From the NCBI GenBank assembly GCA_947499155.1, contig CANMND010000008.1:1-64000 (forward strand): a stretch of DNA of 64,000 nucleotides, written 5' to 3'. The notes beneath the pieces were generated by a model that was not told the DNA's origin, did no database searches, and saw only the letters and a program-made list of their open reading frames with translations. The position numbers and the translations under genes were made by a program. The stretch is from an uncultured Sphingomonadales bacterium (GTDB taxonomy: Bacteria > Pseudomonadota > Alphaproteobacteria > Sphingomonadales > Rhodothalassiaceae). This document shows, one piece after another, positions 1-64,000 of this stretch; the stretch's first letter is position 1; each line of letters opens with the position of its first letter.

Positions 1-180
1 CCATGGAATGACGGAATAAGGCAGTGGCGTTACAACTTGCCGGATCGCGCCATTCTGCAACTCACACTCCGTCATCCCACGGCTCATATCCTGTCATCCT
101 ACGGCTTGACCGTGGGATCCCCAACTCCCGCACATGCGTCACCATGGATTCCATGGTCAAGCCATGGAATGACGGTATGG
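1..180. repeat. Palindromic intergenic repeat cluster
   Basis: The 14-mer CCATGGAATGACGG occurs at 1-14 and again at 162-175. The second copy is the right half of a perfect 9-bp palindrome, ATTCCATGG (148-156) and CCATGGAAT (162-170) around TCAAG. A diverged inverted copy, matching at about 22 of 27 positions, lies at about 95-121. Two CGTCATCC/TGTCATCC starts occur at about 72 and 93. This looks like a dispersed GTCATCC...GGATTCCATGG type intergenic repeat. The window starts inside another unit, so the array extends to the left. No credible gene lies here. Confidence 0.7.
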
Positions 181-249
181 GTGGTAGCGCCACGGCTTTT
201 TTTCGAGCACGTCCGGGAAGGGTTCCGAACATTTCAGGGTCAGGCGGTT

Positions 250-2031
250 TTATGAAGCTGCGCTGAACTGTAGCCGGGCAAGGCGGGCATAAAGCGGGCT
301 TTTTTCCAAAAGCTCTTCATGCCGTCCGCTTGCCACCACTTGACCCTTGTCCAGAACCACGATCCGGTCTGCCTTCAAGACAGTTGCCAGTCTATGGGCG
401 ATTACAATGGTTGTGCGGCCGTTCATCAGATGATCAAGGGCTTCCTGCACGGCCCATTCTGATTCGGCATCAAGGGCACTGGTTGCCTCGTCAAGTAGCA
501 AAACAGGGGCATCGCGCAGGATCGCCCGGGCTATGGCAAGGCGCTGGCGCTGGCCTCCCGAGAGACGCACCCCACGCTCGCCAAGCCAGGTGTCATAGCC
601 ATCTGACAGCTCCATGATAAAGTCATGGGCCATGGCGGCACGGGCCGCTGCCTCCACCTCGGCGTCCGTTGCCTCAGGCCTGCCATAGCGGATATTCTCG
701 CTGACACTGGCGGCAAAAATAATAGTTTCCTGTGGCACCACTGCCAGCCTGCTGCGCAACTGAAGCGGGTCAACTTTGGCAATATCGATATCATCCATCA
801 GAACCCGACCCTCATGGGGATCAAAGAAGCGCAAAAGCATTTGCAGGACTGTCGACTTTCCAGCACCTGATGGCCCAACGAGGGCTATGCGTTCACCAGA
901 GCGGATCGAGAGGCTAAAGCTCTCAAGAGCTGCAATATCCGGCTTTGAAGGATAGGAAAAAGACACGGTCTCAAACCGCACTTCACCCTTGGCTGGATGG
1001 GGCAAGGACAAAGGATCTGCCGGCACCTTGATCATCGTCTTGGCCCGCAACAATTCACCAAGGCGGGTGGCTGCGCCTGCTGCCCGTTGCAGGTCGCCAT
1101 AAACCTCAATCACAGCGCCTGCAGCTCCTGCGGATATGATGGCAAAGCCCACAAAGGCCGCCATTTCACCACCGGTCATATGACCAAGCGCCACTTCTTT
1201 GGCACCGCGCCACAAAACAAAAGTGATGGCGCAGGCAATCAAAAATATAACAACACCCGTTAACAGCGATCGGGCCTTTACTCGCTTTTGCGCGGTTCCA
1301 TAGGCCCGCTCCACCGCATCGGTGAAGCGCTGCTTTTCTTCCTCTTCGCGGGTATTGGCCTGAACCACCTGAATCGCGCCAAGGCTTTCCGTTGCCATCA
1401 TGGCCATATCCGCGATCCTGTCCTGACTGTGGCGAGACAGACGGCGTACTTTTCGGCCAAGATAAAAAATGGGGCCTATGATAAAAGGCAGGGCAAGTGT
1501 GATGATAGCCATCAGCTTTGCATTATAAACCACCATCATGATCAGGCCGCCGACAAACAATGCGCCATTTCGCAAGGCAATGGAGACAGACACGCTCACC
1601 ACCTGCTGAATAACACCACTGTCAGCGGTCAGCCGTGACGCTATTTCGCTTGGCCTGTTTTCTTCAAAAAAGGACGGATGAAGGTCAATGACGCTTTCAA
1701 GGGCGGCGCGGCGCAGATCAGCCACGACCCTTTCTCCCAAAAGGGTGACAAGGTAGGACCGCATGGCAGTGGCCACGGCAAGGACCGCGATAATTGCAAA
1801 CATCACGTAAAAATAGCGATCAACCTGTGCCGGATCGTCGGCACCAAAGCCCTTATCGATCATTGGCTGCAAGGTATTGATGATGGCAAGATTGGCAACA
1901 GCCGCAACAATAAGCGCCACAATCGCACCTGCGACCATGACCTTGTACCGCATGACAAAGCCCGTGACGACGGACAGATTTTTGATAGGCGCTGTCTTGC
2001 GTGCAGCATTCTGTTCGTCCGTACCTGACAC
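250..2031 (-). CDS. ABC exporter, fused permease and ATPase (MsbA-like)
   Basis: This is a 593-residue half-transporter. An N-terminal six-helix exporter domain (about 20-330) is followed by an ATPase domain (about 350-585). Visible motifs are Walker A GPSGAGKST (386-394), Q-loop Gln434, signature LSGGQ (490-494), Walker B LLLDE (511-515) and the switch His546. The length and order match the MsbA/lipid-exporter group (ABCB type), which flips lipids or drugs across the inner membrane as a homodimer. The substrate cannot be read from sequence. The start is GTG at 2031, five bases after AAGGAC. Exporters of this group often sit near rpmE and a DUF1465 gene in alphaproteobacteria, as here. Confidence 0.9.
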   Translation of the reverse strand: MSGTDEQNAARKTAPIKNLSVVTGFVMRYKVMVAGAIVALIVAAVANLAIINTLQPMIDKGFGADDPAQVDRYFYVMFAIIAVLAVATAMRSYLVTLLGERVVADLRRAALESVIDLHPSFFEENRPSEIASRLTADSGVIQQVVSVSVSIALRNGALFVGGLIMMVVYNAKLMAIITLALPFIIGPIFYLGRKVRRLSRHSQDRIADMAMMATESLGAIQVVQANTREEEEKQRFTDAVERAYGTAQKRVKARSLLTGVVIFLIACAITFVLWRGAKEVALGHMTGGEMAAFVGFAIISAGAAGAVIEVYGDLQRAAGAATRLGELLRAKTMIKVPADPLSLPHPAKGEVRFETVSFSYPSKPDIAALESFSLSIRSGERIALVGPSGAGKSTVLQMLLRFFDPHEGRVLMDDIDIAKVDPLQLRSRLAVVPQETIIFAASVSENIRYGRPEATDAEVEAAARAAMAHDFIMELSDGYDTWLGERGVRLSGGQRQRLAIARAILRDAPVLLLDEATSALDAESEWAVQEALDHLMNGRTTIVIAHRLATVLKADRIVVLDKGQVVASGRHEELLEKSPLYARLARLQFSAAS

Positions 2032-2126
2032 ATCTTGTCCTTTATATTTTTGCCGTACTCGACAGTCTATATAGCGTAATGTCTGCAGTCTTTCACAATC
2101 AGTCTGATTTCCGATATGGATAGCCT

Positions 2127-3701
2127 ATGACCAGCAATCAAAACATGCTCGATATCCAGACGGCGCTCACTATGGCTGCCACATTGCAAAAACAGGGCAG
2201 GCTGGATGAGGCGGACAGTCTTCACCGGCAGGTACTTGCACAAAATCCCACCCATCCCCTCTCCCTGCAATTTCTGGCCGCCCGCGCCAATGAAGCGGGA
2301 GATTATAAGGAAGCAGCCCTGTTGATGCGCCGCTATCTGGCCACAAGGCCTGACGATCCGGTCGCACTGGAAGCGCTTGCCCATGTCTATGAAAAAACCG
2401 GGGCTTTTAACGAAGCGGTCTTGTGTCTTGGAAGCGCATTGAGGATCAACAGCCGTGATCCAAGAACCCTGCTGCTTTTCGGTGCCGCCCTCGAAAGAGC
2501 AGGCGAAACCATGTCTTCTGCGGCTGCCGCATCGCTTCTACGTGGATCTGCGCCTGAGTTGTTGGAACTGGATAATCGCCCTGATGCGACGCAACTTTAT
2601 AAAGCTGCATCAATCCGGCTCCGTGATGCCATGACCCAACATCATGAAGCTGTGTTGAAGGATGCAATAGCGGCTACGCACGAACAGTACAAGGACTGTG
2701 ATCTGGACCGTTTTTCGCGGTCTCAATGGCGGCCCTCTCCCTCTCAAATGAAGGGCGATGACCGGCAGCCCGATCTTTATTATATTCCCGACATTCCGCC
2801 ACGCCCCTGGCTTGATAATGCTGACCCGCAGGTCGCCCAGTGGGTGACGGCGCTGGAATCGAAAACCAGCATCCTTGCCGAGGAAGTGCGGACTGTTCTT
2901 GATATCCAAAAAGACACCAGACCCTATATCGCAGACCATATGAAGGGACGTGGAGAATGGGAGAATTTGGCTGGGCAGACGGACTGGGGCGCCCTGCATT
3001 TTTACAATGATGGCAAGCGTAATGACGCGGCCCTTAATCGCTTTCCACTCATTGCAGCCGCTCTTGAGACGTTGCCGCTGATGTGCCTTGATGATCAGCC
3101 GGTGGAAGCGTTTCTCTCTGTCCTTCATCCCAGGACAAAAATCCCAGCTCATTTCGGTGTCGCCAATCATCGGCTGACCGTGCACCTGCCACTGATCGTT
3201 CCCGATAAGTGCGGCCTGTCCGTTAATGGCATCGACCGGCAGACAGAGGCGGGATCCATCCTGATCTTTGATGACAGTTTCGAACATCACGCCTGGAATG
3301 ACAGCGACGACTACAGGGTTGTGTTAATCTTTGAAATTTGGGTGCCAGAGCTTACAAAAGCTGAGCGTTTCGCCATAAAACGGCTTTTGGAAGATCATGC
3401 CGCGTTCGAAGCCGGGCGCACCGCCTTGCTCAGCCTGCCCCTGGTGGAGCCGGAACAGATCATCGCAGGAGCAGATGCGCAGATTAAACAAAATCCGTCT
3501 GACCCGCTGTCATGGCTTGATATGGCTTATGGGCTCATGCGCCTCAACCGCAATAAAGAAGCCGCCGAGGTTATCAGTCGGGCTGAAGAGCATGTGCCCC
3601 AGATCAGGTACCTGCACCGCGACCACCGCGCTGCTCCGCATCTGCGTGCCCTGTCGAGGAAGGCAGATGATATCTGCAAGACCGTGACACGCGACCTGTG
3701 A
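2127..3701 (+). CDS. TPR protein with aspartyl/asparaginyl beta-hydroxylase domain
   Basis: The protein has 524 residues. TPR-like helical repeats occupy about 10-130, an aspartyl/asparaginyl beta-hydroxylase fold about 215-405, and another TPR-like pair about 440-490. The hydroxylase core shows the family pattern: AHFG with His342, then NHRLTVHLPL, then FDDSFEHHAWN with His387. These two histidines bind Fe(II), and Arg349 lies where the family contacts 2-oxoglutarate. As in AspH, no acidic third ligand is seen, because Gly follows at HFG. It should be a 2-oxoglutarate-dependent hydroxylase. The target is unknown; TPRs suggest a protein substrate, although LpxO of the same family acts on lipid A. 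It is transcribed alone and divergently from the ABC exporter. Confidence 0.85.
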   Translation: MTSNQNMLDIQTALTMAATLQKQGRLDEADSLHRQVLAQNPTHPLSLQFLAARANEAGDYKEAALLMRRYLATRPDDPVALEALAHVYEKTGAFNEAVLCLGSALRINSRDPRTLLLFGAALERAGETMSSAAAASLLRGSAPELLELDNRPDATQLYKAASIRLRDAMTQHHEAVLKDAIAATHEQYKDCDLDRFSRSQWRPSPSQMKGDDRQPDLYYIPDIPPRPWLDNADPQVAQWVTALESKTSILAEEVRTVLDIQKDTRPYIADHMKGRGEWENLAGQTDWGALHFYNDGKRNDAALNRFPLIAAALETLPLMCLDDQPVEAFLSVLHPRTKIPAHFGVANHRLTVHLPLIVPDKCGLSVNGIDRQTEAGSILIFDDSFEHHAWNDSDDYRVVLIFEIWVPELTKAERFAIKRLLEDHAAFEAGRTALLSLPLVEPEQIIAGADAQIKQNPSDPLSWLDMAYGLMRLNRNKEAAEVISRAEEHVPQIRYLHRDHRAAPHLRALSRKADDICKTVTRDL

Positions 3702-3987
3702 AGGACCGAGCCTTTACGCCTGATCAAGACGTTGGCCACAAACCGGAGGCAAGGGCGGCCCTATCCGAATCAGCCCCGGAATCCGTTGCCCGTCAGACTG
3801 ATTATGGAACCGGGGAAGCCGACACTTTATAGACAGTCTTCAAAATATGGGCGAATTGAATGGAAAAACCTACCATCCCGGCGGCCTGATACCGGAAAGT
3901 TACTTAGTGGACTGGGCAAGGGTACGAAGCCTTGCAATCCTTAATCAGGCGGGCTATAGGACGCCCTCGAATTTTGCGGAGAGGGAC

Positions 3988-4215
3988 ATGCAGAAAGATA
4001 TTCATCCTGACTATCACATGATCAAAGTGGTCATGACTGATGGCACCGAATTCATGACCCGCTCCACCTGGGGCTCGGAGGGTGATACCCTTCAGCTTGA
4101 AATCGACCCCACGTCTCATCCGGCCTGGACCGGCGGTGCCCAGCGCATCATGGACCGGGGCGGCCAGGTGGCGCGCTTCAACAAGCGTTTTGGTGCTTTC
4201 ACACTGAAAAAATAA
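3988..4215 (+). CDS. rpmE: 50S ribosomal protein L31
   Basis: The 75-residue protein begins [10 protein letters not shown] and contains the L31 core around [11 protein letters not shown] and [11 protein letters not shown], ending [12 protein letters not shown]. It lacks the zinc-binding cysteines of classical L31, so it is a zinc-independent form, as is usual in alphaproteobacteria. An in-frame upstream ATG at 3847 is rejected, because the conserved N-terminus and a purine-rich GGAGAGGG site fix the start at 3988. The 286 bases before it (3702-3987) show no gene. A strong terminator follows. Confidence 0.95.
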
Positions 4216-4270
4216 CAAGGCCGACTCCGGATGGGTGTTTCCCCATTCCTGAGTCACACATGCTTTGACC

Positions 4271-4306
4271 ATGCGCCGGATAGTCTCTGTCCGGCGCATC
4301 TTTTTT
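4271..4306 (+). terminator. Rho-independent terminator of rpmE
   Basis: A perfect 10-bp stem, ATGCGCCGGA (4271-4280) with TCCGGCGCAT (4290-4299), encloses a 9-base loop and is followed by CTTTTTT. Confidence 0.9.
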
Positions 4307-4387
4307 GTGTCTGTTCCAACAGTCAGCTTGTGACAGGCTCGCACACAGATGGGTGTGGCTGATAGCCGCCTATGCAGGGCTTCAGCC

Positions 4388-4807
4388 TTAAATCTGCTGG
4401 TCCAAGAGCGTTTGAAGCCGCAAGGCACGTCTGTAAAGCTGTACGCTTTGTTCCATAAGGTCATGAAACCAGTATGGCAGATGCTTATGGTTATCCGCCG
4501 CAGGTGTAAGGAAAATGTCTTCGTCCCCCAAACGGCAGTGCTGTGACCTGAGCTCTTGTCGGTCAATTTCTCCAGCCTCATACGCCTTGTGAAACATGCC
4601 CCATGCCATCACATTCATAATCCGGCTCGACAAGCGCATGGTCTCAATCGAATAGATCAATTGTTCTTTCTGTGACAGGTTACAATCCCCCACACCACGG
4701 GCGATACAGGCACGAGCTCTTTTTGCGAGAGACAGAGCCTCATAATAAGCAAGGTCAACACCAGGCCCCTTTAATACGATAGCGCTTATTTGCCGGTTTT
4801 CACCCAT
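4388..4807 (-). CDS. rcdA: DUF1465 family protein, RcdA-type ClpXP adaptor
   Basis: The 139-residue protein matches the DUF1465/RcdA family. It has an LAYYEALSLAKRAR helix, then ETMRLSSRIMNVMAWG, then a conserved AGEI segment. A C-terminal helix reads LMEQSVQLYRRALRLQTLL. In Caulobacter, RcdA works with PopA and CpdR to deliver CtrA and other substrates to ClpXP during the G1-S transition. The start is ATG at 4807, with GGGGAT at 4813-4818 as ribosome site; in-frame ATGs at 4819 and 4852 are alternatives. Its position beside rpmE is typical of alphaproteobacteria. The family assignment is firm; the cell-cycle role is inferred from Caulobacter. Confidence 0.8.
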   Translation of the reverse strand: MGENRQISAIVLKGPGVDLAYYEALSLAKRARACIARGVGDCNLSQKEQLIYSIETMRLSSRIMNVMAWGMFHKAYEAGEIDRQELRSQHCRLGDEDIFLTPAADNHKHLPYWFHDLMEQSVQLYRRALRLQTLLDQQI

Positions 4808-4914
4808 AGCACATCCCCACATATTAAAGCCCTGCCGGGACACATGGAACACTGCTCTGTCATGAGTATAGCAAATTCATAGACTTAACGCGTATGTTTC
4901 TGTGCTCTCCTGGC

Positions 4915-4942
4915 CTTGACTAAGAGAAAATACGTCTTATCT
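4915..4942 (+). promoter_or_regulatory. Heat-shock (sigma32, RpoH) promoter of hsp20
   Basis: CTTG (4915-4918), a 17-base spacer (4919-4935) and CTTATCT (4936-4942) match the alphaproteobacterial RpoH consensus CTTG-N17/18-CYTATNT. This predicts a transcript start near 4949 and a leader of about 105 bases, which is the length of the RNA thermometer that follows. Confidence 0.75.
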
Positions 4943-4948
4943 GAAGCT

Positions 4949-5053
4949 GTACGGTCGCCAATGACGGGACCGTAACAATCGGATGATCCGGCTCAAGGCG
5001 AGCGGATCAGATTGATTTGGCTCTATCGCTCATGAATGAAGAGGATAAAGGCT
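4949..5053 (+). promoter_or_regulatory. ROSE-type RNA thermometer in the hsp20 leader
   Basis: Three consecutive hairpins are visible. Hairpin 1 is ACGGTC (4951-4956) with GACCGT (4968-4973). Hairpin 2 is GATCCG (4985-4990) with CGGATC (5003-5008), extended by CTC/GAG. The last hairpin pairs TATC-G-CTC (5024-5031) with GAGGATA (5041-5047) around a 9-base loop, leaving G5028 bulged. Its TCGCT (5026-5030) fits the UYGCU anti-Shine-Dalgarno signature of ROSE elements and hides AGGA (5042-5045), 8 bases before the ATG at 5054. Heating should melt this stem and expose the ribosome site. Confidence 0.85.
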
Positions 5054-5524
5054 ATGCGTAGTTTTGATATGACCCCATTTATGCGGACCTCTATCGGATT
5101 CGATGACCTGTTTCGGCTTGCCGACAGTCGTTTCGATCAGGCCGCACAGGGATACCCCCCCTACAATATCGAAAAGATTGGCGAAGACGACTATCGCATC
5201 ACCATGGCTGTGGCGGGATTTGCAGCCGATGACCTTGATGTGGAACTGGAAGATCGCACCTTGACCATCACTGGCAAGGCATCGGAAGACGATGATGAAG
5301 GCCGGACCTATTTGCATCGCGGTATCGCCCGGCGCGCCTTCCAGCGCACATTCCAAATTTCGGAAACCATCGAAGTGAAGGGTGCTGATTTTGAAAACGG
5401 TCTGCTGACCGTCCTGCTTGAGCGTCGTGTTCCAGATCACATGAAGCCCCGCAAGATCGCTATCGATCAGGTGAAAAGCGACAAGACGCCAACACTTGAA
5501 GACAGTTCAAAAAACGCGGCTTAA
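5054..5524 (+). CDS. Small heat-shock protein, Hsp20 / IbpA-like
   Basis: The 156-residue protein begins MRSFDMTPFMRTSIGFDDLF, the IbpA-type N-terminus. An alpha-crystallin domain (about 34-135) carries the GLLTV segment and a C-terminal PRKIAI, which holds the I-x-I-type anchoring motif. It is an ATP-independent holdase chaperone that forms oligomers and binds unfolding proteins in the cytoplasm. An in-frame ATG at 5036 is rejected, because the thermometer masks AGGA placed exactly for the 5054 start. It is a single-gene unit with a heat-shock promoter, a thermometer leader and its own terminator. Confidence 0.95.
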   Translation: MRSFDMTPFMRTSIGFDDLFRLADSRFDQAAQGYPPYNIEKIGEDDYRITMAVAGFAADDLDVELEDRTLTITGKASEDDDEGRTYLHRGIARRAFQRTFQISETIEVKGADFENGLLTVLLERRVPDHMKPRKIAIDQVKSDKTPTLEDSSKNAA

Positions 5525-5562
5525 GCCAGACTGCCTGACTTAATCCGGTTTACCATGAACAG

Positions 5563-5593
5563 ACCCGTCGCCCCTGGTGGGCGGCGGGTTTTT
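5563..5593 (+). terminator. Terminator of hsp20
   Basis: An 11-bp stem with one G-U pair, ACCCGTCGCCC (5563-5573) and GGGCGGCGGGT (5579-5589), encloses loop CTGGT and is followed by T-rich sequence. Confidence 0.9.
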
Positions 5594-5601
5594 ATCTGCC
5601 A

Positions 5602-5805
5602 TCAATGGCCACCTTTGCCAAACAGGGCATGGGCAGCGGCTTCGCTTTTATCTTTTTTATCATGAACTGCGCGCGTTCGGACAATTTCTGCTTCAAGTCG
5701 CCCTATTCTCTCCAAAAGCTCTGACAGCGAATAGCGGTCAAGGTCTTCCGATTCCACCGCATCAATCGGTAGAGCGCGCCGAACTGGTCGATCATCCATG
5801 TCCAT
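5602..5805 (-). CDS. DUF1192 family small protein
   Basis: This 67-residue acidic protein has an N-terminal DDRPVRRALPI stretch. It is followed by YSLSELLERIGRLEAEI, a short coiled coil, and a tail ending HALFGKGGH. This is the layout of DUF1192, a small alphaproteobacterial family of unknown function. ATG at 5805 lies six bases after GGGAG; neighbouring ATGs at 5811 and 5799 are alternatives. It is divergent from the quinone oxidoreductase gene, a recurring arrangement in the class. The function is unknown; the single helix suggests a partner protein. Confidence 0.75.
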   Translation of the reverse strand: MDMDDRPVRRALPIDAVESEDLDRYSLSELLERIGRLEAEIVRTRAVHDKKDKSEAAAHALFGKGGH

Positions 5806-5899
5806 TCTCATCTCCCAAACATCAAGAGACCGCGGGTCGCACATTGATTCTCACAAGCACACGCGGCACACTCCATTGAATTTAAAGAGGGGCCGAGGC

Positions 5900-6883
5900 A
5901 TGAAAGCAATTGAAATCGCAAGATTTGGCGGACCGGACGTTTTGCATCTGTGTGAAAGAGACGATCCTGTGCCTGGTCCCGGCGAGGTTCTGATCGCTGT
6001 TGTGGCCGCTGGCGTCAACCGCCCGGATATTGTTCAAAGACAAGGCCATTACCCCGCACCTCCTGGCGCGTCAGATCTGCCCGGCCTCGAAATTTCCGGG
6101 ACCATCAAGACTCTTGGCCCCGACGTCTCTGACTGGTCGGTAGGCGACAGGGTCTGTGCCCTTGTCACCGGCGGCGGCTATGCAGAATTATGTGTGGCAC
6201 CAGTGGAAACCCTTCTGGCCGTACCGGACTCCTTGCCCCTTGCCCATGCTGCCGGATTGCCAGAAACAGTTTTTACTGTCTGGTCGAACCTGTTTGAACG
6301 GGCAGCCCTTGATGAAGGCGAATGGGTTCTAGTCCATGGCGGCTCGTCCGGTATCGGGTCCACCGCCATACAATTGGCGAAAGCGTTCGGCGCTCATGTG
6401 GTAACGACAGCCGGAAGTCCGGAAAAATGCGAGTTTTGCCGCACTCTTGGCGCTGATATCGCCGTTAATTACAACAAACAGGATTTCGTCAAGGAGGTTA
6501 TGTCGGCCACCGATGGTCGAGGCGTTGATGTGGTCCTCGATATGGTGGGTGGTTCTTATATTCCGCGCAATATCGCCTGCCTTGCCCCCAATGGCCGCCA
6601 TGTATCAATCGCCTTCCTTGATGGCCCGGTGGCGGAAATCAATCTCGTCTCGATCATGCTGAAAAGACTGACACTGACCGGCTCCACATTGCGAGCCAGA
6701 CCGCTGGTGTTTAAGGCAGCGATCAGGGATGCGGTCGCAGAACTGGTCTGGCCACTGGTCGCATCGGGAAAGATACGGCCAATAATTGACAGCACGTATC
6801 CCCTTGCCGACGCGTCTCTTGCCCATGAACGAATGGAAAAAAGCGTTCATATGGGAAAAATACTGCTGTCAGTTGATGTATAA
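5900..6883 (+). CDS. NAD(P)H quinone oxidoreductase, PIG3/QOR family
   Basis: The protein is 327 residues long, a medium-chain reductase without the catalytic or structural zinc cysteines of alcohol dehydrogenases. A GroES-like N-terminal half is followed by a Rossmann domain with VHGGSSGIGSTAIQLA (near residue 144) for NADPH. The LTGSTLRARP segment is typical of the PIG3 (TP53I3) subgroup, which reduces quinones. The cofactor is NADP(H) by family. ATG at 5900 follows a GAGG ribosome site and matches the family N-terminus MKAIEI. Confidence 0.9.
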   Translation: MKAIEIARFGGPDVLHLCERDDPVPGPGEVLIAVVAAGVNRPDIVQRQGHYPAPPGASDLPGLEISGTIKTLGPDVSDWSVGDRVCALVTGGGYAELCVAPVETLLAVPDSLPLAHAAGLPETVFTVWSNLFERAALDEGEWVLVHGGSSGIGSTAIQLAKAFGAHVVTTAGSPEKCEFCRTLGADIAVNYNKQDFVKEVMSATDGRGVDVVLDMVGGSYIPRNIACLAPNGRHVSIAFLDGPVAEINLVSIMLKRLTLTGSTLRARPLVFKAAIRDAVAELVWPLVASGKIRPIIDSTYPLADASLAHERMEKSVHMGKILLSVDV

Positions 6884-6924
6884 TAAGGTAACACTTGTTC
6901 ATAGAAATCATGAACTGACAGCTT

Positions 6925-7980
6925 ATGAATGATCGCAAAGACCTTCTGGACAGCTTGGCGATAGACCGGAGCAAGGCGGCGCAAAAAGATCGGGGGCGCT
7001 GGCGCATTTATACTGCCGTCGTGATTGTGCTTCTTGTTATGGGAATTGGTGCCTACTGGATAATGCAAGGAGACACTGTGGTCACCCCGATTGAGACCAC
7101 ACAGCAGCAAACGACTGAGTCCGGCAGTGATAACGCACCTGGCCAAACTTTAGAGCAACAAAATCAGGCCGGTCCAGACACCACCTCCACCACGGCAGAA
7201 GACGCCCGCGTTCTGAGCGCCTCGGGCTACATAACCGCGCGGCGCATGGCGACAATTTCAGCAGAAATTACCGGGCGCGTTACTGACGTCATGGTGGAAG
7301 AAGGCATGGCTGTGGAAAAAGGCCAGGTTGTTGCGCGCCTTGATAATTCCCTTGCCCTTGTGGACCTCTCCCTTGCCCAGGCACAAAAGAAGGCGGCGAC
7401 TGCCACGCTGGCTGCAACACAGGCCAATCTGGACGAAGCACAGCGCGTGCTTGTCCGCACCACGGAGCTGAACCGGACCGACTTTTCAAGTGAAGCGGAT
7501 AAAACCCGGGCTGAGGCCAATGCCCTTGCTCTGGCCGCTGATCTCAGTCGTGCCGAGGCGGATCTTCTCATCGCCAATCTGCAAATAAAGCGTGTCGAGG
7601 AACGGCTGGAACAACATATAATCCGAGCGCCATTCTCCGGCATAATCATCGACAAAAACGCCCAACCCGGTGAAATCGTTGCCCCCGGCTCTGCAGGTGG
7701 TGGGTTCACGCGAACTGGTATTTGTACTATTGTTGATATGAACAGTCTTGAAATTGAGGTCGATGTGAATGAAAGTTTCATTGGCCGCGTCAATTCTGGT
7801 CAAAAAGTTTCTGCGCGCCTTGACGCTTATCCTGAATGGGAAATTCCGGCACGGGTGATTGCCATAATTCCCACTGCCAATCGTGACAAGGCAACAGTGC
7901 AGGTGCGAATTGGCCTGGAGGGATATGACGAGCGTATTCTCCCAAATATGGGTGTAAATGTTGCGTTTATGAAATTCTGA
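6925..7980 (+). CDS. HlyD/MacA-type periplasmic adaptor (membrane fusion protein)
   Basis: The 351-residue protein has an N-terminal membrane anchor (about 28-49, YTAVVIVLLVMGIGAYWIM) and a low-complexity linker rich in Thr, Gln and Ser. A biotinyl-lipoyl half-motif (AEITGRVTDVMVEEGMAVEKG) precedes a coiled-coil hairpin (about 145-215), then the second lipoyl half and beta-barrel (RAPFSGIIIDKNAQPGEIV). It bridges the inner-membrane transporter and an outer-membrane channel. It is the first gene of a four-gene operon with the ATPase and two permeases; no outer-membrane TolC is encoded nearby. The anchor is a transmembrane helix rather than a lipobox. Confidence 0.9.
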   Translation: MNDRKDLLDSLAIDRSKAAQKDRGRWRIYTAVVIVLLVMGIGAYWIMQGDTVVTPIETTQQQTTESGSDNAPGQTLEQQNQAGPDTTSTTAEDARVLSASGYITARRMATISAEITGRVTDVMVEEGMAVEKGQVVARLDNSLALVDLSLAQAQKKAATATLAATQANLDEAQRVLVRTTELNRTDFSSEADKTRAEANALALAADLSRAEADLLIANLQIKRVEERLEQHIIRAPFSGIIIDKNAQPGEIVAPGSAGGGFTRTGICTIVDMNSLEIEVDVNESFIGRVNSGQKVSARLDAYPEWEIPARVIAIIPTANRDKATVQVRIGLEGYDERILPNMGVNVAFMKF

Positions 7981-8004
7981 CTTCTCATTATGAAGGACGC
8001 ATGG

Positions 8005-8727
8005 ATGGCTGAGAATATCTCTGAAATCAGCTCTGCCCCAACGCCATTGATCCAACTTCGCGATGTCAGCAAAACCTATCGCAAGTCCGGAACCGACATC
8101 ACCATTTTTCATAATCTCAATCTTGAGATCAAGGCCGGTGATTTTGTGGCGGTCATGGGACCATCAGGCTCGGGAAAGACTACGCTTCTCAATCTGTTAG
8201 GCGGCATTGATAGGGCGGATGCAGGCTCGATCGCCATCAATGACGAAGAACTGACCCATATGAGTGAGAGCCGTCTGTCGCGCTGGCGCGCCGACACTGT
8301 TGGCTTCATATTCCAGTTTTATAATTTAATGCCAATGCTCAATGCTGCGAGTAATGTGGAATTGCCATTATTGCTCACCCGCCTGTCGCGGTCAGAGCGA
8401 CGCAAAAATGTCGAAACTGCTCTGCAGATTGTCGGGCTGGAAGACCGCGCAGGCCACAGTCCCAAAGAACTGTCAGGAGGACAACAACAACGTGTCGCCA
8501 TTGCGCGCGCTATCGTTTCGGATCCGAAACTTCTGCTTTGTGATGAACCCACAGGTGATCTGGATCGGGGAACGGCAGCAGAAATTCTGGAAACACTGCA
8601 AATGCTAAATCGTGACTTTGGCAAGACCATTATCATGGTGACCCATGACCCGGAAGCTGCCCGTTATGCAAAACGGGTCCTTCATCTCGACAAAGGTCAC
8701 TTTATCGAAAAAGAACTCAGTTCATGA
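8005..8727 (+). CDS. ABC transporter ATPase, MacB/LolD type
   Basis: The 240-residue ATPase has Walker A GPSGSGKT (52-59), signature LSGGQQQR (near 146), Walker [12 protein letters not shown] and a THD switch-His motif. This is the LolD/MacB/FtsE-like subgroup that drives mechanotransmission permeases. ATG at 8005 follows AAGGAC by six bases; an in-frame ATG at 7990 is less likely because it precedes that site. Its stop overlaps the next start in ATGA, so it is translationally coupled to the first permease. Confidence 0.92.
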
Positions 8728-9881
8728 CGCGCGGTTCACTAATTTGGAAAAATCTCACGCGCTCACGCTTGCGCTTTGCCCTCACCCTGTTTGCCATTTT
8801 CATCGCTTTTTTTCTGTTTGGCCTGATCCAAAGCTTTGACCGGGCACTCAATGCCGGTGCGGATATAGCAGCGGCCAACCGGCTCGTGGTCAGCAACAAG
8901 ATCAATTTCACCCAGCCATTGCCCTTGTCCTACGTCAACCGCATCAAAACAATAGAAGGCGTGGACATGGTCACTCATCAAAACTGGATGGGTTCCTATT
9001 ATCAGGAGCCCCGCAATTTCATCTTTGGGTTCGCCGTCGACCCCGAAAGCTTTCTTGCCATTTATGCCGATGACATCGCCCTTCCTCCTGAGCAGGCCAA
9101 GGCGTTCATAAATGACCGGCGTGGAATGATCGCTGGTGCCAATGAAGCGAGAAAATACGGCTGGAAGCTTGGTGATCTTATTCCGATCAGCAGTAATATC
9201 TGGGAACAGACGGATGGCTCTAAAACCTGGGAACTTGTTTTGGATGGCATCTTTGAAATCAGCAGCGTCGATACCCCGGCAAACGGGATCTATTTACATT
9301 ATGATTACCTCAATGAGGCGCGAAGCTTCGGCAAGGACTCCACAGGCACCATCGTAATCGCGACACAAGATCCCGCCTTGAATGACGAGATAGCCAATGC
9401 CATCGACACCCGCTTTCTGAATTCGCCATTTGCCACGGAAACACGGACAGAGGCGGCATTCAACGCGTCATTCATTGAACAACTGGGTAATATCAGCCTG
9501 ATTATCATCTCGGTGGTAGGAGCAGCACTGTTCACAATCCTGATCATCGTCAGCAACACCATGGCCATGTCTGTCCGCGAGCGCACTGGTGAAATCGGTG
9601 TGATGAAAGCCTTGGGTTTTCCCGCAAAAACCGTATTTGCGCTTATCCTTTCAGAAGCCCTGTTATTGGCACTTATCGGCGGTTCCCTCGGTATGGGTGC
9701 TGCATGGCTGATGGCAACTGTCACCGCTGGCGTACCGGGTTTTCCATTACGATTGGTACTTTATCCTGACATTTGGCTGATGTCTTTGGGAGTGATGATT
9801 GTCCTTGGACTTTTAACGGGGCTTCTTCCTGCCTGGAACGCATACCGGATCAATATCGCAGCCGCATTCACAAGGGCCTGA
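8724..9881 (+). CDS. FtsX/MacB-type ABC permease 1
   Basis: The 385-residue protein has one N-terminal transmembrane helix (about 14-33), a large periplasmic domain (about 40-250) and three C-terminal helices forming an FtsX domain. The segment MSVRERTGEIGVMKALGFP is the characteristic cytoplasmic loop. It overlaps the ATPase gene by four bases. With the second permease it should make a MacB-like type VII ABC transporter, here possibly a heterodimer. Such machines move substrates out of the periplasm rather than across the inner membrane. The substrate is unknown. Confidence 0.9.
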   Translation: MTRGSLIWKNLTRSRLRFALTLFAIFIAFFLFGLIQSFDRALNAGADIAAANRLVVSNKINFTQPLPLSYVNRIKTIEGVDMVTHQNWMGSYYQEPRNFIFGFAVDPESFLAIYADDIALPPEQAKAFINDRRGMIAGANEARKYGWKLGDLIPISSNIWEQTDGSKTWELVLDGIFEISSVDTPANGIYLHYDYLNEARSFGKDSTGTIVIATQDPALNDEIANAIDTRFLNSPFATETRTEAAFNASFIEQLGNISLIIISVVGAALFTILIIVSNTMAMSVRERTGEIGVMKALGFPAKTVFALILSEALLLALIGGSLGMGAAWLMATVTAGVPGFPLRLVLYPDIWLMSLGVMIVLGLLTGLLPAWNAYRINIAAAFTRA

Positions 9882-9884
9882 TTG

Positions 9885-11072
9885 ATGCCAGTTCTTTTAA
9901 AGCAAATCTTATCCGTAAGCTGGATCGGCTTGCGCTCCATACCGCAGCGCCCGTGGCTTAGCCTTGCGACCATATTCACCATCGCTACAGTGGTCACAGT
10001 GTTGCTGGCCTTTCTCGCCATGTCAGAAGGATTTCGCCAGACTCTGACTGGCGGCGGTTCAGAGTCTGTCGTCCTGGTTATGCGCGGCAATGCAGAAGCT
10101 GAACTCAACTCGGTGTTGATTCGCGATCAGGTCGCCTTGCTGAATTCTGCCCCCGGAATTGCCAAAAAAGATGGCGCTCCACTTGTGTCTCCTGAACTTT
10201 ATGTCGTGGTTGATGGCAAAAAACGCAGCAACGAGGCGAAAGTCAATCTGCCCTTGCGCGGGATGAACAGCGAAGGCATTGCCTTGCGGGAAAATGTGAC
10301 CTTGACGCAAGGACGCATGTTTGCCCCTGGTCGCAATGAACTGGTTGTCGGCGAATCATTGTTGCGTGAATTTCAGGGTTTTGACCTTGGTAATATTGTG
10401 CGATTTGGGGCCTCGGACTGGAAAGTTGTAGGCATCTTTTCCGCCGCAGGATCGGTGTTTGAGTCCGAACTATGGAGTGATCTGGCTGGCGTTCAAAGTC
10501 AATTTAACCGGGGCAGCACTGTCCAATCCGTACGTATGCGGCTAACGGAGCCATCTGCCATCGAAGACTTGCGTGCCTATATCGCCAATGATCCCCGTCT
10601 TAATGTCGATGTTGTGACGGAAAAAGCCTATTTTGCCAAACAGGCCGAAGGGACGTCGGACATCATATTGATGCTGGGCTGGCCTTTGGCTATAGCGATG
10701 GCACTGGGAGCGCTGGCAGGGGCGCTCAACACCATCTACACATCGGTTGCCACCCGTTCACGGGAAATTGCCACGCTGCGGGCCATCGGCTTTTCCAGCA
10801 CATCCGCCTTTTTCGGAACTCTTACAGAGTCACTCCTGCTTTCCCTTTTGGGCGGTTTGCTGGGATCAATCCTTGCCCTACTGTTTTTCGACGGCATAAG
10901 CACCTCGACATTGGGAAGCAGCTTTACCCAGGTGGTATTCCGTTTTGACCTTTCAGCACGACTGCTGCTCAATGGGGCTGTGTTTGCACTTGTCATCGGC
11001 TTCCTTGGTGGTCTGACACCAGCCTTTCGTGCCGCCCGCATTCCTGTCGCCAGTGCTTTTTCAGACAGATAA
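9885..11072 (+). CDS. FtsX/MacB-type ABC permease 2
   Basis: The 395-residue protein has the same plan as its neighbour: an N-terminal helix (about 24-45), a periplasmic domain and a C-terminal FtsX domain with SVATRSREIATLRAIGFSS. It starts three bases after the previous stop. ATG at 9885 is preferred; TTG at 9882 directly before it is possible. It and permease 1 are paralogues, so the operon likely encodes a transporter with two different permease halves sharing one ATPase. The family also includes lipoprotein and antimicrobial-peptide transporters. Confidence 0.9.
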   Translation: MPVLLKQILSVSWIGLRSIPQRPWLSLATIFTIATVVTVLLAFLAMSEGFRQTLTGGGSESVVLVMRGNAEAELNSVLIRDQVALLNSAPGIAKKDGAPLVSPELYVVVDGKKRSNEAKVNLPLRGMNSEGIALRENVTLTQGRMFAPGRNELVVGESLLREFQGFDLGNIVRFGASDWKVVGIFSAAGSVFESELWSDLAGVQSQFNRGSTVQSVRMRLTEPSAIEDLRAYIANDPRLNVDVVTEKAYFAKQAEGTSDIILMLGWPLAIAMALGALAGALNTIYTSVATRSREIATLRAIGFSSTSAFFGTLTESLLLSLLGGLLGSILALLFFDGISTSTLGSSFTQVVFRFDLSARLLLNGAVFALVIGFLGGLTPAFRAARIPVASAFSDR

Positions 11073-11295
11073 CGGTGAGACCTAAAAAAAATGCGATATT
11101 TTGCATGAAAAGCACCTTATCAGGCAAAACCCGTGCGCTCTCAGCTTGATTGCGGACGCGCCTTGCGTCACAGTTAGCCAACGCTGACTTTCTTCAGCAT
11201 GGGGCTTTCATTTTCATCAAGAGATGATCACGGCACCAGCCAGCGGGAAACCCTGCTGAAGACTGTTCCTTTATGCGCGTGTTTTGGAGAGACCA

Positions 11296-11898
11296 ATGAG
11301 CCAACCCTTGATGCCAATGGCCACCGCTGTCTGGCTGATCGAGAATTCAACACTGACTTTCGGACAGATTGCCCGATTCTGCGGTCTGCACGTCCTGGAA
11401 ATACAGGGCATAGCCGATGGCACCGTCGGCCAGTCCAGTGTCGGAATTGATCCCACTGCCAATGGCCAGTTGACCTGGGATGAAATTCATCGCTGCGAAA
11501 AAGACGAAGCTGCGGACCTTAAGCTCAGCGAAGGTGCAAAACCTATCCAGACCCGGACCAAGGGGCCACGCTATACGCCTGTGTCAAAAAGACAGGATAA
11601 GCCGGACGCCATTGCATGGCTTTTGCGCAGCCATCCCGAATTGTCTGATACACAGATTTCGCGCCTGATTGGGACAACAAAGCCCACGATCACAGCAATC
11701 CGTGACAGAACCCACTGGAATATAGCCAATATCCGTGCCCAGGATCCGGTTGCACTTGGTCTTTGCAAGCAGGCTGAACTGGACGAGGCTGTGCAACGTG
11801 CTGCTGACCGCCTCGCCAAGCAAGCCGCGCGATCAGGGGACAATAAATCTGAAACTGAAGCTGAAGCTGAAGCAGACGCTCCTGCCACAGATAATTAG
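11296..11898 (+). CDS. trcR: DUF1013 protein, TrcR-type cell-cycle regulator
   Basis: The 200-residue protein matches the DUF1013 family. The N-terminus MPMATAVWLIENSTLTFGQIARFCGLH is a helix-turn-helix-like unit. A second HTH-like region lies in HPELSDTQISRLIGTTKPTITAIRDRTHWN, and PVALGLCKQAELDEAV is the conserved C-terminal helix. Databases name the family cell cycle transcriptional regulator TrcR. The tail carries an E-A repeat from a hexanucleotide run (about 11853-11878), a possible slippage site. ATG at 11296 follows GGAGAG; TTG at 11284 is rejected on conservation. It is probably monocistronic. Confidence 0.85.
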   Translation: MSQPLMPMATAVWLIENSTLTFGQIARFCGLHVLEIQGIADGTVGQSSVGIDPTANGQLTWDEIHRCEKDEAADLKLSEGAKPIQTRTKGPRYTPVSKRQDKPDAIAWLLRSHPELSDTQISRLIGTTKPTITAIRDRTHWNIANIRAQDPVALGLCKQAELDEAVQRAADRLAKQAARSGDNKSETEAEAEADAPATDN

Positions 11899-11942
11899 AA
11901 ACCAAAGTCCGCCACAAGCTGACATAAAAATGGGGTGACAGA

Positions 11943-12701
11943 ATGGACCTGAAGGATACGGCAGTTATCGTTACCGGTGGTGCGTCCGGCCTTGGCGGGG
12001 CGACCAGTCGCCTGTTTGCTGCACAAGGCGCAAAAGTCAGCATCCTCGACCTTAGCAAGGACAAGGGCGAGGCCTTGGCGCGTGACATTGGCGGTCTTTA
12101 TTATTCTGTCGATGTGACCGATGCCAAAGCTGTCGGTGACGCCCTTGATGACGCGGCCAAAAAGCATGGCACCGCTCGGGTTCTGGTCAATTGCGCAGGC
12201 ATTGCCATAGCAGTAAAAACCGTCAGTCGGGGTGAGCCCCATGATCTCGACATGTTCAAAAAGGTCATCAGCGTTAATCTGATCGGCAGTTTTAACTGTA
12301 TCCGCCTTTTCGCTGCGCGCCTGGTCCAGGCTGACCCCATCGGCGAAGAGCGTGGCGTCATTATCAACACAGCTTCTGTTGCAGCCTTTGATGGACAGGT
12401 TGGCCAGGCCGCCTATTCCGCATCCAAGGGCGGCGTTGCTGGCATGACACTGCCCATTGCCCGCGACCTTGCAGACAAACTGATCCGCTGCACCACTATT
12501 GCACCGGGTCTTTTTCTCACGCCCATGCTGATGGGATTGCCGGAAGAGGCACAAAAAAGCCTCGGCCGCTCGGTCCCCCACCCGGCCCGTCTGGGTGACC
12601 CATCGGAATACGCCATGCTGGCCGAACAGATCGTCAGAAACCCGATGCTGAACGGCGAAACCATCCGCCTCGACGGCGCATTGCGCATGGCCCCACGCTA
12701 A
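11943..12701 (+). CDS. Short-chain dehydrogenase, 3-hydroxyacyl-CoA dehydrogenase type 2 like
   Basis: The 252-residue SDR has the NAD-binding motif TGGASGLG (11-18), NCAG, and the catalytic Ser (INTASVAAFDGQ) and YSASK. The pattern IGEERGVIINTASVAAFDGQVGQ with a C-terminal GETIRLDGALRM is that of HSD17B10-type 3-hydroxyacyl-CoA dehydrogenases. These oxidise 3-hydroxyacyl-CoA in fatty-acid or isoleucine breakdown. The preceding TrcR gene ends 44 bases upstream. A strong terminator follows. Confidence 0.88.
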   Translation: MDLKDTAVIVTGGASGLGGATSRLFAAQGAKVSILDLSKDKGEALARDIGGLYYSVDVTDAKAVGDALDDAAKKHGTARVLVNCAGIAIAVKTVSRGEPHDLDMFKKVISVNLIGSFNCIRLFAARLVQADPIGEERGVIINTASVAAFDGQVGQAAYSASKGGVAGMTLPIARDLADKLIRCTTIAPGLFLTPMLMGLPEEAQKSLGRSVPHPARLGDPSEYAMLAEQIVRNPMLNGETIRLDGALRMAPR

Positions 12702-12774
12702 GGCTTTTCATATAAGAGTTTATGTATGCTGGAGTGCGTCACTGGTCTGACTATACGGCTTCAGACGGACAGAT

Positions 12775-12810
12775 CCCCCGGACAGCCCATATGGGTCCTC
12801 CGGGGGTTTC
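12775..12810. terminator. Terminator between two converging dehydrogenase genes
   Basis: An 8-bp stem, CCCCCGGA (12775-12782) with TCCGGGGG (12799-12806), is followed by TTTCGCTTTTT. It lies between the plus-strand SDR ending at 12701 and the minus-strand SDR ending at 12824. Confidence 0.8.
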
Positions 12811-12823
12811 GCTTTTTAAGGGC

Positions 12824-13630
12824 TTATGATTCCCGCGTTTTGGCGGAAAGCCGGAACAGCAAGCGTGGGAAAAAGCGTTTCATCCAAAGCGCATGCATCT
12901 CGCGGCCCTTGCCGACAGCGATTTCAGGTGTGCCCCGTTCAAAGCCGCGCACGATCACCTGTGCCGCCTCATTCACGTCCATTCCGCTTTCAATGGCTGC
13001 GGTCTGGTGCCCCACTGGCGTTGCATCACCCTTAAGCGCATTGAATGATATATTTGTGCGGATGAAGCCCGGTGTGATGGTCGTCACCTTGATATTGTGT
13101 TCATCCATTTCAGCACGCAGCGCGTCATAAAAACCCATAACCGCGTGCTTGGCTGCGCAATAGCCCGTCCGCAGTTGAGCGCCTACCTTGCCCGCAACTG
13201 ATGAAGTCACAGCGATATGGCCCGCGCCTTGCGCAATCATGATCGGCAATACTTTTTTTGTAAGGGCCACGGGCGCGAAGAAATCCACTTCCATGACTTT
13301 GCGATAAACCGCCATATCCGTCTCAATCGCCAGAGACCGCTGGCTGATACCCGCATTATTAAGAAGCAGATCAATGCGCCCGAAAGCCTTTACTGCCCGA
13401 GCCACACAGTCATCAAGCGCTGCGAAATCCACGGCATCGAAAGGCAAAATGACGACATCGTCCTGAGCGACCCCGGCTGCGACCATCTCATCACGCACAC
13501 GCTCCAGCTCCGCCTCTCGCCGGGCGGACAGAATAAGACGCGCACCCCGCGCTGCCATGGCCTTGGCCAGAGCCTCACCTATGCCTGAAGACGCCCCTGT
13601 GATCCAGACAACCTTATCTTGAAACTTCAT
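12824..13630 (-). CDS. Short-chain dehydrogenase/reductase, DHRS7-like
   Basis: The 268-residue classical SDR has TGASSGIG (near 11), NNAGIS, the catalytic Ser in ITVTSSVAGKVGAQ-like context (AVTSSVAGKVG) and YCAAK in place of YxxxK. The C-terminus is basic and has no clear membrane helix. The substrate is not predictable. It starts 23 bases after the CoA-transferase gene ends and probably shares its transcript, so it may act on a CoA-linked or fatty metabolite. Confidence 0.85.
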   Translation of the reverse strand: MKFQDKVVWITGASSGIGEALAKAMAARGARLILSARREAELERVRDEMVAAGVAQDDVVILPFDAVDFAALDDCVARAVKAFGRIDLLLNNAGISQRSLAIETDMAVYRKVMEVDFFAPVALTKKVLPIMIAQGAGHIAVTSSVAGKVGAQLRTGYCAAKHAVMGFYDALRAEMDEHNIKVTTITPGFIRTNISFNALKGDATPVGHQTAAIESGMDVNEAAQVIVRGFERGTPEIAVGKGREMHALWMKRFFPRLLFRLSAKTRES

Positions 13631-13653
13631 CTGCCCCCCTTTGTATGCGCAAG

Positions 13654-14862
13654 TCAGCCAAGCACGCCTTTTTTTCTTAATGCTGCGCGATCATCCACGC
13701 CATAGCCAAGATTTTCCAGCACCTCATCGCTATCTGCTCCCAACATTGGCGGGGCCTTGCGATAGGTTACGGGGGTTTTGGACAAGCGAATGGGATTTGC
13801 CACTGTCGGTACTGTCACTCCCAGTGGATGATCCATATCCACGCGCATACCGCGATGGATCGCCTGGGGATGGGCAAAGGCCTGCTCTACTGTGTTGATG
13901 GGGCCATGGGGGATATTGGCTTTGCCGAGAGCCGCCAGCCAATGAGACGACTTCCTTTGCTTGAGGATATGGCCGATTTTTGCCGCAAGATCGTCCCGGT
14001 TCTTCACGCGAAGCGCATTGGTGACATAGCGGGGATCCGCCCCAAGCTCCGGCGCATCCACAGCATCGCAAAAGCGATTGAATTGTCGGTCATTGCCCAC
14101 GGCAACAATGATGTGGCCATCAAGAGTTTCAAAAGCCTGATAAGGCACAATATTGGGGTGAGAGTTCCCACGGCGCATCGGGCTTTTCCCGCCAACCAGA
14201 TAATTCATGTTCTGATTGGCGAGCCAGCTCATTTGCGTATCAAGCAGGGACATGTCCACATGCTGTCCTTCGCCCGTGCGGTCCTTGTGGGCCAGGGCCG
14301 CAAGAATACCGATCACCCCATACATGCCAGTGGTCAGGTCTGTTACCGCTGTCCCCACCTTTGTGGGCGGGCCATCGGCCTCTCCTGTTATGCTCATGAG
14401 ACCAGACAGGCCCTGAATGATAAAGTCATAGCCGGCCTGCTGCGCATTGGGGCCATCCTGACCAAATCCGGTGATCGAACAATAAACAAGGCCCGGATTG
14501 TCTTTAGACAGGCTTTGGTAATCAAGTCCGTACTTTTTAAGGCCGCCCACCTTGAAATTCTCAATGACCACGTCGCTGTCCGCAGCCAGCTTGCGCACAA
14601 TTTCCTGCCCTTCCACACTGGCGATATCAATGGCAACAGACCGCTTGTTGCGATTTGTGGATAAATAATAAGCCGCTTCCCGGTCATTGCCGTCTTTATC
14701 CTTCAGCCAGGGCGGCCCCCAACCCCTTGTATCATCGCCCTCGCCGGGGCGCTCCACCTTGATTACATCCGCACCCAGATCCGCCAGAATTTGACCAGCC
14801 CACGGCCCGGCCAGTACGCGCGACAAATCCAGAACTTTAAGATGACCAAGGGGACCGGACAT
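13654..14862 (-). CDS. CaiB/BaiF family CoA transferase
   Basis: The 402-residue family III CoA transferase begins with the conserved LKVLDLSRVLAGPWAGQ, then LGADVIKVERP, with the catalytic Asp region near MYGVIGILAALAHKDRTG and VDMSLLDTQ. Such enzymes move CoA between carboxylic acids. ATG at 14862 follows AGGAGA; an upstream in-frame start at 14934 would overlap the regulator gene. It lies between the CsoR-type regulator and the SDR on the same strand. Substrate is unknown; the closest characterised groups use succinyl-CoA or formyl-CoA donors. Confidence 0.9.
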   Translation of the reverse strand: MSGPLGHLKVLDLSRVLAGPWAGQILADLGADVIKVERPGEGDDTRGWGPPWLKDKDGNDREAAYYLSTNRNKRSVAIDIASVEGQEIVRKLAADSDVVIENFKVGGLKKYGLDYQSLSKDNPGLVYCSITGFGQDGPNAQQAGYDFIIQGLSGLMSITGEADGPPTKVGTAVTDLTTGMYGVIGILAALAHKDRTGEGQHVDMSLLDTQMSWLANQNMNYLVGGKSPMRRGNSHPNIVPYQAFETLDGHIIVAVGNDRQFNRFCDAVDAPELGADPRYVTNALRVKNRDDLAAKIGHILKQRKSSHWLAALGKANIPHGPINTVEQAFAHPQAIHRGMRVDMDHPLGVTVPTVANPIRLSKTPVTYRKAPPMLGADSDEVLENLGYGVDDRAALRKKGVLG

Positions 14863-14926
14863 AAATTCTCCTGTATGTTTATTATAAATAACTGAGGCGC
14901 AAAGTACTTGCCGAGGATCGCCAGGA

Positions 14927-15199
14927 TCAGCCAAAGCGGCCCATCAACCTGACAAGTTCCGTGAATTTTTTACGCTGATCTTCGGGATCACCACTTTTGA
15001 TGGCGTCTTCCACACAATGACCGACATGGGTCTTGAGGATTTCCTCCTCCGTTTTTCTGAGAGCAGCCTTAACTGCCTGCATTTGTGTGAGGATATCAAT
15101 ACAATAGCGTTCTTCTTCCACCATGCGCGCAATGCCGCGCACCTGACCTTCGATCCGCTTCAGTCGATTGATAACCCCGGGCTGTTTCATCATTACCAT
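14927..15199 (-). CDS. CsoR/RcnR/FrmR family metal-sensing repressor
   Basis: The 90-residue all-helical protein contains RLKRIEGQVRGIARMVEEERYCIDILTQ, the family hallmark, and THVGHC, giving a Cys-His-Cys set consistent with copper sensing. A divergent copper ATPase and an operator-like site in the shared intergenic region support Cu(I) as effector. The start at 15199 follows GGAGA by six bases. By family, apo-protein represses and metal binding releases DNA. RcnR or FrmR specificity is less likely given the neighbour. Confidence 0.88.
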   Translation of the reverse strand: MVMMKQPGVINRLKRIEGQVRGIARMVEEERYCIDILTQMQAVKAALRKTEEEILKTHVGHCVEDAIKSGDPEDQRKKFTELVRLMGRFG

Positions 15200-15259
15200 G
15201 CCATTCTCCAGACCGCATTTACATCAGACTTAGCTGATAAAAGGGACTTGTTACAGGGC

Positions 15260-15292
15260 TTGTTAATACCATATGGGGGTATATAGTATGTC
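15260..15292 (+). promoter_or_regulatory. copA promoter with CsoR-type operator in the spacer
   Basis: A candidate -35 TTGTTA (15260-15265) and -10 TATAGT (15282-15287) are 16 bases apart. Between them lies the inverted repeat ATACC (15266-15270) and GGTAT (15278-15282) with a G-tract, ATATGGGGGTATATAGTATG. It resembles the G/C-tract palindromes bound by CsoR/FrmR family tetramers. Binding would cover the spacer and block RNA polymerase. Confidence 0.65.
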
Positions 15293-15343
15293 ATACAAGT
15301 ACGCGAGACAGCTGCCGCGATCCCAAATAAGGAACTTACTAAA

Positions 15344-17542
15344 ATGGCCAAGACAGAGATCAATGCCTGCTGCCACCATGAGAAAGATGTAACTGAAAAG
15401 CCCCGCGGCCCGGCAAGTGGTATCTATACCTGTCCCATGCACCTTGAAATTCGTCAGGAAGGGCCTGGAAGCTGCCCCAAATGCGGGATGGCCCTGGAGC
15501 CTGAAACCATAAGTCTTGAGACCCTGTCTGAACCTGACCCTGAACTGATCGACATGCGGCGGCGCTTTTGGGCGAGTGCCATCCTCACGCTTCCTCTGCT
15601 GATTATCGCTATGGGGGACATGTTGCCGGGGCAACCAATAACCTCACTGATCGGTGCAAAGATCGGTGGACTTGCACAAGCCCTGCTCGCCACCCCTGTT
15701 GTCCTGTGGGGCGGCTGGCCGTTTTTCGTGCGCGGCATCCAGTCCTTGCGTGGCTTCAATCTGAACATGTTTACCCTGATCGGATTGGGTGTCGCTGTCG
15801 CCTACGCCTACTCGCTTATTGCACTATTGCTTCCGGGCCTTTTCCCCGACGAGGTGCGCGGCCATGATGGCATGGTCGGCGTTTATTTCGAATCCGCCGC
15901 TGTCATTACCACGCTTGTCCTGCTTGGGCAGGTTTTGGAATTAAAGGCACGCGGCGCCACATCGGGAGCGATCCGCGCCCTTCTGGAACTCGCACCCAAA
16001 CATGCTCGCCGGATCGACCCGGATGGAACTGACCATGACATTGCCGTTGAGGCGATTGAAAAGGGCGACCTGATCCGTGTCCGCCCCGGTGAGAAAATCC
16101 CGGTGGACGGCGAGATCACCGATGGCGCCAGCACAGTGGATGAGTCCATGATCACGGGCGAGGCCATGCCAGTTGAAAAACGTGCAGGCGACCCTGTGAC
16201 AGGCGGCACCCTCAATCAGTCGGGCGGCTTTATCATGCGCACCTCCGCTACGGGCGACGACACGCTCTTGTCCAAAATCGTCGCCATGGTGGCCGAGGCC
16301 CAACGCAGCCGCGCGCCGATCCAGCGCCTTGCCGACCAGGTATCCTCATGGTTTGTGCCCATTGTCATTCTCGTTTCCATTACAAGCTTTGCTATCTGGA
16401 TGCTGGTCGGACCAGAGCCACGCCTTACCTATGCAATCATCAGTGCCGTTGCAGTTCTGATTATCGCCTGTCCTTGCGCCCTTGGCCTTGCCACACCCAT
16501 GTCAATCATGGTGGGGACGGGTCGTGGTGCGAGTGAAGGCGTGCTGGTCCGCACCGGTGAGGCACTGGAAACACTTGAGTCGCTGGATGTTCTTGTCGTC
16601 GACAAGACCGGCACGCTTACCGAAGGCCGCCCAGCACTTTCCACACTGATAACCTCATCGGCCATCACCAAAGATGAAGCCTTGCGTTTTGCTGCCAGCC
16701 TTGAATTGGGGAGCGAGCATCCGCTGGGCACAGCCATTATCCGCCATGCCAAGGACAACAAGATCAAGATGACAGAACCGGATAACTTTCAAAGTCACAG
16801 CGGCATGGGCGTCTCAGGTTCTCTTGACAATCGCGCCCTGCACCTTGGCAATCGCGCCTTGATGACAGACGCTGGCATTACACTTGATCCAAAGCTGGAC
16901 AAGTGCGCACAAAGTGCCCGCGAACGGGGCGAGACGGCCATTTATCTGGCGGTGGATAAAACGCTCTGCGCCATTATCGGGGTCAGTGACACCATCAAGG
17001 ACAGTACCCCCGAAGCCATTCACATGCTGCATGACATGGGTATCAGGATTGTCATGCTGACTGGGGACAATGATGTAACCGCACGGCACATTGCCCAAGA
17101 GCTGGGCATAGATGAAGTCCATGCAGATGTTCTCCCCCAGGACAAGGCACAGATTGTGACCGACCTGATGGCGAAGGGTCAGCGGGTCGCAATGGCTGGT
17201 GATGGTATCAATGACGCCATTGCGCTTGCCACGGCCCATGTGGGCATTGCCATGGGAACCGGCACCGACATCGCCATTGAAAGTTCAGGCGTTACCCTTG
17301 TGAAAGGGGATTTGCGCGGGATCGCGAAAGCTATCCGGCTGAGCCGTGCCACCATGCGCAATATTCGCCAGAATCTGGTTTTTGCCTTTGCCTATAATGT
17401 GCTTGGTGTTCCCATTGCGGCAGGCGTGCTTTTCCCGATATTTGGCATGATGTTAAGCCCGATGATCGCAGCTGCTGCCATGAGTCTGTCGTCTGTTTCC
17501 GTGATCGGAAATGCCTTGCGGCTGCGCCGGGCAGATATTTAG
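15344..17542 (+). CDS. copA: Copper-translocating P-type ATPase
   Basis: The 732-residue P1B-type ATPase has an N-terminal heavy-metal site, YTCPMHLE then [10 protein letters not shown] (Cys30, Cys44, Cys47), instead of full HMA domains. Eight membrane helices include CPC (376-378) in helix 6. DKTGTLT has the phosphorylated Asp420, SEHPLG carries the HP motif, and GDGINDA lies at 619-625. The late [16 protein letters not shown] segment is typical of Cu(I) pumps. It exports cytoplasmic copper. It is divergent from the CsoR-type repressor and is likely derepressed by copper. Confidence 0.95.
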
Positions 17543-17640
17543 CCGGCACTTGGGAATAAGCTTGCCATGGCAAGGCCACTTAAACCCCTTATATGCTATA
17601 TAAAGCTGATAATTATCAGGAGTGTTCCGGGCTTGTTTTT

Positions 17641-19329
17641 ATGACATTTGGTATTTTTGAGGCCATAGGCGGGCTGGGACTTTTCATGCTTGCCCGCGAC
17701 ATGTTGACTGACGGCCTGAAAGCACTGGCTGGGCATGGTCTGCGCCAGTTGTTGTCACACTGGACGAGAACACCACTTCACGGCATTGCCAGCGGTGCCC
17801 TTTTGACTGCTTTGGTGCAATCTTCCAGCGCCATAACCATCACGATCATTGGCTTCGTCAATGCCGGAATCCTGACCATGCCTCAGGCGCTTGGGGTCGT
17901 CTTCGGCGCCAGTATCGGTACAACCATGACCAGTTGGCTGATCAGCCTGACCGGAATTGACATGAACATTGCCGCCTTTGCCCTGCCATTAATAGGGGTT
18001 GGAGCTTTGTTGGCGCTCTTTGGTGGCGGTGATGAAGAGGCAGCTCATGACCGCTTTTCAGGACTGGGGAAAACGCTGGCAGGCTTTGGACTGTTCTTTC
18101 TTGGCCTCTCCTTTCTTAAATCAGCATTTTCCGGTTATGAGGGCGAAATTGCGCTAACGGCCTTTGGCGATAGCGATATTCGCGGTATTGCCATAGTCAT
18201 CGCAATCGGTTTTCTCATAACTACCCTTACTCAATCGTCAAGTGTTGCAAATGCACTGATCATCACGGCAACCGTACAGGGCAGTCTCTCCCTGACGACA
18301 GCCGCAGCGGTCATGATTGGTGCTAATCTGGGCAGCACGTCCACCGCCATTTTTGCAAGCCTTCGTGCCACCCCTGCCGCACGGCGCGTCGCTGCAGGAC
18401 ATATTCTGCTGCATATCGCTACAGCTCTCACTGCCCTTTTAATTCTGCCTTTGTTGTTTATCATTGTCCGGCAAGCCGGGGACATGCTGGAAGTGGGTGC
18501 GGGACCTGCCTTTACACTCGCCCTTTTTCATACGGTCTACAATCTTTTGGGTATCGCGCTGCTTTATCCCTTCATCACACCGCTTGCAAACCGTCTGGAC
18601 CGTTTGTTCCGCTCCGCTGATGAAGACATCGCCATTCCACAGCATCTGGACAAAACCCTTTTAAGCACTCCCGTCCTTGCGCTTCCCGCTCTTGTAAAAG
18701 AGCTGACTCGCATGCGCATAGTCGTTGTCAATCTATCGATGGCGGCCTTCCAGCCTGCCGATTATAAGCCCGGAAGGTTGCTTGCCATGGCGCGAGGCGT
18801 TAAGGCTTTGGGCCAGTCAATAAGCCAGTTTGCCTTGAATCTCAGCATTGGCGGCATGCCGCGCAGGGAAGCAGAAGCCGTTCCGGCTGTTCTGCGTATC
18901 GCGCGCTATCTTGAAGAAAGCGCCAGCCATATTCCATCAATGGGAAGACTGCGCAGGGCGACAAAAGAGCTCCCCGCAGGACAGTCCAAATCCGCCCTTC
19001 TGACGGCACTTGAACATGCTCGGCTTTGCGCAGATCATGCCGGGTTGGCCACTTTGCCCTCGGCAGAAAGCCTGGAGGACGACCTCGCTTCATTTGAAAG
19101 CGCCTATAGCGTCGCCAAGGCCGCCCTTCTCCAGGATGGAGCGCAGGGAACAGTAGAGATCAACCAATTGGACAAGCTGCTGAATGGCTTGAGCACCACC
19201 CGACGCGCGACCGAACAGATTGTCAAGGCCGCCCGCACCATGATCGACCTGATCGACGTTACCAACGGCCATGATAAGCTCATGACAGATAACGCAGAAG
19301 ACCAGAAGCAGGTCATGGAGGATGCGTAA
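17641..19329 (+). CDS. Na/Pi cotransporter family protein with PhoU-like tail
   Basis: The 562-residue protein has two inverted repeats of the Na/Pi cotransporter domain (about 1-300). Both carry the QSSSA-type signature (LVQSSSAITITIIG and LTQSSSVANALIITAT). A cytoplasmic helical C-terminal region (about 340-545) resembles PhoU. The family imports phosphate with sodium (NptA) or, in some bacteria, tunes c-di-AMP or magnesium linked processes. ATG at 17641 matches the family start; 17593 is an in-frame alternative. Its stop overlaps the CorA start by one base, indicating a two-gene operon. Confidence 0.88.
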   Translation: MTFGIFEAIGGLGLFMLARDMLTDGLKALAGHGLRQLLSHWTRTPLHGIASGALLTALVQSSSAITITIIGFVNAGILTMPQALGVVFGASIGTTMTSWLISLTGIDMNIAAFALPLIGVGALLALFGGGDEEAAHDRFSGLGKTLAGFGLFFLGLSFLKSAFSGYEGEIALTAFGDSDIRGIAIVIAIGFLITTLTQSSSVANALIITATVQGSLSLTTAAAVMIGANLGSTSTAIFASLRATPAARRVAAGHILLHIATALTALLILPLLFIIVRQAGDMLEVGAGPAFTLALFHTVYNLLGIALLYPFITPLANRLDRLFRSADEDIAIPQHLDKTLLSTPVLALPALVKELTRMRIVVVNLSMAAFQPADYKPGRLLAMARGVKALGQSISQFALNLSIGGMPRREAEAVPAVLRIARYLEESASHIPSMGRLRRATKELPAGQSKSALLTALEHARLCADHAGLATLPSAESLEDDLASFESAYSVAKAALLQDGAQGTVEINQLDKLLNGLSTTRRATEQIVKAARTMIDLIDVTNGHDKLMTDNAEDQKQVMEDA

Positions 19330-20432
19330 TGGCAAAACCACGGAAGAAGCTTAGACGCCTGACAATTAAACGCCGCTCTAAACCCGGTGCATCACCCGGC
19401 ACCATGATTGCCGATCCCGAGGCTCTGGCCGGTCAAGTGCGCATGATCGCTTATGACAAGGACCGGATCGAAGAGTCTGCTGATGTTACCTTCGACATGA
19501 TTCGCTCTGCACAGGCCCAAGGACTTATGGTTTGGGTCGATGTAACGGGCCTTGGAAACATTGCCCTGATCGAAGAAATCGGCGCCTTGTTCGGGCTTCA
19601 CAAGCTGGCACTGGAGGATGTGGTCAATACCCATCAGCGACCCAAGACAGAAGACTTTGATGACCACATCTTCCTTGTTACGCGCATGCCCACTGGCACA
19701 CTGTCCGCCGACACGGAACAGGTCTCGCTGTTTTTGGGCAAAGGCTATGTGTTGACCTTTCAGGAGCGCCCCGGTGACTGTTTTGACCCTGTGCGCGACC
19801 GGTTGCGACGCGACAAGGGGCGCATCAGGGACTCTGGCGCGGACTATCTCGCTTACGGCCTGATTGATGCAGTGATTGATACCTATTTCCCTGTTCTTGA
19901 AGCCTATGGAGAACGCGTGGAAGAAATGGAATCTGAAATCACGCTGACTGTCCAATCTCATCTCGTCGAAGATATTCACAGGCTGAAACGCGAAATGCTG
20001 AGCCTCAGGCGGGCACTATGGCCGCAAAGGGAAATGGTCAATGCCCTTGCCCGTGATGACAGTCCCCTTGTTGAGCCCACCACGCGAATTTATCTCAGGG
20101 ATTGTTATGACCATGTGATCCAGTTGATGGATATGCTGGAGACCTACCGCGAAATCACGTCCGGCCTTTTGGATCTTTATCTGTCAATGGTGAGTACCAG
20201 ATTGAATGAAATCATGAAGGTGCTAACCATTATCGCCACCCTGTTCATCCCGCTTAGCTTTATCGCCGGGCTTTACGGCATGAATTTTGACCCCGATATG
20301 TCACCATGGAACATGCCGGAACTGAGTTGGTATTTTGGCTACCCGTTCGCCCTGGTTCTCATGCTGGGAACGGGGCTTGGTCTTCTTTGGTATTTGTGGC
20401 GCAAGAAATGGATTGGCGGCTCTGACGCGTAA
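19329..20432 (+). CDS. corA: CorA family magnesium transporter
   Basis: The 367-residue protein has a long acidic and helical cytoplasmic domain followed by two C-terminal membrane helices. The YGMN signature (316-319) lies at the end of the first, followed by MPELSWYFGYPFALVLMLG. It forms a pentameric Mg2+ channel in the inner membrane. The N-terminus is unusually basic (KKLRRLTIKRRSK). Coupling to the phosphate transporter gene suggests joint uptake of Mg2+ and phosphate, which is inference. Confidence 0.92.
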   Translation: MAKPRKKLRRLTIKRRSKPGASPGTMIADPEALAGQVRMIAYDKDRIEESADVTFDMIRSAQAQGLMVWVDVTGLGNIALIEEIGALFGLHKLALEDVVNTHQRPKTEDFDDHIFLVTRMPTGTLSADTEQVSLFLGKGYVLTFQERPGDCFDPVRDRLRRDKGRIRDSGADYLAYGLIDAVIDTYFPVLEAYGERVEEMESEITLTVQSHLVEDIHRLKREMLSLRRALWPQREMVNALARDDSPLVEPTTRIYLRDCYDHVIQLMDMLETYREITSGLLDLYLSMVSTRLNEIMKVLTIIATLFIPLSFIAGLYGMNFDPDMSPWNMPELSWYFGYPFALVLMLGTGLGLLWYLWRKKWIGGSDA

Positions 20433-20444
20433 CACTTTTTCGTC

Positions 20445-21260
20445 TTACGCCAAAACAGGATACGCCTCGGCCAAGCGGGGGCCGATACGGATTGGTTCGG
20501 CGCGAACGGCACGGCCTTGCGCGTTGCTTTCAACAAGCAGGCCGCAAATGGTTGGCTCCCCCAGTGACGGGGAAAAACGCGCCGACGGAATATGCCTGGT
20601 AAAGCGGCGCAAGGGTTCGTCCTTTTCCATCCCGATTATGGAATTATAGTCACCACACATTCCCGCATCGGTCTGATAAGCCGTTCCGCCGGACAGAATC
20701 TGGGTATCGGCAGTGGGGACATGGCTGTGAGTACCAACAACACAACTGACGCGCCCATCGGCGAAATGCCCCATGGCCATTTTCTCGCTTGTGGCCTCGC
20801 CATGAAAATCAATCATGCTGAAGGCAAGCTGTCCTGACAGCGGATGGCGTTTTATAATCTTGTCAGCAACGGCAAAGGGATCATCAAGAGGATTCATGAA
20901 AACCCGCGCCATCAGATTCATCACCAGCACCTTCTTGCCGCGCGGTGCATCAAAGATCCCGTATCCCTTGCCCGGCGCACTGTCAGGATAATTAGCCGGG
21001 CGCAAAAGTCTTGGCTCACTATCGATGTAAGACATGACTTCTTTCTGGTCCCAAACGTGGTTACCAGTGGTGATGACGTCGACACCTGCATCAAACAGGC
21101 TGACCGAAATCTCACCGGTAATGCCAAAGCCACCGGCTGCGTTTTCACCATTGACGACTACGAAATCCAGCTTCCAGTCCCGCCGCCACTCTGGCAGGGA
21201 CTCAATGACCTTCTGTCTGGCCGGGCGGCCAACAATGTCTCCGAGAAAAAGCACGCGCAT
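20445..21260 (-). CDS. YmdB-type metallophosphoesterase (TIGR00282 family)
   Basis: The 271-residue protein begins MRVLFLGDIVGRPARQ and carries the metal ligands in VVNGENAAGGFG, TGNHVWDQKE, IDFHGEATSEK and VGTHSHVPTAD. This is the DUF1385-free YmdB family of dinuclear metal phosphodiesterases; B. subtilis YmdB hydrolyses 2',3'-cAMP-type nucleotides. The start at 21260 follows GGAG; an in-frame extension to 21329 would run through the 6S RNA 3' end and is rejected. In many alphaproteobacteria a 5-formyltetrahydrofolate cyclo-ligase gene lies between zapA/6S and this gene. It is absent here. Confidence 0.9.
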   Translation of the reverse strand: MRVLFLGDIVGRPARQKVIESLPEWRRDWKLDFVVVNGENAAGGFGITGEISVSLFDAGVDVITTGNHVWDQKEVMSYIDSEPRLLRPANYPDSAPGKGYGIFDAPRGKKVLVMNLMARVFMNPLDDPFAVADKIIKRHPLSGQLAFSMIDFHGEATSEKMAMGHFADGRVSCVVGTHSHVPTADTQILSGGTAYQTDAGMCGDYNSIIGMEKDEPLRRFTRHIPSARFSPSLGEPTICGLLVESNAQGRAVRAEPIRIGPRLAEAYPVLA

Positions 21261-21316
21261 CGCACTGGCTCCATAAAACACGCCAAGCGATGCTGGCATA
21301 ACTGTTCCAGATGAAC

Positions 21317-21480
21317 GTGACGGGCCCACCCTGGCCGTGGGTCTAGTATTCCTCTGGCGCCTAAAGCACCAGGTGGGTGCCGCGATAGCTGAACCAGAGC
21401 CCAGCCAGAGACAGCTCCCTTAAGGAAGATTATCGCCCCAGGGACATACGAAGCCTCACGCGCCGAGTAGTACCCGTCAC
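21317..21480 (-). ncRNA. ssrS: 6S RNA
   Basis: The ends of this 164-base stretch pair perfectly, GTGACGGG at the 5' end (21480-21473) with CCCGTCAC at the 3' end (21324-21317). The interior folds back on itself with a central open region bounded by GCGATA and TATCGC, and an apical AGCTG/CAGCT stem. This is the one-hairpin-with-bubble shape of 6S RNA, which mimics an open promoter and sequesters sigma70 RNA polymerase. Its place directly downstream of zapA on the same strand is the classic 6S locus. The exact ends are inferred from pairing only. Confidence 0.75.
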
Positions 21481-21488
21481 TTGTATAT

Positions 21489-21791
21489 TTAGGCCTCCCT
21501 TAGCCTTACGGCAATCCCCTCAAGAGCTTTATTCGCGTTATTCAGGATCTCTACCGCCGCACGCTCCTGCTCGCCGGCCGCCCCATCCTTCCGCAATTCT
21601 CGCACTTCATCGGCCAAAAGCAGAGAGACCATCAACAATAGTCGGGCCTCACCCACCTGACCCAAGCGTGTGGAGAGGTCTAACGCCTTGGCATCAACTG
21701 TACGGGCAAGGTCTGCCAGTCTTTCTTCGTCCCCATCACGGCAGGATAGAGTATAATTCTGATGGTTGATCGTCACATTGATCTGAGCCAT
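21489..21791 (-). CDS. zapA: Cell division protein ZapA
   Basis: The 100-residue protein starts MAQINVTINHQNYTLSCRDGDEERLADLARTVD, the ZapA beta-hairpin/helix N-terminus. A long coiled-coil helix follows (about 55-98). ZapA crosslinks FtsZ filaments at the division site. It overlaps the upstream coiled-coil gene by TGATG, so the two are translationally coupled, and it is followed by 6S RNA. Confidence 0.92.
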   Translation of the reverse strand: MAQINVTINHQNYTLSCRDGDEERLADLARTVDAKALDLSTRLGQVGEARLLLMVSLLLADEVRELRKDGAAGEQERAAVEILNNANKALEGIAVRLREA

Positions 21792-22075
21792 CAGGCCGCA
21801 CTCCCGGTCAGTCGTTCCACCTGTTTAATTGTCCCGTCCAGGCGCATGGCAAACGCCGACTTTTGTTTTTGCAAGCGCGCCACATCCGATTCCAGATGAC
21901 TGATCCGCTCCGCCTGCCCGCGACATAGTGACCTCAGGCGCTCTGCCTCGCTCTTCAGCGCGGATCGTTCCTTATTGAACTCGGCCAAAGATTCTTCTAG
22001 CCGAGCAATAGTATTCATCAGCCGTGTCGATGCCATTTCAAGAGTTTCATTGGCTTCCACTTGCGCCACAGTCAT
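21791..22075 (-). CDS. Coiled-coil protein upstream of ZapA (ZauP-like, DUF4164)
   Basis: This 94-residue protein is nearly all coiled coil. Heptads run from about residue 12 to 85 (ARLEESLAEFNKERSALKSE, then HLESDVARLQKQKSAF). It has the position and coupling of Caulobacter ZauP, which works with ZapA to focus the Z-ring. ATG at 22075 is chosen, because a longer reading frame to 22399 would run through the tkt promoter and start. The assignment rests on synteny and coiled-coil nature, since such sequences are poorly conserved. Confidence 0.7.
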   Translation of the reverse strand: MTVAQVEANETLEMASTRLMNTIARLEESLAEFNKERSALKSEAERLRSLCRGQAERISHLESDVARLQKQKSAFAMRLDGTIKQVERLTGSAA

Positions 22076-22250
22076 ACCCTTTATTCCGTCGTGATCCGGA
22101 CTCCAGACTATGCGGCAGGGGGTGTCCTGGTCAATGAGCGGGAAAGCGGTTGACGCACGCGGGCGCGGGACGCATTGTGGCGCCAAATTCTGGCCCAGAC
22201 CTGCCGCCACAGCCTTCAAGCAGGCGGCGTGAGGAAATATACCGAGCACC

Positions 22251-24254
22251 ATGCCCGATACACCCCTTGAGATTGTTACGCACGACGATATGGCCAACGC
22301 CATCCGTGCCCTGTCCATGGACGCAGTGGAAAAAGCCAATTCCGGCCATCCTGGCATGCCGATGGGCATGGCCGATGTCGCCACTGTCCTTTTCAGCAAA
22401 TTTCTGCGATTCGACCCAAAGCGCCCTGATTGGCCCGACCGCGACCGATTCGTCCTGTCGGCGGGCCATGGCTCGATGCTGCTTTATTCGCTGCTTTATC
22501 TGACCGGCTACGAAAAGCCCGATCTAGATGATATCCGGAACTTCCGCCAGCTCCATTCGCCTACTGCCGGTCACCCTGAATATGGCGAAATGCCGGGGAT
22601 CGAGACGACCACCGGTCCGCTTGGCCAAGGGCTGGCGACTGCCGTCGGGATGGCTATGGCCGAGCGTATCGAAGCCACACGCAATCCCGGACTGTCTGAC
22701 CATCACACCTATGTCATTGCCGGAGACGGTTGCCTGATGGAGGGCATCAGTCACGAAGCCGCGTCTTTGGCCGGTCACCTGAAACTGGGTCGCCTGATCG
22801 TTCTGTATGACGACAATGGCATTTCCATTGATGGCCCGACCGATCTTGCTTTCTCGGATGATAGCCGAATGCGGTTTGATTCATATGGCTGGCATACATC
22901 CAGTGTAGATGGCCATGATGCAGATGCGGTCGAAGCCGCCATTGAAGAAGCCCTGCGCGATGACCGACCGTCGCTGATTGCCTGTCGCACCACCATTGGT
23001 TTTGGTTCGCCCAACAAGTCAGGCAAGGCCTCAAGCCATGGCTCCCCGCTTGGCGCTGACGAAATTGCCCTTGCTCGTGAGAGCCTGGGCTGGACACACG
23101 CACCCTTCGATATCCCGACAGATATCCTGAACGCGTGGCGTGACACCGGCCTCAGATCAAAAGTCGAAGCAGACGGCTGGTACGCACGGGTTAATGCACT
23201 GGACAGTGCCCATCGTACGGAACTGGAACGCCGTCTGTCCGGCGCACTGCCTGATGACTTCGACAAGGCCATAGACACCTATATCGATACTCTAGTTGAG
23301 AACCCGGTGAAAGTCGCGACCAGAAAAGCATCCGAAATGGCGCTTGAGGTGATCAACAAGGCCACACCCGATACCATTGGTGGCTCGGCCGATCTCACCG
23401 GCTCCAACAATACACTGACGAAAGACCTGGGAATACTGACCGCCGATGATTTCAGTGGCCGCTATATCCATTATGGCGTTCGCGAGCACGCAATGGCGGC
23501 AGCCATGAACGGCATAGCGCTCCATGGCGGGTTCATCCCCTATGGCGGCACATTCCTTGTCTTCACCGATTACTGCCGACCGGCTATCCGCTTGTCCGCC
23601 TTGATGAAACAACGGGTTATCTATGTCATGACCCATGATTCCATCGGCCTTGGCGAAGATGGCCCCACCCACCAGCCGGTGGAACATGTGGCGTCCTTGC
23701 GCGCCATGCCCAATCTTCACGTCTTCCGTCCGGCCGATGCGGTAGAAACGGCAGAGTGCTGGCAGATTGCCCTTAAAGCAACGGGGACGCCTTCCGTTCT
23801 CGCCCTGACCAGACAAGGGCTGCCACAGGTGCGCCTTAAAAAATCCAAGGAAAACCTGTCGGCTCGTGGCGGCTATATCCTGCGCGAGGCTGACAAGGGC
23901 GAGGCCAAGGTTATTCTGATCGCCACCGGATCAGAAGTGGGTCTCGCTCTTGATGCTCGAGACGCCTTGCAGGCAGACGGTATTCCAACCCGTCTCGTCT
24001 CCATGCCCGCAACCGACTTGTTCGACGCACAGGCCGATGATTATAGAGCATCGGTTCTGGGCGATGACCTGGACGGTGTCACCCGCGTCGCCATCGAGGC
24101 CGGAAGCCCGTTCGGGTGGGAGCGTTATGTGGGCCGCGATGGTCTGATCATCGCCATGCCCGGCTTTGGTGCATCCGCACCAGCCGAAGATCTTTTCCGG
24201 CATTTCGGCTTTACTACAGATGCCATTGTAAATTCCATTAAGTCGCGGCTATAG
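22251..24254 (+). CDS. tkt: Transketolase
   Basis: The 667-residue enzyme has the full transketolase set. ThDP is bound by the [13 protein letters not shown] segment with the NNG-like DDNGISIDG loop. Substrate and catalysis residues lie in [46 protein letters not shown] and [19 protein letters not shown]. It transfers two-carbon units between pentose and triose/hexose phosphates. It is divergent from the zauP-zapA operon and is followed 41 bases later by gap, forming a central-carbon cluster. Confidence 0.96.
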
Positions 24255-24295
24255 ACTTCAGGTATGAACCCGCTACAGAGAATCGAGGGACAAAC

Positions 24296-25303
24296 ATGAC
24301 CATTCGCATTGCTATTAACGGTTTTGGCCGTATCGGCCGTCTTGTTTTGCGCGCAATCGAGGAATCGGACCGCAAGGATGTTGAGGTTGTCGCCATCAAC
24401 GATCTGGGCGACGCCAGCATGAATGCCTATCTTTTAAAGCATGATAGCGTTCATGGACGTTTTCCCGGCGAAGTGACGTCATCCGACGGCGAAATGACCG
24501 TCAAAGGTCGTAAGGTCAAAGTTTTGGCAGACCGCGATCCGGCCAATCTTCCCTGGGGCGACCTGAATGTTGACGTGGTTATGGAATGCACGGGCCGTTT
24601 CACGTCCAGTGAGCAGGCCGAAGCCCATCTGAAGGGTGGTGCAAAAAAGGTCCTGATTTCTGCACCGGCATCCAATGTGCCCCTGACCGTTGTTTATGGT
24701 GTTAATGACGACCAGATAAAGGCCGAGCATAAAATCATCTCCAACGCGTCCTGCACCACCAACTGTCTTGCACCTGTTGCCAAGATTCTGCACGACAATC
24801 TGACAATTGAACGTGGTTACATGACCACGGTTCACGCCTATACCGCTGACCAGAACCTGCAGGACGGCGTTCATTCTGATCCACGTCGCGCCCGCGCTGC
24901 TGCCTTGTCCATGATCCCGACCAGCACCGGCGCTGCCAAGGCCGTTGGCCTGGTCCTGCCCGAGCTTTTGGGCAAGCTGCATGGTTCTGCCGTCCGCGTC
25001 CCCACACCGAACGTATCGCTCGTTGACCTCAAGGTGAATGTGACAAAGCCCACTACGAAAGAGGCCGTCAACGAAATGATGACAAAGGCTGCGGCAGGCC
25101 CGATGAAGGGTATTCTTGAGATCATCACCGATCCGGCCGTTTCCATCGATTTCAACCACTGCCCGGCCAGCTCCAGCTTTGATGTAAGCGGGACGGAAGT
25201 GATCGACGGCACCTTCGTACGTGTCCTGTCGTGGTATGACAACGAGTGGGGCTTTGCCAACCGCATGGTGGATACAGCCCTTAAAATGGCGACAGCGCGC
25301 TAA
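24296..25303 (+). CDS. gap: Type I glyceraldehyde-3-phosphate dehydrogenase
   Basis: The 335-residue enzyme has an N-terminal NAD fold, [17 protein letters not shown], catalytic Cys153 in [12 protein letters not shown], and the conserved [13 protein letters not shown] and [13 protein letters not shown] segments. It converts glyceraldehyde-3-phosphate to 1,3-bisphosphoglycerate, reversibly. An Asn-Asp pair (INDLGD) around residue 33 suggests NAD preference, which is inference. A terminator separates it from pgk. Confidence 0.96.
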
Positions 25304-25321
25304 AGGGCGTACATGACAAAT

Positions 25322-25359
25322 AAAAAGGCGGTTGCACATTTCTGGCAGCCGCCTTTTTT
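25322..25359 (+). terminator. Terminator between gap and pgk
   Basis: AAAAAGGCGG (25322-25331) pairs with CCGCCTTTTTT (25349-25359) around a 17-base loop. Placed inside the cluster, it may only partially separate gap from pgk. Confidence 0.85.
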
Positions 25360-25408
25360 CTAAAGCAAACTGGATCCGTGATTCAGATCAAGAGACGAGG
25401 CGGTTACA

Positions 25409-26617
25409 ATGGCAGCTTTCAAACGTATTTCCGATATGGGTGACTTAAGCGGAAAAGTGGCGCTGGTACGTGTTGATTTCAATGTGCCCATGTCCAGTGG
25501 CGTCGTTGCAGACGATACCCGCATTCGCGCCGCCATCCCCACTATTCAGGCTCTATTGGCCAAGGATGCAAAAGTTGTTTTGATGTCTCATTTCGGCAGG
25601 CCCAAGGGTGAAGTGAACCCGAAGATGAGTCTGCGCCCGCTTGTGGAGCCTCTTGAACACGCACTGGGAGAAGCAGTGACCTTTGGTGAGGATACCATTG
25701 GCGACCCTGCACGCAAGGCTGTGGCAGGCGACACCCGCGTCGTCTTGCTGGAAAACCTGCGCTTTCACCAAGGCGAAGAGGCCAATGACCCGGCATTTGC
25801 CAAGGCGCTTGCCTCCCTTGGCGATCTTTATGTGAATGATGCGTTTTCTGCTGCACACCGCGCTCACGCCTCAACGGAAGGGATAGCCCATATCCTGCCA
25901 TCCTGTGCCGGGGAAACCATGGCGATGGAACTGGATGCGCTTGAAAACGCTCTTGGCAGCCCGCAACATCCTGTCGTCGCCATTGTCGGAGGGGCCAAGG
26001 TCTCATCAAAACTCAATGTTCTCACCAACCTGGTGGAAAAGGTCGATCATCTGATCATCGGCGGCGGCATGGCCAACACATTCCTTTTCGCAAAGGGCAT
26101 TGCCATTGGCGCATCTTTGGCTGAACGCGATCTGGCGGATACGGCCCGTGAAATTATGGTGCGAGCAGACACACATGGCTGCACCATTCACCTGCCTACA
26201 GATGGCGTGGCGACAAAGGAATTTGCGGAAAATGCCCCGCATCGCATAACTGCTGTCACCGATATCCGTGAGGACGAAATGATCCTGGATGTAGGACCAC
26301 AGACTGTTGACGCCTTGAATGCGGTTCTGGGACAGGCCAAAACGCTGGTCTGGAACGGCCCAATGGGAGCTTTTGAGATGAAGCCCTTTGATCGCGCTAC
26401 GGTGGCGCTGGCCGTAGAGGCGGCAAAGCTTACACGTGCCGGTTCATTGCTGAGCGTTGCAGGCGGTGGCGACACGGTATCTGCCCTAAGTCTTGCAGGC
26501 GTTGTGGGAGACTTTTCCCATGTATCAACGGCTGGCGGGGCGTTTCTTGAATGGATGGAAGGCAAGGTCCTCCCCGGCATTGCTGCTCTCACCCAATCAG
26601 ACATGAGGCATGAATGA
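25409..26617 (+). CDS. pgk: Phosphoglycerate kinase
   Basis: The 402-residue two-domain kinase has VRVDFNVPM near the N-terminus, [21 protein letters not shown], the hinge [10 protein letters not shown], and the nucleotide-binding GPMGAFE and SVAGGGDT near the C-terminus. It makes ATP from 1,3-bisphosphoglycerate in glycolysis and runs in reverse for gluconeogenesis. Confidence 0.96.
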
Positions 26618-26715
26618 TCGCACCCCCGACAACGGAACGCGGCATATGATTGCCTGTACTGCACCACTTTAGTATGAACTGTTGAAAGTCACACTTTCAT
26701 GGAAAGGGACGTCGC

Positions 26716-27636
26716 ATGAAACTCACCCGTACGGTCAAGAATATCCTGTCCTGGTACGAGGGGGACAATCCCGGTAGCAAGGCCAATCTTGCCCGTATCC
26801 TGATGAACGGCAAGCTTGCCGGTACCGGTAAAATGGTCATCCTGCCTGTTGATCAAGGCTTCGAACACGGACCCGCTCGGTCTTTTGCACCAAATCCTGC
26901 AGCCTATGATCCCCATTATCATTTCCAGCTTGCCATTGACGCCGGATTGAACGCGTTTGCCACACCGCTTGGCATGATCGAAGCAGGTGCCGATACCTTC
27001 GCAGGCCAAATCCCCCTGATTTTGAAGGTAAACAGCTCCAACAGCTGGGCACAGGATCGCGACCAGGCAATTTACGGTACTGTGGACGATGCCCTGCGCC
27101 TTGGTTGTTCGGCCATTGGATTCACCATGTATCCAGGGTCAGATCATTTCAACGAGATGATCGAGGAAATTCGTGAAATGTCCGCTGAAGCCAAGGCTGC
27201 TGGTCTGGCTGTCGTCGTCTGGAGCTATCCTCGTGGCGGCAAACTTACCGCTGTCGAAGAAACCGCGATGGATGTCTGTGCTTATGCGGCTCACCTTGCA
27301 GCGCTTATCGGTGCCCATATCATCAAGGTGAAACTGCCATCAGATCATCTGGCACAGCCCGACGCCAAAAAGGTCTATGAGGCAGAAAAGATTGATATCT
27401 CCACACAGGCGGCCCGTGTAAGCCATGTCATGCAATCGGTCTTCAACAACCGTCGTCTCGTCGTCTTCTCTGGTGGCGCTAAAAAGGGTGCAAACAGCGT
27501 CTATGACGATGCAGTTGCCATCCGCGACGGTGGCGGCAATGGCTCGATCATCGGGCGCAATACCTTCCAGCGTCCCCGTGAAGAGGCGCTTGAGATGCTT
27601 GGCAAGATTGTCGATATTTACAAGGGCAAGGCATAA
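26716..27636 (+). CDS. fbaB: Class I fructose-bisphosphate aldolase, DhnA type
   Basis: The 306-residue enzyme has VILPVDQGFEHGP, AFATPLGMIEAGAD, LKVNSSNSW and a Schiff-base lysine in the strand IIKVKLPSD. This is the DhnA (FbaB) class I family rather than the class II metal enzyme or the animal-type class I enzyme. It cleaves fructose-1,6-bisphosphate without metal. With tkt, gap and pgk it completes the lower trunk of sugar phosphate metabolism. ATG at 26716 follows AAAGGGACG. Confidence 0.93.
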   Translation: MKLTRTVKNILSWYEGDNPGSKANLARILMNGKLAGTGKMVILPVDQGFEHGPARSFAPNPAAYDPHYHFQLAIDAGLNAFATPLGMIEAGADTFAGQIPLILKVNSSNSWAQDRDQAIYGTVDDALRLGCSAIGFTMYPGSDHFNEMIEEIREMSAEAKAAGLAVVVWSYPRGGKLTAVEETAMDVCAYAAHLAALIGAHIIKVKLPSDHLAQPDAKKVYEAEKIDISTQAARVSHVMQSVFNNRRLVVFSGGAKKGANSVYDDAVAIRDGGGNGSIIGRNTFQRPREEALEMLGKIVDIYKGKA

Positions 27637-27661
27637 GCGTCATCCCGTCACTAAAAAACAA

Positions 27662-27692
27662 ACCGCCCTGCTCAATATTTTTGCAGGGCGGT
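27662..27692. terminator. Hairpin after fbaB
   Basis: A perfect 9-bp stem, ACCGCCCTG (27662-27670) with CAGGGCGGT (27684-27692), lies between fbaB and thiE. The U-tract is on the minus-strand side (AAAAAAC precedes the stem), so its direction as a terminator is unclear. It could also be a processing or attenuation structure. Confidence 0.5.
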
Positions 27693-27717
27693 ACAGTCAT
27701 GAAAGACAAAGGCACAC

Positions 27718-28374
27718 ATGGCAGTCACCGAAGGCCGAATCCGTCCGCAGATCTATCTCATCACACCACCCGCCTTTTCGCTGGATACCATGAAAGGCGC
27801 CTTTTCGGACGCTTTTTCTGGTGGAGAGATCGCAGTGGTGCAATTGCGGATGAAAGATGCATCTGACGACGATATCATCGCAGCGACCCACGCCCTTATG
27901 CCCATTGCGCATGCTCATAACGCTGCTTTCCTGATTAATGACCGTGCTGACCTTGCCCATAAAGCCGGAGCTGATGGCGTTCATCTTGGTCAGGAAGATG
28001 GCACCGTCTCAGAAGCCCGCAGCCTTCTCGGCCATGACAAGGATATCGGTGTCACCTGTCATAATTCACGTCATCTCGCGTTTGTCGCGGGAGATGAAGG
28101 GGCGGACTATGTAGCTTTTGGGGCCTTCTATCCGACCGAAACCAAGGACCCCAAGGCAAGGGCTGATATTGAAACGCTGGAGCTTTGGAGCTCTGTCGCC
28201 GAGATCCCTTCAGTCGCCATAGGTGGCATAAGCGCTGATAATTGCGCACCCCTGATAAAGGCAGGCGCTGATTTTCTTGCGGTCTGTGGCTATGTCTGGA
28301 ACCATGAAGACGGGCCAGCCAGCGCAATCAAGGCTCTGAATGACGCCATCGACAGGGAATGGGCGCAAGAATAA
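27718..28374 (+). CDS. thiE: Thiamine phosphate synthase
   Basis: The 218-residue TIM barrel has VQLRMKDAS, LINDRADLA, GADGVHLGQED, YVAFGAFYPTETK and a phosphate-binding AIGGISADN. This set is diagnostic of ThiE, which joins the pyrimidine and thiazole halves of thiamine. I see no TPP riboswitch in the 81 bases before it. It may be co-transcribed with fbaB. Confidence 0.92.
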   Translation: MAVTEGRIRPQIYLITPPAFSLDTMKGAFSDAFSGGEIAVVQLRMKDASDDDIIAATHALMPIAHAHNAAFLINDRADLAHKAGADGVHLGQEDGTVSEARSLLGHDKDIGVTCHNSRHLAFVAGDEGADYVAFGAFYPTETKDPKARADIETLELWSSVAEIPSVAIGGISADNCAPLIKAGADFLAVCGYVWNHEDGPASAIKALNDAIDREWAQE

Positions 28375-28458
28375 AGGCCCCTGCCCCAGTGCCTTCGCCT
28401 TGTACTTGCGCCTGCAACCTTGTAGCACCTGTCAGATGACAAACCAGAACCGGATATA

Positions 28459-28854
28459 ATGATGCAGGGCACTTTAACGTCTATACCGCTTGCCATTGCA
28501 GCCGGTGGTGCAATCGGTGCTGTGATGCGCCATTATCTGGCGTCCTTTATCATGCGCCTTACTGGCGGCGGTTTTCCCTATGGCACATTGACAGTTAATA
28601 TCGCCGGCTCGTTTATGATGGGTCTTGTGGTGTCTCTTTTGGCCCTGAAGTTTTCACCCGGTGGTGCATTTCGGGCGTTTCTGACAGTCGGGATTCTGGG
28701 TGGCTTCACAACATTTTCCGCTTTTTCACTGGAAGTGGCGCTGATGATTGAACGCCACGAAACAGGTGCTGCTGCTCTATATGTCGTTTTGTCTGTTGCT
28801 CTCACACTTGCCGGACTATTTGCCGGCCTTGCCCTTGGGCGGATTTTTTCATGA
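28459..28854 (+). CDS. crcB: Fluoride channel Fluc/CrcB
   Basis: The 131-residue protein has four membrane helices with the family motifs GGAIGAVMRHYL (near 16), YGTLTVNIAGSFMMG and GGFTTFSAFSLE. It is a dual-topology dimeric F- exporter. No fluoride riboswitch signature is seen upstream. Its stop overlaps the next start in ATGA. Confidence 0.95.
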   Translation: MMQGTLTSIPLAIAAGGAIGAVMRHYLASFIMRLTGGGFPYGTLTVNIAGSFMMGLVVSLLALKFSPGGAFRAFLTVGILGGFTTFSAFSLEVALMIERHETGAAALYVVLSVALTLAGLFAGLALGRIFS

Positions 28855-29834
28855 ACACTGTCACGCACCGCATTGTCTCGACCGATGAAGACGGCATAAG
28901 GCTGGATCGCTGGTTCAAGCGGCACTATCCGGGTCTAAGCTTTGGCGCGGTTTCCAAAATCCTGCGCACGGGACAGGTTCGCCTGGACGGCAAGCGTGTA
29001 AAGCCGTCGGACCGGATTGCAGAGGGACAAACCATCCGAATTCCACCACTCGACGCCAGCGCTACCCGCCCTTCAGCCGGACGAGAAAAGCGCAAGGGCC
29101 TGAGTGATGATGACATCAGGGAAATTCGATCCCTTGTCCTTTATGAAGATGATCTTGTCATAGCCATCAACAAGCCCGCAGGACTTGCAACTCAGGGCGG
29201 ACCCGGCATTACCCGCCATGTGGATGGCCTGCTTGATGGACTAAAGCGGAAAAATTCAGACGAGCGCCCGCGCCTGGTTCACCGGCTTGACAAGGACACA
29301 TCCGGCATTTTGCTGGTGGCGCGTACCGCCAGCGCCGCTGCCTCCCTTGCCGCAAGCTTCAAGGGGCGTGATGCGCACAAAATATATTGGGCCCTGGTAA
29401 TGGGTGTGCCGACGCCCCCTAATGGCAAAATCCTGGCGCCGATGGAAAAGCTCCCCGGACCAATGGGCGAGCGCATGGTCATAACCGACAGCGGAAAGCC
29501 CGCCCGAACGCTTTATTCCGTGATTGAAAATGCAGGACGCAAGACCGCATGGCTTGCATTGAAACCAATGACTGGTCGTACTCACCAGTTGCGACTGCAC
29601 TGCGCCCATATTGGGCATGTCATCGTTGGTGATGGCAAATATGGCGGGGCGGAGGCCTTCCTTGGTGGTCAGGTCTCGCGCAAGATGCATCTGCACGCCC
29701 GCACCATAAGACTGCCACATCCTGATGGTGGCATGCTTGAGGTCACTGCACCACTACCCAAGCATATGCAGGCCACATGGGACATGTTCAGTTGGGACAG
29801 CACTGCGTCTGACGATCCTTTTGAAGAGGCCTGA
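28851..29834 (+). CDS. RluC/RluD family pseudouridine synthase
   Basis: The 327-residue protein has an N-terminal S4 RNA-binding domain (about 15-60, LDRWFKRHYPGLSFGAVSKI). The catalytic domain carries HRLDKDTSGIL with the catalytic Asp, and RTHQLRLHCAHIGHVIVGD near the C-terminus. The S4-plus-catalytic layout fits RluC or RluD, which modify 23S rRNA. The precise target cannot be set from sequence. It is coupled to crcB. Confidence 0.9.
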   Translation: MNTVTHRIVSTDEDGIRLDRWFKRHYPGLSFGAVSKILRTGQVRLDGKRVKPSDRIAEGQTIRIPPLDASATRPSAGREKRKGLSDDDIREIRSLVLYEDDLVIAINKPAGLATQGGPGITRHVDGLLDGLKRKNSDERPRLVHRLDKDTSGILLVARTASAAASLAASFKGRDAHKIYWALVMGVPTPPNGKILAPMEKLPGPMGERMVITDSGKPARTLYSVIENAGRKTAWLALKPMTGRTHQLRLHCAHIGHVIVGDGKYGGAEAFLGGQVSRKMHLHARTIRLPHPDGGMLEVTAPLPKHMQATWDMFSWDSTASDDPFEEA

Positions 29835-29844
29835 CCCCATGGCC

Positions 29845-31581
29845 TTATTGTGTGGCCGAACCACAAGCCATTTCGCGGGCCTGTTCGCGTAATTTTCGTC
29901 GCAAGACTTTGCCAACCGGTGATTTTGGCAGTTCATCCACAAACAGATAGCGACGGGGCCTTTTGTAATTGGTCAGCCGGGTTTCGCAATGCTCACGCAA
30001 GGTCTTTTCATCAAGGCTTGCATCCTTGCGAACAATAAAAGCCCAGGGTGCCTCTCCCATATGGTCATCCAACACACCGACAACGGCTGCCTCAGATACC
30101 ATGTCATGACTCACCAGAACCGACTCCAAATCTGCGGGGAAGACATTAAAACCGGAGACAATCAACATATCCTTCATCCGGTCAACAATAGTGAGATACC
30201 CCTCTTCATCCAGAAAGCCGATATCCCCGGTATGAAGCCAGCCATCGCGCAAGGCTTCACCCGTTGCATCCGGCCGCCCCAGATATTCACGCATGACCTG
30301 CGGGCCACGGACCAGAACTTCACCCGGCTCAAGAACTGGCAATGAAGCACCATCGGCACCGGCGATCATGATATCGGTGCCCGGAAGCGGCACTCCGACA
30401 GTACCGGGCCGGTTCCGCTCATCAAGTGGTGGCGAAGTCACGACACATGTGCATTCGGTCAGGCCATAGCCTTCATATATCTCGCAGCCGGTCAAAGCCT
30501 CCCAGCGCTCCCTCAGGGCCTGTGGCAGGGGAGCGGCTCCCGACAGGCTCCAGCGCAAGGACGTCGGTGGATTTTTGACAAACCAGTCCTGCGCCAAAAG
30601 CCCTGAGAAAAGAGCACTGATCCCCGGTAACATGGTGATATCGAAGGTGCTAAAAACAGGCTTTAAATTACTCAGCGGACGTGGGTTGGGAGCAAGGACC
30701 AGATGTGAGCCATTTCGAAGGCCGTTCATGGCGCCGATGGCAAGGGCATAAACATGGTACATCGGCAAAACCAACAGTACGGTCTCATGCAAATTACCAT
30801 TTGCACGCAGGATATCGCCATTGAAGCTGTCTTGCTGGGTGAGATTGGATAACAGATTGCGCTCTGTCAGGGCTGCCCCTTTTGATCGCCCCGTGGTGCC
30901 CCCCGTATATTGGTATATGGAAACATCATCAAGGCTGCGCCCTTTGACAAGATCAAGAACATCCCGGCCCTTCTGGTATTTTGTACCTCTGGCCAATGCA
31001 GCTCTTAAGGAAATGGACGGTGCAGTCATGGCAGGCACACGCTTTTGCACATGCTTTAACACCGTCTCAATCATCAGGCGTTTTGCCAACGGGAAAAAGT
31101 CCACAACACTCATGTGTACCACATGCCCAACAGCACTGCCTTCAATGGCACTGGCGACCCTATCACCAAAGATATCAATCACAAACAATACCTTAGCGCC
31201 GGAATCCAGCAGTTGGTGTCGGGTTTCTTCAACCGTATAAAGCGGATTTATGCCGGTAAGTGTCAGTCCTGCCCGCAACACGCCAAAGGCAACAACCGGG
31301 TAGCCAAGAGTATTGGGTGCCTCAATCGCCACCACATCACCGGGCTTTAATTTCAGTTCCTCTCGCAGATAAAAGGCACAGGCTGCTGACAGGCGATCCA
31401 CATCACGAAAGCTCAATGAGCTATATGTACCGTTGGGCAAGATGCAGCTAAAGGCAGGATTGTCACCATGCTCATCAAAGGCCGAGGACAAAAGTGCGGC
31501 CATACTGTCAGCCAGCAAGACATCGGGATTAAAGACCTGCGGGTCGTATATGCGATGCCAGGGTTTGCTTGTCTGCGACAT
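29845..31581 (-). CDS. Long-chain fatty acid--CoA ligase (FadD-like)
   Basis: The 578-residue acyl-adenylating enzyme has the P-loop YTGGTTGRSKGAA, the A5 motif EGYGLTECTCVVT, GWLHTGDIGFLDEEGYLTIVDR and the C-terminal catalytic KSPVGKVLRRKL lysine. It activates fatty acids to acyl-CoA, at the membrane by family. ATG at 31581 follows GAGGT. It converges with the pseudouridine synthase gene. Confidence 0.92.
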   Translation of the reverse strand: MSQTSKPWHRIYDPQVFNPDVLLADSMAALLSSAFDEHGDNPAFSCILPNGTYSSLSFRDVDRLSAACAFYLREELKLKPGDVVAIEAPNTLGYPVVAFGVLRAGLTLTGINPLYTVEETRHQLLDSGAKVLFVIDIFGDRVASAIEGSAVGHVVHMSVVDFFPLAKRLMIETVLKHVQKRVPAMTAPSISLRAALARGTKYQKGRDVLDLVKGRSLDDVSIYQYTGGTTGRSKGAALTERNLLSNLTQQDSFNGDILRANGNLHETVLLVLPMYHVYALAIGAMNGLRNGSHLVLAPNPRPLSNLKPVFSTFDITMLPGISALFSGLLAQDWFVKNPPTSLRWSLSGAAPLPQALRERWEALTGCEIYEGYGLTECTCVVTSPPLDERNRPGTVGVPLPGTDIMIAGADGASLPVLEPGEVLVRGPQVMREYLGRPDATGEALRDGWLHTGDIGFLDEEGYLTIVDRMKDMLIVSGFNVFPADLESVLVSHDMVSEAAVVGVLDDHMGEAPWAFIVRKDASLDEKTLREHCETRLTNYKRPRRYLFVDELPKSPVGKVLRRKLREQAREMACGSATQ

Positions 31582-31669
31582 GGTGCACCTCAATTTCACC
31601 CGGCGACTCTGCCAGATGATGTATCATAGTGCACGCAACCTGATTTTAAAAACCACCTGAAATGATGGC

Positions 31670-32017
31670 TTATCGAGAAGGACGATCCAGTTCAAAGACG
31701 AGGACGGCCTCGGCCTCAGGACTTGGAGCAGGTTTGCCATAGCGCAGGGCAGGCTCATAACGCCAGGCAGAAACAGCCTTTCGTGCGGCCTGGTCAAATA
31801 CTCCCGGCGGTGTTGATTCAACAATACGCAGATCAACAGGGATACCTTGCTCATCAATCACATATTCGATAATCACGCGCCCCTCGACGCCATCCAGACG
31901 CGCTGATTCCGGATAGACAGGCTCCACAGCGATGATGCGGACAGCCTCCCGGCTTTCAAAATGAGAACAGGCGGACAACAGGCCAAAAACGACGAACAGC
32001 AAGTAAAAGCGTCTCAT
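31670..32017 (-). CDS. Free-standing TonB C-terminal domain lipoprotein
   Basis: The 115-residue protein has a lipoprotein signal (MRRFYLLFVVFGLLSAC, lipobox LLSAC). One TonB C-terminal domain follows, with YPESARLDGVEGRVIIEYVIDEQG and AVSAWRYEPALRYGKP. It lacks the TonB membrane helix and Pro-rich spacer, so it does not look like an energy transducer. It is probably a periplasmic-facing lipoprotein, perhaps binding outer-membrane partners or peptidoglycan. The role is unknown. Confidence 0.8.
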   Translation of the reverse strand: MRRFYLLFVVFGLLSACSHFESREAVRIIAVEPVYPESARLDGVEGRVIIEYVIDEQGIPVDLRIVESTPPGVFDQAARKAVSAWRYEPALRYGKPAPSPEAEAVLVFELDRPSR

Positions 32018-32114
32018 GAGATATTCCGTAAACAGTGACCAATAAATCCGATATGTGAGCTAAGAGTAAGCGTATGCTGCACAGATTCAAGTCTATGGAT
32101 TATCTGCCTTTCCT

Positions 32115-32453
32115 TCAGACATCCTTTCCATAGGCTCGGGTGACGGTTGCGACTCGTATATGATAGGCCTTGTACCAGTAATCGCGGCCTTTTTCCTGAG
32201 CAACAAGGTGGCGGGCATTGGCCTTCCACGCCCTGGCTGCTGCGTCATCGCACCAATAGCTGACGGTTATTCCTGTTCCCTGCTCATTGCGTACAGATTC
32301 CATCCCCAGATAGCCGGGCTGAATTGCTGCAAGGGCTGCCATTTCGTCTGCCATGTCGTTATAGGCACGAAGATCATCGTCTACCCGTACGCTGGTAAAG
32401 ATCACCGCGACATAAGGCGGCATTGGTGTTTGTGCCATTCCATTTATTGCCAT
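32115..32453 (-). CDS. Antibiotic biosynthesis monooxygenase (ABM) fold protein
   Basis: The 112-residue protein has a single ferredoxin-like ABM domain: VAVIFTSVRVDDDLRAYNDMADEM, QPGYLGMESVR, then ITVSYWCDDAAARAWKAN and a final strand YHIRVATVTRAYG. Small ABM proteins include quinol monooxygenases, heme-degrading enzymes and many of unknown function. ATG at 32453 follows GAGGACGGG; 32438 is an alternative. It lies downstream of nothing obvious and is probably a single gene. Confidence 0.8.
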   Translation of the reverse strand: MAINGMAQTPMPPYVAVIFTSVRVDDDLRAYNDMADEMAALAAIQPGYLGMESVRNEQGTGITVSYWCDDAAARAWKANARHLVAQEKGRDYWYKAYHIRVATVTRAYGKDV

Positions 32454-32576
32454 GCCCGTCCTCAACTTTTGTGTCGATCAATGCGTGATATTTAAGTCTG
32501 TGCCATCGGCCCGTCCATTGACTTTAAATTTAATTAGCTGGCCAGAGACTTCCATCATGTTTTAAAAGAAGAGCCT

Positions 32577-33248
32577 ATGTCGATCTGGAATATACTATTG
32601 TCCACCGCATCCGGACTTTTCCGCAGGATTACCGGGACTGAGGGTGACGACGCCGCAACCCGGAAGATCACCTTCACTATTGGGGTCATAGCGCTTGCCG
32701 CAAAAATGGCCAAAGCCGACGGCTGCGTTACCGACGATGAAGTGGAAGCGTTCCGGGCGATATTTGATGTCCCTGCCCATGAACTGACAAATGTCGCCCG
32801 GGTCTATGACATGGCCAAAGGGGATACAGCAGGCTATGAAGTCTATGCTCGGCAGGTGACCGCTTTATTCCGTGAAAGTACCACTGTTCTGGAAGAATTG
32901 CTCGATGCCCTGTTTTATATCGCCAAGGCTGATGGCAGCGTGCACCCGGCGGAATTGGACTTTCTGAAAAATGTCGCGGAAATCTTCGGATTTTCTGCAG
33001 CTGCATTCGACTGCATCTCTTCCCGCCATGTGGGGCCTGACAGCACCAGTCCATACCGCATACTTGGCGTTGATCCCGATGCCTCCGATTCGGAACTAAA
33101 GGCAACATATCGGCGCCTGGTTAAGGAACACCACCCCGACCGTCTGGTGGCGCAAGGCGTGCCCCGCGAGTTTTTGACGGTCGCAACCGATAGAATTGCC
33201 GCCATCAATGGAGCCTATGAGCGAATCACTGCCCAGCGCGCCCTGTGA
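32577..33248 (+). CDS. TerB-like domain plus C-terminal J domain (DjlA-like)
   Basis: The 223-residue protein joins a tellurite-resistance TerB-like helical domain (about 30-145; MAKADGCVTDDEVEAF and IAKADGSVHPAELDF repeat units) to a C-terminal J domain (about 158-220). The J domain has YRILGVDPDASDSELKATYR and the HPD triad in EHHPDR. This is the DjlA arrangement, which recruits DnaK. The membrane anchor of enterobacterial DjlA is weak or absent here. Single gene. Confidence 0.88.
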   Translation: MSIWNILLSTASGLFRRITGTEGDDAATRKITFTIGVIALAAKMAKADGCVTDDEVEAFRAIFDVPAHELTNVARVYDMAKGDTAGYEVYARQVTALFRESTTVLEELLDALFYIAKADGSVHPAELDFLKNVAEIFGFSAAAFDCISSRHVGPDSTSPYRILGVDPDASDSELKATYRRLVKEHHPDRLVAQGVPREFLTVATDRIAAINGAYERITAQRAL

Positions 33249-33300
33249 CAGTCAGGACGTATCATATGATTGATCCCAGCTTCCTGACGAGTAATCCCTG

Positions 33301-34212
33301 ATGAGTCTGCCGCATCTTCTTCTTGTTTTGATCATCAATATGGTCTGGGGATTGAATTTTGTCGCCATCGCTGTGGCTGTTGAACACTTCCCGCCTATTC
33401 TTGCCAACTGCCTGCGCTTTTCCGTTGTTCTTCTGCTTCTTGCCCCTTTCTTGAAACGGGTTGAAGGCCAGATGAACATTTTACTGTCCATCGCGTTTAT
33501 AATGGGCATCGTCCATTTCGGCACAGTCTTCCTTGCCATGGCTGTGGCTGAGGACATGGCACCCATTGCCATAGCAGCCCAGACCAATGTCCCGTTTGCG
33601 ACACTTCTAGCCGTGATATTTTTGGGCGAGCGTATTGGGATCTGGCGGACCATGGGGATATCCCTGTCCTTTGTGGGCGTAGTGATTATTGGGTTTGAGC
33701 CAGGCGGTTTTAGTCAGATCGACGCTATTGCTCTCGTCTTGTTTTCGGCCTTGTCCTATGCCGTTGTCGCGATTTTGATGCGCCGAATCCGGGGAGCTCG
33801 CCCCATGAATGTGCAGGCCTTTATTGCATTGGCTGCAGTTCCAGGTTCAATTCTGCTGTCTGCCGGCATTGAAACAGGACAGCTTGAAGCATTAACGCAA
33901 GCGCCCACCATCGCCTGGATCGCCATCATCTATTCAGGGATTGGTGCATCCATTATCGGCCATGGCGGCATGTATGTCCTGTTCCAGCGCTACCCGGTCA
34001 CAACGGTTGCACCCTTTATGCTTCTTGCCCCTGTTTTTGCCGTGATCGCGGCCATTCTGTTTCTGGATGAAAGTCTTACTCCTTATGATATCATTGGAGG
34101 GACAATCACGTTACTGGGTGTTTTGATCATCACATTGCGCACCAGAAACCGCCAGCCGATTATTGTAACTGAAGATCCACTGGGTACCAAACAAGAGGAT
34201 ACAGCCTCTTGA
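33301..34212 (+). CDS. EamA/DMT superfamily transporter
   Basis: The 303-residue protein has ten predicted membrane helices in two EamA repeats, with the conserved NMVWGLNFVAIAVAVEHFPP start and WxP-like late helices. It belongs to the drug/metabolite transporter superfamily. The substrate cannot be predicted. Its stop overlaps the next start, so the amidase is coupled to it. Confidence 0.88.
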   Translation: MSLPHLLLVLIINMVWGLNFVAIAVAVEHFPPILANCLRFSVVLLLLAPFLKRVEGQMNILLSIAFIMGIVHFGTVFLAMAVAEDMAPIAIAAQTNVPFATLLAVIFLGERIGIWRTMGISLSFVGVVIIGFEPGGFSQIDAIALVLFSALSYAVVAILMRRIRGARPMNVQAFIALAAVPGSILLSAGIETGQLEALTQAPTIAWIAIIYSGIGASIIGHGGMYVLFQRYPVTTVAPFMLLAPVFAVIAAILFLDESLTPYDIIGGTITLLGVLIITLRTRNRQPIIVTEDPLGTKQEDTAS

Positions 34213-35009
34213 TCGAACCAACCAACCTGACCGCACCCATTAACTGCCCCTCGCCTAATTTCGGCCCCAGACGGGATGGCCAGGCCCCCGACATGTTAGT
34301 GGTCCACTATACCGGAATGAAAACGGCGGAAGAGGCTTTACAACGACTCTGTTCGGTGGAAGCACAAGTTTCCGCCCATTATCTGATTGACGAGGACGGA
34401 ACGCTTTATTCACTGGTCCCTGAAGACATGCGTGCCTGGCATGCTGGTGTATCTTCATGGGAAAGTAATCAAGATATTAACAGCCGTTCCATTGGGATCG
34501 AACTGGCAAATCCAGGCCATGATTTTGGCTACCGTCCGTTCCCCGAAGCCCAGATCAAACGCCTTGTCAGACTTTCAAAAGAGATTGTCAGTCGCCATGG
34601 AATTCGCCCCTGGCATGTGCTTGGCCATTCTGATGTTGCCCCCTTGCGCAAGACAGATCCTGGCGAACTGTTCCCATGGGAGAGGCTCGCACGAGAAGGC
34701 GTGGGCCTGTGGCCAGAGACAGTGGACGTGCCCGGTGATTCATCCATTGCCTCTGGTGAAGAAAGCTTTGTCATCGGCGATGAAGGTGATGGGGTTCTAA
34801 ATTTACAAAACCTGCTATATGAATTCGGCTATGATGTGCCATTGCATGGCAGATATGAAGACGATATAGCGCTGGTCGTTATGGCAGCACAGCGCCATTG
34901 GACGCCAAAAAGCGTCAATGGGGTAGCGGATGGCCGATTGATCGCCATATTGAAGAGACTTGTAGAATTGAAGGGCACGAAATTTGCCCCTGCCAGCATC
35001 AGAATATAG
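34209..35009 (+). CDS. N-acetylmuramoyl-L-alanine amidase, AmpD/AmiD-like
   Basis: The 266-residue amidase_2 enzyme has zinc ligands in LVVHYTGM, the WHAGVSSW and LGHSDVAPLRKTDPG segments, and a C-terminal peptidoglycan-binding-like helix bundle (about 185-262). It has no signal peptide, so it is likely a cytoplasmic AmpD-type enzyme that trims anhydro-muropeptides for recycling. The start is TTG at 34209 within TTGA, overlapping the transporter stop, with AGAGGAT upstream. An EamA partner could be a metabolite carrier for recycling, but that is speculation. Confidence 0.82.
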   Translation: MIEPTNLTAPINCPSPNFGPRRDGQAPDMLVVHYTGMKTAEEALQRLCSVEAQVSAHYLIDEDGTLYSLVPEDMRAWHAGVSSWESNQDINSRSIGIELANPGHDFGYRPFPEAQIKRLVRLSKEIVSRHGIRPWHVLGHSDVAPLRKTDPGELFPWERLAREGVGLWPETVDVPGDSSIASGEESFVIGDEGDGVLNLQNLLYEFGYDVPLHGRYEDDIALVVMAAQRHWTPKSVNGVADGRLIAILKRLVELKGTKFAPASIRI

Positions 35010-35047
35010 TCACCCGGAGACGGGTAGAATTGGATTTAGGAGTGTAC

Positions 35048-36319
35048 ATGTCTCCACTCACCCTTCTCACTGTTGGTCTGATCGCTGCTTATGGCAGTAC
35101 TGCCACCATTTCAGATGATACGTCGCGAAACACCTTGCAAAATCATCAGGCGAGCGTCAGCGGTCCAGATCCACTCACGGGACAAAGCTCAGCTGTGACA
35201 GAGATCGTCAATTCCTGTCTCAGTGCACCCACCCGCTCATGTGCCTTGACCTCGGCGCTGATGGTAACCGCTGATGAAGAGCTGCCGATCATCCGCGTTG
35301 ATCTTCTGATGGCCATAGCTGAGACCCTGATCGAAATTGGTGACATCCCCCATGCAGGAGAAACTGTCGACCTTGCCCGTCAGGCAGCAGAAGATATCGG
35401 CATTTCCATCGGGACAGAACAAAAGCTCGCGCAAATCACAGGGATGCTGACTGCCATCGGCCGACTTGATGAAGCCATGGATATTGTGGCGTCTCTTGAC
35501 GATCGTTTCCTTAAGGCCGATGCACTGGGTGCGATTGCCATGGCGCAGGCTAAAAACGGTCAGGTGCAGGAGGCACAGACCACTCTTGACCAGATCAATG
35601 AGCCGCTCCTTGCCTTGCGCTATGCAGCAGAAATAACCGAACGTATCTCCGAAAATTCCGAGTTTGCTGAAACCGTTCCGGTCGATGCTCTGGAAAATCG
35701 CCTGGCATCGGTCGACCACAGACTCCTGAAAGCGCTGGGAGAAAGCCGTCTTGCAACTATTGAAGCCCGCCGGGGTGATATGGAAAAAGCGCAAGAACTG
35801 GACGCATCGGCATTTGAGACATTGCCAAGTATCACCGCCAATCATGAACGCGCCCGGCTTTATGCAGCTCTTGCCATGACGCGACATGCCATGGGCGACG
35901 GCGCAGGCTATGAGGATTATGTGAACCGTGCAGCCAATCTGGCAGCTCCCATCCGTTCAGACTATGATCGGACGATTGCCATTGCGGATGCAGTGGCGGC
36001 CCTTAGTCTCGGCAAACATGTCGAACGGGCGACCGCACTGGCGGGTGAGATCACTGACCTGCGTGAACAAAGCGCCCTTATCACTCGCCTTTCAAGGAAA
36101 GAGTCAACGCACGCTATCGTCAAAGCCTATGCGGATCATGTTCTCAGGACAGCACAGACAAGCGACTCCCGTTTTGAACGTGATCGCGCGCGCCTTGCCA
36201 TCGCATCTGCCCTGGGTAAGGTCGCCGCGGTAGATCAGGCCGTTCTTGTCATTTCAGGGATTGAACACTTCAGCGCCCGCGCCCGCGCTCTTGCGGTCCT
36301 TGCACGATCCATCGACTGA
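35048..36319 (+). CDS. Secreted or anchored helical-repeat protein
   Basis: The 423-residue protein has a short N-terminal hydrophobic stretch (MSPLTLLTVGLIAAYG). At least eight alpha-helical repeats follow, of the kind RLYAALAMTRHAMGDGAGY and AIAMAQAKNGQVQEAQTTL. These are TPR-like pairs with Ala/Asp/Glu-rich faces. I do not recognise a specific family. ATG at 35048 follows GGAG; an upstream in-frame start at 34898 would overlap the amidase gene. It may be a periplasmic scaffold, but this is inference. Confidence 0.7.
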   Translation: MSPLTLLTVGLIAAYGSTATISDDTSRNTLQNHQASVSGPDPLTGQSSAVTEIVNSCLSAPTRSCALTSALMVTADEELPIIRVDLLMAIAETLIEIGDIPHAGETVDLARQAAEDIGISIGTEQKLAQITGMLTAIGRLDEAMDIVASLDDRFLKADALGAIAMAQAKNGQVQEAQTTLDQINEPLLALRYAAEITERISENSEFAETVPVDALENRLASVDHRLLKALGESRLATIEARRGDMEKAQELDASAFETLPSITANHERARLYAALAMTRHAMGDGAGYEDYVNRAANLAAPIRSDYDRTIAIADAVAALSLGKHVERATALAGEITDLREQSALITRLSRKESTHAIVKAYADHVLRTAQTSDSRFERDRARLAIASALGKVAAVDQAVLVISGIEHFSARARALAVLARSID

Positions 36320-36379
36320 TTTATGAAGGGAATCAAAAGCAAGCTCCCCCGGCCTCTATCTGGACAATACAACAAAAAA

Positions 36380-36413
36380 ACGGACAGGACTTGGTGTCCT
36401 GCCCGATCGGGCT
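36380..36413 (+). terminator. Possible terminator after the helical-repeat protein
   Basis: Two short hairpins, CAGGAC-loop-GTCCTG and GCCCGATCGGGC, follow each other before TTGTCATTTT. The U-run is weak. Confidence 0.45.
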
Positions 36414-36453
36414 TGTCATTTTATGCCGTGCATCAATGACCAGAAGGTGCTTC

Positions 36454-36618
36454 CTAGTGTTGAAGTCCCCGCATCTGTTCCTTCAGCTTGAGCTTTTGTC
36501 GTTTGAGTTGGGCTAGTCTTAGACTGTCTGGTGAAGGCCTGTTGATCTCCTGAGCGATAATCCGATCCAGTGCGGCGTGTTTTTCCGCCAAGGCTTGGAC
36601 ATGCGCTTGTTGAGTCAT
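36454..36618 (-). CDS. DUF465/YdcH family small protein
   Basis: The 54-residue helical hairpin protein begins MTQQAHVQALAEKHAALDRII and ends RQKLKLKEQMRGLQH, the DUF465 (YdcH) layout of two short coiled helices. GGAGG at the usual distance supports ATG at 36618; an in-frame extension to 36657 lacks a ribosome site. The family function is unknown. A paralogue lies 474 bases away at 37092. Confidence 0.75.
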   Translation of the reverse strand: MTQQAHVQALAEKHAALDRIIAQEINRPSPDSLRLAQLKRQKLKLKEQMRGLQH

Positions 36619-37091
36619 GCTGGTCTCCTCCGTCCATTGGGGTTGATAACGTCTCATCGCAGCACAGTTGAGCAGGGTCTGTCACTTCAAATCATATGCT
36701 GCAACGCAACAATCATAAAGGTCAGACCCGACAGCTCATTGCCATTCGTCTATAACTTAATGAAAGCTGCGCTGATTCTTACGTAATATGAATTGCAACG
36801 GCTTCAAGCGATAGCCCGTATTATTTTCCGATGAACGGGCCATAGCCTTCCAGAACTGTCAGTCTCGCCACCGTTGATCAGCGAATCAGACCTTAAAACA
36901 GACTTTTCGATACGCCCTGTTTTCATCCCATAAAATGCATAATAGATAGTGTCCCATTCAAAGAATGGCTACGATCACAGGCCTCATGTGGTCAATTTCA
37001 AAACTGACGTGCTTTATCGTGTGTTTCCAGTCCCCATACACGTCATAATGTGATAGATAATAGTACCGAATGATCAATAGCAGGCCACACT
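36619..37091. other. Intergenic region between two YdcH genes
   Basis: I find no convincing gene here. A hairpin GCCCGT (36814-36819) with ACGGGC (36835-36840) lies near the centre. The composition is more A/T-rich than the flanks. It may carry promoters for both divergently placed YdcH genes, or a small RNA, but I can show neither. Confidence 0.4.
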
Positions 37092-37307
37092 ATGCATGAT
37101 GGAACCCCCATGAGAATGGCTGAGTTGCGCAAACGCCTCGTCGCGCTCGAGCAGGAGCATCATGACCTTGATACTGCTATTGAAAGCCTCGTATCGCAGG
37201 GATCATATAACCAGCTTCAGGTCCAGCGCATGAAAAAGCGCAAACTGCATCTGAAAGATCATATCCGCTATCTGGAAGACCAGATGCTGCCTGACATTAT
37301 TGCCTGA
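37092..37307 (+). CDS. DUF465/YdcH family small protein (second copy)
   Basis: The 71-residue protein has the same two-helix pattern: MAELRKRLVALEQEHHDLDTAI, then QLQVQRMKKRKLHLKDHI. It ends RYLEDQMLPDIIA. The start is uncertain (37092 or in-frame ATGs at 37110 and 37116). It is divergent from the first copy, and the two differ in the helix faces, so they may serve distinct partners. Confidence 0.7.
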   Translation: MHDGTPMRMAELRKRLVALEQEHHDLDTAIESLVSQGSYNQLQVQRMKKRKLHLKDHIRYLEDQMLPDIIA

Positions 37308-37336
37308 CTCTGGTTTTCAAAGTCTGCCGCACATGA

Positions 37337-38104
37337 TCACCGCGCCTGCTTCCGGGACTTATCCCGATACATGGCCTGGTCAGCGCGGGCCAAAGCCGCC
37401 TCTGGTTCTTCCCCAAGCTCGATTCTATGAATCCCATATGTCACTGACAACGGGATCACCCGCCCTTCGTACATAGGCTGTTCATTTGCTATGGCGCGCG
37501 AAAAGCGGGCTGCGGTTTCTTGTGCCCTTGCAAAGTCTGTATGAGTCAGAAGCATGCCAAACTCATCGCCCCCCAATCGGCCGACGACATCCGACGAACG
37601 ACTGTGCCTGACCAGAATATCCGACAGGGCTAACAGCGCCGCATCCCCTGCTGCATGCGACCAGCCGTCGTTGATGCTCTTCATATTATCCACATCAAAG
37701 AATATGAGACTGCCTGGCTGCTTGTATCGATTCGCATAAGACATCCAGCGCGTCAGTTCTCGCACAAAGGCGCGCCTGTTCAAAAGCGGGGTCAAGGCAT
37801 CATGGTCGGCGAGAATTTCGAGATTGTCGATCCGATTCTGTGCTTCTAACAGGGCAGTCCGCAAAACCGCCACCTGATGCGCCATGGATTGCAACGCATT
37901 TTGTACATCCGGGGTCAGGTCCTCTACCGGAATATCAGGAATTCTGTATTCCAGGCTTGCTGTAGGATCCGAATATAATCTCGTTGTAGGGTCTGTGTAC
38001 AATAATGAGCCACCAGCAACCGAGTCACCCAAAGACTTTTCGGCCCTAAATTCCATACGGAACTCATCTGCAAGTTGCAATTCAGCCACCTCGGCAGACT
38101 CCAT
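37337..38104 (-). CDS. Diguanylate cyclase (GGDEF domain)
   Basis: The 255-residue protein has a C-terminal GGDEF domain (about 95-253) with the active-site GGDEFG and, five residues before, RSSD, the inhibitory I-site. The conserved DHDALTPLLNRRAF and ARADQAMYRDKSR segments are present. The N-terminal about 60 residues form an acidic, helical region with a long coiled coil (about 60-95). The enzyme should make cyclic di-GMP and be product-inhibited. No membrane helix or sensor is clear. Confidence 0.9.
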   Translation of the reverse strand: MESAEVAELQLADEFRMEFRAEKSLGDSVAGGSLLYTDPTTRLYSDPTASLEYRIPDIPVEDLTPDVQNALQSMAHQVAVLRTALLEAQNRIDNLEILADHDALTPLLNRRAFVRELTRWMSYANRYKQPGSLIFFDVDNMKSINDGWSHAAGDAALLALSDILVRHSRSSDVVGRLGGDEFGMLLTHTDFARAQETAARFSRAIANEQPMYEGRVIPLSVTYGIHRIELGEEPEAALARADQAMYRDKSRKQAR

Positions 38105-38194
38105 TTATGCGGACGCTTAAGGTAAACATTCACTTAATGATAGAATTCACAAAATTTATCCACCTCTGTCAACATAAAATCACCATGAGGATAG

Positions 38195-38222
38195 TTGCAC
38201 AGTACGCTTTGGCGCCTATAAT
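38195..38222 (+). promoter_or_regulatory. Sigma70-type promoter of purEK
   Basis: TTGCAC (38195-38200) and TATAAT (38217-38222) are separated by 16 bases, about 40 bases before the GTG start of purE. This is the clearest housekeeping promoter in the window. Confidence 0.8.
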
Positions 38223-38263
38223 GCGCGCTTTCATGCCATACAAATTCAGGTGGGCCTATCCTC

Positions 38264-38782
38264 GTGTCTCAAACGACATCCGCAAAAAGTCTCCCACTTG
38301 TGGGTGTCATTATGGGCTCGCAGTCTGACTGGGACAGCATGAGCCACTCAGTTGCCATTCTGGAACAGCTCCAAATCCCGCATGAGGTCAAGATTGTCTC
38401 GGCCCATCGTACGCCTCAGCGGCTTTATGACTACGCCTCTGATGCACGCAAGCGTGGACTTAAGGTCATTGTTGCAGGTGCAGGAGGTGCTGCTCATCTG
38501 CCGGGTATGGTCGCAGCACTCACGCCCCTGCCAGTCTTTGGGGTGCCAATCGAAAGCCGCGCCCTAAAGGGGATGGACAGCCTTTTGTCTATTGCACAGA
38601 TGCCCGGTGGTATTCCCGTCGGCACTCTTGCCATTGGCAAGGCCGGGGCGACCAATGCTGCATTACTGGCGGCAGCGGTCATCGCCCTTATGGATCCGGT
38701 AGTAGCCGATCATCTTGATAATTTTCGCAAACAACAATCCGATCAGGTCGCTGTCACACCATTGAGAGATATGCACCCATGA
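38264..38782 (+). CDS. purE: N5-carboxyaminoimidazole ribonucleotide mutase
   Basis: The 172-residue PurE has [26 protein letters not shown] and [14 protein letters not shown], the class I PurE signatures. It moves the carboxyl from N5-CAIR to CAIR in purine synthesis. The start is GTG at 38264, with AGGTGGG upstream and a perfect fit to the family N-terminus. It overlaps purK in ATGA. Confidence 0.95.
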
Positions 38783-39855
38783 CCAGCCCATTAGAACCAG
38801 GTTCGACCGTCGGTATTTTGGGTGGTGGGCAATTGGGTCGCCTGCTTGCAATGGCCGCGGCTGACCTTGGCTATCGCTCGGCCATTTTCTGTCCTGACTC
38901 TTTAAGTCCTGCCTTTCATGTCTGCGACCGACACTGGCAGGCACCTTATGATAGCCGGGCAGCCCTTGCGGAATTCGCTGCCGCCGTTGATATCGTCACT
39001 TTTGAATTTGAAAATGTGCCCGCGCTGTCTCTTGATTTTCTTGAGGCGCGCGTTCCAATTCGTCCATCACAAAGAGCGCTGGCGACAACCCAGGACAGAC
39101 TGGTCGAGAAGAACTTTATTGCCGGGCTGGGCATTCCAGTCGCGCCCTATCGCGATGTCAGTAATCCGGAAGCTCTCAAGGCTGCGGGGATTGACCTGGG
39201 CTTTCCTATTATCGCCAAGACCCGCCGCCTTGGCTATGACGGAAAAGGCCAGATGCGACTTGAGCAGGCCTCAGACGCAGAGCGCGCCTGGGCAGGGCTT
39301 GCTTCCGGTCTGGTGATTGCTGAACAGGTTATTTCATTCGATCGCGAAATCTCGGTTGTGCTTGCCCGTGGCATGGACGGCACGATTATTCCGTGGTCGG
39401 TCTCAGAAAATGTCCATCAAGATGGCATTCTCAGCACCAGCCATGTGCCAGCACTGGTCAGCGATCTCGTCAATGACCGCGCCCTCAGCTATGCCCGGAC
39501 CATTGCCGAAGCGCTGGATTTTGTCGGTGTCATGGCAGTTGAAATGTTCGTGATTGACGAGACCGGAGACGTCATCGTCAATGAAATCGCGCCGCGTGTC
39601 CATAATTCGGGGCACTGGACGCTGGATGGCTCCCTCATCAGCCAGTTCGAACAGCATATCCGGGCGATATGCGGCCTGCCTTTGGCTGACACACGTACTC
39701 TGGGCCGGGTGCGAATGGAAAATCTTATCGGTGACGATATAGAGCGCTGGCACAAAATCCTGCAAGACCCGCAGGCTCGCCTACATCATTATGGCAAGTC
39801 CGTCACCAAGCCTGGCCGCAAAATGGGTCATGTTACCTGGGTAGACCTGGACTGA
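38779..39855 (+). CDS. purK: 5-(carboxyamino)imidazole ribonucleotide synthase
   Basis: The 358-residue ATP-grasp enzyme has [16 protein letters not shown] at the N-terminus, [33 protein letters not shown], and [14 protein letters not shown]. It makes N5-CAIR from AIR, ATP and bicarbonate. It is coupled to purE, the usual pair. Confidence 0.95.
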
Positions 39856-39863
39856 ACAAAGAA

Positions 39864-39898
39864 ATCCCCCGCTCCATTAGAAGCGGGGGATGATTTTT
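39864..39898 (+). terminator. Terminator of purEK
   Basis: A 10-bp stem, ATCCCCCGCT (39864-39873) with AGCGGGGGAT (39882-39891), encloses an 8-base loop and is followed by GATTTTTAG. It may also end the minus-strand aldehyde dehydrogenase operon. Confidence 0.9.
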
Positions 39899-41393
39899 AG
39901 ATGTCGAATTTAATGCCCTGCGCCAATGGCAATTCTGTTGAGTAGTTGACCGTGGAGGTCTGCCTGCGCATGTAGATTTTCCAGGCGTCCGAACCGGACT
40001 CACGCCCGCCGCCTGTCTCTTTCTCACCACCAAACGCGCCACCTATTTCCGCGCCCGAGGTGCCGATATTCACATTAGCGATTCCGCAATCGGACCCGGT
40101 CGCCGACAGGAAGGTTTCGGCCTCACGCACGTCATTGGTGAAAATGGATGATGACAGGCCTTGTGGCACCGCATTTTGAAGAGCAATCGCTTCTTCAAAC
40201 GTCTTGTATTTTACCACATACATGATGGGCGCAAAGGTCTCTTCCACCATGACACCTGCCTGCTTTGGCATTTCCACAAAGGCAGGACGCGCATACCAGG
40301 CTTTCGGTAAGCTATCGTCCAGAACACGGCCACCGCCATGAACCGTACCACCTTCCGCCCGTGCTTTTTTCAAGGCTGCTTCCATGCCGTCAAAGGACTG
40401 TTTGTCAATCAGGGGACCAACCAGCGACCCTTCGAGCGGATTGCCCACTGTCACCGCCTCATACGCCTTTTTAAGACGTGCGATAACGGTGTCGTAAATG
40501 CTTTCATGAACAATCAGGCGACGGGTTGAAGTGCAACGCTGTCCTGCTGTTCCCACGGCACCAAAGGTGATACCGCGCAAGGCTAGGTCGAGGTCTGCTG
40601 TTGGGGCAATGATGATCGCGTTATTGCCGCCAAGTTCCAGCAGGGTGCGTCCAAAGCGGCTCGCAACACGAGGGGCAACCTTGCGGCCCATGGCACAAGA
40701 CCCGGTGGCAGAGATCAGGGGCAGACGAGGATCATCGACCATCGCTTCTCCCACATCCGCAGCACCGATGATAATCTGGGAGAGGCCATCAGGGGCATCA
40801 CCAAAGCGTTCAGCCGCCCGCAAGAACAGTGCCTGACAGGCCAGCGCCGTCAGTGGTGTTTTCTCCGACGGCTTCCAGATTACCGGATCGCCACACACAA
40901 GGGCCAGAGCCGTGTTCCATGACCAGACTGCAACCGGGAAGTTAAAGGCGGATATCACACCGACCGGGCCAAGGGGCTGCCAGGTTTCGCGCATGGCATG
41001 ACCGGGACGCTCGGACGCAATGGTCAGACCATAAAGCTGGCGTGACAGGCCAACGGCAAAGTCGCAGATGTCGATCATCTCCTGCACTTCGCCCTTGCCT
41101 TCTTCCAGAATCTTCCCGGCCTCAATGCTGACAAGGCGCCCCAGTTCATCCTTATGTGTGCGAAGTTCTTCACCCAGAAGACGGACAAGTTCACCACGAC
41201 GTGGACCAGGTACTGCCCGCCACTTTGTGAACGCGCCGACTGCCAATGCCACTTTCTCAGACACGCTCGCCGCCGTATCTTGTTGCACGGACCCAAGGAC
41301 CGACCCGTCAATAGGGCTGGTCACCTCAAGGTCACCGCCTGTCACAAGGGCAGGATCGACATGCAGGGCGTCCAGCAGGTCTTTATGTTCCAT
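39897..41393 (-). CDS. amaB: ALDH7-type aldehyde dehydrogenase (aminoadipate semialdehyde)
   Basis: The 498-residue dehydrogenase has AFNFPVAVWSWNTALALVCG, ATGSCAMGRKVAP, LLELGGNNAII with the general base Glu, and the catalytic Cys in TAGQRCTSTRRL. This set, with an N-terminal YGLTIASERPGH, is that of ALDH7A1/AmaB, which oxidises delta1-piperideine-6-carboxylate (aminoadipate semialdehyde) to 2-aminoadipate. It is the last gene of a three-gene operon whose first gene is a saccharopine/lysine dehydrogenase. The substrate is inferred from family and context. Confidence 0.88.
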   Translation of the reverse strand: MEHKDLLDALHVDPALVTGGDLEVTSPIDGSVLGSVQQDTAASVSEKVALAVGAFTKWRAVPGPRRGELVRLLGEELRTHKDELGRLVSIEAGKILEEGKGEVQEMIDICDFAVGLSRQLYGLTIASERPGHAMRETWQPLGPVGVISAFNFPVAVWSWNTALALVCGDPVIWKPSEKTPLTALACQALFLRAAERFGDAPDGLSQIIIGAADVGEAMVDDPRLPLISATGSCAMGRKVAPRVASRFGRTLLELGGNNAIIIAPTADLDLALRGITFGAVGTAGQRCTSTRRLIVHESIYDTVIARLKKAYEAVTVGNPLEGSLVGPLIDKQSFDGMEAALKKARAEGGTVHGGGRVLDDSLPKAWYARPAFVEMPKQAGVMVEETFAPIMYVVKYKTFEEAIALQNAVPQGLSSSIFTNDVREAETFLSATGSDCGIANVNIGTSGAEIGGAFGGEKETGGGRESGSDAWKIYMRRQTSTVNYSTELPLAQGIKFDI

Positions 41394-41422
41394 ATAATCT
41401 CTCCGTTATCCGTTCATGCCTG

Positions 41423-43084
41423 TCAGGCTTTGTGCCGCAGGCCGCTTAAAGTGGCTGAGGGCGCAATTGCCTCTCGGTCCACCATGATTTCAATAAGTGC
41501 CGGGCCATCCGCTGCCAGCGCCCGATCCAAGGCAGGACCAAATTCATCCGTTTTTTCAACCCGCCAGGCGTCCAGCCCGAACGCCTTTGCATAGGCGACA
41601 AAATCGGGATTGGTGAGATCCGTTCCCGACAACCGCTCAGGATAGGTCCGCTCCTGATGCATCCTGATTGTGCCGTACATGCCGTTATTCATGACCATGA
41701 ACACGGTTTTGGCATTATAGCGTACGGCAGTCGCCAATTCATTGCCGCTCATCATAAAGCATCCATCGCCTGCAATGGCGATTGATGGATGGTCCGGCTT
41801 CAACAATGCTGCCGCTATGCCCGCAGGAACGCCATAACCCATGGCACCTGATGTGGGGGCAAGCTGGGTCTTGAAGCCGCGATATTCAAAAAAGCGGTGC
41901 AGCCAGGCGGCATAATTTCCGGCACCGTTGGCAACAATTGTATCATCTGGTGTCTTGTCACGTAAAATACCATAGAGCTGCGACAACTGCACCGATCCGG
42001 GATTTTCAATAGCCGCCCGCCATGCGACCTCATCTGATGCAGCAGCGCGCCCCCAATCGTCCCAATCACCTGAAACGCCTTCTGCCGCCAGCGCTTCGGC
42101 AAAAATGGCCGGTGATGAATTAATCATCCGGGCAGCTTGATAGACACGGCCCAGTTCAGACGCACCGGCATGAACATGCACAAGCGTCTGTGTCGGGAAT
42201 GGCACCTGGAATCGGCTATAACCATGGGTGGTCATTTCACCAAGCCGGGGGCCGATTGCCAGAACCACATCAGCCTCGGCGAGACGTGCCACAAGCTTTG
42301 GATTGGCTCCAATACCCACATGTCCCGCATAGACGGACGAACGGTTGTCAATCAGGGACTGGCACCTGAACGATGTGCCAAGGGGTATATGATGCGCCTC
42401 GGCAAACGTCGTCAGGGCTTGTGCCGCCTCTTTTGTCCAGGGACCGCCGCCAACAAGAATGAACGGCTTTTTAGCCCCCGATATCATGGCCGCCACATCA
42501 GAGACATCACTGGACGCAGGAGAGGCCTGAACCGCCTTGTGTGCATGAGCGCGAACGCTCGGCACCATCTGGTGCTGTACATCTTCCGGCAGGGCAAGGG
42601 CGGTTGGCCCCTGGCGACCGGCAAGAGCCTCCGCCCAGGCATGGCCTAAATATTCCGCCATGCGTTCAGCTGTGCTCACCTCACCTGTCCATTTTGTCAC
42701 TTCAGACAGGAACCGGCGATAGTCGATCTCCTGAAACGCTTCACGGTCCATCATGGCATGGGCCACCTGCCCTATGAACAAGATCATCGGGGTCGAATCC
42801 TGCAATGCGGTGTGAAGCCCGATGCTGGCATGGGTCGCGCCAGGTCCGCGCGTGACAAAAGCAACGCCCGGTGTTCCCGTCAGCTTCCCGCAGGCTTCAG
42901 CCATATTGGCCGCTGCCGCTTCATGCCGACAGGTGATAAATGGCAGTCTGTCGGCCACATCATGAAGCGCATCCAGTACAGCAAGATAACTTTCACCCGG
43001 CACGCCAAAAGCCATGGCCGCACCGCGATCAATCAAGCCGTCCACAAGGGCACGGGCAGCAGAAACCGAAGACGACACGGACAT
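41423..43084 (-). CDS. Thiamine pyrophosphate-dependent enzyme (acetolactate synthase-like)
   Basis: The 553-residue protein has the three domains of the acetohydroxyacid synthase superfamily. GVPGESYLAVLDALHD with the catalytic Glu in FITCRHEAAAANMAEACG starts the Pyr domain, a central FAD/NAD-like domain follows, and the PP domain holds the ThDP motif GDGCFMMSGNELATAVRY. It should decarboxylate or condense a 2-oxo acid. It lies between the lysine-type dehydrogenase and the aldehyde dehydrogenase genes, with 6 and 29 base gaps. Acetolactate synthase proper is unlikely given the context; the substrate is unknown. Confidence 0.85.
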   Translation of the reverse strand: MSVSSSVSAARALVDGLIDRGAAMAFGVPGESYLAVLDALHDVADRLPFITCRHEAAAANMAEACGKLTGTPGVAFVTRGPGATHASIGLHTALQDSTPMILFIGQVAHAMMDREAFQEIDYRRFLSEVTKWTGEVSTAERMAEYLGHAWAEALAGRQGPTALALPEDVQHQMVPSVRAHAHKAVQASPASSDVSDVAAMISGAKKPFILVGGGPWTKEAAQALTTFAEAHHIPLGTSFRCQSLIDNRSSVYAGHVGIGANPKLVARLAEADVVLAIGPRLGEMTTHGYSRFQVPFPTQTLVHVHAGASELGRVYQAARMINSSPAIFAEALAAEGVSGDWDDWGRAAASDEVAWRAAIENPGSVQLSQLYGILRDKTPDDTIVANGAGNYAAWLHRFFEYRGFKTQLAPTSGAMGYGVPAGIAAALLKPDHPSIAIAGDGCFMMSGNELATAVRYNAKTVFMVMNNGMYGTIRMHQERTYPERLSGTDLTNPDFVAYAKAFGLDAWRVEKTDEFGPALDRALAADGPALIEIMVDREAIAPSATLSGLRHKA

Positions 43085-43090
43085 ATTCCT

Positions 43091-44218
43091 TTATTTACTG
43101 GCTACTACGCCATCGACAGCGGCATTTTCCACGTTTGATTCTGAAAGAGCGTAATTGCGCCCAAAACGGTTTGCGAGAAAGTCTGAAAGTTTGATGTCCT
43201 CTTGCCGAATAAAGCCCTGCTGCGGCAGGCCGCCTGTAGCCAGAATATCAAGAACGGCACAAATTCCTGACGCCGTAGTGATCTGGATTGCGCTCCAGAC
43301 ACGGCCAAACATTTCTCGCGCATAGACCTTCTGAGCGTATGATTCCTGCATGAACCGACCGTCGCGATGACCAGAGACAGTGACGAATATCAACACCACA
43401 TCCTGTTTGGTCATGGGAATGGAATGCTCAAAAATCTCTTTCACCAGGTCGGGCTTTTCGGCCAGACGCAAATCCATCAGAAGCATTTTTACAATATCGC
43501 GATGACCGGGATAGCGAACGGTGCGGTAGTTGAGATTTTGCACCTTGCCTGCCAGTGATTCTGCCAGCGTGCCAAGACCGCCTGACGTATTGAAAGCTTC
43601 ATAAGGAATGCCATCGAGCGAGAAATGCTCAAGTCCCTCCAAGGGTGGCACTTCCTTCATCTCGCCATCAACCACGGCCTCGCAGGGGTTGAGATATTCA
43701 TTGATCAGGCCATCGGTAGACCAGGTCAGGTTGTATTTCAGAACATTGGTCGGGTATTTCGGCAAGGCGCCAACCCGCAAATGAACATTCTGCAAGCTGT
43801 CGAAGCCTTTGGCGAGGTCATTGGCAACGATGGATATAAAGCCCGGCGCCAGACCACATTGCGGGATGAAGGCTATTTTGGAATCCCGTGCCAGATCCTT
43901 AATGGCGCGCGTGCTGGCCACATCCTCTGTCAGGTCGAGATAGTGACAACCGGCTTCTTTTGCAGCCTTGCCAATACCGGGATTGACGGTGAACGGCATG
44001 GCAGACAAAACAGCAAAACAGCCACTCATAGCGGCTGTCAGACTTTCATGGCTGCGCGCATCGACGAGTTTGGTCTCTACCTTTGTGATCTTTGCAACCC
44101 GAGCAAGGGCCAATTCATCCTGATCGCCAAGCACGACTTCATAATCGCCACTGCCAACCAGCATGGCTGCGATCATTTCCCCGATTTTCCCTGCACCGAG
44201 TAGCAAAATACGTTTCAT
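43091..44218 (-). CDS. Saccharopine/lysine 6-dehydrogenase family protein
   Basis: The 375-residue oxidoreductase begins with a NAD(P) fold MKRILLLGAGKIGEMIAAML and contains CGLAPGFISIVANDLAK and EYLNPCEAVVDGE. Both are typical of saccharopine reductase-like and lysine 6-dehydrogenase enzymes of about 380 residues. No lysine-ketoglutarate reductase gene is adjacent. Lysine 6-dehydrogenase would give piperideine-6-carboxylate directly, the substrate of the ALDH7 gene downstream. Saccharopine dehydrogenase is the other reading. First gene of the operon. Confidence 0.8.
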   Translation of the reverse strand: MKRILLLGAGKIGEMIAAMLVGSGDYEVVLGDQDELALARVAKITKVETKLVDARSHESLTAAMSGCFAVLSAMPFTVNPGIGKAAKEAGCHYLDLTEDVASTRAIKDLARDSKIAFIPQCGLAPGFISIVANDLAKGFDSLQNVHLRVGALPKYPTNVLKYNLTWSTDGLINEYLNPCEAVVDGEMKEVPPLEGLEHFSLDGIPYEAFNTSGGLGTLAESLAGKVQNLNYRTVRYPGHRDIVKMLLMDLRLAEKPDLVKEIFEHSIPMTKQDVVLIFVTVSGHRDGRFMQESYAQKVYAREMFGRVWSAIQITTASGICAVLDILATGGLPQQGFIRQEDIKLSDFLANRFGRNYALSESNVENAAVDGVVASK

Positions 44219-44370
44219 TAAAAATACTCCCCAAATTTGATTTCGGCAGGCCCGTCTCTATTTTTTGGAATGGCTCACCCATGACAGATTTTGTGATCTA
44301 GATAGCCCCCCTCACCCCTGTTTGTGAAGCCTTGTCATCACAGAGGTCAGAAAGTCATTGAAACTGTGTG

Positions 44371-44889
44371 TTAATGCTCCTTGCGCGCGTAGGTCAGAAA
44401 TGTACAACCAACCTCACCCGGCACGGACTCGTGCGTCTGTTTTTTAATGCACACCCAATCCTTTGGATCAAGATCGGGGAAGAGCGTGTCGCCCTCCACC
44501 TCAAGGTGAACCCGCGTCAGGTATACACGACTTGCAAGGCTTATGGTTCTCGCATAAATCTCGCCGCCTCCAATAATCATCAAGTCGTCGTGCTGGGCCG
44601 CAGCCTTGATACCGGCAGCGATATCATGAACCACAATGATCCCATCCGCTGTCCACTCCCGCGAACGGGTGACAACGATATTCAGACGGCCGGGAAGAGG
44701 TTTGCCAATAGATTCAAAAGTTTTGCGTCCCATCAATATAGGTTTACCCATGGTCAGAGCCTTGAAATGGCGCAGGTCCACAGGCAAATGCCAGGGCAAT
44801 GCGCCATCCGTACCAATCACACCGTTTTCAGAAACCGCAACAACCAGAGAAATGGTTGGCGAGTGAGCAGATGGTCCGGGTTGATTCAC
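44371..44889 (-). CDS. folA: Dihydrofolate reductase
   Basis: The 172-residue protein has the DHFR core: ISLVVAVSENGVIGTDGALPWHLPVDL with the active-site Trp and Asp of this type, MGKPILMGRKTFESIGKPLPGR, and the C-terminal TRVHLEVEGDTLFPDLD. It reduces dihydrofolate. The GTG start at 44889 follows AAGGAT. It lies near thyA but is separated from it by a plus-strand hydrolase gene. Confidence 0.94.
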   Translation of the reverse strand: MNQPGPSAHSPTISLVVAVSENGVIGTDGALPWHLPVDLRHFKALTMGKPILMGRKTFESIGKPLPGRLNIVVTRSREWTADGIIVVHDIAAGIKAAAQHDDLMIIGGGEIYARTISLASRVYLTRVHLEVEGDTLFPDLDPKDWVCIKKQTHESVPGEVGCTFLTYARKEH

Positions 44890-44975
44890 TTTTCATCCTT
44901 GCGACATTGGCAGTTGATCTCGCATCCAGAGAGACGTTTACTTCAGGTGAAGTTTAACTCAAAGAAGAGTATGCC

Positions 44976-45809
44976 ATGTTGAAACGGCTGCTGATCGCGA
45001 TCATTGCCCTCGCTGGCCTTACCGGCGCGTCCGGTTACGGCCTCAGTGTTTACTACAAGGACCAGATTTTCAATCCATCAATGGTCGCAGCCAATCCGGC
45101 AGACAGTCCCTTTCCTGTAGCGGTGGTTGATATTTCCACCACTGATGGACTAACTCTGAAATCCTGGTGGCATGCCCCCCAAGGAAATATGCCCACAGTG
45201 CTTTATCTGCATGGCAACTCCACCCATGTCGGCAAATATACGCGCGGTGCCGCCCCACTTGTTGAGGCAGGCTACGGCGTTTTGATGCTGGAATATCGCG
45301 GTTATGGCGGCAATCCCGGCACCTTGTCCGATGAGGGGTTCCTGCTGGATGGGCATGCCGCCCTCGACTGGCTGGAAGAACAGGGAGTCCCGTCGCGATC
45401 CGTCCTTGTTTATGGCTACTCCCTTGGAACCGGCGTCGCCGTACCGCTGGCGGCCCAACGGGATGTAGCAGCCCTTGTTCTTGCCGCACCCTTCGCCTCC
45501 ATTGCCGAAATCGGCTATGACAGCTATCCGCGCTGGTTTGTGGATGCACTTTTATCGGACCGGTTCGACTCCATCGCCGCAATCAAAGACGTTCGCGCCC
45601 CGATCCTGATTATACACGGCAGTGAAGACGAGACCGTTCCCGTCCACCAATCAGAAAAGCTTGCCAATGCGGCACCTGATGCGGACCTCCATCGCATGGT
45701 TCTTGATGGTGCAAGCCATGGCTGGGACCTGTTCGAGCCACGGGGCAACGCCGCTATCCTGGAATTTCTCGAAAAGCACACTCAAAATCAGGGCCAGGAC
45801 GAGACCTGA
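44976..45809 (+). CDS. Alpha/beta hydrolase with N-terminal membrane anchor
   Basis: The 277-residue hydrolase has an N-terminal signal anchor (MLKRLLIAIIALAGLTGASG). The core carries VLYLHGNSTHVG, LMLEYRGYGGNPG, nucleophile elbow VYGYSLGTG with Ser, HGSEDETVP with Asp and DGASHGWD with His. This is the BAAT/ABHD13-like peptidase or thioesterase group. It faces the periplasm if anchored. Substrate unknown. Its stop abuts the thyA stop. Confidence 0.85.
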   Translation: MLKRLLIAIIALAGLTGASGYGLSVYYKDQIFNPSMVAANPADSPFPVAVVDISTTDGLTLKSWWHAPQGNMPTVLYLHGNSTHVGKYTRGAAPLVEAGYGVLMLEYRGYGGNPGTLSDEGFLLDGHAALDWLEEQGVPSRSVLVYGYSLGTGVAVPLAAQRDVAALVLAAPFASIAEIGYDSYPRWFVDALLSDRFDSIAAIKDVRAPILIIHGSEDETVPVHQSEKLANAAPDADLHRMVLDGASHGWDLFEPRGNAAILEFLEKHTQNQGQDET

Positions 45810-46604
45810 TTATACCGCCACAGGTGCCTTGATATGCGGGTGAGGGTCATAGCCCTCAAGCGTAAAATCTTCATAGACGAAATCAAACAGGTCAGTCTTT
45901 TGCGGATTGAGCGTCATGCGTGGAAGGGGTCGCGGGCTGCGGGTCAGTTGCAGGTCGGCCTGCTCCATATGATTACTGTAGAGATGAGCATCGCCAAAGC
46001 TGTGGACGAAATCCCCGGCCTTTAGGCCTGTCGCCTGCGCCATCATTATCGTCAGCAATGCATAGGATGCGATATTGAAGGGCACGCCCAAGAAAATATC
46101 CGCCGAGCGCTGATAAAGCTGGCAGGACAAACGCCCGTTCGCCACATGGAACTGAAACAGGCAATGGCATGGCGGCAGAGCCATATTCTCCACATCGCCC
46201 ACATTCCAGGCTGATACGATCAGGCGACGGCTATCCGGTGTTTTTTTGATCATGTCCAGCACCGTCGCCATCTGGTCGATCACTCGCCCGTCCGCTGTCT
46301 CCCATGCCCGCCATTGCTTGCCGTAAACCGGGCCAAGCTCACCATGTTCATCGGCCCATTCATCCCAGATACTGACCTTGTTGTCTTTCAGATAGGCGAT
46401 ATTGGTCTCGCCTTTCAAAAACCACAGAAGTTCATGGATGATCGAGCGCAGATGCAGTTTCTTGGTCGTCAAAAGGGGAAAGCCCTCTTCCAGATTAAAG
46501 CGCATCTGATAGCCAAAGACTGACAATGTACCTGTGCCGGTCCGATCTGACTTGACCGCTCCCTCATGACGCACATGGCGCAAAAGATCGAGATATTGCT
46601 GCAT
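45810..46604 (-). CDS. thyA: Thymidylate synthase
   Basis: The 264-residue protein starts [15 protein letters not shown] and follows E. coli ThyA closely. Catalytic Cys146 lies in [10 protein letters not shown], with [27 protein letters not shown] and the C-terminal [13 protein letters not shown]. It makes dTMP from dUMP using methylene-tetrahydrofolate. ATG at 46604 matches the family start; a TTG at 46613 is rejected. It is the partner of folA in folate cycling. Confidence 0.96.
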
Positions 46605-46774
46605 GGAACCCAACCCGCCGTTTAAACATCAAACAAGGCCATAAAGCATAATCCGTTTCATATCCACCATGAGACGGACATCTTCAATACATCCATTTTT
46701 AAGAGCCTTTTAACGCTATCGGCAGATAGTAAAAAAATCAGAGGTAGTGCAGCTCAAACGAGCATGGGGGAATC

Positions 46775-48157
46775 ATGCAAGACGCACCGGTGACGGTTAA
46801 CCACGAAACGTCCATCCTTGATGATGTCAGTGCTGTAACCGAAAATCTTGAAATGGACAGTCGAATCGCAAATTTCGGCATGTCAGGAGCCTTGGCAAAT
46901 CATCTGGCGGAACTCTGGCCAATTGTTGCACCCGCCATGGACCGTGGAATTGATGCTTTTTTTGAATCTCTCCGCAGCAACAAGGAAGCTCATGCCGCCA
47001 TCAATATGGCCGATATCGAGCGACTCAAGCGTCGGCAGGTCGATTTCTGGCGGCACATGTTCACTGGAACAATGGACCGTCGATATGGCCAGGTCATATC
47101 GGAACGCGGGGCCTATATGCACAGAATTGGCCTCCAGCCGCGGTATTTCCTGCCCGCCTACAACGCCATATATGACATACTGGTCGAGACCATCTCAAAC
47201 AGCATTGAGGACAGGGACCATCGCACACGGGCCCTGGTCGCCATCAATCACCATAATTTCCTGCTGAACGAGATCATGTCCGCCACCCACCATGAAATGG
47301 TGCGTGAAGACGCCGCAAAAGTGCTTGAACACCACGGCCATCTGTTTGAACAGGATGTGGTCAGCACCTTAAAAAGCGTAACCGATGCAGCAGGACATAT
47401 GCGCAATGATGCAGAACGGGTGAACGCGGCAATGACCGCCATGTCACATTCAAGCACATCAGTTGCAGATGCTGCCGATTCCAGCGCCGAAAATGTCCGC
47501 ACGGCAGCCGCTGCAGCCGAACAGCTTTCCGCCTCGGTACGGCAAATGGATGAGCAGGTCCGCCGGTCTTCCGATGCCACAAAGGATGCGTCTGGCGAGG
47601 CTGAAACGGCACGGGAGGTGATCAACAGCCTCGCCGGATTTTCCGAGAAAATCGGCCATGTGGTCAAACTGATCGATGATATTGCCAGCCAGACCAATCT
47701 GCTGGCCTTGAATGCCACAATTGAGGCCGCCCGTGCAGGAGAGGCCGGGCGCGGCTTTGCCGTTGTCGCAAACGAGGTAAAAGCACTGGCAGGTCAAACC
47801 GCCCAGGCGACAAAGGAAATCGCAAGCCAGATCGATTCAGTACAAGATGCAACAAGGCAGGCCGTCAGCGCCAATCAGCGCCTTGGCACCAGCATCGACC
47901 GGGTCCATGAAATCGCAACTGAGATTGCCGCCATGATAGGTGAACAAATCGGCGCTATTGATGAAATCGGCCGTGCGGTTGCTGATGCCGCTGAACGCAG
48001 TCAGGATGTCTCCCTGAATATTGCAGAAGTCTCGCACACGGCGAGCGATATTGGCGGCTCCATGGCTGATGTGCGCAGCATTGCGGATAATGTATTTGGC
48101 CTCACCGAAACCCTTTCTGGAAAGATCAACGAGTTTTTGCAGGCTATCCGTACATAA
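46775..48157 (+). CDS. Soluble globin-coupled methyl-accepting chemotaxis protein
   Basis: The 460-residue receptor has no membrane helix. Residues about 25-175 form a protoglobin-like domain (VDFWRHMFTGTMDRRYGQVISERGAYMHRIGLQPRYFLPAYN), and about 185-460 form a receptor cytoplasmic domain with the tip IDDIASQTNLLALNATIEAARAGEAGRGFAVVANEV. In heme-binding members the proximal His lies three residues before the IG of RIG. Here Met115 is at that place and His116 is one residue closer, so heme binding is doubtful. It would signal through CheA/CheW. IcpA-type soluble receptors are the closest idea. Confidence 0.88.
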   Translation: MQDAPVTVNHETSILDDVSAVTENLEMDSRIANFGMSGALANHLAELWPIVAPAMDRGIDAFFESLRSNKEAHAAINMADIERLKRRQVDFWRHMFTGTMDRRYGQVISERGAYMHRIGLQPRYFLPAYNAIYDILVETISNSIEDRDHRTRALVAINHHNFLLNEIMSATHHEMVREDAAKVLEHHGHLFEQDVVSTLKSVTDAAGHMRNDAERVNAAMTAMSHSSTSVADAADSSAENVRTAAAAAEQLSASVRQMDEQVRRSSDATKDASGEAETAREVINSLAGFSEKIGHVVKLIDDIASQTNLLALNATIEAARAGEAGRGFAVVANEVKALAGQTAQATKEIASQIDSVQDATRQAVSANQRLGTSIDRVHEIATEIAAMIGEQIGAIDEIGRAVADAAERSQDVSLNIAEVSHTASDIGGSMADVRSIADNVFGLTETLSGKINEFLQAIRT

Positions 48158-48313
48158 AGCATGCCAGCAGGCTGCCAATAACCGCCAAGAAATCATGACC
48201 AAACCAACCGCAAATGCGGCTTTGGGGCACGCACGGCTGTGGCGTGTTTTCCGTCTGTATGGCCTGTTTGCTGTTTTTACCCCTTTAAGCCCTTGGGCGA
48301 AGGGACTATATAA

Positions 48314-48672
48314 GGGGTGTCGGGAAACCGACTATGGCAGTAAACGATGCGTGAAATAGGCATTATGGACCCGGGGGCGGTACCCGGCGCCTCCACCACA
48401 AAAGTCTGGTAAACAACAAGGACCGGCGGACTTTTCTGATGGGGGCGAAATAGGCTCGACATGTGCTCAAAGACGATATCTTCTGCCCGGTATGGTACCA
48501 CCGTGATGGACCAAATTCATAAATGCCAATGATAACGAGGCATTTGCTGTTGCAGCGTAATCACGGCCTAGCGGCCTAGATTACAGAGCACTAAGCACGG
48601 TTTTCTGGGGTACACCGGGTAACAGAAGTATTCCCGCGGTTCGGAGGGCACCGGTCTCAAAAAGCCCTCCAC
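48314..48672 (+). ncRNA. ssrA: Circularly permuted two-piece tmRNA
   Basis: The acceptor part (about 48314-48398) comes first. It opens with a GTCGG-GAAA-CCGAC hairpin (48319-48332) and ends CGCCTCCACCA (48388-48398). After a removed spacer (48399-48440), the second piece starts GGGGGCG (48441-48447). This pairs with CGCCTCC, including G3-U70, the alanine identity pair. The tag codons run from GCC (48525) to TAA (48558-48560) and encode ANDNEAFAVAA, giving AANDNEAFAVAA with the tRNA alanine. TATATAA (48307-48313) is a candidate -10. The 3' end near 48672 is inferred from a GGAGGGC/GCCCTCC stem. Confidence 0.92.
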
Positions 48673-48877
48673 TCTTCCTGCTTTGTGTTAGTCAAGCCGC
48701 CTGCCACCATAGCTGGGCATGGATTGATGTGGCTTATAAGGCCAATCTTTTTACCCTATGGCGTCAACAAGTCCTTGAAAGCGTCTGGCCAGCACAAAAA
48801 TGGTGGACTATAAGGGCCGCACGCCGCACGTCCGGCCGATTGATTTTAACCACAGAGCATAGGTCCCAAGTCTGTCC

Positions 48878-49393
48878 ATGCCCGAGACTCAGATCAAATA
48901 TGATGAATTGGTGCAAAATGCCCTGCGTGGCGTTGTTCGCGACCTGTTACGCCAGGTCGTTGACAGCGGCCTGCCCGGTGCCCACCATTTTTATATCGCC
49001 TTCAGGACTCGCGCGCCCGGCGTCGATATCCCCGAGCACCTGAAACAGCGCTATCCCGATGATATGACCATTGTCGTCCAGCATCGCTTCTGGGGGCTTG
49101 AGGTCCATGACGACCATTTTGCCATTGGCCTGTCATTCAACCACAAGCCAGAGCGGCTGGTGATCCCCTTTGATGCTGTAGTTGGTTTTGTTGATCCTTC
49201 GGTGCAGTTTGCGCTGCAATTCCAGGATAATGACGAAATGTCTGCAGACGGGGATACCTCTGATCTGGATATGCTGGAAAAGGGGGAACCGGATACGGAT
49301 CCAGACACAGCTTTGGATAATCCAACCACAAGTCCTGCATCTGAAGAAGGCGACAATGTCGTCACCCTTGACGCCTTTCGCAAGAAGACCTGA
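48878..49393 (+). CDS. sspB: ClpXP adaptor SspB, alphaproteobacterial type
   Basis: The 171-residue protein has the SspB-alpha fold (about 5-115; YDELVQNALRGVVRDLLRQV, FYIAFRTRAPGVDIPEHLK, and MTIVVQHRFWGLEVHDDHFAIGLSF). An acidic flexible linker follows, and the C-terminal NVVTLDAFRKKT motif docks on ClpX. It delivers ssrA-tagged proteins to ClpXP. It lies about 200 bases after the tmRNA gene. A strong terminator follows. Confidence 0.92.
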   Translation: MPETQIKYDELVQNALRGVVRDLLRQVVDSGLPGAHHFYIAFRTRAPGVDIPEHLKQRYPDDMTIVVQHRFWGLEVHDDHFAIGLSFNHKPERLVIPFDAVVGFVDPSVQFALQFQDNDEMSADGDTSDLDMLEKGEPDTDPDTALDNPTTSPASEEGDNVVTLDAFRKKT

Positions 49394-49399
49394 ATTAAA

Positions 49400-49438
49400 A
49401 GCGCCCGACCATCTATGGTTCGAGGCGCTATTTCTTTA
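49400..49438 (+). terminator. Terminator of sspB
   Basis: AGCGCC-CGACC (from 49400) pairs with GGTTCG-A-GGCGCT (to 49429), followed by ATTTCTTT. Confidence 0.85.
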
Positions 49439-49467
49439 CACATTTTCCATGATCGAGGAGATATGAC

Positions 49468-50868
49468 ATGGTCAGGAATGGTGTGCGCATCGAGCGCGAT
49501 ACCTTCGGAGAACTTGAGGTTCCGGCAGATCGCTACTGGGGGGCGCAAACCCAACGCTCCTTGATGAACTTCCCGATCAGTGACGAAGTCATGCCACGTC
49601 CTGTCATTCGCGCCCTCGGCATTGTAAAACAAGGTGCGGCCAGGGCCAATATGGCGCTTGGCAATCTCGACACCCGCATAGGCAATGCAATTGTAGACGC
49701 GGCACAAGATGTGATTGACGGCAAGCTATACGACCATTTCCCGCTGGTGGTCTGGCAAACAGGATCTGGCACCCAATCCAACATGAATGCCAATGAAGTG
49801 ATCGCAAATCGTGGCATTGAGCTGTTGGGCGGCACGCTTGGCTCAAAGGATCCGGTTCACCCCAACGATCATTGCAACCGCTCCCAAAGCTCGAACGATA
49901 CCTTCCCCACCGCCATGCATGTGGCTGTCGCACAAGAGATCAATCACCAACTGCTGCCTGCCCTAGAGCATTTGCATGATGCACTGGCAACAAAGGCTGC
50001 GGATTTTGCGTCCATCGTCAAAATCGGGCGCACCCATTTGCAGGATGCAACGCCCCTCACCCTTGGCCAGGAATTTTCCGGCTATGTCCATCAGGTTAAA
50101 AACTCTATCCGCCGCCTGAAGGATACGCTGCCGGCGCTTTACCAGTTGGCGCAAGGGGGAACTGCGGTTGGGACCGGACTTAATGCCAAGCCCGGTTTTG
50201 CCGAACGGGTGGCACAGGAAATTGCAGACATCACCGGCCTGCCTTTCGTAACTGCGGAAAACAAGTTTGAGGCCCTCGCCGCCCATGACGCAATGGTAGA
50301 GACATCCGGCGCTCTTAACACGACAGCCGTCTCTCTCACCAAAATCGCCAATGACATACGCCTGCTTGGCTCTGGCCCCCGCTGCGGCCTTGGTGAGCTT
50401 GTGCTCCCTGAAAACGAGCCGGGATCATCGATCATGCCGGGCAAGGTCAATCCCACCCAGTCAGAAGCCTTGACCATGCTGTGCGCGCAGGTGATGGGCA
50501 ACCATGTCGCTGTGACTTTTGGCGGGGCCAACGGCCATATGGAGCTGAACGTATATAAGACAATGATGGTCTATAACGTGCTTCAGTCTATCCGCCTGCT
50601 TGCCGATGGCGCGGTGTCCTTCACTGATCGCTGTATCGTGGGCATTGAGGCCGATGAGAACCGGATTGAGACATTGCTGAACGAGTCGCTGATGCTGGTA
50701 ACGGCCCTTGCCCCTTCGATCGGTTATGACAAGGCAGCAGAAGTCGCGAAAAACGCTCATTTGAAAGGGACCACCCTTAAGGCCTCTGCCCTTGAGCTTG
50801 GCTATGTCACCGAGGCGGAATTTGACCGCGTGGTACGTCCGGAAGATATGGTCCATCCCTCAGCCTGA
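49468..50868 (+). CDS. fumC: Class II fumarate hydratase
   Basis: The 466-residue enzyme has the fumarase/aspartase fold with the C signature [23 protein letters not shown], and [13 protein letters not shown]. It is the iron-independent, heat-stable fumarase. ATG at 49468 follows GAGGAG. Its stop overlaps the next start by one base. Confidence 0.96.
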
Positions 50869-51140
50869 TGACAATCATTCAGAAATCCGGCCCGGAGAAA
50901 CGGTCGGTGCTCATTAAAGGGCACCGCACCAGCATTTCTCTTGAGCCGGAATTCTGGAATGAACTGCAACGTCTGGCGAGAGAGCGCGGCTTATCCATCA
51001 ATATGCTGGTCAGCGAAATCGATGATCGGCGTGACACAAACCTGTCGTCCGCATTACGTCTTTATGTTTTAAAAATGCTTCAGGAAGAAGTAGCAGGGCT
51101 TACGCAAAAGTCAGACGTACAGTCCCATTTACCAGACTGA
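50868..51140 (+). CDS. Ribbon-helix-helix domain protein (RHH_4)
   Basis: The 90-residue protein has a ribbon strand, KRSVLIKGHRTSISLEPEFWNEL, followed by two helices, a pattern of the RHH_4 family of small DNA-binding proteins common in alphaproteobacteria. It starts at the fumC stop (TGATG), so it may be translated with fumC. No known target. Confidence 0.8.
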   Translation: MTIIQKSGPEKRSVLIKGHRTSISLEPEFWNELQRLARERGLSINMLVSEIDDRRDTNLSSALRLYVLKMLQEEVAGLTQKSDVQSHLPD

Positions 51141-51142
51141 AT

Positions 51143-51667
51143 TCACGCGTCCGTTTTACCAGAGACACCAGGGATAGGCATGACATTGATGCCCTCTTCC
51201 ACAAGTTCTGCGGTTTCTTCCATACTGGCCTCACCATAGATGCCGCGCTCATCGGTTTCACCATAGTGCATGCGGCGCGCCTCTTCGGCAAAACGGTCGC
51301 CGACATAGTCGCAGGTTTTCTCCACATGCTTGCGGATCTTGCCAAAAACGGATCTAAGCTCATGCTCGATTTCTGCAGGCAGTCCAGGTGCATTGATCGC
51401 TTGCGCCACCGACCCGTCTTCCGAAGTCGATGCGATCATAACGCCGCCCTGCGCTGCACGGCCGTCATGGTTCATATGAGACTCATCGCTGGATTTCCCA
51501 GTTGACCGCGCAAGATGCGGGGCAGAAAACCCTTTTTTCACATCATCAGAACCACAGTCAGGACAATTCACGATCCCGGCGTCGATCTGCTGCGAGAAGT
51601 CCTCGTGAGACCGAAACCAGCCTTCAAAACTGTGACCCAGAGCACAATGCAGGTCGAATACAATCAT
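51143..51667 (-). CDS. DUF1178 family protein
   Basis: The 174-residue protein begins MIVFDLHCALGHSFEGWFRS and has CPDCGSDDVKKGFSAPHLAR. The two CxxC-like sites resemble a zinc ribbon, as in DUF1178. An acidic C-terminal half includes DERGIYGEASMEETAELVEEG. The function is unknown. It overlaps the upstream nitrilase gene and is part of the conserved cluster nitrilase-glutaredoxin-ComF. An extra ATG at 51670 gives a one-residue longer alternative. Confidence 0.85.
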   Translation of the reverse strand: MIVFDLHCALGHSFEGWFRSHEDFSQQIDAGIVNCPDCGSDDVKKGFSAPHLARSTGKSSDESHMNHDGRAAQGGVMIASTSEDGSVAQAINAPGLPAEIEHELRSVFGKIRKHVEKTCDYVGDRFAEEARRMHYGETDERGIYGEASMEETAELVEEGINVMPIPGVSGKTDA

Positions 51668-52524
51668 CATATACTCCCGGTGCGTGGTCTTGTCCCCACC
51701 GACACCACGTCCAACAACGTTCGGCCATGATCAAGCGCGGGTATCCGCTTTCTGGCCTTTTGTACTTCGGACAGATCAATAGTTGCCAGCGTCACGCCAC
51801 AGGCACGTCCGCCATCAGCCACTATCTCTCCCCACGGCCCGACAATCAATGAATGCCCATATGTCTTGCGGCCATCCTCATGGTGCCCGGTTTGGGCCGG
51901 AGCCACAACATATGCGCCTGTCTCTATCGCTCTGGCGCGCAATAGCACATGCCAGTGCGCTTCTCCAGTCACTTGTGTAAAGGCAGCCGGAACCACCAGT
52001 ATCTGTGCGCCCGCATTTGCCAGCGTCCGATACAGTGCCGCAAAGCGCACATCATAACAAATGCTGAGGCCAATCGAGGCCATGTCCGTATGGGCAATGA
52101 CCGCCTTGTCCCCGGCCTTGTAGGTCTGTGATTCCCGATAGCTTTCACCGCTACCCAAGGCGACATCAAACAAATGCACCTTGTCATATTGTGCGATGAT
52201 CTCCCCATCGGGGCCAATCAGGAATGACCTGTTGGCAAGACGTTGCCCCTTCTCAACCAGAATCGGCAGTGATCCGATGAGAAGAGTAATGCCAAGTTCT
52301 TTGGCAAGCGCCCTGAATACCGTCAGGCATTCATCATCCTCCTGACGCTTAACCTTCGCCATGACACCTGCACGGTCGCGGTCCATCAGGGTCGTCATTT
52401 CCGGTGTTGCGATAAAGTCCGCCCCACCGGCTGCCGCCTCACGAATATAAGCTGATGCCGTCGCCACATTATCCGCCATATTGCGGGTGGACGTCATCTG
52501 TACAAGCCCAACTGTAAAAGTCAT
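51667..52524 (-). CDS. Carbon-nitrogen hydrolase (Nit1-type)
   Basis: The 285-residue protein has the nitrilase triad: Glu in IATPEMTTLMDRDR, Lys in QYDKVHLFDV and Cys in GLSICYDVRFAALYR. The Nit1 group cleans up deaminated glutathione. A GTG at 52530 is a possible alternative start. It lies between glutaredoxin and DUF1178 genes. Confidence 0.9.
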   Translation of the reverse strand: MTFTVGLVQMTSTRNMADNVATASAYIREAAAGGADFIATPEMTTLMDRDRAGVMAKVKRQEDDECLTVFRALAKELGITLLIGSLPILVEKGQRLANRSFLIGPDGEIIAQYDKVHLFDVALGSGESYRESQTYKAGDKAVIAHTDMASIGLSICYDVRFAALYRTLANAGAQILVVPAAFTQVTGEAHWHVLLRARAIETGAYVVAPAQTGHHEDGRKTYGHSLIVGPWGEIVADGGRACGVTLATIDLSEVQKARKRIPALDHGRTLLDVVSVGTRPRTGSI

Positions 52525-52533
52525 GGGCACGGA

Positions 52534-52791
52534 TCAGGCGCCCAGCAAGGCATCCAACTCGCCTTTTCTATCCAGCGCCACAAGATCATCACAGCCGCCC
52601 ACATGCCGCTCACCAATAAAAATCTGCGGCACAGTGGATGCGCCATTTGCCCGTTTTATCATCTCGGCGCGCAGGGCAGCATTGCCCCCAATTCCAATTT
52701 CACGAAAAGCCTGATTCTTACTTTTCAGAAGACCTTTGGCACGAACACAATAAGGGCACCAGTCTTTCGTATAAATTACGACATCAGCCAT
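52534..52791 (-). CDS. grxC: Glutaredoxin 3
   Basis: The 85-residue thioredoxin-fold protein has the CPYCVRAK dithiol active site, STVPQIFIGERHVGGCDDL, and a strong GGAGGT before ATG. It reduces disulfides with glutathione. It lies upstream of the nitrilase in a conserved alphaproteobacterial cluster. Confidence 0.95.
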   Translation of the reverse strand: MADVVIYTKDWCPYCVRAKGLLKSKNQAFREIGIGGNAALRAEMIKRANGASTVPQIFIGERHVGGCDDLVALDRKGELDALLGA

Positions 52792-52828
52792 AATACCTCC
52801 ACAAGGATCAAATCGGATCAGTCCAAGG

Positions 52829-53584
52829 CTATATCGTGGCTTGCCCCGGAGTTACAACCCGGGCCAGCGTTAAAACAAGGATCGAGGCCGCGCCCGCCTT
52901 TCGCAAGCAGGATGTGCACGCCTCAACCGTTGCCCCGGTTGTCAGAACATCGTCCACCAGCAAGACATGCCGACCTGCGACAGCTGCTGCCTTGCCCCGT
53001 CGTGTACGGAATGCATCTCTCACATTGCGGGCACGTTGCGCCCGGTTCAGGCCACCCTGGCTAGTGGTGCGCTTGCAGCGTTCCAGCAAATAGGGAGACC
53101 ACGGCAAGCCGCTGATGGATGATAGTGAGCGGGCGAGTAAAGCGGACTGATTATAGCGGCGGGAAAACAGGCGTCCGCGATGCAAGGGCACAGGCACGAT
53201 AAGATCGGCCTGTTCCAGACAGTCCTGACCAGCCTGCGCCATAATTTGCGCAAGCGAAGGAGATGTTTCAGTCCGGTCACCATGCTTGAAGGACAAAATC
53301 AGCTTGCGGCTGGCATCATCATAAACAAGTGCACTGACCGCCTTGTCATAGGTTGGCGGGCGCGCAAGACATGCCCCGCACAGGCTGCTGTCCGGCAAGG
53401 CATAATCAAACGGATAGCCGCACAAACGACATCTGGGATTGGTTATAAAGCGCAGACCACTCCAGCAGGAAGCGCATAGCGTGCCTTGCTTTTGCACCTC
53501 TTCGCCGCAGCCATAACAACGTGGCGGCAAAAGCAGGTCAAGCATACGGTTCGCTTGATATTTGAATGTGTCCACTGGCTTCAT
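52829..53584 (-). CDS. ComF family protein
   Basis: The 251-residue protein has an N-terminal zinc-finger-like double zinc ribbon (CYGCGEEVQ..CASCW..CRLCGYPF..CGACL) and a C-terminal phosphoribosyltransferase-like domain with VLLVDDVLTTGATV. ComF is associated with DNA uptake in some bacteria. It also occurs widely in non-competent ones, so competence should not be assumed. Confidence 0.88.
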   Translation of the reverse strand: MKPVDTFKYQANRMLDLLLPPRCYGCGEEVQKQGTLCASCWSGLRFITNPRCRLCGYPFDYALPDSSLCGACLARPPTYDKAVSALVYDDASRKLILSFKHGDRTETSPSLAQIMAQAGQDCLEQADLIVPVPLHRGRLFSRRYNQSALLARSLSSISGLPWSPYLLERCKRTTSQGGLNRAQRARNVRDAFRTRRGKAAAVAGRHVLLVDDVLTTGATVEACTSCLRKAGAASILVLTLARVVTPGQATI

Positions 53585-53675
53585 GAAGACGACATTAAAA
53601 GACTTTATCGCCTTTTCGCATCCTCAAAAGTATCCCAGTGACACAATGCCCCGATCCAGCATATGCCGGGCTGTC

Positions 53676-55556
53676 CTAGACTACGCCATACGATCTGCGG
53701 GCTTTAGGGTTACGATTGTCTTCTTCAAACAGCCCTGCCAGTTGTTCGGTCATGACGCCGCCCAGTTGTTCGGCATCCAATATAGTGACGGCACGGCGAT
53801 AATAGCGGGTGACATCATGGCCGATGCCAATGGCGATCAGTTCCACATCCGAACGGGTCTCGATCCAGCCGATAACCTGGCGCAGATGCTTTTCAAGATA
53901 GGTGCCTGTATTGACGGACAGGGTGGAATCGTCCACGGGTGCGCCATCAGAAATCACCATCAAGATGCGGCGCTCTTCCGGCCGGGCGAGAAGGCGACTG
54001 TGCGCCCACAACAGGGCCTCGCCATCAATATTCTCTTTCAGCAGGCCCTCTCGCATCATCAGACCCAGATTGCGTCTCGCCCGCCGCAGGGGAACATCTG
54101 CGGGTTTATAGATGATATGACGCAGGTCGTTGAGACGGCCAGGTGCGGCGGGTTTTCCCTGATTGAGCCACTTCTCCCGACACTGGCCACCTTTCCAGGC
54201 TCTGGTGGTAAAGCCCAGTATCTCGGTTTTGACACCGCAGCGCTCAAGGGTTCTTGCCAGAATATCCGCCGAGATTGCAGCAATGGAAATGGGCCGCCCG
54301 CGCATGGACCCTGAATTGTCCAAAAGCAGCGTTACCACCGTATCCCGGAAATCCATTTCGGTTTCGACCTTGAAGGACAGCGGATGAAGGGGATCTGTCA
54401 CGACCCGGCTTAACCGTCCGCTATCCAGAACACCTTCTTCCAGATCGAAGTCCCAGCGCCGGTTCTGCTGTGCCATCAAACGGCGTTGCAGGCGGTTGGC
54501 AAGTTTTGTCACAGCCCCTGACAGATGCTGCATCTGCTGGTCAAGATAACTGCGCAAGCGGTCAAGCTCTTCACTTTCACACAAGTCTTCTGCGCGAATC
54601 ACTTCGTCAAATTCAGTGGTGAACGCCTTGTATAACGGGCTGTCTGGCATGCCTGTCTGGGGATGGTTGGATCGTCTGGACGGAGACCCTTCCACGCCCT
54701 CTTCCATCATCTCATTGTCATGCTCGTCTTCGCCTTCCACCTCGACAGCATCGCCGCCTTCTGCATCGGCAGCGCTGATATCATCTTCAGACTGTTCAGG
54801 CGTACCGGATTCACCATCCTCATCCTCGCCCTCACCTTCACCTTCCGCATCCAGTTCCTGTTCGCCATCGGCTGGCGGCACATCATCATCAGGACTTTCT
54901 TCCGGTTGCGGGTCGTGCTCCAGATCATCTGCCAGATCGAGATCAGACAGCAAACCACGCAGGCAGCGGGCAAAGCCTGCCTGATCCTCCATAACCGATG
55001 GCAGGGTATCAAGCCTTGCCCCCACGCGCTCTTCCACCCAGTCACGCATAAGGCCAAGTGCCGCGTCTGCCGCTGCGGGGGATGGCTCCCCGGTCAGGCG
55101 TTCACGGGCAAGGAGACCAATAATATCAGGCAGGGCAACATCACCAGGCTCCAGAACTTTCGCCAGCCCCTCAAGACGGCACCGGCTTTCAAGAGCATGA
55201 CGCAGATTGGCTTTCACCCCATCCATTTGTGCTGCGCCAATGGATTCAACCCGGGCCTGCTCCACCGCGTCATAGACCGCCCGTGCCACATCGCCTGATG
55301 GTGCGTTTTTCAGGTGAATCTTTGGGTCATGATGGCGAAGACGCATGGCAAAGCCATCGGCCATGCCTCGCATTTCAGCAATTTCATCAGGCGGCAGGCT
55401 GCGAGATGGCGCCTTTAGCCGCAAGTTCTGGCCAGAAAGACCGGGCCTGTCTGGCCCATAGGTCACCTCAAGATCGGGCTCCTCGGCCAAAGCTCGGGTT
55501 GCCCCTGCCAGAACGCGCCTGAACAGGTCTGCTGCGGATGTATCGGACCCTGCCAT
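53676..55556 (-). CDS. cobT: Cobaltochelatase subunit CobT
   Basis: The 626-residue protein has a helical N-terminal part, a strongly acidic central region ([16 protein letters not shown] and neighbours) and a C-terminal von Willebrand A domain with the MIDAS motif DNSGSM. With CobS and CobN it inserts cobalt into hydrogenobyrinic acid diamide in aerobic B12 synthesis, or acts in a nucleotide-driven chelatase-like complex. CobN is not in this window. The gene follows cobS by 23 bases. Confidence 0.9.
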
Positions 55557-55579
55557 AATTAAAACCGCTCTATGAGACG

Positions 55580-56572
55580 TCAGACGGCATGCGCAATATC
55601 AGGCGCAGAGTGAGGCAGATCCTCGCCAAAACAGCGCTGATAATATTCAGCCACCAGTGCCCGTTCCGCCTCATCGCACTTGTTAAGGAAACTGACACGG
55701 AAGGCGAACCCAATGTCATTGAATATCTCTGTGTTCTGCGCCCATGTGAGAACGGTACGTGGACTCATCACTGTTGAGATATCTCCGGCAATAAACCCCG
55801 CCCGCGTCAGGTCCGCCACCCGCACCATCTGGCTCACGAGCTTTTTGCCAGCGTCCGTCTGATAGGCGGGAACCTTGGCCAGCACGATCTCCATTTCGGT
55901 GTCATGGGGCAGGTAATTCAGCGTTACCACAACGTTCCAGCGGTCCATCTGGCCCTGGTTGATCTGCTGGGTGCCATGATAAAGACCCGTGGTATCGCCC
56001 AGACCAACGGTATTGGCCGTCGCAAACAGGCGAAAGGCCGGGTGCGGACGAATGACGCGGTTCTGGTCAAGCAGGGTCAGCCGCCCTTCCACTTCCAGCA
56101 CCCTTTGTATGACAAACATCACATCGGGGCGCCCTGCATCATATTCATCAAAAACAAGGGCTGTAGGTGATTGCAGGGCCCAGGGCAGAAGGCCTTCGCG
56201 AAACTCGGTCACCTGCTTGCCGTCACGCAGGACAATCGCGTCCTTTCCTACAAGGTCAATCCGGCTGATATGGCTGTCAAGATTGATCCGTACACATGGC
56301 CAGTTAAGCCGTGCTGCCACTTGTTCGATATGGGTTGATTTTCCCGTACCGTGATAACCCTGGATCATAACACGGCGATTAAAGGCAAATCCTGCAAGGA
56401 TTGCAGCCGTGGTTTCCTTGTCGAACACATAGGTCGGATCAATATCGGGGACGTGTTCCGTCTTTTCCGAAAAGGCGGGTACCGTCATGTCCAGATCAAT
56501 GCCAAAAACCTCACGCGAGGAAATTTGGATATCCGGCAGGCCGGTCACATTTGTTTTATCGGAAACACTCAC
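55580..56572 (-). CDS. cobS: Cobaltochelatase subunit CobS, AAA+ ATPase
   Basis: The 330-residue MoxR-like AAA protein has Walker [10 protein letters not shown] (72-80), Walker [11 protein letters not shown], and a sensor FATANTVG. It binds CobT in a ring that powers CobN. The start is GTG at 56572, with GGAGA upstream. In many relatives a J-domain gene sits between bolA and cobS; here it is absent. Confidence 0.9.
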
Positions 56573-56829
56573 AAAAGATTCTCCACTCTCCAGATTCCTG
56601 CCACTGTCACTTTGGTTTTGGTCCGTCTCAGTGCCAAATATGCCCTGTCCGGTCCGCGTCTGGAATTTTTCTGGCCCTTTATGTCCAAGGTAACGCCGGT
56701 AGAATCAAGACCTCATCTTGTCATTGAGATTCCAACGACAGACTTCCGCATCCCTTCTATATCGGCTATCCCATAGAGCCATACAAGCACACCCTGTGTC
56801 ACTGACCCAAGAAGATCGAAGGACAGGCC

Positions 56830-57120
56830 ATGTCAAATCAGACACTTGGTACCATTGGTACCGCCCTTCATAACAAGCTGGTCAAGGCCTTTGCCCCTGA
56901 CCATATCAGGCTCAGCGACGAATCACACAAGCATATCGGACATGCTGGCCACAGGCCCGATGGCGAAAGCCATTTTCATCTGGAGATGGAAAGCGCTGCC
57001 TTTAGCGGCAAAAGTCGCGTAGAACGCCAGCGTATGGTGTATAGTCTTCTCGCTGAAGAACTGAAAGAGCGCGTTCATGCCCTGAGCCTGCGCCTTTCAG
57101 CGCCCGATGACAGAAAATAG
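56830..57120 (+). CDS. bolA: BolA family protein
   Basis: The 96-residue protein has the BolA fold: TALHNKLVKAFAPDHIRLSDES, HAGHRPDGESHFHLEME with conserved His for Fe-S/glutaredoxin binding, and QRMVYSLLAEELKERVHALSLR. BolA proteins partner monothiol glutaredoxins in Fe-S handling and stress morphology. It is divergent from cobS. Confidence 0.92.
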   Translation: MSNQTLGTIGTALHNKLVKAFAPDHIRLSDESHKHIGHAGHRPDGESHFHLEMESAAFSGKSRVERQRMVYSLLAEELKERVHALSLRLSAPDDRK

Positions 57121-57288
57121 CCCTATGCCAAGACTTGACGGCAAGAGAGCTACGGTGTAAACGCCCCTCTTCTGTGGTACGTTATGTCCCCTGGGTCATA
57201 CAAGCCATGTAAATTTCATGCGGCCACCTCAATTTAGAGAGTGTTCGCAAGAGACGTCAGAAAAGCGAAAAGCAAGAAGGATCGAGAC

Positions 57289-57591
57289 ATGTCCCGCATG
57301 TGCGAACTGTCCGGAAAACGTGTCCAGACCGGCAATAATGTCAGTCACAGTAACATCCGTACCAAGCGTCTGTTCAGGCCCAACCTGCGCAAGGTGCGGC
57401 TAATCAGTGATTCCCTTGGCAGGACCGTTAGCTTCCGTATCGCCATGAGCACATTGCGTTCAGTGGATCACCGTGAAGGTCTCGACAACTATCTGTTGAA
57501 AGCACGGGACACCGAGCTTTCAACAAAGGCACGCCGTCTGAAGGCCGAAATCAAAAAGAAGCAGGCCGAAACCGCCGCCGCTTCTGCCTGA
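57289..57591 (+). CDS. rpmB: 50S ribosomal protein L28
   Basis: The 100-residue L28 begins [22 protein letters not shown] and continues [13 protein letters not shown], then a C-terminal helix with an extended basic tail. AAGAAGGATC precedes ATG at 57289. The GTG at 57241 in frame is rejected on conservation. A terminator follows. Confidence 0.95.
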
Positions 57592-57615
57592 TAAAACAAA
57601 GTACAGTTGAACAAG

Positions 57616-57645
57616 ATGCGTCGCGACTTTTCGTGGCGCATTTTT
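57616..57645 (+). terminator. Terminator of rpmB
   Basis: ATGCGTCGC (57616-57624) pairs with GTGGCGCAT (57633-57641), with two G-U pairs, followed by TTTT. Confidence 0.85.
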
Positions 57646-57701
57646 GCATCTGACATTTTGCAGTCACAAGTCAGTGGCTGGCTGGAGCTGTGTGCGCCAA
57701 A

Positions 57702-58736
57702 TCAGTCAGGCAACGCATATATCAGCAACAACGTGCGCTGCAGCGGGAAAAAATTGTCATCTGAGATCAGATATAAAAGCAAGTCCCCATCTCCCCCGCG
57801 CCTGACTGCCAGCCCTTCCATATTATCAACGCTAAGGGGCGGGTGCAGGCTCGCAATTATTTCGCCAGTCAGAACTCCGCCCGGCACGATATTCTCCGCA
57901 CTTATACGGACAATCCGGGCAGCAAAGCCGCCCCATAGCGAAAAGTGGCGCAGCAGCACCAACAGGTCATTATCAGGCAACAAGGCCGCAGCAGTGGGGT
58001 AAAAGTCCTTTGGCGCATTGAAGAAGAGCGCCTGGGCCTTGCCGTCTTTATAAAGCCAGACTTTCAAATGACCATCCGCACCGCGCCCCTTCTCGGAAAA
58101 AGCCAACAGGCTGCCGTCTTCCAGCCTGACCATGGCCTCAAGCCCGCCATTACGCGGGTGCCTTAGCATCTCAGCTGGCAGATCAAGAACGGAACCACGG
58201 GTCGCGGCCAGACTGTCCAGCCCGCTGAGTTCGGTACCGCTTTCAGGCGACAAGGGGAAGCTGCGCACTAGATCATGGCTTTCAAAGCCCACAAATGCCT
58301 GCCCATCTGCCAGAACAAGTGATTCCGAATCATCTTTTCCTCTGGACAGCGGATTTCCCTCTTCATCCAGCATTGGCGCCATTCGGGCCTTGTCCACCGT
58401 ATTTGGAATATCCCCTTTCAGGTCGAACTGCAGCCAAAGCCACTGGCCCTTGTCGCTTATTCCCAGCAATTGCTGACCATCGCCTGATATTTCGAGGCCA
58501 GACAGCCCGCCAAACGCCCTGTGAGGGCTGTGCAGCTCGTATCCGGCAACAAAGCGCAACGATCCCAGCCAGCCATCAGTGTCGGCCTTTGGCGGGCTGT
58601 GCATGGCGACGGCCTTCATGGTGAAGGTGATATCCTCCCAGCCCGCCGTCTGCTGATCTGCAGACGCAAAAGCTGGCCAGACGCCGACAAGGGCAGCGAC
58701 CATCACAGCCCATATTGCGCATATTTTTATAGCCAC
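57702..58736 (-). CDS. Esterase-like activity of phytase family protein
   Basis: The 344-residue protein has a signal peptide (about 1-26, ending AFASADQ). Its beta-propeller-like core has LEISGDGQQLLGISDKGQWL and EEGNPLSRGKDDSESLVL, matching the PF13449 phytase-like family of secreted proteins. The catalytic claim is family-based. The start is GTG at 58736 with AGGTAAGG. It ends near the rpmB terminator in the opposite direction. Confidence 0.82.
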   Translation of the reverse strand: MAIKICAIWAVMVAALVGVWPAFASADQQTAGWEDITFTMKAVAMHSPPKADTDGWLGSLRFVAGYELHSPHRAFGGLSGLEISGDGQQLLGISDKGQWLWLQFDLKGDIPNTVDKARMAPMLDEEGNPLSRGKDDSESLVLADGQAFVGFESHDLVRSFPLSPESGTELSGLDSLAATRGSVLDLPAEMLRHPRNGGLEAMVRLEDGSLLAFSEKGRGADGHLKVWLYKDGKAQALFFNAPKDFYPTAAALLPDNDLLVLLRHFSLWGGFAARIVRISAENIVPGGVLTGEIIASLHPPLSVDNMEGLAVRRGGDGDLLLYLISDDNFFPLQRTLLLIYALPD

Positions 58737-58887
58737 GCCTTACCTGTCCTCATTGTGCGCCTTCCCATAACCCGGTGGCACAGATATCACAACGGACCGC
58801 TTTTTCTGCCAGCCTGCGTAAAGATGTCCCGCTATATGGGCAAGGGAATGCTGGAAAATCTGTGCGATCGGCGTTATCTGGTCAGTC

Positions 58888-59778
58888 ATGACCCAGATGG
58901 CTGCTCCTTTTGACCGCGCCTTGATCCGCGCACGCCGTTCCAGGGCTGCTTTACGCATGCCCGATGCCGCATTTCTTCATGAAGATGTGGCAACACGCCT
59001 GCTTGAACGGCTGACAGATATCAATCGCAGCTATGACAAGGCGCTGGCTTTGGGCTGGGATGCAGCCAGCCATCCGCTCCCCGCAGCCCTCAGTTTTTAT
59101 GCTGATCCCGCAGATCGCAGGGTGAAAGCCATGCCCGGCCCCGGCTTTTCCTGTGAAGAGGATATGCTGCCGATCCGAGAACACAGCATGGACCTTGTCA
59201 TCAGCAATCTGGCTCTCCACTGGGTGAACGACTTGCCGGGTGCGCTGATTCAGGTCAATCACGCCCTCCGTCCAGACGGGTTGTTCATGGCCGCCATGCT
59301 GGGCGGTGACACGCTGGTCGAATTGCGTGATGTACTGCTTGAGGCGGAATCAGATATTACCGGGGGCGCAGGTCCCCGCGTCTCACCAATGGCAACCTTA
59401 AGCGACGTGGCAGGCCTGCTACAGCGGGCAGGTTTTGCCATGCCCGTGGCCGATCAGGAAACGATCACGGTCAGTTACAGCCACCCCTTGGCAATGATGC
59501 ATGATCTGCGCGCCATGGGAGAGACGAATGCCACAACAGGTCGCCAGAAAACCATGACCCGTCGCGACGTAATGATGCGTGCGGCTGAACTTTATGCCGA
59601 ACGCTATAGTGATGAAGAAGGCCGGGTATCTGCACGCTTTCAGGTATTATTCCTGACAGGCTGGGCCCCTGGACCCAATCAGCCCCGCCCCAAAATGCCT
59701 GGCAGCGCCACTGTCCGTCTGGCCGACGCATTGGGATCAAGCGAAGTCCATATAAAGGGGACACAGCCCAGCCCCTGA
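58888..59778 (+). CDS. SAM-dependent methyltransferase, BioC/NDUFAF5-like
   Basis: The 296-residue protein begins MTQMAAPFDRALIRARRSRAA, has FSCEEDMLPIREHSMDLVISNLALHWVNDLPGALIQVNHALRPDG, and a C-terminal FQVLFLTGWAP. The MDLVISNLALHW motif and layout match NDUFAF5-type methyltransferases, in which GxGxG is degenerate, and BioC. In mitochondria NDUFAF5 hydroxylates an Arg of complex I. Either function is possible here. ATG at 58897 is an alternative start. Confidence 0.8.
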   Translation: MTQMAAPFDRALIRARRSRAALRMPDAAFLHEDVATRLLERLTDINRSYDKALALGWDAASHPLPAALSFYADPADRRVKAMPGPGFSCEEDMLPIREHSMDLVISNLALHWVNDLPGALIQVNHALRPDGLFMAAMLGGDTLVELRDVLLEAESDITGGAGPRVSPMATLSDVAGLLQRAGFAMPVADQETITVSYSHPLAMMHDLRAMGETNATTGRQKTMTRRDVMMRAAELYAERYSDEEGRVSARFQVLFLTGWAPGPNQPRPKMPGSATVRLADALGSSEVHIKGTQPSP

Positions 59779-59798
59779 GCCCTTGGCCTTTCTGAAGC

Positions 59799-60233
59799 TC
59801 AGCCGCCCTTCCGCCTCGCATGGGCCTGCCTGATTACCGCTGCCTGAGTGCTAAGATCATAGCCTGCCTTGCCGGTCACTTCCAGCAGATGCTCCACCGG
59901 CATGTCGGCGCCTAAGGCCCAAAGAAAAGCCGAACGAGTCCCCGACCGGCAATAGGCCAGAACTGGTCCTTTGGCAGATTGCACAAGATCAGCAAAGGCA
60001 TTGATCAGTTTTTCATCAAGTGCTGCCATCGTCATCGGCAGATAATGATAGGAAAGCCCCGCGTTCTTGGCGGCTATTGCCAATGTTTCATGGTCTGGCT
60101 GACCAGACTCTTCACCATCGGGTCGGTTATTAATCACTACGGAAAAACCCGCATCCGCAATCTTGCTTAAATCGTCGACCTCTATCTGGGGCGAGACAGA
60201 CATGGTGTCGGTGAGCTTTTTGATGGAAACCAT
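59799..60233 (-). CDS. DUF442/TIGR01244 phosphatase-like protein
   Basis: The 144-residue protein starts with SVSPQIEVDDLSKIADAGFSVVINNRPDGEE and has the Cys-x5-Arg loop CRSGTRS. It is the Blh/TIGR01244 group, a protein-tyrosine-phosphatase fold linked in other bacteria to sulfide oxidation and biofilm control. It stands alone here without the beta-lactamase-like partner. Confidence 0.85.
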   Translation of the reverse strand: MVSIKKLTDTMSVSPQIEVDDLSKIADAGFSVVINNRPDGEESGQPDHETLAIAAKNAGLSYHYLPMTMAALDEKLINAFADLVQSAKGPVLAYCRSGTRSAFLWALGADMPVEHLLEVTGKAGYDLSTQAAVIRQAHARRKGG

Positions 60234-60496
60234 TTTAAAATCCTTGCCTTACGTCCATATGGCCAAAACAGCATGAGCCACGTTCCACAATAAGGTATGG
60301 GCACGGCGCTATGCCGGGGCAAGCAAAACACTTATAAGTGATCGAATGTTTACTTTTTCATGCCACCTTATTGGCGAATATCCTTTGAACTTTCCTGCTT
60401 TTGGCGCGGCCTGATTTATAATCTATACGGGAAAAGCGCCCCGGATTTGTGATCATTGCGATAAAGTCGTCCTCGCATACGATTGGATAACAACAC

Positions 60497-62845
60497 ATGC
60501 CAAAACCACAATCATGTTTCAAAGTTTTGTGGACCGCATGTCGCTTATCCGCACTGTGCTTGCTGATCGCCGCATGTGGCGGATCAGGAAGCACAACCCG
60601 TCCCTCACCTGCGGCACCAAATCCACCACCGCCGCCGCCGCCTGAAAATCCACCAACTGAGAACTTTGACACGCCGGAATTCCGCCGCTCCGTTGGACTG
60701 CGGCCAATCAATGCCATTGCAGCCTATGAAGCTGGCGGCACAGGCAAAGGCGTGGTTGTTGGTGTCATAGACACTGGAGTCGATCTTCAGCATCCCGATC
60801 TTGCAGGCAATATCTCACCCTTTAGCGCCGATGTGGCGACAGATCGCATGAACCCAACCGCCCAGGATGAAAGTGGCCACGGAACCATGGTAGCCGGGAT
60901 CATCGCCGCCAAAAGAAACAATACGGGCACCATGGGTGTCGCTTTTGAGTCGACAATACTGGCCGCCCGCGCTGACGATCCCGACAGTTGCGATTCGGAA
61001 GATGAATGTACGTTCTTTGACCGCGATATCGCCCGTGGCATCCGCCTTGCTCTCACCCATAATGCCCGGGTGATTAATATTTCATTGGGTGGTGAAGGGT
61101 TTAATTCCGTTGTTCTGCAAGCTGTACGCGAAGCTGCGGCACGCGGTGTTCTGGTCGTGATATCGGCTGGCAATGACAATGAAGTGGATCCAAGCGGCTT
61201 TGCAAGCCTTGCCAATGACCCATTGGTGCGCGGCCACGTCCTGATTGTCGGTTCTACAGATTCTCTCAACCAGATTTCATCTTTTTCCAATCATGCGGGG
61301 CGTTTGGCTGATCTCTTTCTCGTTGCCCCTGGGGAAGGAATTCTTGCACCCTTCCCGCAAGACAAGTGCGATCCCGGCCCTGGGACCTGCCTCGCCCGTG
61401 GCAGTGGCACATCATTTGCTGCCCCTCATGTCGCAGGTGCGGCAGCCCTTCTCGCGCAGATGTTTCCCAATCTGACCGGTAAAGATATTTTCGATATCCT
61501 GCTGATGAGCGCGACTGACCTTGGTGCCGCAGGCGTGGATCAGGTTTTTGGCCATGGTCTTCTCAATCTTGAAGCCGCCATACAGCCCATTGGTGCAACC
61601 GGTATTCCGTCCAATAGCGCCGGCACCAGCAGTACAAATGCCGGAACAGCGGGGGCTGCCAGCAGTGCGGCTTTTGGTGATGCATTTCAGGTATCCAGCG
61701 CCCTTGACGGTATCCTGATGATCGACAGCTTTCGGCGCAGCTACCGCATCAATTTGGCGGACAGGGTGGAAAAAGCACCGGCGGCCCTTCATCTTCAGAC
61801 GCTGATTGATCGTCCCCGCCATCTTGATGGTGGCGACCTGGCGCTGGGTCGCCACGGACTACTGTCATTTTCTGCATTTGATGATCGCTTTGCCGAAGCC
61901 CGGCGGGCACTCAGTCCATCGGGTGAGGCGACAGTCAGGCAACCCCGCCCTATTGCCTGGCTGACCGGACGGATCGACAGTAAAAGCACTGTCGCCATGG
62001 CCTATGGCTTTTCTCCTGCCCGCCTGCTCAATCGTGAAAGCGGCGCTGATCCTGCCGATAGTTTTGCACTGTCTGCGCGGATTGATACACCATTCCTTGC
62101 CTTTTCAGGGAATACAGAAACGCTCGGTATCAATCGGCAGCTTTTGCCCGGCTTAAGGCTTGATCTGGCATTGTCACGTGCCAGTCTCCGGGGAGATGAT
62201 CGTGCAGCCTTTGTGCCCTTGCGCCAGGATAATTCTGTAGAAAGCGCCGTTGCACAACTGAGCATGCCATTGGGGCCGGTCAAGTTCAGAATGCAAATGG
62301 GCAGCCAGTCTGAAACCGGCAGTACGCTTGGCAGCCGCACCAGTGGCGCCTTCAGCTTGGGGGATGGTGCAGAAAGCCGGTTTGTCGCCCTCGATGCAAC
62401 TTTGCCACTGGGCGAGCATGTCTCATTGTTTGGCCGCTATCTGACGGGGACCACCCGCATAAAAGGGACACGGTCAGTTTTATTCACCAGCCTCAACACA
62501 TTGCGGACCGAAAGCTTTGCTGCTGGCATAACTGCAAAAGAAGTCTTTCGCTCCGAAGACACATTGGGCTTTGCGATCCTTCAACCCCTGCGGGTTAGTG
62601 GTGGATCGGCGGACATAAGAGTGCCGGTCGCCCGCGACTTTGACACTGACAGCTTTCAGTTTGAAAATCGGACACTTTCGTTCGCTCCTAGCGGGCGGGA
62701 GATAGATCTGGAGCTGTCCTATAGCTTAAGGGTTGCAATTAACACCCGCCTTGAAGCAGGATTGATCCAACAATTTAACGCAGGACATGTGCATAATGGA
62801 CCATCAATCACATCCCTTATTCTTCGCGCGAAAGCACAGTTTTAA
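60497..62845 (+). CDS. Lipidated subtilase with autotransporter-like C-terminus (NalP-like)
   Basis: The 782-residue protein has a lipoprotein signal (lipobox LIAAC, Cys27), a Pro-rich linker with an eight-proline run (about 36-56), and an S8 peptidase domain (about 75-360). The triad is Asp92 in GVIDTGVD, His128 in SGHGTMVAG and Ser306 in GTSFAAPHVAGA. A Ser/Thr/Gly-rich linker leads to a C-terminal region (about 450-782) of alternating strands ending in KAQF. Terminal Phe and strand pattern suggest an outer-membrane beta-barrel. This matches the plan of NalP-type lipidated autotransporter proteases. The barrel is inferred. Confidence 0.85.
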   Translation: MPKPQSCFKVLWTACRLSALCLLIAACGGSGSTTRPSPAAPNPPPPPPPENPPTENFDTPEFRRSVGLRPINAIAAYEAGGTGKGVVVGVIDTGVDLQHPDLAGNISPFSADVATDRMNPTAQDESGHGTMVAGIIAAKRNNTGTMGVAFESTILAARADDPDSCDSEDECTFFDRDIARGIRLALTHNARVINISLGGEGFNSVVLQAVREAAARGVLVVISAGNDNEVDPSGFASLANDPLVRGHVLIVGSTDSLNQISSFSNHAGRLADLFLVAPGEGILAPFPQDKCDPGPGTCLARGSGTSFAAPHVAGAAALLAQMFPNLTGKDIFDILLMSATDLGAAGVDQVFGHGLLNLEAAIQPIGATGIPSNSAGTSSTNAGTAGAASSAAFGDAFQVSSALDGILMIDSFRRSYRINLADRVEKAPAALHLQTLIDRPRHLDGGDLALGRHGLLSFSAFDDRFAEARRALSPSGEATVRQPRPIAWLTGRIDSKSTVAMAYGFSPARLLNRESGADPADSFALSARIDTPFLAFSGNTETLGINRQLLPGLRLDLALSRASLRGDDRAAFVPLRQDNSVESAVAQLSMPLGPVKFRMQMGSQSETGSTLGSRTSGAFSLGDGAESRFVALDATLPLGEHVSLFGRYLTGTTRIKGTRSVLFTSLNTLRTESFAAGITAKEVFRSEDTLGFAILQPLRVSGGSADIRVPVARDFDTDSFQFENRTLSFAPSGREIDLELSYSLRVAINTRLEAGLIQQFNAGHVHNGPSITSLILRAKAQF

Positions 62846-63101
62846 GGCACTCCTGTGCGTCCTATCCTCAATCATATGGATATCAGCTTGCATGGCAGAA
62901 TCAGATGTAAAACCGCCCGAAGGCGCTGTAAAAATCAGCAGCGACCTTTATGCAGTCCCCCTGCCCGAGCCAGATCAGGATGGCTGCGAGCAATATCGCC
63001 TGTGGTCGGCTGAGAATATGGTGGTGCAGGCCATTCACTACCGTAAGGCCAATGGCGATTTCACCATGAATAAAAATGAAGCAGCCTGCATGAAAGACTG
63101 A
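62796..63101 (+). CDS. Small lipoprotein overlapping the subtilase gene
   Basis: The 101-residue protein has a signal (FKALLCVLSSIIWISAC) with lipobox ISAC and a small mature domain containing PEPDQDGCEQYRLWSAENMVV and a C-terminal ACMKD. Two Cys may form a disulfide. I do not recognise the family. It starts 50 bases before the subtilase stop, in another frame, after AGGAC, which implies coupled translation. Its role may be linked to the protease, but no direct evidence shows this. Confidence 0.65.
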   Translation: MDHQSHPLFFARKHSFKALLCVLSSIIWISACMAESDVKPPEGAVKISSDLYAVPLPEPDQDGCEQYRLWSAENMVVQAIHYRKANGDFTMNKNEAACMKD

Positions 63102-63185
63102 ATTCAGCGCCAGAGGCCCAGACCACTTCTCAAGAATACAGTCTACAGTTCTCTGGCACTTTTAAAGCCGGTCAGGCTTAGGCTG

Positions 63186-63707
63186 TCAGCTTTCTATCTT
63201 CCATGACCCATCGGGCATGCGGCAGGCCGTGCCATAGCCGGTCTCGGCCTCGCCAGCCACATAAATGGTCTGGGTATATTCGCGACAATACTGGCCTGAT
63301 TTTTCCTGATAGGCCGGCTGGGGTTCGACCCAACCGCGATTGCCGGTATCAGGATTGTACCAGTCCGTGCGTGTGCCGGAAGGTGCGGTCTCAAACGCCC
63401 TTTGCTGGGCCTGTTGAATGGCAATGCGGTCAGCCCGGTCAAGCGAGCGTCCCACCTGGTTACCCGCTGCAGCACCAGCCACAGCACCAAGTGCTGCACC
63501 GACCTTGCCGCCAGTACCGCTGCCGCCTATTTCAGACCCGACAAGGCCGCCGGCGACACCGCCAAGTATGGTGCCCCAAAATTCCTTTTCCCCATTGCCC
63601 TGATTGCTGCACGCAGCTGTCACGGTCAAAAGCGCTGCGGCGACTGTTAAGCGCAGGCCTTTGCCAAGGGCAGGACCAAACATGTCAAGAGCGTTTATCC
63701 GTGTCAT
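63186..63707 (-). CDS. Glycine-zipper 2TM lipoprotein (17-kDa surface antigen type)
   Basis: The 173-residue protein has a lipoprotein signal (LTVAAALLTVTAAC), a glycine-zipper segment (GTILGGVAGGLVGSEIGG then VGAALGAVAGAAAGNQVG), and a C-terminal domain with WYNPDTGNRGWVEPQPAY, YCREYTQTIYVAGEAETGYGTAC and PDGSWKI. This is the RT0821/Lpp0805 surface-antigen group of outer-membrane lipoproteins. ATG at 63707 follows GGAGA. The function is structural or unknown. Confidence 0.88.
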   Translation of the reverse strand: MTRINALDMFGPALGKGLRLTVAAALLTVTAACSNQGNGEKEFWGTILGGVAGGLVGSEIGGSGTGGKVGAALGAVAGAAAGNQVGRSLDRADRIAIQQAQQRAFETAPSGTRTDWYNPDTGNRGWVEPQPAYQEKSGQYCREYTQTIYVAGEAETGYGTACRMPDGSWKIES

Positions 63708-63795
63708 TTTTTTGTCTCCAATACTGTCGGCCATCACCCATATCAGTTAGCCTTCAGCGCGTGAACCAAACATGAACCGGGCACATGCATATCGT

Positions 63796-64000
63796 TCAGA
63801 TTTGTGCAGCGGGCATAATCAGGGAAGCCTTCAAGCCTCCCAATAAGGCAGACCGGGCAAGCACCACATTCCCTCCACTTAATTCGGCAATGTCACGCAC
63901 AATTGCAAGACCAAGTCCGCTACCAGGCACGGCTTCGTCCAAACGATTTCCCCGCTCAAACACGGCATCTGCTTCTTGCGGTGTGATGCCTGGGCCGTCA
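63796..64000 (-). CDS. Sensor histidine kinase, C-terminal fragment (cut by window edge)
   Basis: The visible 68 residues are the end of a HATPase domain: DGPGITPQEADAVFERGNR, then GSGLGLAIVRDIAELSGG, ending SLIMPAAQI. The DGPGI and GSGLGLAIV boxes resemble PhoQ-like kinases. The rest, including the phospho-accepting His, lies beyond the window. The response regulator is presumably further right. Confidence 0.8.
   Translation of the reverse strand, partial: DGPGITPQEADAVFERGNRLDEAVPGSGLGLAIVRDIAELSGGNVVLARSALLGGLKASLIMPAAQI

Follow-up and report, generated by a model that had tools for sequence, protein, structure and literature searches.

The window, as the whole 64,000-nucleotide stretch of DNA analyzed here is termed, is assigned to an alphaproteobacterium on the basis of a two-piece alphaproteobacterial tmRNA (48280-48636, 239.5 bits). 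It also contains a 6S RNA match at 21320-21476 that lies barely above threshold (47.5 vs 46.4 bits). The forward strand carries hsp20 (5054-5524), which encodes an IbpA-type small heat shock protein of 156 amino acids (PF00011, 9.3e-19) with 47% identity to E. coli IbpA. The closest NCBIfam model is NF008013 (IbpA), which the protein matches with 151.8 bits, below the cut-off of 212. The gene is flanked by a divergent DUF1465 gene and a convergent DUF1192 gene and is followed on the same strand by a likely intrinsic terminator (5562-5590) composed of a 12-bp stem and a T run, with 5562-5600 folding at -23.6 kcal/mol; a simple terminator scan returned none in 4800-5650. Downstream of hsp20 in two order-mates, the opposite strand gives below-threshold matches to the BjrC1505 RNA (L021:1249-1394 and L013:1244-1396), and the same region of L021 also gives below-threshold matches to the SorX and SorY sRNAs.

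Sigma32 promoters consist of CTTG and a -10 element of the form C-N-N-A-N-N-T at a suitable spacing. A sequence of this type precedes hsp20 on the forward strand at 4915-4942, with CTTG at 4915-4918, a 17-nt spacer, and CTTATCT at 4936-4942, so that the CTTG-N17-CTTATCT reading of the initial annotation is exact in its coordinates. Taken by itself, the pattern is weak because CTTG-N17/18-CYTANMT, which occurs once in the 64-kb window, is expected 0.36 times there and appears at least once in 26/100 shuffles. The candidate promoter becomes strong once relatives are compared: CTTG-N14-19-CNNANNT lies at the matching place, upstream of the hairpins described below, in 64 of 85 hsp20 leaders vs 2.8 expected from shuffling. 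These 85 leaders are what remains of 112 after removal of L048, L054, L056, and short or duplicate leaders. The covariance model with which relatives were searched excludes the promoter, and the promoter count is therefore independent of how the loci were found. Spacer lengths among the matches are 17 (43 cases), 18 (18 cases), and 19 (4 cases), and the consensus over hsp20 leaders is CTTGAA followed by C(C/T)TANAT. The remaining 21/85 leaders have no sigma32-type pattern, which is counted against dual control. One RpoH above its family's cut-off is encoded in the genome of the window. The sequence before hsp20 thus appears to be a sigma32-type promoter that is kept in relatives; it would be used by RpoH and, judging from its placing, would start transcription at about 4948-4950, at the foot of the first hairpin.

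The minimum free energy (MFE) structure of 4946-5056 (-39.6 kcal/mol, z -3.15, with 1/200 shuffles equally stable) comprises three hairpins, all on the forward strand. Hairpin I (4950-4974) is predicted to have a single bulged G4957 in its 5′ arm (UC[G]CC / GGGA), and hairpin II (4976-5014) a single bulged G4991, or the equivalent G4990, also in the 5′ arm. In the MFE fold of hairpin III (5018-5054), the presumed thermosensing element, UCGCU (5026-5030) pairs with AGGA (5042-5045), leaving G5028 bulged. This AGGA is the Shine-Dalgarno (SD) sequence, located 8 nt before the ATG at 5054-5056, and the lower stem of the hairpin extends to the A of that start codon (5054). The proposal of the initial annotation that the last hairpin masks AGGA with TCGCT and a bulged G5028 is therefore borne out at exact positions (TCGCT 5026-5030, G5028, and AGGA 5042-5045). 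Two further ATGs, at 5032 and, in frame, at 5036, both lie in the loop of hairpin III and were rejected as hsp20 starts because the starts of relatives align with 5054 and the SD sequence fits 5054. An ORF of nine codons begins at the ATG at 5032 and runs across the start of hsp20 (5032-5061). Neither loop ATG is kept in aligned relatives, and both are probably due to chance.

Comparison with relatives points to the same structure. The T[CT]GCT/AGGA motif is present in 34/36 loci found by protein; the two loci without it (L035 and L036) were left out of the structure work, and five of the 34 (L012, L018, L020, L029, and L033) were dropped as duplicates or for a mis-set start or odd spacing. 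Removal of 7 of the remaining 29 leaders as odd or indel-rich gave alignment A1, a MAFFT alignment of 22 leaders made by sequence alone, with 19 leaders from the window's order and three (L031, L032, and L034) from a related-loci scan that yielded only six loci. In A1, 93.6% of cells pair and 12/20 pairs show double changes, while slid-partner controls pair at 33-58%, a comparison that favors the proposed structure over its slid versions because that structure was derived from the same alignment. Changes on both sides occur in 5/8 pairs of hairpin I, 4/5 pairs of hairpin II, and 3/7 pairs of hairpin III. AGGA is present in 22/22 leaders of A1, which were chosen from motif-bearing leaders. For the outer stem of hairpin III, aligned without gaps on UYGCU and AGGA in 33 leaders, the observed pairing was reached by 0/5000 arm shuffles, which ignore relatedness. 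An arm-shuffle figure for hairpin I is not used as evidence because it is biased by how this hairpin was picked. In the larger set, T[CT]GCT-N3-14-AGGA occurs in 81/85 leaders, many of which were found with RNA models and therefore lean towards the motif, and at a rate of 3% when the part upstream of the SD sequence is shuffled. The three-hairpin leader proposed from the window is thus upheld by its MFE fold, by its z score, and by covariation in all three hairpins.

For this leader, no clear opening of the SD sequence by heat is predicted. ViennaRNA gives an SD accessibility of 0.04-0.09 for 4949-5085 from 20 to 50 °C and mostly below 0.25 with other fragment ends; a fragment ending at 5083 adopts an alternative fold in which the SD sequence is open at 25 °C (about 0.65) and becomes closed upon heating. 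Over 81 leaders, a median accessibility of 0.10 at 25 °C becomes 0.18 at 42 °C, and the predicted rises are also small at loci matched by RF00435, the Rfam ROSE model, so the energy model decides little. When G5028 is deleted in silico, the folded leader gains 4.1 kcal/mol of stability at 25 °C, as is expected for a bulge; this proves nothing about function. The missing prediction of a clear SD opening, along with the good conservation of the sigma32-type promoter, would suit heat control of transcription only, with the hairpins serving mRNA stability and the SD pairing being incidental. However, the SD-masking stem covaries outside the SD sequence itself, and UYGCU stands opposite the SD sequence in E. 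coli and in leaders outside the class, a feature that stability alone does not require. Control confined to transcription is therefore regarded as highly improbable.

The covariance-model check called for by the initial annotation went against it with respect to the database families. The window has no ROSE match at the Rfam gathering thresholds (45 bits for RF00435 and 65 bits for RF01832, ROSE_2), so the leader is placed in neither family, and neither model matches 4850-5120 at E<=10. No RF00435 match at E<=10 is present in the whole genome of the window either. Across 289 genomes of the class, a search with RF00435 at E<=0.01 finds 18, a single one of which exceeds the threshold. Two leaders of A1 are recognized to different extents by this model: L032, from a relative's hsp20, passes with 48.2 vs 45 bits, and L031 scores 33.2 bits. 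Two further RF00435 matches (L048 and L054) have no hsp20 downstream and were set aside. The E. coli ibpA leader is an RF01832 ROSE_2 member (100.4 bits) for which no RF00435 match is reported at E<=0.1; overlapping matches of related families are reduced to the best one only if the families share a clan, and no clan is listed for RF00435 or RF01832. Since ibpA is a reported thermometer that RF00435 likewise misses, the failure of this model on the window leader limits its assignment to a database family and not its assignment to the ROSE kind.

The missing Rfam match might also be read as a sign of decay, in which case the leader would be a degenerate ROSE element acting as a constitutive translational brake that heat does not relieve here. 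The core UCGCU, which forms one more G-C pair than UUGCU, agrees with such a brake. Nevertheless, 40/81 motif-bearing leaders use this form, as do the leaders of E. coli ibpB and of ibpA, the latter being a reported thermometer (PMC9450479), and conservation across the family argues against decay. An unrelieved brake is accordingly deemed barely plausible.

Because the Rfam ROSE models miss the window, a covariance model (R1) was built from the 22 leaders of A1. R1 gives the window leader 67 bits and recovers 17 of the 18 RF00435-found loci, none of which is in its own alignment by locus. When 8 kb of E. coli sequence spanning ibpAB is searched with filters off, the best R1 hits are the leaders of ibpB (23.8 bits) and ibpA (22.1 bits), well ahead of the next hit at 8.9 bits. 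R1 thus bridges the window and both Rfam ROSE families (RF00435 and RF01832) at the level of sequence models. Genome counts with R1 are lower bounds, since searches over more than 40 genomes use stricter filters. At the class level, R1 matches 101 places in 98/289 genomes, all before heat-shock genes (95 hsp20, of which three were assigned by reading the ORF and the rest by tblastn, 5 rpoH, and 1 clpB). At the order level, it matches 93 places in 87/147 genomes; among the 36 places examined, 33 precede hsp20, one precedes clpB, and two (L230 and L232) have no heat-shock gene downstream. In a phylum sample, 70/398 genomes are matched, 16 of them outside the class, and 18 of the 19 places outside the class lie before hsp20.

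Weaker R1 matches require more caution. Of the two RF00435 loci without hsp20, L054 is matched weakly (24.2 bits) and L048 is not matched. In the window's own genome, a match of 16.7 bits (L056) has no heat-shock gene downstream and was taken as chance. A second hsp20 of the same genome has a match in the right position (L057, C5:75513-75619) that is non-significant (15.6 bits, E 1.07). Its leader carries TCGCT, GGAGGAT, and a CTTG / CCCATAT promoter-like pair. That the match of this second gene is non-significant and ranks below L056 is counted against the thermometer reading.

ROSE-type leaders are characterized by (i) a U(U/C)GCU that pairs imperfectly with the SD sequence so that a G bulges out, (ii) a 5′ UTR with two to four hairpins and the SD sequence in the last, (iii) a small heat shock gene downstream, which is usual but not universal, (iv) a resemblance to established ROSE leaders that goes further than the motif, and (v) translation that increases with temperature as the SD hairpin opens. 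The window leader is predicted to pair UCGCU imperfectly with AGGA, with G5028 bulged, and to form three hairpins, the last of which holds the SD sequence; by sequence, it precedes a small heat shock gene and resembles known ROSE leaders through R1. The window therefore very probably contains a divergent ROSE-type RNA thermometer behind a sigma32-type promoter, which together would act as a double heat switch for hsp20. This agrees with the combined sigma32 and ROSE reading of the initial annotation: both halves are conserved before hsp20 in relatives, the helices covary, and R1 supplies the likeness to known leaders. In the proposed mechanism, the sigma32-dependent promoter would yield an hsp20 mRNA whose 5′ leader measures about 105 nt. 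In this leader, hairpin III would hide the SD sequence at growth temperature through UCGCU/AGGA pairing with G5028 bulged out. Upon heating, the predicted hairpin would open and ribosomes would load, and RpoH would raise hsp20 transcription in parallel. Hairpins I and II, built with the same bulged-G geometry, would be stable neighbors of hairpin III that probably assist its independent folding and may bind something.

The bulged G of the thermosensing hairpin appears to be a recurrent feature of the entire leader. Folding of the 85 leaders as raw sequence (the 108 nt that precede the start codon and 8 more), with no motif assumed, gave 201 single-base bulges on 5′ arms, of which 182 are G, compared with 24 on 3′ arms. 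The 5′-arm bulges cluster near -90, -57, and -25. Dinucleotide shuffles give 7.9 5′-side G bulges per 85 leaders vs the 182 in real ones, and at least three bulged Gs are present in 33/85 leaders and in 0/850 shuffles. Random 116-mers of the window never have two (0/600). The 32 leaders with exactly three bulged Gs most commonly space them at 34 and 33 nt and have inner stems of 2-4 bp. These counts come from predicted folds in which neighboring Gs of hairpin II are often interchangeable, and many leaders entered the set through RNA-model searches. Among 35 leaders found by protein similarity only, three bulged Gs are predicted in 18, two in 8, one in 7, and none in 2.

The middle hairpin contributes to this pattern. 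The region between hairpins I and III has a single 5′-side bulged G in 24/33 protein-found leaders, and region II of the 85-leader set has a 5′-side bulged G in 48/72 (2.3 expected), a count that leaves out 13/85 leaders without a recognizable hairpin I or III. For the window, the predicted bulged Gs are G4957, G4991 (or G4990), and G5028. In the folded E. coli ibpA leader, bulged Gs stand at -79 and -50; a third one, at -23 in hairpin III, joins them if the folded piece includes 115 nt of leader or more, the MFE structure of shorter pieces lacking hairpin III. For E. coli ibpB, bulged Gs are predicted in hairpin I and hairpin III but not in hairpin II, and one of the three lengths tried shows both at once. 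Outside the class, 34/40 5′-side bulges are G, and three occur in 5/18 leaders.

A binding role for the leader is suggested by E. coli IbpA, which is reported to bind its own 5′ UTR and repress translation (PMC10474464). This binding is described as needing R93, positive charge at positions 97 and 98, and an aromatic residue at position 34, and the authors note R93 and Y34 in alphaproteobacteria (PMC10474464). The window protein has equivalents of Y34, R93, and R97, with T in place of K98, and the sites are conserved in the 85 Hsp20s of the leader set (R in 84 at the R93 site, aromatic in 85 at the 34 site, and R in 79 at the R97 site). The leader could therefore be chiefly an Hsp20 binding site, with autorepression relieved by aggregates and temperature acting mainly by that route. 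The T at the K98 site speaks against this possibility, the conservation of Y34 and R93 may have other reasons, and binding leaves melting possible, both having been reported for E. coli ibpA. A leader that is chiefly a binding site is considered unlikely, although not negligible.

The conservation of Y34 and R93 and the binding of the 5′ UTR by E. coli IbpA also lead to an unproven and clearly improbable idea, in which the ROSE leader is a tandem array of three nearly equivalent bulged-G hairpins, spaced by about 33 nt, that serves as a multivalent docking site for oligomeric Hsp20 and that is also present on rpoH in some lineages. Hsp20, via its R93/Y34 surface, would bridge the three predicted bulged Gs and keep the SD hairpin shut, and heat would melt hairpin III as aggregates draw Hsp20 off.

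Leaders of the ROSE type may extend beyond hsp20, for which the leaders on rpoH and clpB are sequence-based leads. R1 matches before rpoH in five genomes of the class with 29.5 to 38.6 bits. The rpoH gene is directly downstream in three cases (L122/L170 of G287, L130/L173 of G156, and L225 of G081). A short ORF lies between the match and rpoH in the other two (L207 of G218 and L211 of G312), and in L211 its stop overlaps the rpoH start, as in translational coupling. Matches before clpB are found in one genome of the class sample (L134/L177 of G248, 26.6 bits) and in one order-mate (L231 of G010, 26.8 bits), the latter with an out-of-frame ATG at the leader's usual start position and the clpB start shortly after. 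Hairpins of the ROSE kind are predicted in the rpoH and clpB leaders, not always all three, and a sigma32-type pattern is upstream of 2/2 clpB leaders and 0/5 rpoH leaders. The window's own genome and its relatives together provided 30 rpoH loci, in which the search for a ROSE-type leader gives two weak matches only, none of them at the own-genome locus; the better one (L165, 16.2 bits) is just upstream of rpoH. A 2014 review states that ROSE elements always accompany small heat shock genes (PMC4166951), although later work reported some upstream of ABC transporter genes (PMC11342760). A partial literature search found no report of a ROSE leader before rpoH or clpB, and newness is not claimed.

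The window leader shares many traits with characterized systems. As in the RF00435 ROSE consensus, bulged GCC/GG marks hairpin I, a middle hairpin follows, and the leader ends in a UYGCU/AGGA hairpin with a bulged G; in contrast, the middle hairpin of the consensus is without the bulge predicted for hairpin II. Like the E. coli ibpA leader (RF01832), which also forms three bulged-G hairpins when at least 115 nt are folded, it sets UCGCU opposite AGGA and precedes a small heat shock gene with a sigma32-type promoter, ibpA being reported to be under sigma32 (PMC10474464), although ibpA scores 22.1 bits with R1 vs 67 for the window. The ROSE-like ibpA leaders of Pseudomonas are reported to combine sigma32 transcription with ROSE-type control of translation (PMC3669281), but these short thermometers have two hairpins instead of three. 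The ROSE-like and ROSE-G elements described before ABC transporter genes share the bulged G in the SD hairpin and differ in the genes they precede, and ROSE-G differs further in its CUGCU and opposing bulged Gs (PMC11342760, PMC12857270).

Dual control by sigma32 and a ROSE-type element is described for P. putida ibpA (PMC3669281), and rhizobial small heat shock genes are reported to carry ROSE elements and to be rpoH-dependent in S. meliloti (PMC3989490). The window element is thus an ordinary, well-built example of a known arrangement. As far as sequence can tell, it belongs to the known ROSE kind and has diverged beyond the present Rfam models. Its wider relevance stems from the reach of one model across two separate Rfam families, with matches in 98/289 class genomes vs 18 for RF00435. 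The function of the upstream ROSE hairpins is described as not fully understood (PMC3669281), and both upstream hairpins of the E. coli element reportedly stay stable from 20 to 50 °C (PMC9450479). Their predicted sharing of the thermosensing hairpin's bulged G makes their role directly testable. Bench work would be most worthwhile on the recurring bulged G and on the leaders before rpoH and clpB. If the docking array were real, its presence on rpoH in some lineages would mean that one RNA element gates both a chaperone and a sigma factor.
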